NCBI GenBank assembly: GCA_913051705.1 | Contig: CAJXCW010000018.1 | Coordinates: 1-36,253 of the forward strand | Reading direction: 5' to 3' | Length of the DNA: 36,253 nt | DNA from: an uncultured bacterium | GTDB lineage: Bacteria; JAAXHH01 | In this document: positions 1-36,253 of the stretch, piece after piece | How positions within the stretch are numbered: the stretch's first letter is position 1 | How the letters are laid out: the number at the start of each line of letters is the position of its first letter | Notes under the pieces: model-generated | Databases searched by the model: none | Seen by the model: only the letters and a program-made list of their open reading frames with translations | What the model was told of the DNA's origin: nothing | Made by a program: the position numbers and the translations under genes

Positions 1-9
1 TGCACTGCC

Positions 10-474
10 TCATGGGCTGTCAGCCAGCGTTTCCGGTCTTTTAGGTATGAGCGCCGTCCGCTCCACCTCGATCACCACGACACCATCCTGATTATTCCCA
101 ATATGACGGAACCGGACGATGCCCTGATCCGGTCTGGACCGGAATTCGCGTTTTTCCAGAATCTCGGTTTCCACATACAGGGTCTCGCCGTGGAACATGG
201 GATGGGGATGTTTGACGTTCTCGTAGCCCAGATTGGCCACCAGCGTCCCATCGGTCTGGTCGGACACGGTGAGGCCGACGGCCTGACCCAGCGTAAAGAT
301 GCCGTTAACGATCCGGGCGCCGAATGGCGTCCTGGCGGCGAAATCTTCATTGAGATGCAGGGGCTGGGGATTCATGGTCAGCGTGAAAAAAAGGCCATTG
401 TCCATCTCCGTTATGGTTCGGCCCTGTGTATGCTTCAGGACCACCTCCAGATCTTCATAGTATTTTCCAGGCAT
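10..474 (-). CDS. MaoC-family dehydratase/hydratase
   Basis: This 154-residue single hot-dog protein probably hydrates or dehydrates an acyl-CoA intermediate in the cytoplasm. The segment TMNPQPLHLNEDFA near residues 33-46 is the MaoC substrate-binding stretch (N-P-x-P-L-H), in the form seen in the mesaconyl-CoA / beta-methylmalyl-CoA hydratase-like branch. Length is normal for a one-domain MaoC protein, and the stop is TGA. The ATG follows a good GAGGAG ribosome site with about 5 bases of spacing. It lies 24 bases downstream of the biotin-carrier reading frame on the same strand, so the two are probably cotranscribed. With the acyl-CoA dehydrogenase across the divergent gap this suggests branched-chain amino-acid or organic-acid catabolism. 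The exact substrate cannot be read from sequence. Confidence 0.85.
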   Translation of the reverse strand: MPGKYYEDLEVVLKHTQGRTITEMDNGLFFTLTMNPQPLHLNEDFAARTPFGARIVNGIFTLGQAVGLTVSDQTDGTLVANLGYENVKHPHPMFHGETLYVETEILEKREFRSRPDQGIVRFRHIGNNQDGVVVIEVERTALIPKRPETLADSP

Positions 475-498
475 CGATTCTCCTCATGACGTCCCGAT

Positions 499-1059
499 TC
501 ATGTAGCAGCGGATATATCGGAGTCTATTTCTACCAGCACGTCGTCCCGACTTACCGTCTCTCCGGACGCGCCATGTATTTTGCGAACCGTGCCGTCAAA
601 AGGGGCGGATATGTGAAGTTCCATTTTCATGGCCTCCAACACCATCAGCGTCTACCCCCGCTCCACGATATCACCGACTTTTACCAGTACGGCCGTCACT
701 TTCCCCGGCATGGAGGCCGTCAGGATGCCTGAACCGGCGCTGTCCTATCTGCCGGATTCACCGGCACGGCCGCCCGAAGGCCCAGACGGTTCAAGGATCC
801 ACGACCAGCCCGCAAGATGAATATGCCAGCGCCCATCCACTTTCATAGCCACCGATCGTATCGGTTTATCATCCCCGGTATAAAACAACGCGCCCCGCCG
901 CGATTCCGGCGGTGTGATCCGATATCTCCGGTCATCGACGGTCGCCCATACGCCCTGTTGATCCTGTGTTATGATCACCGTTTTGACGGTATCTGCCGAT
1001 TGACCTGAAAGGATGCGTCGTCTGTTTTTATGGATGAGAGAAGTGGTTTCATAAGGCAT
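499..1059 (-). pseudogene. biotin-carrier (BCCP-like) subunit or carboxylase C-terminus, interrupted by two in-frame TAG codons
   Basis: One continuous frame of about 186 codons is seen. The N-terminal part (to 748) resembles the beta-rich linker before the biotinyl domain of propionyl-/methylcrotonyl-CoA carboxylase alpha subunits. The C-terminal part contains the biotinylation signature LEAMKMEL, whose Lys between the two Met would carry biotin, preceded by MPGKVTAVLVKVGDIVERG. Two TAG codons interrupt the frame, at 745-747 and 652-654. The second sits where relatives have Gln (G-Q-x-L), so it looks like a CAG-to-TAG change. TAG serves as an ordinary stop elsewhere here (ompH, rlmG, DUF309), so a recoded genome is unlikely. 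There is no biotin carboxylase (ATP-grasp) domain upstream: the locus is either a stand-alone carrier or a truncated carboxylase. It shares its strand with the MaoC gene downstream. Confidence 0.75.
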
Positions 1060-1158
1060 TGATCTTTATTGAGTATCGGGTACCCCCACCTTCCGTAACA
1101 ATGCAGCAGTTACGTATAAAACGCAATGGAAATCTGTCGTAGACAACGGGTGTTCACC

Positions 1159-1187
1159 TTGAGCGGCCGGTCTGTTCTTCGTATCAT
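1159..1187 (+). promoter_or_regulatory. candidate sigma70-type promoter for the acyl-CoA dehydrogenase
   Basis: TTGAGC and TATCAT are separated by exactly 17 bases, placing transcription start about 45 bases before the ATG at 1242. It lies in the 182-base divergent gap between the biotin-carrier frame and the dehydrogenase. Assigned by consensus only. Confidence 0.45.
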
Positions 1188-1241
1188 TTAGCCATGTAAG
1201 TACCTCGTTTCAAGTGGCATGTAAACAAGACGGATGACAGG

Positions 1242-2417
1242 ATGGATTATGGATTAACGGAAGATCAGCAGATGATCCGAGAGGCTGCCGGTGTGTTTGC
1301 AGATGAACAGATCAAACCACAGGGGGAAGCGATAGAATACGACACCTCCCGACTGGCGTATCTTGTTCGGGCGGCGGGTAAGCTGGGCTTTCTCGGCATG
1401 TGTCTGCCGGAGGACATAGGCGGCATCGGTGCAGATACGGTGAGTTTTGCACTGGCCGTCGAAGCATTTTCAAAGGCCGATGCTTCGTTTGGATCCTATT
1501 TGATTATTCATAATGCACTGATCGGTGAGGCCCTGATGCATGCTGATCAGCGGGAAGTCGTCGTGCCCTGGCTGGAGGACCTTACCACCGGCGATGTACA
1601 TGGCGCTTTCGCGGGCATCTCACATACCGGGGATAAGATTACGGTCAGTCAGGACGGGACAGACTGCAGTGTCCAGGGTCGGCATAAGATGGTGACCGGC
1701 GCCGGGGTGTCGCAATTTCTGCTCGTGCAGGCCCGGTCGGCCACATCGGATACACCGGCCTGCGCGTTGCTGCTGATGCCGAAGGAAACAAGCGGTCTGG
1801 AGATCGGCGAGATACAGAAAACCCTGGGCTTGCGTGGCGCCGCCTGTGCGCCGGTGGTGTTTGACAACCTCCTGTTGCCCCAAACGCAGATGATCAGCGC
1901 AACAGATCAGGCCGCAGAGATCGTGCAGGAGATGGAAACCTTTGCAGGGATCGGCGTGGCGGCGCAGGCGCTGGGCCTGGCCGAAGCGGCCTGTGAGGCG
2001 GCGAACGAATATGCCGGGATGCGTCAGCAGTTCGGCGAACCTATCCGCCGGTTTCAGGCCATCGCGTTCATGCTGGCGGAGATGCAGACGGCCATCGAGG
2101 CAGCGCGTCATATGCCCTATAACGCCGCCTGGCTGCGAGATCAGGGGAAGGACAGCTGTATCGCCTCAGCGCAGGCTCGTCTGTATGCGGTCGGTATGGT
2201 GAACCAGGTAACTAATACCGCGCTGCAGATGCACGGGGGAGTTGGCTACATCCGGGAATATCCGGTAGAACGCCATTTCAGAGATGCCCGGATGCTCGGG
2301 ATTATCGGCGGACCGACGGACGTACAGAAACGCATCATCGGCAAAGAGTTGATGAAAGACACCGATAAGATGGCCGAACTACCAGGTGATCGTCTCCTAT
2401 CTGTGATTATGGGATAA
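1242..2417 (+). CDS. acyl-CoA dehydrogenase
   Basis: This 391-residue flavoenzyme of the acyl-CoA dehydrogenase fold is of normal length. It would catalyse FAD-dependent alpha,beta-desaturation of an acyl-CoA and pass electrons to ETF. Visible family signatures are the N-terminal helical domain (TEDQQMIREAAGVFADEQI), the middle beta-domain with SHTGDKITV, the helix with MRQQFGEPIRRFQAIAFMLA, and the C-terminal MHGGVGYIREYPVERHFRDAR. The C-terminal loop that carries the catalytic Glu in MCAD/SCAD (E-G-T) reads GGPTDVQ. This suits enzymes that place the base elsewhere (IVD/LCAD type), but my alignment of the alternative position shows Ala (METFAGIG). The catalytic base is therefore not identifiable. 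Context with MaoC and a biotin carrier suggests branched-chain acyl-CoA oxidation. It is transcribed alone, rightward. Confidence 0.92.
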   Translation: MDYGLTEDQQMIREAAGVFADEQIKPQGEAIEYDTSRLAYLVRAAGKLGFLGMCLPEDIGGIGADTVSFALAVEAFSKADASFGSYLIIHNALIGEALMHADQREVVVPWLEDLTTGDVHGAFAGISHTGDKITVSQDGTDCSVQGRHKMVTGAGVSQFLLVQARSATSDTPACALLLMPKETSGLEIGEIQKTLGLRGAACAPVVFDNLLLPQTQMISATDQAAEIVQEMETFAGIGVAAQALGLAEAACEAANEYAGMRQQFGEPIRRFQAIAFMLAEMQTAIEAARHMPYNAAWLRDQGKDSCIASAQARLYAVGMVNQVTNTALQMHGGVGYIREYPVERHFRDARMLGIIGGPTDVQKRIIGKELMKDTDKMAELPGDRLLSVIMG

Positions 2418-2466
2418 CGGTATACAGCTGGAAAACAAAACATCTCAAAAAGCAGGACCATATACC

Positions 2467-2525
2467 TTGACACCTCGTTCGGTTTTAAGTAATCTTCGAA
2501 AATCAATCCGTATTTATTCACGGAT
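2467..2525 (+). promoter_or_regulatory. strong sigma70-type promoter and small leader hairpin before the PD40 lipoprotein gene
   Basis: TTGACA (2467-2472), a 17-base spacer and TAATCT (2490-2495) form a near-consensus promoter. The transcript would carry a leader of about 128 bases before the TTG start at 2630. Just after the predicted start, ATCCGT and ACGGAT (2506-2511 and 2520-2525) can pair with an 8-base loop. The rest of the 212-base gap holds nothing else recognised. Confidence 0.55.
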
Positions 2526-2629
2526 GTTACCTGAAAGATCTAATTCTTAATCGCCCGCAGGAGCGAGCGATATATGCGATAACACGCACACATGCGTAAC
2601 ATCCGTTATTCTGCCTGGGGGAGTTTCTT

Positions 2630-3823
2630 TTGAGCTTCAAACTTTTTTTTATCATGGTTCAAATTAGTTTAATCCTGGGGTGCAGTGATGGGAATCCTGT
2701 CAAACCCACAGAAGTATTTTTGGCCTCTTTGTCGGGTGGCGACTGGGTTGAGGGGCCCACTTCGATTTCTGTCTCTGCCGCAGGAGGGAATTATACCTAC
2801 GTTGAGCTAAAGGTGGACGGTCAAACGATACAAACAGAATTCAAAGACGACACACAGGAAATAGCGACCTACACGTTTTTCTGGCAACCCGCCAATGCGA
2901 ACCAGTGGCGCCCTGTAAATTACGTGGTAGAGGCGGAAGCGTTTGGTTCATCTGGTAGCAGCTGGAAAAGTGCGCCCGTGGCGGTGACGGCTTTGTTTCC
3001 GAGGCAACTCACCGACAATCTTGGCGTAGACATTCAACCGGAGTGGTCCAAAGACGGCACCAAGATCATATTTAAATCAAACCGTCTGTCGCCTGATCCT
3101 GTCCAGTCTTTTAAAATTTACACGATGAATGCGGACGGAACCCAGCAGGAACAGATATTTACCGATAAGAATTATCACGGATACCCGGACTGGTCTCCCG
3201 ATGAAACGCACGTCATATTCAACTCATTTGATCCGGGGAACAATGAATTGTTCACGGCTTCTATCGCCACCGGGCAGTCCAGCCAAATCACGACGGATTC
3301 AGGTTTTGACGATTCGGGAAGGTGGTCGCCGGACGGCACTCAAATTGCGTTTTTCTCTACGCGGACAGGCGGCTCTGAACTCTATCTTTTACCTGTGAAC
3401 AACAGTGGGGTACGAACAGGGTTCCCGACACGTATCACCCGTAACAGCAACAGAGATGAACAACCGAGATGGTCGCCCGATGGCCAGACGCTCCTCTATG
3501 AATCCGATCGATCGGGCCCGATTAATATCTGGATGATTGACCTTGCGACAAAAATGGAAACCCAGATTACCGTTGGTACATCGGTCGATGACGGCTACCC
3601 CAACTGGTCCCCTGACGGGACATTCCTGGTCTTCGATTCAAAACGATCAGAAAACAGAGACCTGTACCTCTGTCCGTCGTCCGGAGGAGAGGAAAAGCGT
3701 GTAACCTTCAACCCATCCTACGATGATCATGGCAGTTGGTCCCCTGACGGCACCAAGATCGCTTTTGGTTCAAATCGAGCTGGCAACATGGATATATGGG
3801 TGGTAGAAATACCGTCGATATGA
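2630..3823 (+). CDS. lipoprotein with PD40 (TolB-like) beta-propeller
   Basis: The 397-residue product starts with a lipoprotein signal: hydrophobic residues 4-16 and lipobox LILGC with Cys18 as the lipidated residue. An N-P-V-K-P tether follows, then a domain of roughly 100 residues (about 30-130) with an Ig-like beta pattern. Six PD40 repeats complete the protein, each built around W-S-P/K-D-G-T (QPEWSKDGTKIIFKS, YPDWSPDETHVIF, GRWSPDGTQIAFFS, QPRWSPDGQTLLYES, YPNWSPDGTFLVFDS, HGSWSPDGTKIAFGS). This makes a closed propeller like the C-terminal half of TolB, but no TolB N-terminal domain is present. Start is TTG, chosen because GGGGGAG lies 6 bases upstream and the signal begins there. The role is probably protein-protein or ligand binding at the envelope; no enzymatic motif is seen. 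Confidence 0.88.
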   Translation: MSFKLFFIMVQISLILGCSDGNPVKPTEVFLASLSGGDWVEGPTSISVSAAGGNYTYVELKVDGQTIQTEFKDDTQEIATYTFFWQPANANQWRPVNYVVEAEAFGSSGSSWKSAPVAVTALFPRQLTDNLGVDIQPEWSKDGTKIIFKSNRLSPDPVQSFKIYTMNADGTQQEQIFTDKNYHGYPDWSPDETHVIFNSFDPGNNELFTASIATGQSSQITTDSGFDDSGRWSPDGTQIAFFSTRTGGSELYLLPVNNSGVRTGFPTRITRNSNRDEQPRWSPDGQTLLYESDRSGPINIWMIDLATKMETQITVGTSVDDGYPNWSPDGTFLVFDSKRSENRDLYLCPSSGGEEKRVTFNPSYDDHGSWSPDGTKIAFGSNRAGNMDIWVVEIPSI

Positions 3824-3914
3824 CGTCCACAGCCTCCCTGCTCCCATAATCCTGAATGTGTCATGGCGACGAAATGAAACCCCAGATCACACTTTTCAAC
3901 CTGAGGTAGGCCAC

Positions 3915-5015
3915 ATGAGGATGCGCCTTCTTTTTTGGCGGCCGCTCGCGATCCCGACTGCGCTTGCTTTGCTCTGGCTCTTTGTCTCCGGGTGTTCGTC
4001 CGACGATCAGCTTGAAAAAGACAATCCAGTCAAACCCATACCCGTCCCCCCTGTGGGAATAGATACGGATCTGTCCGGTCCGCTGTCTCTCAATTATCCG
4101 ACAAAAGCCGATAAATTAGACCCGAGACGTATACGGCTCGGGAGGTGGTTGTTCCATGACCAGCGCGTATCCGTGGCAGGTGACGTGGCGTGTTCGGACT
4201 GCCACATGCCTCAATTTGGCTATTCGAACCGTTCAAGTACGGCCGTGGGATCACGCCAGACAAAGACCCTCCGTAAAGTCCCGTCGTTGGTGAACATAGC
4301 CTGGCGGATATATCCCCATTACGCATGGGATGGTAAGAGTGAATCTTTAGAGCAACAGGTTGTCGCCGCTATATTAAACCCACTCGAGATGGGCAATGCC
4401 ATGTCGCATCTGGTGGAGAATCTCAGCCGTTATGAATCCTATCTGAAATACTTCGAGGAAACGTACGGTTCACCCAAGATCACCGGGCCACGGATCACCG
4501 GCGCCCTGGCTGCTTACCAGCGAACGTTTATGAGTGGTAATTCAGCGTGGGATCTCGACCGGTGGGAGGCTAAAAAAAATGACAGGACACGGAAACGCTC
4601 GAAAGGCGAAGCCCTGTTCTTCGGAAAAGCAGGTTGTGATCGGTGTCACAAAGGATCAAACTTGACGGATCATCGCTTCCACAATTCGGGCGTTGGATGG
4701 AATCCGGATACCCATGAATTCGACGATGAAGGGCGATATAATGTAACCAGGGCGACGGACCACAAAGGACATTTTAAGACGCCTACCCTTCGCGATGTGG
4801 CAAAACATCCACCCTACATGCATGATGGTTCGATGCCCAGTCTGTTTTCGGTTCTGGAACATTACAATGCTGGCGGCAGCGCCAATCCTGGACTCTCTCC
4901 GGAAATCCAACCGCTGGCTTTGTCCATGCAGGAAATGGAGGCTGTCGTTTTATTTCTGGAATCTCTCAATGGTCCAGGCCCTGGAGACCAGGGGCCTGCG
5001 TATTTTCCGCAATAA
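3915..5015 (+). CDS. di-haem cytochrome c peroxidase / MauG-family lipoprotein
   Basis: The 366-residue product has two c-type haem sites, CSDCH (with MPQFGYSNRS after it) and CDRCH (with KGSNLTDHRFHNSG after it), spaced as in bacterial cytochrome c peroxidases. LGRWLFHDQRVSVAGDVACS matches the family N-terminal pattern, and MHDGSMPSLFSVLEHYNAG is the conserved C-terminal region that supplies the Met ligand. It would reduce H2O2 or carry out MauG-like oxidation outside the cytoplasmic membrane. The frame can be read from GTG at 3858, but the ATG at 3915 is preferred: it has a GAGG site and starts a lipoprotein signal ending FVSGC (Cys27). After the Cys comes a D-N-P-V-K-P tether, almost the same as in the preceding propeller lipoprotein. 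The 91-base gap to that gene suggests cotranscription. Confidence 0.9.
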   Translation: MRMRLLFWRPLAIPTALALLWLFVSGCSSDDQLEKDNPVKPIPVPPVGIDTDLSGPLSLNYPTKADKLDPRRIRLGRWLFHDQRVSVAGDVACSDCHMPQFGYSNRSSTAVGSRQTKTLRKVPSLVNIAWRIYPHYAWDGKSESLEQQVVAAILNPLEMGNAMSHLVENLSRYESYLKYFEETYGSPKITGPRITGALAAYQRTFMSGNSAWDLDRWEAKKNDRTRKRSKGEALFFGKAGCDRCHKGSNLTDHRFHNSGVGWNPDTHEFDDEGRYNVTRATDHKGHFKTPTLRDVAKHPPYMHDGSMPSLFSVLEHYNAGGSANPGLSPEIQPLALSMQEMEAVVLFLESLNGPGPGDQGPAYFPQ

Positions 5016-5058
5016 CTTATTTCCAGGCCCTGAAGGGAACTGCACCGTGTAATGAGGG

Positions 5059-5087
5059 TTGACACCCGCCGGGTTATATGGTATCTT
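5059..5087 (+). promoter_or_regulatory. near-consensus promoter upstream of ompH leader
   Basis: TTGACA, a spacer of exactly 17 bases and TATCTT. Predicted transcription start is near 5094, about 138 bases before the ompH ATG. Confidence 0.55.
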
Positions 5088-5168
5088 CAGGCGATGGATT
5101 TCCAAGGCTTTTGGGTCGTTGTAGGAGATTCGACAAACGAGTACGGATTGACGATATGAACGTATCTT

Positions 5169-5211
5169 GGCGAGGTAGAAGCACACAGGCTCTGCTCGCC
5201 TTTTTCTATTT
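5169..5211 (+). terminator. Rho-independent-type hairpin inside the ompH leader (attenuator, sRNA end, or upstream operon terminator)
   Basis: GGCGAG (5169-5174) pairs with CTCGCC (5195-5200) and is followed at once by TTTTTCTATTT. It lies between the promoter at 5059-5087 and the ompH start at 5232. It could therefore end a short RNA of about 110 bases, attenuate ompH, or end the cytochrome c peroxidase transcript. The upstream leader (5094-5168) matches no RNA family I know. A 27-codon frame (5156-5239) crosses the hairpin and overlaps the ompH start; I do not call it a gene. Confidence 0.55.
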
Positions 5212-5231
5212 ATTCTGGGAGATAAACAGTT

Positions 5232-5783
5232 ATGTATAGCTTAAAACAAATAGGCGGTATGGCGGCGGTTATTTTCCTGGTGTTCACCTTTCTGAAGGAC
5301 ACGACGATTGAGGCACAATCATCCAAACTGGCGATAGCCTATACCGATTCTGACGCGATTGTCACATCAATGCCGGAGTATCGGGTAGCGCAACAGACGC
5401 TCCAAGGGGCCTATCAGAAAAGTCAGCAGGCCGTGCAAAACATGACCGTGGGGTATCAGCAGAAAGTCGATACATATCAACAACAACAGGCCATGCTGAC
5501 CCCGGACCGGCGGACAGCACAGGAAGCGGAATTGATGCAGTTGCAACAGGAAATCCAGGCCATGGCAGCCCAGCAGGAACAGCAACTGAAAGATCAGGAA
5601 CTCGACCTGATGATCCCTATACAGGAGAAGGTACAGGTTGCCATTAATGAAATCGCGGTCGCTCGCGGCCTCGACCTGATCATTCGGTCGCCGGGTCTAC
5701 TCTACGCCAATGATAAAACCGTCACCGATATCACGGAAGAACTTGCCATCAAGCTCGGGATTTCCTTCGAGGCTCCGGAATAG
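5232..5783 (+). CDS. OmpH/Skp-family periplasmic chaperone
   Basis: This 183-residue protein has an N-terminal export signal (roughly residues 1-28, ending near IEAQ). A short beta strand then reads KLAIAYTDSDAIVTSMPEY, the typical first strand of Skp. A long Gln/Glu-rich coiled coil (about residues 50-125) follows, and the chain returns through a strand near GLDLIIRSPGLLYAN to close the body. This is the Skp architecture of a three-stranded body with tentacle helices; the family holds unfolded outer-membrane proteins in the periplasm. Length is usual. Stop is TAG. The usual neighbours bamA and lpxD are absent, so this may be an extra paralogue rather than the housekeeping copy. Transcription is rightward from 5059-5087 through a leader terminator. 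Confidence 0.85.
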   Translation: MYSLKQIGGMAAVIFLVFTFLKDTTIEAQSSKLAIAYTDSDAIVTSMPEYRVAQQTLQGAYQKSQQAVQNMTVGYQQKVDTYQQQQAMLTPDRRTAQEAELMQLQQEIQAMAAQQEQQLKDQELDLMIPIQEKVQVAINEIAVARGLDLIIRSPGLLYANDKTVTDITEELAIKLGISFEAPE

Positions 5784-5801
5784 TCGTCTCATGAACAAGC
5801 C

Positions 5802-5842
5802 GGCCGGGTAGATCCATTGATTTACTCGGCCTTTTTCTTTTT
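5802..5842 (+). terminator. terminator after ompH
   Basis: GGCCG-G-GTA (5802-5810) pairs with TAC-T-CGGCC (5823-5831) with one mismatch, followed by TTTTTCTTTTT. It overlaps the 3' end of the small leftward gene, whose stop codon lies within the hairpin. Confidence 0.6.
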
Positions 5843-5992
5843 ATTTCGCATGGCACGGACCAATTTCACCGCATCAATGCGATTGCCACCTTTGTCCTTC
5901 CTGGCATGACCGATGAGTTCCTCATCGGTCATATCTTTTGTCTCTTCATGGGTCCTTATTGCATCCAGGACATGGACCTTCTTCTTTTTCAT
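5822..5992 (-). CDS. small lysine-rich protein, 56 residues
   Basis: I do not recognise a family. The product begins MKKKKVHVLDAIRTHEETKD and ends with a basic K-K-K-K-A-E tail. It is highly charged, has no Cys and no membrane segment, and would be cytoplasmic and helix-prone. The case for a real gene is a clear GAGAGG ribosome site 6 bases before the ATG, placement 35 bases after the NHL gene on the same strand (likely one transcript), and a convergent terminator at its end. The middle segment (DMTDEELIGHARKDKGGNRI) looks like a folded helical unit rather than random translation. Nucleic-acid contact through the basic ends is only a guess. Confidence 0.55.
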   Translation of the reverse strand: MKKKKVHVLDAIRTHEETKDMTDEELIGHARKDKGGNRIDAVKLVRAMRNKKKKAE

Positions 5993-6027
5993 CTGCATCC
6001 TCTCATGTGTGGCGTATTATCCCCATT

Positions 6028-6999
6028 TCACCTGATGGGTACAAACTTTTGGAGCCGCTGGCCCCTGACATCGACCGCATAGACTGCACCATCAGGACCG
6101 ATGGCAACGTCGTGGCCCCAATAAATCTGACCGTCCTGCTGACCGAATGAACTGAAGGTGGTGACGACATGGCCCTCCAGATCCATTTTGATGATCCGGG
6201 CTTGGTCCGGTGGGTCGCTGTTCAAGTGACCGCCGTCCATGACATAGAGATAGCCGTCAGCTCCCACTTCCATGCCCCAGGGGCGCGCCATCATCTCCGG
6301 TGTCCATGTTGCCAGATGGGCGCCATTACTGCCATCGAAGACCTGTATACGTAAATTACTCCGATCGGCCACGTAAATTCGGCCCCGGCTATCAAGGGCT
6401 ATGCCGTGAGGCAGGGCGAATTCTCCATCTCCATCGCCTTCACGTCCCCAGTCCATCAGAAATTGCCCATCCTTGTTGAACTTGGCCACGCGTCTATTGA
6501 CGTATCCGTCCGATACGAAAAAATCCCCGTTGGCCGCTATAGCTATATCCGTCGGCTGATTGAAATGTGTACCATCCATACCGGGAACGCCCTCTGCGCC
6601 TACCGTCATCAACAGTTTACCGTCATGGCTGAATTTTAAAACCTGATGTCGCGATGCCCCCGTGCCTGACGTCCCATCGGTCACCCAGATGTTGTCCTCG
6701 GCGTCGACGGCCATGCCATGGGCGATAATGAACATGCCGTCGCCGAAAGAAGCGACCATCTTGCCTGTTTCCGCTTCAAAGGCCATGATGGACCGGGTTT
6801 TGCCGCGATGGAAGAGCCAGACATGATTGTGGGAATCCACGGCCACGGCGGATGCCGCGCCGAGAATAAACCCTTCAGGCAGTTTGGGCCAGCCATGTAC
6901 CACTTTATAGGATGCCGATGAGTTTTGAGCCTGACTGTTGGTGAACCCGGTAAAGAAGAGCAGGATAAGCGTTAAAACCAGCACTTGTTTCGATATCAT
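6028..6999 (-). CDS. exported NHL-repeat six-bladed propeller protein
   Basis: The 323-residue product has a typical Sec signal peptide (MISKQVLVLTLILLFFTGFT, cleavage near SQA). The rest is NHL repeats, with recurring blade motifs such as VAVDSHNHVWLFHR, MAVDAEDNIWVTD, IAIAANGDFFVSDGYVNRR, IALDSRGRIYVADRSNLRI and VAIGPDGAVYAVDVRGQRL. The pattern resembles peptidyl-alpha-hydroxyglycine alpha-amidating lyase-like proteins of environmental bacteria, but lyase activity cannot be claimed from repeats alone. A binding or carbohydrate-related periplasmic role is equally possible. It is followed on the same strand by the 56-residue gene. It is divergent from lutA across a gap of about 190 bases. Confidence 0.88.
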   Translation of the reverse strand: MISKQVLVLTLILLFFTGFTNSQAQNSSASYKVVHGWPKLPEGFILGAASAVAVDSHNHVWLFHRGKTRSIMAFEAETGKMVASFGDGMFIIAHGMAVDAEDNIWVTDGTSGTGASRHQVLKFSHDGKLLMTVGAEGVPGMDGTHFNQPTDIAIAANGDFFVSDGYVNRRVAKFNKDGQFLMDWGREGDGDGEFALPHGIALDSRGRIYVADRSNLRIQVFDGSNGAHLATWTPEMMARPWGMEVGADGYLYVMDGGHLNSDPPDQARIIKMDLEGHVVTTFSSFGQQDGQIYWGHDVAIGPDGAVYAVDVRGQRLQKFVPIR

Positions 7000-7112
7000 A
7001 CATGATCTCCCTTTATGATAGACCGAACGAAATAAACGAGGGATGTACCATCAGTTATTAGATTGACACCGAGGTAAAGTCAAGCAGTTTGAACTAAGTC
7101 AGAAAATAACTT

Positions 7113-7141
7113 TTGTCGTGTACTATGCTGAATGTTATATT
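7113..7141 (+). promoter_or_regulatory. candidate promoter of lutABC
   Basis: TTGTCG, a 17-base spacer and TATATT, about 50 bases before the lutA start. I see no clear LldR/LutR-type palindrome next to it. Confidence 0.45.
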
Positions 7142-7197
7142 GATCCTCTATTTGTGTAATCCTATTCGAGCTCATTTTCAAAAGGACCATGCCGTTC

Positions 7198-7956
7198 ATG
7201 AGTGTAGGGCTCTTTATTCCCTGTTATATCGATCAATTCTATCCTGATGTAGGCATTGCCACCCTGGAATTGCTGGAACAATTCGGCGTTAAGGTAGATT
7301 TTCCGGAAGGGCAGACTTGTTGCGGTCAGCCGATGACCAATGCAGGTTGTGTGGATGATGCCCGGCCGCTGGCGCATCGATTCTTACATCTGTTCAAAGC
7401 CTATGATTATGTCGTAGCGCCATCCGCCAGTTGCGTAGCCATGGTACGCCATCATTACGAATCGCATCTGGGGAACCATCCTGACTACGAATCCTTGAAA
7501 GTTAAGACCTATGAACTATGCGAATTCCTGGTGGAGGTCCTCAAAGTGGAAACACTGGACCTCTCGTTTCCATATCGCGTGGGGCTGCATGAGAGTTGTC
7601 ACGGCCTGAGAGAGCTGCGTATGGGCCAATCATCCGAGCTGGTCGGGACGGCGTTCAGCAAGTCTCGGCAGTTGCTTGAGCTGATCGATGGACTCGAAAT
7701 AACCACCTTGAAACGTCCGGATGAATGTTGCGGATTCGGTGGGACGTTTGCCGTAAATCAGGAAGCCGTTTCCTGTATGATGGGCCTGGACCGCGTGGCC
7801 GATCATGAACAGGCCGAAACGCAGGTGCTTACCGCAACGGATATGTCCTGCCTGATGCACCTGGACGGTTTGATCCGGCGACAGAAAAAACCCATACACG
7901 TTATGCACATCGCCCAGATTCTGGCCGGCAGAAAACCGGCGGAGGTGACCGCATGA
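7198..7956 (+). CDS. lutA: LutA/LldE-family L-lactate utilisation Fe-S protein
   Basis: LutA acts with LutB and LutC in oxidation of L-lactate to pyruvate. The protein has two Cys-rich CCG domains: GLFIPCYIDQFYP with TCCGQPMTNAG in the first half, and GLHESCHGLRELRMG with DECCGFGGTFAVNQE in the second. These bind Fe-S clusters or link to the membrane redox chain. About 252 residues, near family length. The frame can also begin at the ATG at 7189. I prefer 7198 because the AAAGGA site at 7181-7186 is only 2 bases from the first ATG and because homologues start M-x-V-x-L-F-I-P-C. It overlaps lutB by 4 bases (ATGA), indicating translational coupling. Confidence 0.9.
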   Translation: MSVGLFIPCYIDQFYPDVGIATLELLEQFGVKVDFPEGQTCCGQPMTNAGCVDDARPLAHRFLHLFKAYDYVVAPSASCVAMVRHHYESHLGNHPDYESLKVKTYELCEFLVEVLKVETLDLSFPYRVGLHESCHGLRELRMGQSSELVGTAFSKSRQLLELIDGLEITTLKRPDECCGFGGTFAVNQEAVSCMMGLDRVADHEQAETQVLTATDMSCLMHLDGLIRRQKKPIHVMHIAQILAGRKPAEVTA

Positions 7957-9338
7957 CAACAAAATCCCATAACCACGCCGCAAAAGCGAAGCAGTTTATC
8001 AGCAACCCTGAGAAAGCACACTGGCATGATGAGGCGTTATGGTTTATCCGGGAAAAGCGGGATAAACAGGTCCACAGTCTTCCGGAATGGGAGCGGCTCC
8101 GCGAACTCGCCTCTCAGATCAAAGCACATACCATATCGAAACTCGGTTCGTATTTAGTCGCCTTTGAAGAACAAGCGACAGCCCTCGGCGCCCAGGTACA
8201 TTGGGCGAAAGACGGGGAGGAACATAATCGGATTGTCCATGGTATACTCAAAAACCATGGTGTACAACGTGTGGTAAAAAGCAAGTCCATGCTCACGGAA
8301 GAATGTCACCTGAATCCGTATCTGGAAAAGCAGGGCATCGAGGTGGTGGACACCGATCTTGGAGAACGGATCGTTCAGCTGCGTCATGAGCCGCCCAGCC
8401 ACATCGTGTTGCCGGCAATCCATATTAAGAAAGAGGAAGTCGGCGAACTGTTTCACGAACATCTGGGGACCGATCAGGGCGCAACGGACCCGGATTATCT
8501 GACTGAGGCCGCCCGGCATCATCTGCGGGAGAAATTCATGGAGGCGGATGCCGGGATCACCGGTGTTAACTTTGCTATTGCAGAAACCGGAGGGATTGTG
8601 ATATGCACCAATGAAGGCAATGCCGACCTCGGCGTCTCCCTGCCGAAGCTGCATATCGCTTGTATGGGATTGGAAAAACTGATCCCCCGTATGGAAGACC
8701 TCAGTATATTCATCCGCCTTCTGGCCCGTTCCGCTACCGGTCAACCCATCACCACGTACACCTCCCACTTTCATGGCCCGATAGCCGACGGTGAACTGCA
8801 CATCGTCTTATTGGATAACGGCCGGAGTGCCCTGCGACTGAATAGGGCGTTCAGTGAGGCGTTGAACTGTATCCGATGCGGGGCCTGTATGAACACCTGT
8901 CCGGTATACCGGCGTAGCGGTGGGCACAGCTACTCAGCGACCGTGCCGGGACCGATCGGCTCCGTTTTGAATCCGGTTCAGGATGCGGGCACTTACCACA
9001 GCCTGCCTTTTGCCTGCTCTCTGTGCGGCTCATGTACGGATGTCTGTCCGGTTAAGATCCCTCTGCATCATCAACTGTTGACCCTGCGAAATCATATCAG
9101 GCTTAAGGGTCATCTTGCCTGGGGTAAGAAAATGACCATGACCATGGCGGCCGGAGTACTGGGTTCTCCCTTTCTGTTTCGTTTTTTCGGCGGACTGGCA
9201 AGACGCGTCCTGAAGACCTTTCCGGGCCTGATGAATAACCGATTCAACACCTGGGGAAAACAGCGTGATTTACCCACACCTCCTGTTACCTCATTTGCAT
9301 CATGGTATAAGAAGAATCGTAGAGGAGATGGTGCATGA
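7953..9338 (+). CDS. lutB: LutB/LldF-family lactate utilisation iron-sulfur protein
   Basis: The 461-residue protein has the LUD domain (about residues 60-290, including ITGVNFAIAETGGIVICTNE). Two ferredoxin-like [4Fe-4S] motifs follow: CIRCGACMNTCP (Cys306, 309, 312, 316) and CSLCGSCTDVCP (Cys355, 358, 361, 365). The C-terminal region is the usual DUF3390-like tail. It transfers electrons during L-lactate oxidation in the LutABC complex. Length matches the family. Start and stop overlap its neighbours by 4 bases each (ATGA), so the three genes form a tightly coupled operon. No frameshift or missing ligand is seen, in contrast to other loci in this window. Confidence 0.95.
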   Translation: MTTKSHNHAAKAKQFISNPEKAHWHDEALWFIREKRDKQVHSLPEWERLRELASQIKAHTISKLGSYLVAFEEQATALGAQVHWAKDGEEHNRIVHGILKNHGVQRVVKSKSMLTEECHLNPYLEKQGIEVVDTDLGERIVQLRHEPPSHIVLPAIHIKKEEVGELFHEHLGTDQGATDPDYLTEAARHHLREKFMEADAGITGVNFAIAETGGIVICTNEGNADLGVSLPKLHIACMGLEKLIPRMEDLSIFIRLLARSATGQPITTYTSHFHGPIADGELHIVLLDNGRSALRLNRAFSEALNCIRCGACMNTCPVYRRSGGHSYSATVPGPIGSVLNPVQDAGTYHSLPFACSLCGSCTDVCPVKIPLHHQLLTLRNHIRLKGHLAWGKKMTMTMAAGVLGSPFLFRFFGGLARRVLKTFPGLMNNRFNTWGKQRDLPTPPVTSFASWYKKNRRGDGA

Positions 9339-9925
9339 GCAGTCGAGACGATATCCTGGTCCAACTGCGCCATAGCACACCGGAAGAGGAAGCGTATCCC
9401 GATTTGAATCAGTCGTGGACCACCTATCCTGATCAGATCGTGAAGTTTCAGGAATCGGTGGCCGGTGTGGGCGGTCATGCGGTGCGGTTAGATAGCGGGG
9501 CAGACTTGACAGAGACGATTACCCGGATGGAAGTATACCAGGCTACCAAGAAAGTGGCCTCATGCAGCACCCATACACGTATAGAAAACGTATCCCTCGA
9601 TAATATCTCTGATCCGCATGCACTGGAAGACCTCGACCTGTTCATCGCAGATGGCTCTATAGGCGTCGCTGAAAATGGGGCGGTCTGGCTTACCGATGAG
9701 AAGATCCCACATCGGGTCGCGCTGTTTATCACTCAGCATCTGATTCTGACAGTGGAAAGCCGCTGCATTGTTCATAATATGCACGAAGCATATCAGCAGA
9801 TCGCCACGGTCCGGCCGGGTTTCGGCATCTTCATCTCAGGGCCATCCAAAACCGCTGATATAGAGCAATCTCTCGTCACCGGCGCCCACGGCGCCCGCTC
9901 ACTCACGGTGTTTATTCTGGACTGA
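9335..9925 (+). CDS. lutC: LutC/LldG-family lactate utilisation protein
   Basis: The 196-residue LUD-domain protein is the third part of the lactate oxidation complex. Recognisable elements are the N-terminal MSSRDDILVQLR, the central DLFIADGSIGVAENGAVWLTD, and the C-terminal FISGPSKTADIEQSLVTGAH, the best conserved signature of LutC and related LUD proteins (G-P-S-x-T-A-D-I-E). Length is usual. The start overlaps the lutB stop by 4 bases. No terminator is obvious in the 57 bases before the next gene, so read-through into the pseudouridine synthase is possible. Confidence 0.93.
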   Translation: MSSRDDILVQLRHSTPEEEAYPDLNQSWTTYPDQIVKFQESVAGVGGHAVRLDSGADLTETITRMEVYQATKKVASCSTHTRIENVSLDNISDPHALEDLDLFIADGSIGVAENGAVWLTDEKIPHRVALFITQHLILTVESRCIVHNMHEAYQQIATVRPGFGIFISGPSKTADIEQSLVTGAHGARSLTVFILD

Positions 9926-9982
9926 TGAACGACATTAGACCAGGGTGTTTTTCATGATTCATGATAAGATGAAAGAAATGAC

Positions 9983-10648
9983 ATGAAACCGTTGAACATA
10001 ATCTACCTCGACAATCACCTGCTTGTCGTCAGGAAACCGGCCGGTCTGCTTGTGCAGGGTGATCATACCGGTGATCCGACATTGCTTGAGCAGGGAAAGC
10101 TGTATTTAAAAGACCGGTTTAATAAGCCCGGCAAGGTGTTTCTGGGACTGGTCCATCGGATCGATCGACCGGTGTCCGGGGTGATGGTCTTTGCCCGCAC
10201 CTCGAAGGCAGCCGGGCGGCTGGTGAATCAGTTCAGTACCAGACAGGTGAAGAAAAAGTACTGGGCGCTGGTCCAGGGTAAAACGGGCGAATCCGGCTGG
10301 ATGGAAGATCAGCTCTTACGACATGGCGTGACCAGCCATGTTTCTCGGGGGGGGAACGGACAGAAGGCGGAATTGTTCTTTCGTCGTCTGGATTGGCGGG
10401 ATGATATGTCCTGGGTAGAAATCGATCTGCATACCGGCCGTCATCATCAAATTCGGGTTCAGTTCGCCCACCGTGGCCATGCGGTCATCGGCGATTTCAG
10501 GTATGGATCGAAACGGAAATTCCCCGAGCGATCCCTCGCTCTTCATGCCCGAAAGATTACCTTTACGCACCCAGTAAGCAAAGAACCGATGACATTTACG
10601 GCCGAGCCGGAATTATACTGGCCCAAGGCGTTCCGGAAAAAAGATTAA
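9983..10648 (+). CDS. RluA-family pseudouridine synthase
   Basis: The 221-residue protein isomerises uridine to pseudouridine in rRNA or tRNA. It has the N-terminal strand pair YLDNHLLVVRKPAGLLVQGD, the catalytic motif HRIDRPVSGVMVFARTSKAA (the Asp in H-R-x-D is the nucleophile), and ELHTGR-type ending IDLHTGRHHQIRVQFAHRGH. No S4 domain precedes the catalytic domain, as in the short RluA/TruC-like and YqcB-like members. Which nucleotide is modified cannot be told. It follows lutC by 57 bases on the same strand. Confidence 0.92.
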   Translation: MKPLNIIYLDNHLLVVRKPAGLLVQGDHTGDPTLLEQGKLYLKDRFNKPGKVFLGLVHRIDRPVSGVMVFARTSKAAGRLVNQFSTRQVKKKYWALVQGKTGESGWMEDQLLRHGVTSHVSRGGNGQKAELFFRRLDWRDDMSWVEIDLHTGRHHQIRVQFAHRGHAVIGDFRYGSKRKFPERSLALHARKITFTHPVSKEPMTFTAEPELYWPKAFRKKD

Positions 10649-10806
10649 TTGATTGGTCTGCCGGTCAACTGCCACGCGGCGTTGAGACACTGAAAGCGGC
10701 AAGGTTTTCGAAGCGTTTTGGATCGCCGTGAAATCGATGTCTGGTGCTCATATGTATATTACCTCATCGAAATGCGTAGAACGGGCCCGACGGAAAACAG
10801 GCTCAA

Positions 10807-11937
10807 TTATCTATGCCCGGTTTTCAACAGATAATTACGAAAGGCGGCCAGACCTATGTCCATGTCTTTACGGCCGAACCCAATACGGAATCTATCCTGG
10901 GGTGCCTCTAAAAGTTCGGATCGATAGACCGTAGGCGGCAACAGTAGAACACCGGTTTCTTCGACTAATATTTCACAGAATGTATTTGTATCCATCGGGC
11001 CAGTGTACCGTGGAAAGCCGACACAACCGCCATCCGATTCCGTCCATCTGAAAGACGCCGGGAAATCGTTAAAAAAAGCGGTCAACTTTCTCAAGTTTTC
11101 ACTGACAAGCGCCCGGTTACGCGTCAGAATTTTGTCCCGCGCTTTCAGGGCAATAATCGCCAGACGTTCACTCGGTGCTGAGTTACAGATGGATAGATAA
11201 TGCTTATATCGTTCCATACGCTGCAGGACATCTCTGTCTTTGGTCATGACCCAACCGATACGTAGCCCCGGTAAACCATAGGCTTTGGACATGACATTGA
11301 GCGATAAGGCCCGCTCATACACATCCGCAGCCTGTGGCAGTCTGATGCCGGCATCCCGTTCGAGCAGTCTATACACCTCGTCGCTGAACAGATAAATCCC
11401 TCTTTCGCGACAAAGTTCGACCAGGTCGTCAAAGCGATCACGCGGGATGATGGTCCCGGTCGGGTTGTTCGGGAAGTTGATCGAGATCAGCTTTGTATTC
11501 GGGCGAAGCGCGTGTCTGATCTGATCTATATTCAGAGACCAGTTATCATCCGGATTGAGCGCGACGCCGGATACCGCGCAAATACTCAAGGGTAATGTTT
11601 CAGCAGCCTGATAATTCGGTACGATTATGATAGCGTGGTCTTCCGGCGCCAATAGAACACGCATGGCGATATAAACCCCTTCTTCCGCCCCTACAAAACA
11701 CAGAATATGTTCCGGTTTTGCCGAGTCGTATGTTTGCGCTATTTCCATTCGGAGTTCAGGCAAACCAAGGGTTTCGGTATACCCGAGCCGGAGGGTTTCG
11801 AACAGATGGCGATCTTCCGGGGTGGCCATGGCCAGGAGATCCGACACGGACATGCTCTCCATATCGGAAGCCGTCATGTGGTATCTTGCCGTAAATTCCC
11901 ACTTCGAAAAATACCTCTCTAATGCAAAATCGCGCAT
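10807..11937 (-). CDS. class I/II PLP-dependent aminotransferase
   Basis: The 376-residue fold-type I enzyme shows INFPNNPTG (PLP and substrate-binding Asn), SDEVY (Asp186, pyridine nitrogen) and NVMSKAYGLPGLRIGW with Lys218 as the Schiff-base lysine. It resembles aminotransferases annotated as capreomycidine-synthase-like, a loose family, so the substrate is open. Its ATG is 3 bases beyond the stop of the Lrp/AsnC gene on the same strand, so the regulator and enzyme form one transcript. Lrp-family regulators often control adjacent amino-acid genes, and the amino donor is likely the ligand sensed. The 158 bases between its 3' end and the convergent pseudouridine synthase gene hold no clear terminator. 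Confidence 0.9.
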   Translation of the reverse strand: MRDFALERYFSKWEFTARYHMTASDMESMSVSDLLAMATPEDRHLFETLRLGYTETLGLPELRMEIAQTYDSAKPEHILCFVGAEEGVYIAMRVLLAPEDHAIIIVPNYQAAETLPLSICAVSGVALNPDDNWSLNIDQIRHALRPNTKLISINFPNNPTGTIIPRDRFDDLVELCRERGIYLFSDEVYRLLERDAGIRLPQAADVYERALSLNVMSKAYGLPGLRIGWVMTKDRDVLQRMERYKHYLSICNSAPSERLAIIALKARDKILTRNRALVSENLRKLTAFFNDFPASFRWTESDGGCVGFPRYTGPMDTNTFCEILVEETGVLLLPPTVYRSELLEAPQDRFRIGFGRKDMDIGLAAFRNYLLKTGHR

Positions 11938-11940
11938 ATT

Positions 11941-12390
11941 TCATATCCCCAGATGCTTCTGCCTGTGGTCCAGCACCATGTTGGACAGGGTGCGAACATG
12001 GGCCGGTAGAGTGCTGATTTTATTATACAGTACGTCCCGTAAATGAGCAAGGTCATGCGTCCAGATGCGGATAATCACATCGTACTCGCCCGTTAAATTC
12101 ACCACTTCGACCACCTCATCCATCGCCATTAAATCTTCCACAAATGTATCGAAATCATGCTGCTGATCCACTTCAACCAGAATAGCGCAGTGAATGCCGT
12201 ATCCCAGTACCTGCGGATTAATGACCGCCCGGTAGCCTGTAATAACGCCCGCTTCTTCCATACGCAGAATGCGGTCTCTCACACGCGTATGGCCCACTTT
12301 GAGTTGACGGGCAATTTCAACGTGAGAGGCACGCCCGTTTTTTTGAAGGAGTTCGAGTATCTTTTTGTCCAGGTCATCTAATTGAAGCAT
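11941..12390 (-). CDS. Lrp/AsnC-family transcriptional regulator
   Basis: The 149-residue protein has an N-terminal winged helix-turn-helix (LDDLDKKILELLQKNGRASH, then VEIARQLKVGHTRVRDRILR) and a C-terminal RAM/AsnC ligand domain (VEVVNLTGEYDVIIRIWTHD). The frame is open from 12438, but ATG 12390 is preferred because AGGATT lies 7 bases upstream and homologues begin near L-D-x-x-D. It leads a two-gene unit with the class I aminotransferase and is divergent from a class III aminotransferase. A perfect 24-bp palindrome in the divergent gap is the obvious candidate operator, so autoregulation together with control of both enzymes is likely. Confidence 0.93.
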   Translation of the reverse strand: MLQLDDLDKKILELLQKNGRASHVEIARQLKVGHTRVRDRILRMEEAGVITGYRAVINPQVLGYGIHCAILVEVDQQHDFDTFVEDLMAMDEVVEVVNLTGEYDVIIRIWTHDLAHLRDVLYNKISTLPAHVRTLSNMVLDHRQKHLGI

Positions 12391-12444
12391 GGTTTTAATC
12401 CTATTGGCATATTGATTATAAAAAAGTTTGCGTTTCACGATAGA

Positions 12445-12468
12445 TATTCAATAAATATTTATTGAATA
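12445..12468. promoter_or_regulatory. perfect 24-bp palindrome, candidate Lrp/AsnC operator
   Basis: TATTCAATAAAT is followed directly by its exact reverse complement. The site is in the AT-rich divergent gap, 55 bases upstream of the regulator start and 75 bases upstream of the class III aminotransferase start. A weaker A/T palindrome follows near 12505-12519. Symmetry and position are observed; the identity of the bound protein is inferred. Confidence 0.6.
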
Positions 12469-12542
12469 ATGCAATATAGTACAATATATTAGTACGTTTG
12501 GAAGTATTTATTAAAAATATTTGTTTCGAGATGGAGGTTGAT

Positions 12543-13856
12543 ATGGAGTTAAAATCTATTGGAATCAAAGCGGAAGCATGGATTGAACGGGATGAGAATC
12601 TGAATTCAACATCGTATACTAGAGAGTATCCATTGGTGGTGGACCGGGCTGAAGGCAGCCTTTTATGGGATGTTGACGGCAAGCGATATATCGATTTCAT
12701 GGGCGGTATCGGGGTGATGAATGTAGGACATCGACATCCCCGCGTCGTAGAAGCCGTCAAGAATCAACTGGATCGTTTCTGGCATATCTGCCTGGGAGAC
12801 TTTTATTATCCCCAAGCCGTAGAACTGTCGGAACGATTAGATGAGATTGCGCCGATGCATGATGGCACTCGTCTGTATTACGGCAACTCGGGTACAGAGG
12901 CGATAGAAGCCGCTATAAAACTGGCCATGGTCCATACCGGTCGAAGCAAATTTATCGGTTTTCTGGGCGGGTTTCACGGAAGGACGCTGGGCGCCCTTTC
13001 GTTTACGGCCAGTAAGGCGGTGCAATCAGAGAAATATCCTCAGGCATTGGATGTATTCCATGTGCCCTATCCTGATCCATATCGTCCCAGGATTATCAAT
13101 AACGATGTGATCGGCTATATCGAGAAGGATCTCCTGGAGGTCAAAGTTGCCCCGCATGATGTCGCGGCTATTCTCGTTGAAGCGATACAGGGGGAGGGCG
13201 GTTATATTATTCCGCCGGCAGATTTCCTACCACAACTGCGTGATCTGTGCGATCGATACGGTATGCTCTTGATTGTAGATGAAATCCAGTCCGGAGTCGG
13301 TCGTACTGGTAAATGGTGGGCCATCGAACACACCGGCGTGGAGCCCGATATTCTCGCATTCGCCAAAGGTATCGCCAGCGGATTGCCCTTGAGCGGCATC
13401 ATCACCCGTGAGTCTGTGATGACCTGGAAGCCTGGCTCACAAGGCAGCACATTCGGCGGTAATCCGGTGGCGATAGCGGCGGCCCTGGCCACGCTTGAGG
13501 TCATCAAAGATGAAAATCTGCTGGATCGAGCGCATGAATCGGGGGAATGGTTGAAAGCAGCACTACGTAAATTGCAGGACCAGTATCCGTATATAGGTGA
13601 TGTACGCGGCTGTGGTATGATGATCGGCATTGAAATCGTGAGCGACCCGATAAAAAAAACACCGGACGCTGTCCTTCGCGATGAACTGATTCGAGCGGCG
13701 TTCGACCAGGGTCTGCTCACGCTGCCCTGTGGTGAAAGCACCCTGCGTTTCATTGCTCCTCTAAATACACCTGAGGCTTTACTTGAAGAGGGGATGTCCA
13801 TGTTCGAACAGGCCATGAAGAACGTGGTAGATACAGGTCAGTCTGCGGCATTGTAA
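12543..13856 (+). CDS. class III aminotransferase (4-aminobutyrate/ornithine aminotransferase-like)
   Basis: The 437-residue PLP enzyme has all class III signatures: YYGNSGTEAIEAAIKLA (phosphate binding), GGFHGRTLGALSFT, LVEAIQGEGGYIIPP, the Asp246 motif LLIVDEIQSGVGRTGKWWA and the catalytic Lys275 in ILAFAKGIASGLPLS. It is related to GabT and other omega-aminotransferases; the true amino donor could be GABA, ornithine, beta-alanine or another omega-amine. Reading from TTG 12498 is possible, but ATG 12543 has a GGAGG site 5 bases upstream and is chosen. It is divergent from the Lrp/AsnC regulator and probably controlled by it through the palindrome between them. The 35-base gap to rlmG allows cotranscription. 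Confidence 0.92.
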   Translation: MELKSIGIKAEAWIERDENLNSTSYTREYPLVVDRAEGSLLWDVDGKRYIDFMGGIGVMNVGHRHPRVVEAVKNQLDRFWHICLGDFYYPQAVELSERLDEIAPMHDGTRLYYGNSGTEAIEAAIKLAMVHTGRSKFIGFLGGFHGRTLGALSFTASKAVQSEKYPQALDVFHVPYPDPYRPRIINNDVIGYIEKDLLEVKVAPHDVAAILVEAIQGEGGYIIPPADFLPQLRDLCDRYGMLLIVDEIQSGVGRTGKWWAIEHTGVEPDILAFAKGIASGLPLSGIITRESVMTWKPGSQGSTFGGNPVAIAAALATLEVIKDENLLDRAHESGEWLKAALRKLQDQYPYIGDVRGCGMMIGIEIVSDPIKKTPDAVLRDELIRAAFDQGLLTLPCGESTLRFIAPLNTPEALLEEGMSMFEQAMKNVVDTGQSAAL

Positions 13857-13891
13857 GGCGGTAGACGGATAAATAAAATGGTGATTGGGTG

Positions 13892-15025
13892 ATGGAAAAA
13901 CTAACCGTACCACAGGGCGCCTTCCAACTGGCCCGTTATCCTCAACGGAAAAATGATCCCCTTCGTGCCTGGGATGCTGCAGACGAATACCTCCTGCATC
14001 ATCTCTATGAGGAAAATCTGCTCGATGCCCGGACATCGATATTGATTCTCAATGATCTGTTCGGCGCCCTCTCCATTGCCCTGACTGATTATCGACCTCA
14101 GTTGATATCCGATTCCTACCTTTCCCACCAGGGTACGCGGGCCAACCTGATACGTAACGATTTGTCCACCGGACAGGTCCGATTGCTGAATAGCCTGCAG
14201 GATCCTGATGTGACATTTGACGTAGTCCTGATAAAAATCCCCCGGAGTCTGGCCTTCCTGGAGGACCAGTTGCATCGTCTGCGTGCCTGTCTGCATCCCG
14301 CCACCAGGATTATAGGCGCCAGCATGGTCAAAGGCATACATACCTCTACACTGAATTTGTTTGAGCGAATTTTCGGATCTACCCACACCTCCCTTGCCAG
14401 GAAAAAAGCGCGGTTGATCTTCTGCCAACCGACTATGGAGACCGAGCCCGGGACGAACCCTTATCCAAGTCGTTACACCCTGGAAGATACCGGTGATCAG
14501 ATCATCAATCATGCCAACGTGTTTTCACGGGAAAAACTGGATATAGGAACGCGTCTTCTCCTCGAACACCTGCCCGGTACTCCCGCGTCAAACACGATAA
14601 TCGATCTGGGATGCGGCAATGGCGTGGTGGGACTTATCGCAGCGGCCCGAAATCCAACAGCCGAACTGATATTTATCGATGAGTCATTTATGGCAGTGGC
14701 TTCAGCAAAAGCTAATTTCCAGACGGTTTTTGAGGGTCATCGTAAGGCGCAGTTCCATGTTACCGATAATTTGAACGACCTCCCTACCGGCAGCGCTGAT
14801 CTGGTACTCATCAATCCGCCTTTCCATCAGGAACGAGGGCAGGGCGACCAGGTTGCCCTGCACATGTTTCGGGAATCAAAAACCGTACTTAAACAACGGG
14901 GTGAACTCTGGATCGTCGCCAACCGTCATTTGGGGTATCACATCCAAATAGATCGTCTGTTCGGCAATTGTAGAACGATCACCGGCAACCGGAAGTTTGT
15001 AATTTTGAAAGCGGTAAAAAGGTAG
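13892..15025 (+). CDS. rlmG: 23S rRNA (guanine-N2)-methyltransferase RlmG
   Basis: The 377-residue protein matches RlmG along its whole length, the same size as the E. coli enzyme (378), which methylates G1835 of 23S rRNA. The N-terminal degenerate methyltransferase domain includes DPLRAWDAADEYLL, VLILNDLFGALS and GASMVKGIHTSTLNLFE. The C-terminal catalytic domain has the SAM loop IIDLGCGNGVVGLIA and the N2-guanine methyltransferase motif NPPFHQ, and ends FVILKAVKR. ATG 13892 is preferred to the GTG one codon earlier. The stop is TAG, showing TAG is a normal terminator in this genome. Similarity to gammaproteobacterial RlmG seems unusually close for an FCB-like host and may reflect transfer. 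Confidence 0.92.
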   Translation: MEKLTVPQGAFQLARYPQRKNDPLRAWDAADEYLLHHLYEENLLDARTSILILNDLFGALSIALTDYRPQLISDSYLSHQGTRANLIRNDLSTGQVRLLNSLQDPDVTFDVVLIKIPRSLAFLEDQLHRLRACLHPATRIIGASMVKGIHTSTLNLFERIFGSTHTSLARKKARLIFCQPTMETEPGTNPYPSRYTLEDTGDQIINHANVFSREKLDIGTRLLLEHLPGTPASNTIIDLGCGNGVVGLIAAARNPTAELIFIDESFMAVASAKANFQTVFEGHRKAQFHVTDNLNDLPTGSADLVLINPPFHQERGQGDQVALHMFRESKTVLKQRGELWIVANRHLGYHIQIDRLFGNCRTITGNRKFVILKAVKR

Positions 15026-15227
15026 TGGATCATGATGACATGGTCTACGGTCTGGCCACTCATTTATTTAAGCCGATGTGGAAATTTTCGAACAGGACCT
15101 AAATAATATTAAAGATTATTCTAATCCAGCCGATCCTCTTTAAGTATCATGCCTACTTATCTCTACTCATCTTCATCCAGAAGTGAGTCAAACGGGGACT
15201 TAAAATTGTAGAAAGAGGATTAAAATC

Positions 15228-15803
15228 ATGATTGCCTCCATCAATATCAGCCCCGGATTACAGAATATGGTAGACCAGCTCGATGATCTGCCCACGTTGC
15301 CGAACGTGGGCATTAAAATGATGGCGTTAATCGATCATCAGGAAACTTCCGTGCCGGAAATTGGTAATCTTTCAATATTTCCCACGGGAATTCGATGAAA
15401 TACTACTCCTGGTCAATGAAGAGGGCATGTCGTTTTTGGAGGCAGAACGGACCGTTCTGGATGTCACGCATCCTGAAATTGGCTGGTGGCTCGCCGAGAC
15501 ATGGAACCTGCCGACGGAATTGATCGACGGAATTGCCCACCACCATCAACCGGCTGCGGCCGAAAATCATCCGGAAATCGCCATGCTGGTTCATCTCTCT
15601 GATATCCTGTGCAAGATGTTTCAAATGGGGTCCGGGGGGATGAATTGATCCCCGATGTGGCCGAGGATGCGGTCACAATTCTGGCCAAAACACACCCCTT
15701 GTTCCACGGGCCCGGTGATCTGAATCTGGACAGCCACGAATCAAGATTCAAGGAAGAGGTGGAGGATTCTGAAACCTTTCTGAAGCTGATTAAAGCGGCA
15801 TAA
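15228..15803 (+). pseudogene. HDOD-domain gene with internal deletion and a second frameshift
   Basis: The gene starts normally: AGAGGA site, ATG 15228, and an HDOD N-terminus (DQLDDLPTLPNVGIKMMALI, then DHQETSVPEI). At about 15350-15362 the sequence jumps into another frame that reads KLVIFQYFPREFDEI. In HDOD proteins this comes after the H-D-I-G-K metal-site helix region, so roughly 100 residues are missing. The C-terminal half includes the family HHHQP motif. The frame is lost again at a run of six G (15634-15639). Adding one G continues into DELIPDVAEDAVTILAKTHP and a natural end at 15803. Intact relatives are signalling scaffolds. As sequenced only a 56-residue N-terminal peptide could be made. 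The preceding gap (15026-15227) holds no gene. Confidence 0.8.
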
Positions 15804-15923
15804 CGTTGGGGTATCTTGCCGTTCCCCATGATCTCTTGTAGGAGACGGCTTCTCTCTGCTCGCTATCCTCGGTCGAGATGACCTCTTTTTTGTGTATCAC
15901 GTAGTTGGTTAAAAACGCCTCTT

Positions 15924-17561
15924 CTACGGCCTACCGAATTTACCCCCAAAGAAGTCCCCCTCATTCCATTCAGGCCGCTCTGGTTCATCGGCAATCAAAT
16001 ACCCGGTGAGGAAATTCAGCTTCACATGGGTTGCTGCGGCATTGAAATCAAAGGCTTGTGTCATATCGTCCCGCGGGGTATGATAGGTGGTGCTGCGCCA
16101 GGCGAGATCGGAGACGCTCCGGTCGACCGGGTCTTCTGCCACCGTCTTGAACCCACTTTTGATAAAGAGAGAGGGGATGCCCTTTTTTACGAAGCTGAAG
16201 TGGTCGCTTCGAATGAATATCACCCGTTCCGGAAATGGATCAGGGCCGATTTCCAGATTCAGATAGCGGGCCGCCGCTGTCAGCGGTTTGGACAAGCTGG
16301 AATGTTCCGCGCCGTAGGGCACAATGTCCAGGATCGGATGAAAGAAGAAGGGCATATCCAGTGAGAGGTTGGCGACGATATTTTCTCGTTTGACCGTCGG
16401 ATGGGTTGCAAAATAATCGGAGCCCAGCAGGCCCGACTCCTCTGCGGTAACGACGGCGATGATGACAGATCGCCTGGGAGGTTCCGGCAGGCGCTGGAAG
16501 GTCCGGGCGATGCCCAGCAGGATGGCGACGCCGGAGGCATTGTCGTGGGCGCCGTTGTAGATGGCATCCCCTTCGGCGGCGCCGACGCCTAAATGATCCA
16601 CATGGGCGGCATAGACCACATATTCATTCTTCAGAACGGGATCACTACCGGGAATGACGCCGATGAGGTTAGAACTCTCTATCCTACTTACGGTGGTCTC
16701 CACCTTCATGCGGGCTTCTATATTCAGCGGAAACGATTGGGGCGCCTGACTATTTGTAATCGCTGTGGCCATATCCTTACCTGAACGGAAAAAGAGCCTT
16801 TCGGCGTGGTCCTGGTTGAAGGCCGCGATGACTTTTAATTGTTCAAAGGTATTTTGAGATTTGTCCTGTTCATTCGCCCATCTCAACCGGCCCCTCCGGG
16901 ATCGTTGTACGGCACCATCCCATGAAAATCGTCTGCCGCCCGGCAGGCGCAGCGATATCGCTCCGATGGCGCCTCGCTTCACTGCCTCCTGGTACTTGAC
17001 GGCGGTGGATGAAAAATACGCCCGTTCGGCAGATGAGAAGGACGCCGGCGCGCCTCCGAAAAAGACGATGATCTTATCGCGTACATCGGTTTGTCCGTAG
17101 TCACTGTGGCCCAGTTCAGGGGCATGCACGCCGAATCCCACAAAAATAAGCGGTGCATTTACCTCAGAAACCAGATCTACAGGGTTCGGACTCAGCATAA
17201 ATTCTTTGCCATAGGTGAGTGCTTCGGTTTTACCATCGATGACTAAACTCAGACGGCTGTTGTCCTCCTTCACGGTCCCGTTTTTCAGGGTTACTTTCTG
17301 GACATAACTGCTGTCCCCCACCCCCGGCTGCAATCCCATGGCGATAAATCGTGTCTCGACATATCGGGATGCCATCGCAAAACCAGCGGTACCGGGTCGT
17401 CTTCCCTCAAGCATATCATCCGCGAGAAAACTCATGTCGGCTTTGATGGCTTCCGGTCGGATGGCATAGAGCGTCTTTTCGACCTCTGGGTTAATCTGGG
17501 CACAAGCGTTGATCGGAAAGAAAGTCAATGCTGACAGCAAAAGCAGAACTTGTTTTTTCAT
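15924..17561 (-). CDS. exported M28-family zinc aminopeptidase with PA-domain insert
   Basis: The 545-residue product has a signal peptide (MKKQVLLLLSALTFFPINA) that may be cut at ACA-Q. Residues about 110-290 fit an inserted PA-like domain (PLIFVGFGVHAPELGHSDYG). The two-zinc catalytic core is complete: His320 in YAAHVDHLG, Asp340 in GAHDNASGVA, Glu374 and Glu375 in TAEESGLLGS, Asp402 in NLSLDMPF and His494 in TYHTPRDD. It should remove N-terminal residues from peptides in the periplasm or outside the cell. It is the last gene of a leftward operon after the amidohydrolase (26-base gap). A weak hairpin before a T-run (GGTC/GACC, near 15869-15888) lies in the gap to the HDOD remnant. Confidence 0.92.
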   Translation of the reverse strand: MKKQVLLLLSALTFFPINACAQINPEVEKTLYAIRPEAIKADMSFLADDMLEGRRPGTAGFAMASRYVETRFIAMGLQPGVGDSSYVQKVTLKNGTVKEDNSRLSLVIDGKTEALTYGKEFMLSPNPVDLVSEVNAPLIFVGFGVHAPELGHSDYGQTDVRDKIIVFFGGAPASFSSAERAYFSSTAVKYQEAVKRGAIGAISLRLPGGRRFSWDGAVQRSRRGRLRWANEQDKSQNTFEQLKVIAAFNQDHAERLFFRSGKDMATAITNSQAPQSFPLNIEARMKVETTVSRIESSNLIGVIPGSDPVLKNEYVVYAAHVDHLGVGAAEGDAIYNGAHDNASGVAILLGIARTFQRLPEPPRRSVIIAVVTAEESGLLGSDYFATHPTVKRENIVANLSLDMPFFFHPILDIVPYGAEHSSLSKPLTAAARYLNLEIGPDPFPERVIFIRSDHFSFVKKGIPSLFIKSGFKTVAEDPVDRSVSDLAWRSTTYHTPRDDMTQAFDFNAAATHVKLNFLTGYLIADEPERPEWNEGDFFGGKFGRP

Positions 17562-17587
17562 AATATTCTTTGCCCTCTTGAAAGGAT

Positions 17588-18484
17588 TTATATCAGACCA
17601 TAGATACGATCGGCATTATCGGCGAGCAATTTCTGCTGTTCTTCTTCCGGCCGATTGGAGATGATCTCTCTGAGCGCCTGCACCCATGCGGTGAAAGTCG
17701 CTCCCATCGTGCACACCGGCCAGTCGCCGCCGAACACCACACGATCCGGCCCAAAACTGTCGAGACAATGGTTGATGGTCGCCGCCAACGTCTCGGCGCC
17801 CCATCCCTCGGGCGCCCGGGCGACAATGCCCGAGATCTTACAGATCACCTGCTCATGCTCGCCCAACGTGCTCATGTCGTCCTGCCACTGTTCTTTGCTG
17901 TGGCTGAAGGGATTTTCCGGATCGTGCGGGACATCGCCATTGATGATATTCGGGTCGGCATTGCCGCAATGGTCGAGGATGAAGTATGTTTCTGGACACT
18001 GGTTTACCAGCCCGACGGCATCTGCTAACTCACCCGGTCTGAGGCATAGGTCGAAGATCATGTCTAACTCACCAAGATACTGCACACCTTTGACAAAGTC
18101 CGCATTCAGGCTATAACCAGGAGCGGTATCCGGTACATGGAGCACCTGGCGTACCCCTTTAATAAAGTGGTTGTTCTTAAACTGGCTGATATACTCGCGA
18201 AACCCCACTTCCCCCGGTCGCCCGCCGATGACCGCGCCGGCCATCGGGTTATCATCCCGTCGGCACAATTCGGTCACGAATTGTGCTTCTGCCAAACGGT
18301 CTGCGGGGGCGACATCAACTTCCATATACACAGTCCTGGCCACGTTGGCGTTAGCGGAAGTTTCGAGATAGTCCCTCATCAGATGATCTTTCCGCAACAT
18401 CTCAACCCCATCCGATTCGAGCCAGGGTAGCGTAAACTGCGACAAATCCCAGAGGTGTTGGTGGGTATCGACGATAGGCAGCAT
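17588..18484 (-). CDS. amidohydrolase-2 family TIM-barrel hydrolase
   Basis: The 298-residue metal-dependent hydrolase is of the COG3618 type (L-fuconolactonase and related lactonases). It has the N-terminal metal motif IVDTHQHLWDLSQF, the mid-barrel FILDHCGNADPNII, and the C-terminal catalytic Asp region VVFGGDWPVC. Members open sugar lactones or related carboxylic substrates in the cytoplasm; no signal peptide is present. Length is usual. It lies between a sulfatase (28-base gap) and the M28 peptidase (26-base gap) in one operon, consistent with stepwise breakdown of a sulfated sugar compound. The lactone substrate is a guess. Confidence 0.88.
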   Translation of the reverse strand: MLPIVDTHQHLWDLSQFTLPWLESDGVEMLRKDHLMRDYLETSANANVARTVYMEVDVAPADRLAEAQFVTELCRRDDNPMAGAVIGGRPGEVGFREYISQFKNNHFIKGVRQVLHVPDTAPGYSLNADFVKGVQYLGELDMIFDLCLRPGELADAVGLVNQCPETYFILDHCGNADPNIINGDVPHDPENPFSHSKEQWQDDMSTLGEHEQVICKISGIVARAPEGWGAETLAATINHCLDSFGPDRVVFGGDWPVCTMGATFTAWVQALREIISNRPEEEQQKLLADNADRIYGLI

Positions 18485-18512
18485 GTGGTATCTCCTCTTT
18501 TCTAATTATGAT

Positions 18513-19910
18513 TTATAATTTATTATTTGTGTGCCGTGTAATCACCTGCGGTTCAAGTGTGGCACAGGCTTCTTCCATGAGCAGGCGTTCAGCGCCGCTG
18601 GTACGGGCTTCGGCTATATCTGCCTTAATACGTTGTCGCAGCATGCGGTCTGTCAGAGCCGTTCGGACGGGCGCATGGGCGGGATCGGCATAGAGATTGT
18701 TAAGTTCAAGCGGATCGGTTTCCAGATCGTACATTTCGCCCTCATCGTCTTCGGCATAGATCCATAGCTTCCAGCGATTATCACGAATCATCAGCCCCCT
18801 GCCGGTAGAACACATCAGATGATCGCGCACCGGTTCATTATGCTCAATCATCGGCATCAGAGACTGACCGGGTAGGCCCATGTCGGCATCGATGTCGAGA
18901 TAGTCGAACAGGGTCGGTACCCAATCCATACTGGACGCCAGATGCGTGCATTGGGTGCCCGCTTTCCATCTTTCGGGGAAACGCATAATCATCGGGAGGC
19001 GGATTTCCCCCTCATAAAATGTCGCCGCTTTGTTAAATATATGGTGTTCTCCAAGCATCTCACCATGGTCGGAACAAAAAATCACCAGGGTGTTGTCTAG
19101 TAGATCGCGTTTGCGCAGATGGTCGAGCATGAGGCCGACGCAGTCATCCACCATCTTGACGGCGCCATGGTGGCCCGCGATGCCGACGCGTACATCGTTA
19201 TCAGTGATCTTGCGACCAAGCACGCTTTCGAGATGCTTGCGTCGCGCTAGCAGATGCGTGCTCTTGGTGTTCAATTCCCCATGCGCGCGGGCCTTCGGCA
19301 GGGGGACATACTCTGGATTAAGCCAGTGGGCATATCTTTCCGGTAGCACGTATGGCTCATGCGGCGCATGAAATCCGAGGAACATGGCGAACGGATTATC
19401 GCTTGAGGCGGTCAGACGGTCGATCGCTTCACAAGCACGACGCACCGCAAAAAACTCGAAATACGTGTCTTCGGGCTCTTCGCTGACCTGAACCTCGAAA
19501 TGATTCCAGTCGCCCCCTTCGCCCCAGATCCCTTTATCGTTGTATGACTTCATGATCGGTACCTGGATATGGGTCGATCCGGCGTGAACCATGTGGGTCT
19601 TGCCAACCGATACGGACCGATAGCCATGATTCCTGAGTACCGACATCCAGGTTGTCTGATCCCCGGTCAGAAAACGGGCATTGCCCGCGACACGGTCCTG
19701 CCAGGGATAATGCCCGGTTAGAAAAGCATGGCGCGAGGCCACGCAGGCCATGGCCGCCGCATAGAATCTCCTGAACACAACCGATTCCTCAGCCATCCCT
19801 TCCAGTACGGGGAAATTCGCACAGGGATGGCGGTTCGGACCAAAGGAGTCAGCCCGCTGCTGATCAGCCATAATGAACAGAATATTGGGACGTTTTGCTT
19901 CATCAATCAT
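18513..19910 (-). CDS. type I sulfatase (alkaline phosphatase superfamily)
   Basis: The product is 465 residues from ATG 19910, preferred because AAGGA lies 7 bases upstream and the sulfatase domain begins at once (RPNILFIMADQQRADSFG). The frame is open to 20114, but that would run into the preceding gene. The active-site motif is ACVASRHAFLTGHYP, where Cys56 (C-x-A-x-R form) would be converted to formylglycine. Metal residues are visible in FCSDHGEMLGEHH. No signal peptide is seen, so it is probably cytoplasmic. It hydrolyses sulfate esters; the substrate is unknown. No anaerobic maturase or formylglycine-generating enzyme is in the window. Second gene of the four-gene leftward operon. Confidence 0.93.
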   Translation of the reverse strand: MIDEAKRPNILFIMADQQRADSFGPNRHPCANFPVLEGMAEESVVFRRFYAAAMACVASRHAFLTGHYPWQDRVAGNARFLTGDQTTWMSVLRNHGYRSVSVGKTHMVHAGSTHIQVPIMKSYNDKGIWGEGGDWNHFEVQVSEEPEDTYFEFFAVRRACEAIDRLTASSDNPFAMFLGFHAPHEPYVLPERYAHWLNPEYVPLPKARAHGELNTKSTHLLARRKHLESVLGRKITDNDVRVGIAGHHGAVKMVDDCVGLMLDHLRKRDLLDNTLVIFCSDHGEMLGEHHIFNKAATFYEGEIRLPMIMRFPERWKAGTQCTHLASSMDWVPTLFDYLDIDADMGLPGQSLMPMIEHNEPVRDHLMCSTGRGLMIRDNRWKLWIYAEDDEGEMYDLETDPLELNNLYADPAHAPVRTALTDRMLRQRIKADIAEARTSGAERLLMEEACATLEPQVITRHTNNKL

Positions 19911-19971
19911 GAGGGATTCCTTCGAAAGTCTATCTCCAGCGGCAGTGGGCTTATGCCTACCTTCTTTTTCA

Positions 19972-21171
19972 CTATTTCCTGAATAACGGAAATACCTTTT
20001 CGAAGAGCGCGTCTCGTATTTCGGCAGAGAGCCTTCTCGTCGGGGACCCGCCTTGATGGGCGATTTCGTAGGTATTGACGACAAATATCGCCGCCGTGCG
20101 AGTATCCGGCTCAATATAAAAAAATGAGTGGAAACCTTTCTGTGTGCCTGTATGGCCTATGTATCGGACCCCGTTTTGCTCCAGAATGAAATAGGAGAGT
20201 CCCATAGATGTCTTTAAGCTCCCGTTTTCATCTATTGGCACCTGTACCTGCCACATCTCTTCCAGCGATGATCGCTTCAGGATCTCATACCCCCTTACCG
20301 GATTGGTGAGAAACGAGATATAGTTTACCATATCCCCCAGCGGCGCGTTGAGACCGCCGTTTGCGACTGTGATTCCGGTATCGAAATCGAGTCCGTTTGT
20401 GGTGAACTTGCCATCCTGAAGGAAATAACTGTTGGATCGATCGGGTAAAAGATGATAGGGCGAGTTATCATAATATGTGCGGTACATTTCGAGTGGCTTC
20501 AGGACGTTTTTATCCATATACACTTCAAAATCATCACCACTGATCTGTTCAATCACCTGTCCAAGAAAAATGATAGCCGGATTGGAATAACTGTACTTGC
20601 TGCCTGGTTTGAATAAAATCTTGGTATAAGGCATCATCGCGACGAGTTGTTCCCACCTGGTCGGTTCGTGCGGATGCCAGGATTCATTCCCACCCCAGGG
20701 CCAGGAGGAACCCCGGAACCCGGCCGAATGGGACATGATATGCCGGATAGTGATATCCCTCAAATCCCCATAAGGGTTTTGAACAGGGCTCAGTTCCGGT
20801 AAATGGTCGATAATCGGGTCATCGAGACTCAGGAGATCGCGATCCCGGAGTTGCATGATCGCAATACCGGTCAGGGTCTTTGTAATCGACCCCCAGTGGT
20901 AGATGGTTTTTGCGTCGATCTTACGCTGCGTCTCACTGTCCGCCATACCGTATATCGTGCTGCCTATAACCTGGCCGGCCTGGACGAACATCAGGCTCCC
21001 GCCAGTCACATGTCTCTCCTGCAATCTCTGTCTGAATAGTGTTTCGATCTCCTGCCAAGGCTTTGTAAAACCATCCGGCGGTTCAGCCAGAACCACACCA
21101 ACAGACAACGGCCCCATCAAACACACCATCCATGCCAGGATCCCCCATCGCGTGCCCCTCGAATTAGTCAT
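19972..21171 (-). CDS. exported serine hydrolase, class C beta-lactamase family
   Basis: The 399-residue penicillin-binding-protein-like hydrolase has a signal peptide (residues about 8-29, WGILAWMVCLMGPLSVGVV) and the catalytic tetrad motif Ser95-x-x-Lys98 in YHWGSITKTLTG. The Tyr motif is YSYSNPAI and the third motif is GHTGTQKG. These proteins act as esterases, D-aminopeptidases or carboxypeptidases, and rarely as true beta-lactamases. ATG 21171 is chosen because AGGAGG precedes it and a signal peptide follows; the frame is open from 21243. First gene of the leftward operon. It is divergent from the RraA-like gene across 365 bases that contain the latter's promoter. Confidence 0.88.
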   Translation of the reverse strand: MTNSRGTRWGILAWMVCLMGPLSVGVVLAEPPDGFTKPWQEIETLFRQRLQERHVTGGSLMFVQAGQVIGSTIYGMADSETQRKIDAKTIYHWGSITKTLTGIAIMQLRDRDLLSLDDPIIDHLPELSPVQNPYGDLRDITIRHIMSHSAGFRGSSWPWGGNESWHPHEPTRWEQLVAMMPYTKILFKPGSKYSYSNPAIIFLGQVIEQISGDDFEVYMDKNVLKPLEMYRTYYDNSPYHLLPDRSNSYFLQDGKFTTNGLDFDTGITVANGGLNAPLGDMVNYISFLTNPVRGYEILKRSSLEEMWQVQVPIDENGSLKTSMGLSYFILEQNGVRYIGHTGTQKGFHSFFYIEPDTRTAAIFVVNTYEIAHQGGSPTRRLSAEIRDALFEKVFPLFRK

Positions 21172-21426
21172 GGCCTCCTCCTGTACAAACAAGTTATATT
21201 CGCCTGAAGATAATGTTGTTTTGTATCTTGTTTTAAAAAGCATGAACTAAACCATAAACACAAAGAAATTCTTTGATCTTTCCGTCATGGGGATACATCT
21301 GATCCATCGATTCAGGCATAACCGTCTGTTCAGGAGAAACGAAAGTGGAGTAAGGCGTGCGACGCGACTGAATCCGGTGGAGACGATAGGGAAGGGATTA
21401 GGGAGACAGGATATATCTAATTCCCG

Positions 21427-21455
21427 TTGACAGACTCATGGCCTCTCCATACCAT
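21427..21455 (+). promoter_or_regulatory. near-consensus promoter of the RraA-like gene
   Basis: TTGACA (21427-21432), a 17-base spacer and TACCAT (21450-21455). It overlaps the earliest possible ATG (21438), which supports the later start at 21537. The remaining divergent gap (21172-21426) shows nothing recognisable. Confidence 0.55.
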
Positions 21456-21536
21456 ACATTCGTACCTTCCACAAATCGAATTCACATAAAATCAATGGGC
21501 ACACCGATGTCCTGTCCAAATTTAGGGGAGGCGTAT

Positions 21537-22364
21537 ATGCAGGATAAAACGCCGGAAACAAACCACGACGCACAGCAGGATAGCGGACAGATCTCCCGCC
21601 GGTCCCTCCTGAAAGCCGGGATGGCAGCCATTGTTGCTGGCGGCAGTCTGTCAAGTTTTGAAAAAGTGAGCGCCCGACCCCGACCGGCCGATGAAATCCC
21701 CGTGCCGCAACAAACCAATGACCATATCACCGCGTTGAAAGGGGCGCCGACCACCCTGATTATGGATGCGTTGATACGCCTCGGTCATGACCGGACCAAA
21801 CTGGCGATGGAAGGTAACATCAAATCGGTGTTCAAGACCAGGGGCACCATCATCGGCCCAGCAGTAACAACTAAATATGAGCAGACGAGAGCCCGCGCCA
21901 CGCTGGACGATATCAGGAACTATGTGTTTAAACCCGTGGATACCGCCGCGCCGGGCGCCATATGGGTGACCGAAAGCGGTACGAACCAGATCCTGAGTAT
22001 GTTCGGAGATGTGATTGTACTAGCCTGTGCAAAGAAAGGACTGGCCGGTCTGGTTACAGACGGGGGATGTCGTGATATCGAAGCGATGGCAGAGATCGGC
22101 CTACCGGTCTATGCCGGTGGGACCTGTCTATACGGTCCCGGTTCAGAGATCAGTCCGGTGGCCGCCAATGTACCCATAATCTGCGGCGGTGTGGAAATTC
22201 GACCGGGGGACATCGTTGTGGCGGATGTTAATGGTATCCTGGCATTTCCGAAGGAAGCCCTGCCCGATGTCGTTGAGAAGAAACGGGAACTGGAGGAAAA
22301 GGAACAGAAAACCCGACAACTGATCGAACAAGGCGAGCCGCTTGAGACGGGATATATCTTTTAA
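21537..22364 (+). CDS. Tat-exported RraA-family protein (HMG aldolase-like)
   Basis: The 275-residue product has a twin-arginine signal, SRRSLLKAGMAAIVAGG, at residues about 21-37, followed by an RraA/PF03737 domain (about 70-265). The domain shows the conserved GLVTDGGCRDIEAM loop, with the Arg-Asp pair used by 4-hydroxy-4-methyl-2-oxoglutarate aldolases, and ends VVADVNGILAFPKEAL. Export of this normally cytoplasmic fold is uncommon but recurs in environmental genomes. The activity is probably a pyruvate-type aldolase or decarboxylase, not RNase E inhibition. Start chosen from the GGGGAGG site 6 bases upstream. Residues after 235 form a charged helix (PDVVEKKRELEEKEQK). Confidence 0.88.
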   Translation: MQDKTPETNHDAQQDSGQISRRSLLKAGMAAIVAGGSLSSFEKVSARPRPADEIPVPQQTNDHITALKGAPTTLIMDALIRLGHDRTKLAMEGNIKSVFKTRGTIIGPAVTTKYEQTRARATLDDIRNYVFKPVDTAAPGAIWVTESGTNQILSMFGDVIVLACAKKGLAGLVTDGGCRDIEAMAEIGLPVYAGGTCLYGPGSEISPVAANVPIICGGVEIRPGDIVVADVNGILAFPKEALPDVVEKKRELEEKEQKTRQLIEQGEPLETGYIF

Positions 22365-22390
22365 GGGGTAAGATCATATCGCGTTCGGGA

Positions 22391-23045
22391 TCAAAAGCCG
22401 TGATTCTTCAGCCGGACCAACTCATCAATCGTGAGGTCCTTGAATCCCCGATCACGCATTCTGCGGACAAACGAGGCGGAGACGCCGTGATCCTTCATAC
22501 GACGGAGTTCACGAATAGAAAGATCCGTAAAGCCGAGGTCGGTCATGTCCTCGATATAATCCGGCGTCACGCCGTGGTTCCGTATGCGAATCAAGAGCCA
22601 TGAAGAATTGCTGCTCATCAGTCGGTGGATCAAAGCCTCGCCGGGCGAGTTTATCCGTAAAATCTTCACCTGGCATGAAGGTAAAATGACCTGGTCCCCG
22701 TCCCTCCCTGAACCAACCCTCACAGAGCATACTCACCATGTCATCAATCGACAAATCATTAAATCCACGATTTCTGGCACGTTCGATAAAGCTGATGGTC
22801 ACCCCGTGAATACGCATCGAAATCAGCTCGTCGGGACTCACGCGATCGTAGCCCAGCGCTTCAAGTTCTTCGATAAACTCAGGGCTGACACCATGGATAC
22901 GCATCGAGATTAATTGTTCTGATGAGATACGCCGATTACTGTAGGCCCTCATCTCATCGATATAGTCGAGACTAACACCGTGAATACGCATGGGGTGGCA
23001 GACCTGTACATACGCGGGAAACGCCCTATAGATCGATCGGGACAC
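22391..23045 (-). pseudogene. 29-residue helical-repeat protein, 5'-truncated and frameshifted
   Basis: Two overlapping frames encode one set of repeats, each exactly 29 residues, with the pattern [LI]-x-x-[RK]-x-H-G-V-[ST]-x-x-[FY]-[IV], ending L-S-x-[DE]-[ED]-L. Examples are ISMRIHGVSPEFIEELEALG and RRMKDHGVSASFVRRMRDRG. Three complete repeats come first (from about 22990), then an irregular stretch with REGRGPGHFTFMPGEDF. A frame change at about 22595-22600 follows, then two more repeats and a partial one ending LKNHGF. Such repeats occur C-terminal to M56/BlaR1-like peptidases and in repeat-only proteins. Here no upstream domain exists: the reading frame begins inside the 3' end of the metallo-beta-lactamase gene with an implausible GTG. 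It is probably a remnant of a larger gene. Confidence 0.7.
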
Positions 23046-23849
23046 CTTCTCTTGCGAAGAAAGCGTTCGGAAACCGCTCTTGACAGGCTTTTTCCATCTT
23101 CAGAATAAAGGGATCGTCGTGTTCAGGATCATGATGCGTCAGCGCCAACTTCTTAACTCCGGCCTGTTCTGCGACCTCTACAGCCTGTTCCCAGGAACTA
23201 TGTCCCCAGCCTGTTTTATCCGGTAATTCTTCGGGCGTATATTGGGCATCATGAATAAGCAGATCTGCGTTTCTGGATAGGGCCACGACATCAGGATCTA
23301 TGGTATCCCCATGCTCTATGTCCGTACAATAGACCAGCGTTTTTCCGCCCTCGGAAATGCGGTACCCGTAGGCGCCGCCAGGATGGGTGTGCAGGTGTGC
23401 TGAAACTTTCACACCGCTGGGATGGGTGTAGTCGGTCAGATCTAATTGCTGAAATCTGAATGCCGCCCCGATGTTTTCCAGTGGGACAGGGAAAAATTCC
23501 GATTGCATCTGCGCCTCGAAAACGCGCTTAAGCTCTCCACCGGCGCCGTCTACGCCGCAAATGGCCATAGTAAAATTTCTTCGTAGGTCGTACGCCGGCT
23601 TGAAAAATGGAAATCCCTGAATATGATCCCAGTGTGTATGGGATAATGCAATGACAATCTCGTCAAACTGTTCATGACCGCGTTCAATTAATTCAATCCC
23701 AAGCTTTCGAATGCCGGTACCGGCATCAAGAATAGCAATTCGACCGGAATTGAATGTAATACAAACGCATGTCGTATTTCCGCCGAACTCAAAAAACCGG
23801 GTTCGCATACGGGCACAGACCCTCTTGTGCCATAGAAAACAGCCTGCAT
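23026..23849 (-). CDS. metallo-beta-lactamase-fold hydrolase, apparent frameshift near the N-terminus
   Basis: The frame from 23808 lacks the start of the domain. The missing part is in another frame: ATG 23849, with GGAG 7 bases upstream, gives MQAVFYGTRGSVPVCEPG, the family opening. It joins FFEFGGNTTCVCITF exactly if the six-T run (six A on this strand, 23791-23796) had seven. With that base the protein is about 274 residues and complete. It contains the zinc motif SHTHWDHIQG, a further ligand region LIHDAQYTPEE with GHSSWEQA, and LALTHHDPEHDD. It is of the cAMP-phosphodiesterase/RNase Z-like MBL class. The single homopolymer lesion in an otherwise perfect gene makes a sequencing or assembly error as likely as real inactivation. 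Confidence 0.8.
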
Positions 23850-24050
23850 TCTATCGCTCCATTTCTTTTGAAGCCGCCACGCAGCAAGCTATGGGGCCAC
23901 CGCTTGCGTTAAAATACCGCAAGCCATGCGTATCGCATTATGTTAAACATCCGAATTATATTCTGCTGTAGAGACGTTTTGCCTTTTACAAATGTATACC
24001 TATTAACCAGGCCGGTCGCAAGATTAAAATTCGCATTTGAAATTAGGGAC

Positions 24051-24845
24051 TTATCCCTCCATCACCCTCGGCATAAGCAATCTGCCGTTACGGGCGAGCG
24101 GCAGGCCGGCGAAGGCGCACCGGTTATTCCACTGGTCAACAGTCTCTGCTGTTTTGTATTCATTGATAATCGCATGACGGGCGATATTGGTGTAGTTATG
24201 ACCAGCGCGATGCACTACCATGACAGAAACAATGGCCACATCGCCGGCCTTCGCTGCGAGGACCGTCTCCGAGCCGGGCGGCACCTGGTCGTCTGCAATA
24301 CAGACACCGTTGTGTGTCGGCCACTCGCCCTTGCGGTGACTACCCGACAACACTTCGGTGGCGCCCTGTTCAAAATCGGTGTCATCGAGATAGGTAATTA
24401 TCGCCGCGAGATCCGGGTGGGAATGGCGCTCATACGGCCAGTCCTGATGCCAGCTCTGCGTACAGACAAAGCCCGGTGGTTTATTACGGACCTTGCCGTT
24501 ATGAAAATCGATATTAGGCCCGAGTAGGTCGACCATAATCGAGACGACACGGGGGTCTGTAAACTGATCGAACCAGTAATCGTCTGCCAGCGTCTGGTTG
24601 CTCATGCCGGACACATTTTCCGGATTGAACGGATCAATCTCATACCCCTCCGCCGGTTCCATCATGGCATAGCTCATGTTTTCCGGACGGCCTTCGATGC
24701 GGGCAATCAAGTCGTGGAATCGATCCCGCATCTCAGCGATTTCATCAGGACTATAGAGCTGTTCAACTATCAGATACCCATTGTCGATGAAAACCTGTTT
24801 CTGTTCCGGCGTCAACAGGCGTAAGTTCGAAATCGATTCGGGCAT
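24051..24845 (-). CDS. phytanoyl-CoA dioxygenase (PhyH)-family Fe(II)/2-oxoglutarate oxygenase, copy 2
   Basis: The 264-residue jelly-roll oxygenase has the complete facial triad: His133-x-Asp135 in SWHQDWPYERH and a distal His in MVVHRAGHNYTN (His212 or His216). N-terminal features TPEQKQVFIDNGYLIVEQLY are the usual PhyH opening. It would couple 2-oxoglutarate decarboxylation to hydroxylation of an unknown small molecule. AAGGAGAG precedes the ATG. It is second in a two-gene unit after the other PhyH gene (76-base gap). The 201 bases downstream, before the MBL gene, contain nothing recognised. Both genes are divergent from the GH127-like glycosidase, hinting at a shared carbohydrate or natural-product context. 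Confidence 0.9.
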   Translation of the reverse strand: MPESISNLRLLTPEQKQVFIDNGYLIVEQLYSPDEIAEMRDRFHDLIARIEGRPENMSYAMMEPAEGYEIDPFNPENVSGMSNQTLADDYWFDQFTDPRVVSIMVDLLGPNIDFHNGKVRNKPPGFVCTQSWHQDWPYERHSHPDLAAIITYLDDTDFEQGATEVLSGSHRKGEWPTHNGVCIADDQVPPGSETVLAAKAGDVAIVSVMVVHRAGHNYTNIARHAIINEYKTAETVDQWNNRCAFAGLPLARNGRLLMPRVMEG

Positions 24846-24921
24846 ATTCTCTCCTTAGACGGCCGTGTTTTGTACTTTGTACCGGAATAAGATCAGCCTG
24901 CCACGCGATACCTGCTATAGG

Positions 24922-25713
24922 CTATGCCGTCTCTTCCTTGACGATATCTTTTACATGCGTGAAATGATTCGTTTCGATCAGCTCCTGTGTTTCCGGTGAA
25001 AGCCGTGCAATGATTTCATCCGGATAAGACTGGACCAGACCGGCATACTGGGGTTTGTACCTCAGGACAATAATGCGGCGTATCCGATCTTTCGGTTGCC
25101 ATTCGAGGATGCCATGGGTCATCAATTCGGAGGTGACGATAATATCTCCGGCTTTGGGGGTTATATTCACCACGCCAGGCGCCAGGTCATCCACGGTATG
25201 CATCAATCCATTATTGAAAAGCCCCTCGGGTCGGGGGAAAGCCGCCTTATGGGAACCGGGCAAAACAATCAGCCCACCGTCGCCCGGGTTCACATCATCC
25301 ATATACGGAAAGACAATGATGTCATTGCAATAGATACGCCCGTGGTGCGTTTCATACCGCGTACTTTCCCAACCGAATCCTTCCCTGGCGCAGTGCAGGC
25401 CACCCACGGACGATTCTCCGGGACGGTCCACCTGCAGCGTACCGCTGATCAGCCGCGGCCTATGGTTGGTCAGTTCTTTCACAATAGCCCAGATGGACGG
25501 ATGCCGGGTAAGCGCTTCCAGACTTTTATCAAAGGCAAAGCCGTGCAGATGACGCTTCCCATCTTTGCTGAAGCCGGGTGGCAGTTGACCCTCAGGCGTG
25601 TTGATATACCGATCCGCCGCTTCCTGGCATGCCCTCAATTCTTCGGGGGACAGGGCCTTTTCAATATGCAGATAACCGAATACGTCGAACAGATATCGTT
25701 GCTCCGGCGTCAT
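24922..25713 (-). CDS. PhyH-family oxygenase lacking the canonical HxD carboxylate, copy 1
   Basis: The 263-residue PhyH-like protein has the family N-terminus (TPEQRYLFDVFGYLHIEKAL), the strand VNPGDGGLIVLPGSHKAAFP, distal His200 in TSELMTHGILEW and an Arg cluster (210-213) for 2-oxoglutarate. Where His-x-Asp is expected the sequence reads GGLHCAREGFG, so His107 is followed two residues later by Ala109. The third iron ligand is therefore absent or supplied from another place (Glu111 is near). A His-x-Ala/Gly site is known in non-haem iron halogenases such as SyrB2, but similar 'LHG'-type PhyH relatives are common in environmental bacteria, and halogenation is not implied. First gene of the leftward pair; AAAGGA lies about 9 bases before the ATG. 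Confidence 0.85.
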   Translation of the reverse strand: MTPEQRYLFDVFGYLHIEKALSPEELRACQEAADRYINTPEGQLPPGFSKDGKRHLHGFAFDKSLEALTRHPSIWAIVKELTNHRPRLISGTLQVDRPGESSVGGLHCAREGFGWESTRYETHHGRIYCNDIIVFPYMDDVNPGDGGLIVLPGSHKAAFPRPEGLFNNGLMHTVDDLAPGVVNITPKAGDIIVTSELMTHGILEWQPKDRIRRIIVLRYKPQYAGLVQSYPDEIIARLSPETQELIETNHFTHVKDIVKEETA

Positions 25714-25774
25714 CTTTGATCTTCCTTTCTTATAGATCGGAGGTATATTCGATACAGGATAACTTCATCTAACA

Positions 25775-25820
25775 TATATAATGAATCCATATTGATTCGC
25801 AAACTTAAATGAAATATATT
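25775..25820. promoter_or_regulatory. overlapping divergent promoters between the PhyH pair and the GH127-like gene
   Basis: Rightward: TTGATT (25792-25797), 17 bases, TATATT (25815-25820). Leftward: TTGCGA (25797-25802 on the opposite strand), 16 bases, TATATA (25775-25780). The two -35 boxes share a base, and an inverted repeat GAATC-6-GATTC (25783-25796... arms 25783-25787 and 25792-25796... approximate) lies inside the leftward spacer. One bound protein could control both directions. Confidence 0.5.
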
Positions 25821-25878
25821 GTAAACCGCGCGAACAATCAAACGCCTGATCCGCACTACAGTACATAAGGAGAGGAAT

Positions 25879-27771
25879 ATGAAAAAACCTGCCTGCAATA
25901 GAATACGGCATACCAGGATGCACATGGACGGCCCCTTAGGAGACTATCTCCAGGGCGTCACCGAGCAGTGGTTACTTGTGGCGCCCAAAGCTAATCCCGG
26001 TATGCTGGAAATGTTCCGTGACCGGGACGCTTCGCCCCTGCGGCAGATGGTCCCCTGGGCCGGTGAGTTCGCGGGCAAGTATCTGACCGGAGCGGTTCAG
26101 ATTATGCGGGTCACCGGTGATCCGGCGCTCAAGACGTGGTTGAAGGAATTCGTTGGGATCTTCATCCCTCTTCAAGATGGTGACGGCTATCTCGGACCAT
26201 GGCCGAAGTCGCATCGTCTGACGAATACAGATGCCCTGGACGGGCAAACCTGGGATACCTGGGGGCACTACCATATCATGCTGGGACTCATGCTCTGGCA
26301 TGAAGAGACGCGAGATAAGGAAGCCCTGGTCTGCGCGGAACGAATAGCGGACCTTCTCTGCCGTAAGTATCTGGGCAAAAAAACACCGCGTCTTGCAGAC
26401 ACCGGTTCGACAGAGATGAACCTGGCACCGGTCCATGCGCTCTGCATACTATATCGCAAGACAAAAAATGAACGTCATCTCAAGCTGGCTTTACAGATCG
26501 TGGATGAATTTTCCGCCCAATCCGATGGGAAGCCCCTGGCAGGAGACTACCTGCAGCAAGCCCTGCGGGGTGTAGAATTCTTCCAGACCCCGAAGCCCCG
26601 ATGGGAAAGTCTGCATCCAATCATGGCCATGGCGGAACTGTACTGGATCACAGGAGAAGACCGGTATCGGGAAGCTTTCGAGCAGATCTGGTGGAGTATC
26701 GTGAAACTGGACCGGCACAACAACGGCGGGTTCTCCTCGGGTGAAAAGGCGACCGGTAATCCCTTTCATCTGGCTGCCATTGAATCCTGCTGCACCATTG
26801 CCTGGATGGCGATGAGCGTTGAGATGCTTAAACTAACCGGAGATTCCATTGTTGCTGATGAGCTTGAACTGTCCACGCTCAATTCGATTACCGGTATGCA
26901 TTCTTCCACAGGACGCTGGGCGACCTACAATACGCCGATGAACGGGGTACGCTGCGCCAGCGCTCATTCGATCGTGTTTCAGGCGCGGGAAGGCACACCG
27001 GAACTGAATTGCTGCAGCGTCAACACCCCCCGCGGCTTCGGCATGTTGAGCGACTGGGGCCTTATGAAGGATAAAGACGGGCTTATGCTGAATTATTACG
27101 GCCCGTCCACACTTACGGCGAAAATAAAACCGGGCCTGTCCGTGACCCTCGCGCAGGCGACGACCTACCCGCTTGACGGAAACATAACAATCAAGGTAAC
27201 GCCATCTAAAACCTCCTCATTTACCATTAAGCTGCGCATCCCGCACTGGTCCAATCAGACCGATGTTAAACTTAAAGGAAAGGCCATTCCTGGTGTGACA
27301 TCGGGATGTTATCTGGAGATCAATCGCAAATGGAAGGCAGGAGACCAGATCGAGGTTACATTGGATATGTCTTTGCATTTCTGGCAGGGCGCACAGGCGT
27401 GTGAAGGACTCGCCTCCATATACCGAGGTCCTGTTCTGCTGGCCTATGACCACAGATACAATCTCAATCAAGCGAAAAAGGGGACCCTTGTAGTACGCGA
27501 CACCGCAAAATGGAACCCGGTGACCTGCATGCTGGATATGCCGACCATCGACGCAAAGCGCATAAAAGCAAAAGTCGTTCAGTGGCCGGATTGGCTGCCA
27601 CCCCTGCTGCTCCTGGAATGCAAAACGAAAAAAGGCAGGACCATTCATCTCTGTGATTTCGGTAGCGCAGGTGAGGCCGGCACGCCGTACATTTCCTGGT
27701 TACCTGTCGATAACAGCCCTGATGTGTCCGGGTTTTCAAGAGAGAACCCCTTACGGTCCGATCGTATTTGA
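25879..27771 (+). CDS. GH127-like glycoside hydrolase (beta-L-arabinofuranosidase family, DUF1680)
   Basis: The 630-residue protein has an (alpha/alpha)6 barrel (about 30-400) followed by beta-sandwich domains. The catalytic zinc-thiolate site of GH127 is recognisable. Glu302 and Cys304 in AIESCCTIAWM and Cys378-Cys379 in ELNCCSVNTPRG match the Glu338/Cys340 and Cys417/Cys418 set of the Bifidobacterium enzyme HypBA1, with nearly the same spacing. These retaining enzymes use a Cys nucleophile. No signal peptide is seen, so it probably acts in the cytoplasm on imported oligosaccharides. ATG follows AAGGAGAGG. It is divergent from two PhyH oxygenases with overlapping promoters. The sugar specificity (arabinofuranose or another) is not certain. 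Confidence 0.88.
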   Translation: MKKPACNRIRHTRMHMDGPLGDYLQGVTEQWLLVAPKANPGMLEMFRDRDASPLRQMVPWAGEFAGKYLTGAVQIMRVTGDPALKTWLKEFVGIFIPLQDGDGYLGPWPKSHRLTNTDALDGQTWDTWGHYHIMLGLMLWHEETRDKEALVCAERIADLLCRKYLGKKTPRLADTGSTEMNLAPVHALCILYRKTKNERHLKLALQIVDEFSAQSDGKPLAGDYLQQALRGVEFFQTPKPRWESLHPIMAMAELYWITGEDRYREAFEQIWWSIVKLDRHNNGGFSSGEKATGNPFHLAAIESCCTIAWMAMSVEMLKLTGDSIVADELELSTLNSITGMHSSTGRWATYNTPMNGVRCASAHSIVFQAREGTPELNCCSVNTPRGFGMLSDWGLMKDKDGLMLNYYGPSTLTAKIKPGLSVTLAQATTYPLDGNITIKVTPSKTSSFTIKLRIPHWSNQTDVKLKGKAIPGVTSGCYLEINRKWKAGDQIEVTLDMSLHFWQGAQACEGLASIYRGPVLLAYDHRYNLNQAKKGTLVVRDTAKWNPVTCMLDMPTIDAKRIKAKVVQWPDWLPPLLLLECKTKKGRTIHLCDFGSAGEAGTPYISWLPVDNSPDVSGFSRENPLRSDRI

Positions 27772-27807
27772 TTACCAGAATGCTGGACCTGGTTCTAAAA
27801 TTTGACT

Positions 27808-28980
27808 ATGAGTAATAAAACGGACATCCGACTCTGGCAGAAGCTCAGTCACGTATCCTGTCGTGATTTACCGGCTGCCGTGTCCGCCTTTGATGATCTC
27901 ACGCATCCGAGTGTTATCACGCATCTACGCAAGCACTGGCCTCCGGATCTGGTGGCGGCGGCGATTACCCTGACCATCGCCCGGCGTAAGGCGGCAAAAA
28001 AATTCGTTGACCCTGAATACCTTTTCGTCGATCCGATCGGTGTCGAGCAGGCGACCGGCATCGAGGTAGCCCGGTATAAAGCGCGTCGGTTCGCCGAGAT
28101 AGGCGTAGATCGCATTATAGATCTGTGCTGCGGGATCGGCGGTGATGCCATGGCACTGGCCGGGATAGCCGACATGATGTTGATCGATACCGATCCGGGT
28201 CGGGCATGGATGGCGCGGCATAATGTGGAGACAGCAGGCGGTAGGCGGCCAGCGGTTGCTGTAGCGGATGTAACGACCCTTCGGATATCCGATACCCCCT
28301 TTCACATAGATCCGGAGCGACGTACAGTGCACGGTCGCCGCAGGCACGGGTTTGAAGACGGCCGGCCCAGCGGCGCCTTTATCCGATCTCTTATCGATCA
28401 GGCCCCTGACGGCGCTGTGAAACTCAGTCCCGGCGTTGATCTTGAAAACCTCCCGGCCGGAGAAGTCGAGATCATCGGTCAACGTAGCGGTCTGGTTCAG
28501 GCGGTCCTGTGGACGGGCAGGCTGTCACACGACGACGGACTTCGTACAGCTACACGCTTGCCTGATGAGGTGTCTTTTTCAGACCATCCCGATCAGCCTA
28601 TTCCCCTCGCCGAACCGGGACGCTATCTTCTGGCGGTTGATCCGGCCGTCGAGCGCGCCGGCTTGATCGGGGCCCTGTGCCGTCACCTCAACCTTCCGGC
28701 GATCCATCCGTTCCTCGGGTTGCTCACCACCGACACGCTGCCCGATACACCCTGGCTGACGCCGTACGCCTGTCTGGAGACCATGCCCTGGCACGAGAAA
28801 AAAGTGCGCGCCTGGCTTCGATCTCACGATGGCGGCGAAGCCATTGTTAAAACGCGAGACAAAACCGTTGATCCCGACATCATCTCGAAGCGGCTTCGTG
28901 GCATGGGGTCTTGCGCCTATACCCTTTTTATCCTGCGTATGGACAGAAAAGTGCGGGTATGGATAACGCAAAGAATATGA
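27808..28980 (+). CDS. class I SAM-dependent methyltransferase with C-terminal THUMP-like domain
   Basis: About 390 residues. The SAM-binding loop is IIDLCCGIGGDAMALAG, followed by the acidic motif LIDTDPGRAWMARHNVE and a DPERR sequence (HIDPERRTVHGRR) at the position of the catalytic or substrate loop. The C-terminal 90 residues (YACLETMPWHEKKVRAWLRS, then KTRDKTVDPDIISKRLRG) fit the THUMP-like domain of this family, which suggests an RNA substrate. The enzyme is probably an RNA methyltransferase, but its target is unknown to me. ATG 27808 is preferred to the TTG two codons earlier; no strong ribosome site is visible. It follows the GH127-like gene by 36 bases and may be translated from the same transcript. 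Confidence 0.85.
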   Translation: MSNKTDIRLWQKLSHVSCRDLPAAVSAFDDLTHPSVITHLRKHWPPDLVAAAITLTIARRKAAKKFVDPEYLFVDPIGVEQATGIEVARYKARRFAEIGVDRIIDLCCGIGGDAMALAGIADMMLIDTDPGRAWMARHNVETAGGRRPAVAVADVTTLRISDTPFHIDPERRTVHGRRRHGFEDGRPSGAFIRSLIDQAPDGAVKLSPGVDLENLPAGEVEIIGQRSGLVQAVLWTGRLSHDDGLRTATRLPDEVSFSDHPDQPIPLAEPGRYLLAVDPAVERAGLIGALCRHLNLPAIHPFLGLLTTDTLPDTPWLTPYACLETMPWHEKKVRAWLRSHDGGEAIVKTRDKTVDPDIISKRLRGMGSCAYTLFILRMDRKVRVWITQRI

Positions 28981-29314
28981 ACGGTGAAGATGCTGCCGAT
29001 AGGTTGAAAATCACAATTGCATCAATTGGACCAGATTACCGCATGTATCTTCAAATATGGATTCAATCGTGCCGTTCGAGGACCGCTCGCTGTTTTCTGA
29101 TCCTGATATTCTCGTAGCGCTTGTATAGATTTTAATATAAAAATGATTTGTGACGGGATAAACAACAAGTTACATTATTAGAAGAGCAGTTGAAGGAAAA
29201 TCTGTTAAAAAAGCAAGGTAAGCTGTATGCCTGACTATACAATTCACCCTATCAGCGTTGCAACGCCATTTTATTTACCAACATATTTCAAATCTCAATC
29301 GACGGAGCTTGGTA
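28981..29314. other. intergenic gap before the desaturase, nothing recognised
   Basis: A 334-base stretch without a credible gene. It is AT-rich from 29115 to 29215 and may hold the desaturase promoter, but I see no convincing -35/-10 pair. A frame from TTG 29258 joins the desaturase in phase but lacks a ribosome site. Confidence 0.5.
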
Positions 29315-30409
29315 ATGGCTACATCTATTCAGTCCGACCGTGTTGCTCAGGACACCCTGACCGATCAGGATGTCCTGACCGAAGGACCGAAGTACAATGA
29401 ACCGACCAGGAAGAAGCGAGTGAAATTTTACCGCAGCCCCGTCACGCGTGAGGAGCTGGCTCAACTCAACAAACGCAGCGATTTCCTTGGTTTTGTGCAG
29501 ACGCTCGGGTTTCTGGCTGTGTTGGCCATCGCGGCGGGCACGGCCATCTACTCATCGATCCATTGGCCCTGGTACGTCACGGTATTGCTGGTGTTCGTCA
29601 ACAGCCACTTCTGGCATTTCCTGGTAAACGGCTTCCACGAACTGGTGCACGATTCGGTATTCAGGACCCGATGGCTCAACCGCTTTTTCCTGTACATTTA
29701 CACCTTCCTCGCCTGGCATAACCACCACCATTTCTGGGCGAGCCATACCGAACACCACAAGTACACGCTGCATTCGCCCGACGATATGGAAGTCGTTTTT
29801 CCTCAGACGTTCGACCTCAAGAACTTCTGGAAGTGGAGCATCATCAACTACAGGTACCCCTACGACCTGTTCAAGGGTAAGTTTAAATCCTTCATCGGTC
29901 ACATGCCTGAAGATCCATGGTCCAGGTCGCTTTTCCCTGAAAGCGATCCGGCGCGGCGGCGCGCCTACACCCGCTGGGAACGCATCCTGCTGATCGGCCA
30001 TCTGGCGATCGCAGGCCTATCCCTGGCGTTTGGGTACTGGATCGTCCCTCTGGTTATCACCTTCCCGAAGATGTCCGGCGCGTGGCTGCAGTGGTTGTGC
30101 AACCAGGCCCAGCACGCGGGTCTCCAGGACAGAGTAACAGATTATCGTCTCTGCTGCCGGACGATCTACCTGAACCCGATTCTGGAGTTTCTATACTGGT
30201 ATATGAACTACCATACCGAACACCACATGTATGCTGCGGTACCGTGCTACAAACTTGGTCAGTTACACAGGCTCATCAAGCATGAGATGCCGCATTGTCC
30301 CAAAGGTTTACGTGAGACGTGGACACAAATCGCTGAGATTCAGGAGCGACAGGAACGCGAGCCGGATTATCAGTATGTGGCAGAATTGCCGGGGGCGGAG
30401 AGGTACTAA
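29315..30409 (+). CDS. membrane fatty acid desaturase
   Basis: The 364-residue integral membrane di-iron enzyme has three histidine boxes: HELVHDSVF, SHTEHHKYTLH (with HNHHH just before it) and the C-terminal NYHTEHHMYAA, plus QAQHAGLQD as an extra His site. Hydrophobic segments lie near residues 54-75, 78-95, 120-135 and 240-265. It inserts double bonds into acyl chains, or hydroxylates related lipids, using O2 and an electron donor not found here. ATG 29315 has GGAG upstream. Its stop overlaps the stop of the convergent DUF309 gene by 4 bases. The 334-base gap upstream suggests its own promoter. Confidence 0.88.
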   Translation: MATSIQSDRVAQDTLTDQDVLTEGPKYNEPTRKKRVKFYRSPVTREELAQLNKRSDFLGFVQTLGFLAVLAIAAGTAIYSSIHWPWYVTVLLVFVNSHFWHFLVNGFHELVHDSVFRTRWLNRFFLYIYTFLAWHNHHHFWASHTEHHKYTLHSPDDMEVVFPQTFDLKNFWKWSIINYRYPYDLFKGKFKSFIGHMPEDPWSRSLFPESDPARRRAYTRWERILLIGHLAIAGLSLAFGYWIVPLVITFPKMSGAWLQWLCNQAQHAGLQDRVTDYRLCCRTIYLNPILEFLYWYMNYHTEHHMYAAVPCYKLGQLHRLIKHEMPHCPKGLRETWTQIAEIQERQEREPDYQYVAELPGAERY

Positions 30410-30930
30410 GTAATGGTTCGTGTGTTCAGAATGATGATCGGCGCCGGTTTCTTGCCAGCAAGAAATGAGGCGGTGTCTTCACTGAATACGCTTACGTCGA
30501 TCCCCAGAAAAACACCTGATTGTAAACGAATTTTAGACAGGCCTTTTTCAGAAAGGCGCCCGGCGCCGCGATGAAAGGTTTGCGTCTTTTTTATCAGAGC
30601 CGCCGCGATCTGGATGAACCCTTGTATGAATAAACCGGTTGGCGTTTTGGGTCCAATTTCACGCCATATCCCCTCTAATACTTCATGCGTTTCCCACCAG
30701 TAACCGTAATTAAAGAGATCGATAGCATAGAGATACCGATCTGAATCCCGCCAGGTTTGTACACCGAACGAAATAGAATTGAAACGGCATTTCGGCATAT
30801 GGTCACCTGATGGATGCTTGCTCGGATGTATATCTTCTCCAGGCAAATATCTTTTGGAGGGAAAAGGAAAATCAGTATAACGGATAATGTGCCGGTCGAT
30901 GGCCATGGGTGATTGATATAAGATTACCAC
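30406..30930 (-). CDS. DUF309-domain protein
   Basis: Up to 174 residues. The DUF309 signature is clear: DLFNYGYWWETHEVLEGIWR, followed by TGLFIQGFIQIAAALIKKTQ, an all-helical metal-site-like fold of unknown function (E-x-H-E-x-x-E pattern). About 70 extra N-terminal residues precede it, and translation may begin at Met9. The start overlaps the 3' end of the rhodanese gene by 7 bases, indicating coupling. It ends with TAG inside the stop of the desaturase gene. Last gene of the leftward cluster. Confidence 0.82.
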   Translation of the reverse strand: MVILYQSPMAIDRHIIRYTDFPFPSKRYLPGEDIHPSKHPSGDHMPKCRFNSISFGVQTWRDSDRYLYAIDLFNYGYWWETHEVLEGIWREIGPKTPTGLFIQGFIQIAAALIKKTQTFHRGAGRLSEKGLSKIRLQSGVFLGIDVSVFSEDTASFLAGKKPAPIIILNTRTIT

Positions 30931-31205
30931 TCGCTGAATCCACCTGCCATACTATAGACGTCCTCAAATCCATTTTCTTCGAAATATGCGGCGCCGCCCT
31001 GACTATTGTTACCATGATAGCAGTAAATAATATGCGTACGTGTTTTATCGGCCGTGGCTATGAATGCGCCCACATTTTCATCATTTACATGGATGGCGCC
31101 GGGAATGTGGTCGTCTTGATAGGATACAGGATCTCGAATATCGACGAAGATGGCTTCCCTTTTTCCCAACTCCTCTTTGGCCTCTTTAACAGATATAATT
31201 TTCAT
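30924..31205 (-). CDS. single-domain rhodanese, GlpE-like sulfurtransferase
   Basis: The 93-residue thiosulfate sulfurtransferase-type protein has the CH2A motif IFVDIRDPVSYQDDHIPGAI and an active-site loop IIYCYHGNNSQGGAAYF, with Cys as the persulfide carrier, closely like GlpE (C-Y-H-G-x-S-S-Q). Length is usual for GlpE. It transfers sulfane sulfur to thiol acceptors in the cytoplasm. ATG overlaps the M20 gene stop as ATGA (4 bases), and its own end overlaps the DUF309 start, so the three are translated as a unit. Confidence 0.9.
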   Translation of the reverse strand: MKIISVKEAKEELGKREAIFVDIRDPVSYQDDHIPGAIHVNDENVGAFIATADKTRTHIIYCYHGNNSQGGAAYFEENGFEDVYSMAGGFSEW

Positions 31206-32548
31206 AGGGCGGTCTCATTTGACGCCGGATAATGTTCGGTTTTAAACACCGCATGTTGACGATCCAGATAGGCGTCTTTCGACATCGCCGGTTTAAACTC
31301 AGCCAGCGTTTTATTGGCTTTCGCCGCGTTGTCGACCAACAAGTCTATCGCCATCATGGCGAGCGTCTTAGCCGGGGCGAGATAACCGGCCTCGTGGTCG
31401 GCGATGCACCAGTCGGTCTGATGGTGCGTACCTGCGGCGCCCGTCATCATGGGATGAAGCAATGGCATGAACTGGCTCAAATCGCCCGCATCCGTTGATC
31501 CACCGCTATGACCGTAATCGCGATAGGACGCTTTACCGAACAACCGCGCCGCGTTGTCTCGGAACACCTCTGCTAATACCGGATCGTTACGGAGCGGTAG
31601 ATTACCGGGTACGGTTTCGATTTCCACACGACACCCCATCGCCATAGCCGCGCCGCGTAAGGCGCGATCCACCTTATGGGAGGCATCCAGGATGGCATCG
31701 GCCGTTTTGGCGCGCACATAGGTTTCCATCGTTACTTCCGCCGGTATGATATTCACCAGATCGCCACCCTTGGTAATGATGGGATGCACGCGTACACAAT
31801 CTTCATCACGAAAGGTCTCCCGTTGAGCGTTGATCGCGCTTAGACTCAGCTGAGCCGCGTACAGGGCATTCACGCCTTTTTCGGGTGATCCGCCTGCATG
31901 TGAGGCTTTTCCGAGAAAACGGATGTTTTTTGCCACAAAGCCGTTGGAGGAGGGAGAGAGTCCCATGCTCCCGTCGGAAACATCGGGACCAGTAGTATGA
32001 ATCATGATCGCCATATCTATATCGTCAAACTGGCCCAGTTGTACCAGCTCCTGCTTGCCTGTAAGAAAAGTGGTCTGGCCCGATTTTATCAAACCGATTC
32101 GGTAGTTGATTTCGACATATTCTTCTGCAGGCACCGCGAAAAACACGATGTTCCCGGCCAGTTGCTCGGTGATCTCAGGTTGCGCGAGCCCCATAGCGGC
32201 ACCCATGAGTCCTGCGATCTGGGCATTGTGACCACAGGCATGCGCTGCCTGCGTTTTGGGATCAGCACGGGGGTGCCCGGGCACTTGAAGCGCATCCAAT
32301 TCACCCATAAGCGCTATCGTCGGTCCGGGTTTTGCACCTCGAAGAACCGCTTTAACACCAGTAAGAGCCAGACCTTCTTCATAGGATAAATCCAGATCTT
32401 CCAAGGTTTCTTTCACGCGGTCGGCGGTCCGCTGTTCTTTAAAACCCAGTTCAGGGGCATCCATAATGGATTCACCGATATGGATAATCTCATCGCGCCG
32501 GGTATCAATCGTATTACATACTTGTTGTTTCAAAGCAGCGGCAATCAT
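31202..32548 (-). CDS. M20-family amidohydrolase (AbgB-like aminoacyl deacylase)
   Basis: 448 residues from ATG 32548, which has AGAGGA 6 bases upstream; the frame is open to 32635. It shows the M20D pattern: an N-terminal helix with MDAPELGFKEQRTADRV, ALMGELDALQVPGHPRADPK, the metal motif HACGHNAQIAGLMGAA, AVPAEEYVE, the dimerisation domain beginning FLGKASHAGGSPEKG, and the C-terminal DYGHSGGSTDAGDLS and GAAGTHHQTDW. It most resembles p-aminobenzoyl-glutamate hydrolase subunit B and related deacylases. It probably cleaves an N-acyl amino acid or amide in the cytoplasm. It overlaps glpE by 4 bases and follows the Cys-rich gene by 10. Confidence 0.92.
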   Translation of the reverse strand: MIAAALKQQVCNTIDTRRDEIIHIGESIMDAPELGFKEQRTADRVKETLEDLDLSYEEGLALTGVKAVLRGAKPGPTIALMGELDALQVPGHPRADPKTQAAHACGHNAQIAGLMGAAMGLAQPEITEQLAGNIVFFAVPAEEYVEINYRIGLIKSGQTTFLTGKQELVQLGQFDDIDMAIMIHTTGPDVSDGSMGLSPSSNGFVAKNIRFLGKASHAGGSPEKGVNALYAAQLSLSAINAQRETFRDEDCVRVHPIITKGGDLVNIIPAEVTMETYVRAKTADAILDASHKVDRALRGAAMAMGCRVEIETVPGNLPLRNDPVLAEVFRDNAARLFGKASYRDYGHSGGSTDAGDLSQFMPLLHPMMTGAAGTHHQTDWCIADHEAGYLAPAKTLAMMAIDLLVDNAAKANKTLAEFKPAMSKDAYLDRQHAVFKTEHYPASNETAL

Positions 32549-32558
32549 AATTATTCCT

Positions 32559-33014
32559 CTATACAGGCAGTTTTTCCCAGTACCACAAAGGATAGTGGCA
32601 ACTCTCATGCAGCACGACTTCATAGCGGTTTTCACAATGGGTACAGATGCAAGGGTACTCGAAAGTATAGGCCTCGAGATGGTCTTCTTCCTTTGTGATT
32701 TCTATAAAGCCCAGGTCTTCTTCCTCCTCAGGGTCCAGGCTGTTTGATGCAGGATAAAGGCTGCATCTGCACACGTCGGCCTGGTTGAAACATTTGAGTT
32801 TTTCGACAGCCAACTCAGGTGCAAAACGATAATCGCGCAGGGCCGGTTCGCTATTTGGAGACAGCGTTTTCACGAATTCCGAAATGGCGGGGAACTGGTC
32901 TGAAACAACCTGGAGAACATGTGGATCATTTGAATGGATGATTTTCCAGGAAGCCCGTACCACGTTATCACGGTCAGTAGACATCAGGCCTTGAATAATT
33001 TCCTTAGCATCCAT
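32559..33014 (-). CDS. uncharacterised Cys-rich protein, 151 residues
   Basis: I do not recognise a family. The first 70 residues are helical (MDAKEIIQGLMSTDRDNVVR, like a single HEAT-type hairpin). The second half carries CFNQADVCRCS and CICTHCENRY, a C-x-C and C-x-x-C pair that could bind one zinc, with a further Cys-His near LHESCHYPLWYW. An acidic stretch D-P-E-E-E-E-D lies between. No signal peptide or membrane segment is seen. Its stop is 10 bases before the M20 amidohydrolase start, so it opens the leftward cluster. The coding frame fits its neighbours, and the Cys pattern argues that it is a real gene. Confidence 0.7.
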   Translation of the reverse strand: MDAKEIIQGLMSTDRDNVVRASWKIIHSNDPHVLQVVSDQFPAISEFVKTLSPNSEPALRDYRFAPELAVEKLKCFNQADVCRCSLYPASNSLDPEEEEDLGFIEITKEEDHLEAYTFEYPCICTHCENRYEVVLHESCHYPLWYWEKLPV

Positions 33015-33089
33015 TTAATTCTGTATCACGAATGAGTGAGAATTGTGTGACATCAATTAATCAATGATATTGAAACGCTGAAGATCGAA

Positions 33090-33527
33090 TCAAGGCGATT
33101 CATCGAATTGTCGGTTCGCCGCAGCCCTCATCTCCATCATCTGTTCCGGCGCAGGTGGGTGGACTTTTAGGACGATTTCTTTTCTAATCTGAACACTACC
33201 GGCTTTTGTCCCCCGGGCTTTGGTAACGTACTGTGCACGGGTACACGAGACGGGAACCATCCCGCCCGTACGGGCTTTGCTATGGTATGCGGCTATGGCC
33301 GCCGCCCGTTTCAGTGCTTCCCGGTCCGGTTCCTGATCCTGTTCTGCCAGGAGCAGGACATGACTCCCGGGCATACCGCGCACATGAAACCACCAATCAC
33401 GCGGTTTTGCCACCTTGAGACTCACAAAGTCGTTATCTGCGTCCGTTTTACCGGCCAGCACGCGCCAACCGCCGGGGATTTCATATTCGATGCACCGGCG
33501 AGGATCACATCTCTTTTCCCTGTTCAT
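33090..33527 (-). CDS. stand-alone NFACT-R (DUF814) domain protein
   Basis: The 145-residue protein consists only of the NFACT RNA-binding domain: GWRVLAGKTDADNDFVSLKV, the hallmark WWFHVRGMPGSHVLLL and KARTGGMVPVSCTRAQYVTK, then RGTKAGSVQIRKE. In RqcH/FbpA this is the C-terminal part of a four-domain protein that binds the 50S subunit with peptidyl-tRNA. The NFACT-N and coiled-coil parts are absent, as in known single-domain bacterial members. The frame can start at TTG 33539, but ATG 33527 is preferred. It is transcribed leftward, after the cold-shock terminator. Confidence 0.85.
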   Translation of the reverse strand: MNREKRCDPRRCIEYEIPGGWRVLAGKTDADNDFVSLKVAKPRDWWFHVRGMPGSHVLLLAEQDQEPDREALKRAAAIAAYHSKARTGGMVPVSCTRAQYVTKARGTKAGSVQIRKEIVLKVHPPAPEQMMEMRAAANRQFDESP

Positions 33528-33537
33528 AATCCTACCC

Positions 33538-33577
33538 AAAGAAAACGAGCGCTGATATATACCTATCAGCGCTCGTT
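33538..33577 (-). terminator. strong Rho-independent terminator of the cold-shock gene
   Basis: A perfect 14-base inverted repeat, AACGAGCGCTGATA at 33544-33557 with its complement at 33564-33577, and a 6-base loop. In the leftward transcript it is followed by TTTTCTTT. It separates the cold-shock gene from the NFACT-R gene. Confidence 0.85.
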
Positions 33578-33608
33578 CAGTCTACACGTTCGACCTACAC
33601 TCTAACAA

Positions 33609-33809
33609 TTATTCCTTGACAACGTTTGCAGCCTGAAGTCCTTTCGGACCCTCGACGATATCGAATGTCACTTTATCGCCATCGGAGAGGGTTTTGAAGC
33701 CTTCCCCCTGGATAGCGGAGAAATGTACGAATACATCGTCGCCGCCATCATGCTCGATGAAACCGAAGCCCTTGGAGTCGTTAAACCACTTTATAGTGCC
33801 TTCTGCCAA
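33609..33809 (-). CDS. cold-shock domain protein, CspA family
   Basis: The 66-residue single cold-shock domain has both RNA-binding motifs, KGFGFIEH (RNP1) and DVFVHFSAI (RNP2), preceded by GTIKWFND. It binds single-stranded RNA or DNA and melts mRNA structure. Start is TTG, fixed by the family N-terminus (M-A-x-G-T-x-K-W-F), with GGTGG about 9 bases upstream. Length is standard. A promoter-like pair at 33953-33980 would give a leader of about 137 bases, similar to the long regulated leader of cspA mRNAs, and a hairpin lies within it. A perfect terminator follows the gene, so it is monocistronic. Confidence 0.95.
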
Positions 33810-33862
33810 CTGTAATCACCACCTTTACATATGGAATGTCCCTGTTAGCCCAAAACAGAATA

Positions 33863-33894
33863 CGGCAAGAATCAATAAGTTTCGATCCTTGCCG
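33863..33894 (-). promoter_or_regulatory. hairpin in the predicted cold-shock mRNA leader
   Basis: CGGCAAG-A-ATC (33863-33873) pairs with GAT-C-CTTGCCG (33884-33894) with one internal mismatch and a 10-base loop. It lies about 54 bases upstream of the start codon. It may be a thermosensing or stability element; only the pairing is seen. Confidence 0.45.
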
Positions 33895-33952
33895 CATAAA
33901 ATTTTGTTCTACTGCACAGGAAACAGAAACTAACTTATAGCTGTTCCGACCA

Positions 33953-33980
33953 AAAATACTAATTCTTTAAGAAAAGTCAA
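33953..33980 (-). promoter_or_regulatory. candidate cold-shock gene promoter
   Basis: On the leftward strand TTGACT (33975-33980), 16 bases, TATTTT (33953-33958). Start would be near 33946. Consensus-based only. Confidence 0.45.
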
Positions 33981-34034
33981 TTGTTTTTTCCATTTATAGT
34001 ACACAACAAGCATTATTTTCAGTCTTTTCAAGCT

Positions 34035-34060
34035 ATGGATCCCGCTTAAAACATGCGGGG
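34035..34060. repeat. short GC palindrome at the end of the truncated SDR
   Basis: In the leftward direction CCCGC and GCGGG flank a 9-base loop, within a sequence of the form GTCATCCCCGC...GCGGGATCCAT. This recalls the dispersed palindromic elements that read GTCATTCCCGCG...CGCGGGAATCC in many bacterial genomes. A single copy is visible in this window, so the repeat status is inferred. Confidence 0.35.
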
Positions 34061-34549
34061 ATGACCACCTGTCCAATTTTTGTCGTGGGCTATATTTTCG
34101 ATTATTTCCTTCTCTAAATTGTGTTTTATGTCGGCACAAAACACATTATGGGGAAGACGTGCTCTGCCGGTGAGATACATGCTCTTGACATTGATATCAA
34201 ACAACCGGTCCCAATTGGCTTCCGATATCTCCTCAGGACCACCGACCTCGGGGATGCCCACATTGTTATGTAGGATGTCGATTCTGCCGTAGGTGTTGAG
34301 ACAGGCATCAACCAGACCGCAGACGGCGTCTGCATCGGAAACATCCGCCTGGTACGCCGTGCAAGCGCCTCCTTCTTGATCGATAATCGATCTGGTCTCT
34401 TCAGCCGCCTCCAGAACGAGATCTGCAGCAAACACCTTCGCCCCCTCACGGGCATACAATACGGCTGATGCCTTACCGTTCCCCCACCCGGGCCCTACAG
34501 AACCGGCCCCCGTTACGATGGCTATCTTATGTTCTACTCGTCCTGTCAT
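34046..34549 (-). pseudogene. short-chain dehydrogenase, C-terminally truncated
   Basis: From ATG 34549 the frame gives a good SDR N-terminal half: the nucleotide-binding loop IAIVTGAGSVGPGWGNGKAS, the DVSDADAV Asp, the NNVGIPEVGG motif (usual N-N-A-G) and WDRLFDINVKSMYLTG, the end of the fourth strand-helix unit. After this, near 34150, the sequence no longer resembles an SDR (RLPHNVFCADIKHNLEKEI) and stops. The catalytic Ser, Tyr-x-x-x-Lys and C-terminal half are missing. The product of 167 residues could not be an active dehydrogenase. The break lies about 100 bases from a GC palindrome (34035-34060). The start region has three copies of GGTGATT just upstream (34565-34585). Confidence 0.75.
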
Positions 34550-34564
34550 AGTTATATCTAACCT

Positions 34565-34585
34565 GGTGATTGGTGATTGGTGATT
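34565..34585. repeat. short tandem repeat, three copies of GGTGATT
   Basis: Three contiguous copies of a 7-base unit directly upstream of the truncated SDR start. The flanking 34622-34798 holds no gene. Confidence 0.6.
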
Positions 34586-34798
34586 AATGCAGGCTCTTAT
34601 GTCTGGCCTGTATCTGCGCACGGTGTTTGTTGAAGTTTGTCATATCCAACAGGTTGATCCCGCAATGTGAAATAATTTTGACTTAATTCAAGGGTTCAAT
34701 ATATTTTAATTCAGTCTTCAGGGTCATCGTGGCTGACCTGATTTGAGCATACACTTGGTCACCTGAAAAAAACCGGATTAATAAGTAAAAGGGATCGT

Positions 34799-35954
34799 AT
34801 GGCCTCCATTGGCCCAGGGGTTATGAACTCAAAACATCACCGGATTTCAATGACGCCCACCCAGACACTCACTGAACGCCTGCAAACAGTGTACGAAATC
34901 GGGGCGGACATGGCAACCATCCATAATTTACCTGCGCTGGTTGAACTGAAGTAGATGAGATTATTCAGGCTGGTAAACGGGCAACGGTCCTGACCAACCA
35001 TCTTCTGGCCTTCAGCCGTCATCAGGTCATCCAACCCAGTATTGTTGACCTCAATCGGGTTATCGTCGATAATGCCAGGATGCTACGCCGCCTTATCGGA
35101 GAAGACATCCATTTAATCACGACGCTGGATCCGGGTCTGAAACCTATGAAAATTGATCTTGGTCAGATTCATCAGATTATCATGAACCTGGCCATCAATG
35201 CCCGTGACGCCATGCCCCATGGCGGCCAACTGAGAATAGAAACCACAAACTTCCAATTGTCTCCCACCAACGCGGCCGGGCTGGAGACTATGCGGCCGGG
35301 TGACTATGTCCGGCTGGCCATCAGCGACACGGGAGTGGGCATGACCGAAGGCGAGGTCAATCAGGCCTTCGAGCCTTTTTTCACCACCAAGGACGTGGGC
35401 CAGGGCAGCGGTCTGGGTCTGAGCATGATTTATGGCTTTGCCAAGCAATCGGGCGGCCATGCCCGCATCTACTCCGAGGTCGGGATAGGCACCACGGTCA
35501 AAATCTACCTGCCCCGCTCAATAAGTGATGCGCTTGCCAAACCCGATCCCGACGCCAGCGTCATTACCGATATTGCGTCGCGGGGTGAAACCGTCATGGT
35601 GGTGGAGGATGATGACGATGTCCGTATCGTGGCGATCAGCTTTCTCGAAAACCTGGGCTACCTAAGTGCTTGCAGCCGCCACCGCCGCCGAGGTCCTTGC
35701 ACAAATCAGCCAAAAGGCGGAATTCAACCTGCTTGTCGCAGACGTTAATCTGCCCGGCGGGATGGTCGGCCGGGAGTTGGCGGAGCGGGCCTGTGAATTG
35801 TTGCCCGCTCTCAAGGTCCTCTTCATTTCAGGCTATACCCAGCACGGACATGCACCATGGACAACTGGACGAAGGCGTCCACCTGTTGGCGAAACCGTTC
35901 GGGCAAGCTAATTTCGCAAGAAAAATTTGCGAAACCCTAGATAACGAATCTTAA
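34799..35954 (+). pseudogene. hybrid sensor histidine kinase remnant with at least three frame breaks
   Basis: An N-terminal piece of 51 codons (34799-34954), ending LQTVYEIGADMATIHNL, looks like the start of a GAF domain and is cut at TAG. At about 34948 the reading moves to another frame that continues in a histidine kinase: EIIQAGKRATVLTNHLLAFS, the N box NLAINARDAMPHGG, the G1 box ISDTGVGM, FEPFFTTKDVGQGSGLGLSM and GTTVKIYLPR. The H box with the phosphorylated His and most sensor sequence are missing. The receiver domain that follows (VMVVEDDDDVR, Asp site LLVADVNLPGG, Lys site LLAKPF) is broken at about 35663 and again near 35850. No complete protein can be made. It is a decayed gene. 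Confidence 0.8.
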
Positions 35955-35987
35955 CCCAAATTCATGAATGAACGCTCGATGGCGCCA

Positions 35988-36228
35988 TCAATCCCGCCGC
36001 GGCGGTCGCAGCAGGCCAAGCAGCAGGATCGCGGATATGTTTAGGGTTGCGCCGATCAGGAACGCCGCCTCGATACCGATAGATACGACTGTCTCCCACA
36101 TGACCCAGCACGAGTACGTTATCGTAGTCCAGCACGCACACCACCGTCGTGCCCATCCCCTCGTATTCACGCTCCTTCATGGACTCGATAAACAACCGCC
36201 ATTGTATGGAAGACCGGGCTATTCCTGA
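35988..36228 (-). pseudogene. PP2C phosphatase scrap joined to a membrane-protein C-terminus
   Basis: Codons from about 36195 to 36070 encode YEGMGTTVVCVLDYDNVLVL and GHVGDSRIYRYR, the central G-M-G-T-T and G-D-S-R motifs of bacterial PP2C (Stp1/PrpC) phosphatases. Both the N-terminal metal-site motif and the rest of the domain are absent. At about 36070-36077 the sequence switches frame and family to GIEAAFLIGATLNISAILLL, a transmembrane helix with a basic tail ending RPPRRD and TGA at 35988. This resembles the last helix of a multi-spanning transporter or synthase. The two pieces are unrelated, so this is a recombination junction or assembly join close to the window end. Confidence 0.6.
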
Positions 36229-36253
36229 TCATTGGGCATTTAATAAAAATGGA

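Follow-up and report, generated by a model that had tools for sequence, protein, structure and literature searches.

A perfect 24-bp palindrome as candidate operator of a local Lrp/AsnC-type regulator between divergent aminotransferase genes

A perfect 24-bp palindrome was found in the only divergent gap of a three-gene module, in which a class I aminotransferase gene and the gene of an Lrp/AsnC-family regulator run leftward, and a class III aminotransferase gene runs rightward, from a shared intergenic region. The module lies in a 36,253-nucleotide stretch of DNA from an uncultured bacterium (hereafter, the window), and we consider it rather probable that the adjacent regulator, a local factor acting between two divergent promoters, uses the palindrome as its operator. 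An earlier reading made from the sequence alone had claimed the three genes with these orientations and families, as well as the perfect palindrome; the former were borne out by the reading frames and by Pfam and NCBIfam matches, and the latter by the self-complementarity of positions 12445-12468. The coordinates given in that sequence-only reading (12391-12542) correctly mark the boundaries of the gap, of which the palindrome itself occupies only the shorter stretch. The features considered here are the following:

10807..11937, minus strand: class I/II aminotransferase, 376 aa, starting 3 bp after the Lrp stop codon
11941..12390, minus strand: Lrp/AsnC-family regulator, 149 aa, with HTH and RAM ligand-binding domains (Pfam and PDB relatives)
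12391..12542, no strand: divergent intergenic gap, 152 bp, about 76% A+T
12415..12420, minus strand: TATAAT, a perfect -10-like hexamer of the leftward Lrp gene that lacks a good -35 (by eye; absent from the promoter scan output)
12445..12468, no strand: perfect 24-bp palindrome, proposed operator (arms 12445-12456 and 12457-12468)
12462..12490, plus strand: promoter-like pair for the class III gene (TTGAAT, 17 bp, TATATT), a consensus match only
12543..13856, plus strand: class III aminotransferase, 437 aa, PRK05769 group, ornithine/lysine omega-aminotransferase-like

The palindrome, TATTCAATAAATATTTATTGAATA, is its own reverse complement and the longest perfect one in the window, where the runner-up measures 16 bp; 20 bp was the upper limit in 400 kb drawn from 20 further contigs of this genome, whose 5.45 Mb contain a single exact copy of the 24-mer. 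The A+T content of the gap is unusually high for this genome, a value of at least 74% being found in only 7 of 15,880 overlapping 150-bp windows of a 400-kb same-genome sample. An A+T content of about 76% makes long palindromes likelier, and the symmetry could be a chance product of an A+T-rich promoter region, with back-to-back TTGAAT elements accounting for much of it: the TTGAAT of the right arm fits a -35, and the left arm bears its mirror image. However, a perfect 24-bp palindrome appeared in just 4 of 20,000 first-order Markov sequences having the gap's own nearest-neighbour composition, a figure that becomes one to two orders of magnitude weaker once the many gaps inspected are allowed for, and in none of 20,000 plain shuffles of the gap (maximum, 22 bp). 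Moreover, the mirrored minus-strand hexamer has no -10 at 16-18 bp, either by eye or in the promoter scan. The palindrome is real and exceeds what the local composition readily yields, and a chance origin seems unlikely.

The edges of the gap are set by the ATG of the Lrp gene at 12390 (minus strand) and that of the class III gene at 12543 (plus strand), each preceded, as judged by eye, by a Shine-Dalgarno-like sequence (AGGA 8 nt and GGAGG 5 nt upstream, respectively); the alternative, longer mechanical starts, GTG at 12438 and TTG at 12498, were not preferred. Four promoter-like pairs were found by a promoter scan of the region, against 1.4 expected, and in the plus-strand pair assigned to the class III gene the first hexamer, TTGAAT, falls inside the right arm of the palindrome. 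The idea of a self-contained, amino-acid-responsive switch, put forward previously, holds insofar as the palindrome is likely to be a regulatory site, this promoter-like pair beginning in its right arm; we infer the binding of the regulator to it, as well as the amino-acid signal, and the module would be self-contained only by presumption. The same inverted repeat might instead act as a terminating or attenuating hairpin in RNA transcribed across the gap, and it can form a 10-bp stem closed by a 4-nt loop (-7.2 kcal/mol, z -2.45), a stability equalled or surpassed by 9 of 200 shuffles. Nevertheless, the stem is mostly A-U, no T run follows it and a terminator scan found no terminator, and the palindrome, flanked by divergent genes, precedes both inferred start sites, all of which makes such a role very improbable.

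In the mechanism that we propose for the palindrome as operator, a dimer of the regulator, or part of a larger oligomer, would occupy the symmetric site. On the right, the palindrome would overlap the -35 proposed for the class III promoter, with its centre at about -40, and it would be located just upstream of the leftward promoter of the Lrp and class I genes, with its centre at about -48. The bound regulator could block the rightward promoter and could either block or assist the leftward one, the sign of these effects being presumed, and both enzymes together with the regulator's own gene would be controlled by an amino acid, the putative ligand of the RAM domain. The class III enzyme would most likely take the omega-amino group off a diamino acid, for example ornithine or lysine, and the class I enzyme would act on a related amino acid, both substrates being predicted ones.

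When up to one mismatch was allowed, the pattern TTCAAT-N8-ATTGAA was located at 27 places in the genome (its backwards control gave 1 place against these 27, but is built of stop-rich words, and the excess carries no inference); of 15 places examined, 12 were inside ORFs and 3 were intergenic, including the palindrome itself. The uniqueness of the 24-mer and the mostly intragenic location of its lookalikes fit a local regulator. No related operator set was found in the window's own genome by half-site and gapped-palindrome searches, and a regulon reading was dropped for this reason. Within the gap, four near-copies of the palindrome core matched at least 8 of 10 positions, two of them being the palindrome's own arms; four or more were also present in 392 of 3,000 random gaps, so that extra imperfect half-sites are no commoner than chance. 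A series of three half-site-like copies about 50 bp apart (12410, 12460 and 12509), reminiscent of the three sites of the archaeal regulator BarR, was likewise discarded because of its chance-level frequency.

Scans of the gap for Lrp-type consensus sequences gave weak results, with nothing convincing. The palindrome core, ATAAATATTTAT, resembles the FL11 consensus ATAAA-ATT-TTTAT, but has a 2-bp spacer in place of the 3-bp one; the best match to the E. coli Lrp consensus (13/15) is outside the palindrome, to the right of it; no exact match to TTG-N9-CAA occurs in 12380-12560, and one TTG-N7-CAA match straddles the right arm. The patterns scanned for included TGAAA-N3-TTTCA as well as the Lrp consensus of E. 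coli. Lrp-type sites are described, in the accounts compared here, as having an odd centre and often being grouped, as exemplified by the 13-bp FL11 site and the 15-bp BarR sites (PMC10201364, PMC2995911, PMC8707732). Compared with these odd, clustered sites, an even-length, single palindrome counts against the operator reading, and as an operator it would have a form without counterpart among the Lrp-type sites in the compared literature.

Alternatively, the palindrome could be the site of another protein, either an HTH repressor or a nucleoid protein, with Lrp binding elsewhere in the A+T-rich gap, perhaps at scattered degenerate sites. This would agree with the departure of its even-length perfect symmetry from the documented 13/15-bp Lrp form, with the extreme A+T content of the gap, which suits indirect-readout binding, and with the location of the best E. 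coli Lrp-consensus matches to the right of the palindrome. However, no second regulator gene is adjacent, and the single genomic copy of the site fits a local and not a global factor; we regard the involvement of another protein as possible but doubtful, and retain the adjacent regulator as the preferred occupant of the palindrome.

This regulator has an intact N-terminal HTH and C-terminal RAM domain (PF13412, PF13404 and PF01037, all above cut-offs), and its nearest solved chain is 2cg4, titled AsnC. None of the named Lrp equivalogs of NCBIfam (AsnC, Lrp, LrpA and LysM) was reached, the best score being that of AsnC PRK11179, with 101 bits against a cut-off of 227. Across 384 genomes, its best relative is 36% identical, and at E<=1e-22 it was detected in 2 of the 384 genomes across the domain, namely its own and one at 36% identity; in 16 genomes of the phylum, no relatives were found at E<=1e-20 besides those in its own genome. 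A RAM-domain match was present in only 3 of these 16 phylum genomes, and full-length Lrp proteins solely in the genome of the window. The other full-length Lrp gene of this genome (L215, contig C37) is situated, as seen by eye, just before a transporter-like frame and divergent from a threonine-dehydratase-like frame, and no long palindrome was found near it, a further point against the operator reading.

Among known systems, the closest in design is BarR of the Sulfolobales, an Lrp-type regulator encoded divergently from an aminotransferase gene, which has sites in the shared gap and regulates its own gene and that of the enzyme (PMC10201364). The Lrp gene of the window is also divergent from an aminotransferase gene. 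However, BarR is archaeal, responds to beta-alanine and uses several 15-bp semipalindromic sites, the gap having been seen wrapped around an octamer (PMC10201364), whereas the window has a bacterial host, one 24-bp perfect palindrome and another aminotransferase gene following that of the regulator; an array of evenly spaced 15-bp TTG-N9-CAA sites like that of BarR is absent from the gap in a scan for exact matches. Local Lrp regulators encoded divergently from their targets are well documented, the architecture having been demonstrated by experiment for BarR and PA2577, and include AsnC, BkdR, MdeR, PutR and KynR, and also PA2577, which controls the divergent PA2576 and whose gap contains A and T tracts and a pseudopalindrome (PMC8707732). 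All of them share their divergent local design with the window; their targets differ, and no orthology of the regulators is claimed. The switch of the window would belong to this divergent local Lrp kind and would not be a BarR. Its kind is ordinary; what is unusual is how its parts are combined.

The class III enzyme scores 566.4 bits against NF004426/PRK05769 (NCBIfam), above the curated cut-off of 552. It falls under the GABA aminotransferase cut-off (TIGR00700, 383.6 vs 506.65) and below those of the other GABA models among the 25 matches listed, as well as below those of the class III fold racemases (leucine/methionine, 326.2 vs 800; alanine/serine family, 323.1 vs 639). Its nearest solved chain, a distant one (357 bits), is PH1423 of Pyrococcus horikoshii (7vno), whose PDB title reads hypothetical 4-aminobutyrate aminotransferase and which we take to be an ornithine delta-aminotransferase, in which Thr92 and Asp93 presumably matter. 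Asp86 of the window enzyme aligns with Asp93 of PH1423 (positions counted by hand). An Asp at this position is common to the closest full homologue (L003, from Anaerolineae, 65%) and to a Deinococcus homologue, and is missing in three other, plasmid-encoded class III enzymes that carry the annotation of a GABA or an aspartate-family aminotransferase. In a published screen, no D-amino acid product was seen for PH1423 (PMC6047364).

Regarding the neighbours of these homologues, the L003 gene adjoins a 2-oxoadipate dioxygenase/decarboxylase family gene, and the Deinococcus one adjoins an L-glutamate gamma-semialdehyde dehydrogenase gene, with a KamA-type radical SAM protein encoded near; a dihydrodipicolinate-synthase-family gene is a recurrent neighbour, being present at 11 other Chloroflexota loci among the best 80 of 372. 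The window enzyme passes the family cut-off of the PRK05769 group and has PH1423 as its nearest solved chain, with which it shares the Asp, although it is bacterial and only distantly related. It looks more like the ornithine/lysine omega-aminotransferases than like the GABA ones, and, because of its kinship with PH1423, the shared Asp and the neighbour genes of its homologues, ornithine or lysine is our best guess for its substrate. The assertion that the module matches no named pathway has to be qualified for this enzyme, which fits PRK05769 and has ornithine-type features, and stands for the class I enzyme, which reaches no equivalog.

The class I gene is probably co-transcribed with that of the regulator, as suggested by the 3-bp gap and the common strand. 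The nearest solved chains of its product are 3op7 and 8fft, and no cut-off of the NCBIfam equivalogs was reached, the top scores corresponding to PRK07324 (257.7 vs 476), GntC (229.8 vs 415) and VioD (197.5 vs 390.9). Among the 15 matches listed from a plasmid collection, the closest relatives are encoded on replicons of Rhizobium, Sinorhizobium, Shinella and Streptomyces (59-63%). A YheO-like PAS/HTH gene is found immediately upstream of the close homologue in all five loci inspected (L171-L175; 5 of 1,191 matching records), co-oriented with it in four of them and inverted in that of Rhizobium, and an ornithine-cyclodeaminase-family gene comes after the homologue in both Streptomyces loci. 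Both types of neighbour are present at one of four class I loci from other genomes (41-46% identity), and an ornithine-cyclodeaminase-family gene is near distant homologues (31-34%) in 14 of 16 own-phylum loci (L114-L129), one of the 16 being in the window's own genome. This kind of enzyme usually has other neighbours, and in the window it follows an Lrp instead.

Rightward of the class III gene, the next gene encodes an RlmG-like rRNA methyltransferase (below cut-off); therefore, the module does not obviously extend further in that direction. Class III homologues were detected in all 16 phylum genomes at E<=1e-60, with at most 50% identity outside the window's own genome, and in 36 of 384 genomes, own included, at E<=1e-105. 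A species-wide contig scan gave 372 candidate loci, the best 80 of which, Chloroflexota by their titles, show 50-67% identity in the best segment, the 67% match being a partial gene and the best full one reaching 65%. The class I enzyme was detected at E<=1e-70 in 5 of 384 genomes, own included, and in plasmid-collection records with up to 63% identity. An Lrp gene was found in the flanks of none of 140 non-window class III loci (tblastn, E<1e-60) and none of 9 non-window class I loci (E<1e-70), the flanks searched extending 1.5 kb at genome loci and as far as 5-8 kb at the others, with some loci stopping at contig ends. A profile built from three Lrps (the window's regulator, L180 and L215, the last two chosen as Lrp genes) and run over 195 loci matched the window's own loci, L180, L215 and, weakly, L213 and L214, which had been chosen as RAM-only proteins. 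Among the loci searched there was no second instance of the Lrp and aminotransferase arrangement, so that the operator reading lacks the backing of an orthologous locus, which counts against it, and no account of this gene trio appeared among the papers listed by literature searches.

The window contig may be foreign to the genome, that is, a contaminant. The genome is listed as 5.74% contaminated, and for one acyl-CoA dehydrogenase of the window the identity to proteins in the rest of the phylum does not exceed 39%. The tetranucleotide correlation of the first half of the window with 20 other contigs is 0.63-0.77, the means of these contigs among themselves being 0.64-0.74, and the second half correlates less with them (0.44-0.71). 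Elsewhere in the window, three adjacent plus-strand genes at 7189-9925 (CCG domain; LUD + 4Fe-4S; LUD domain) resemble a LutABC-type lactate utilisation operon. Two overlapping minus-strand frames at 22391-23045 share, by eye, the repeated motif HGV...FIE/YIE...M, as if one repeat protein had been broken by a frameshift or an assembly error. At 35080-35954, the plus strand carries what look, by eye, like the end of a histidine kinase and a stretch of receiver domain; their frames differ and overlap, and a frameshift may have divided a single hybrid kinase.

The nearest relatives of the class III enzyme are from Anaerolineae, those of the class I enzyme from rhizobia and Streptomyces. A more far-reaching scenario, in which one Lrp captured two aminotransferases of separate origin and both amino groups of one diamino acid would be removed under a single even-length operator, strikes us as quite unlikely. 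Should the palindrome indeed serve the adjacent regulator as operator, it would provide a clean Lrp target with a single site, in a bacterium about which little is known, and the ligand of the switch would reveal the amino acid handled by the module. Nothing known is overturned by this module, which suggests that enzymes governed by other regulators elsewhere can become partners of local Lrp ones.
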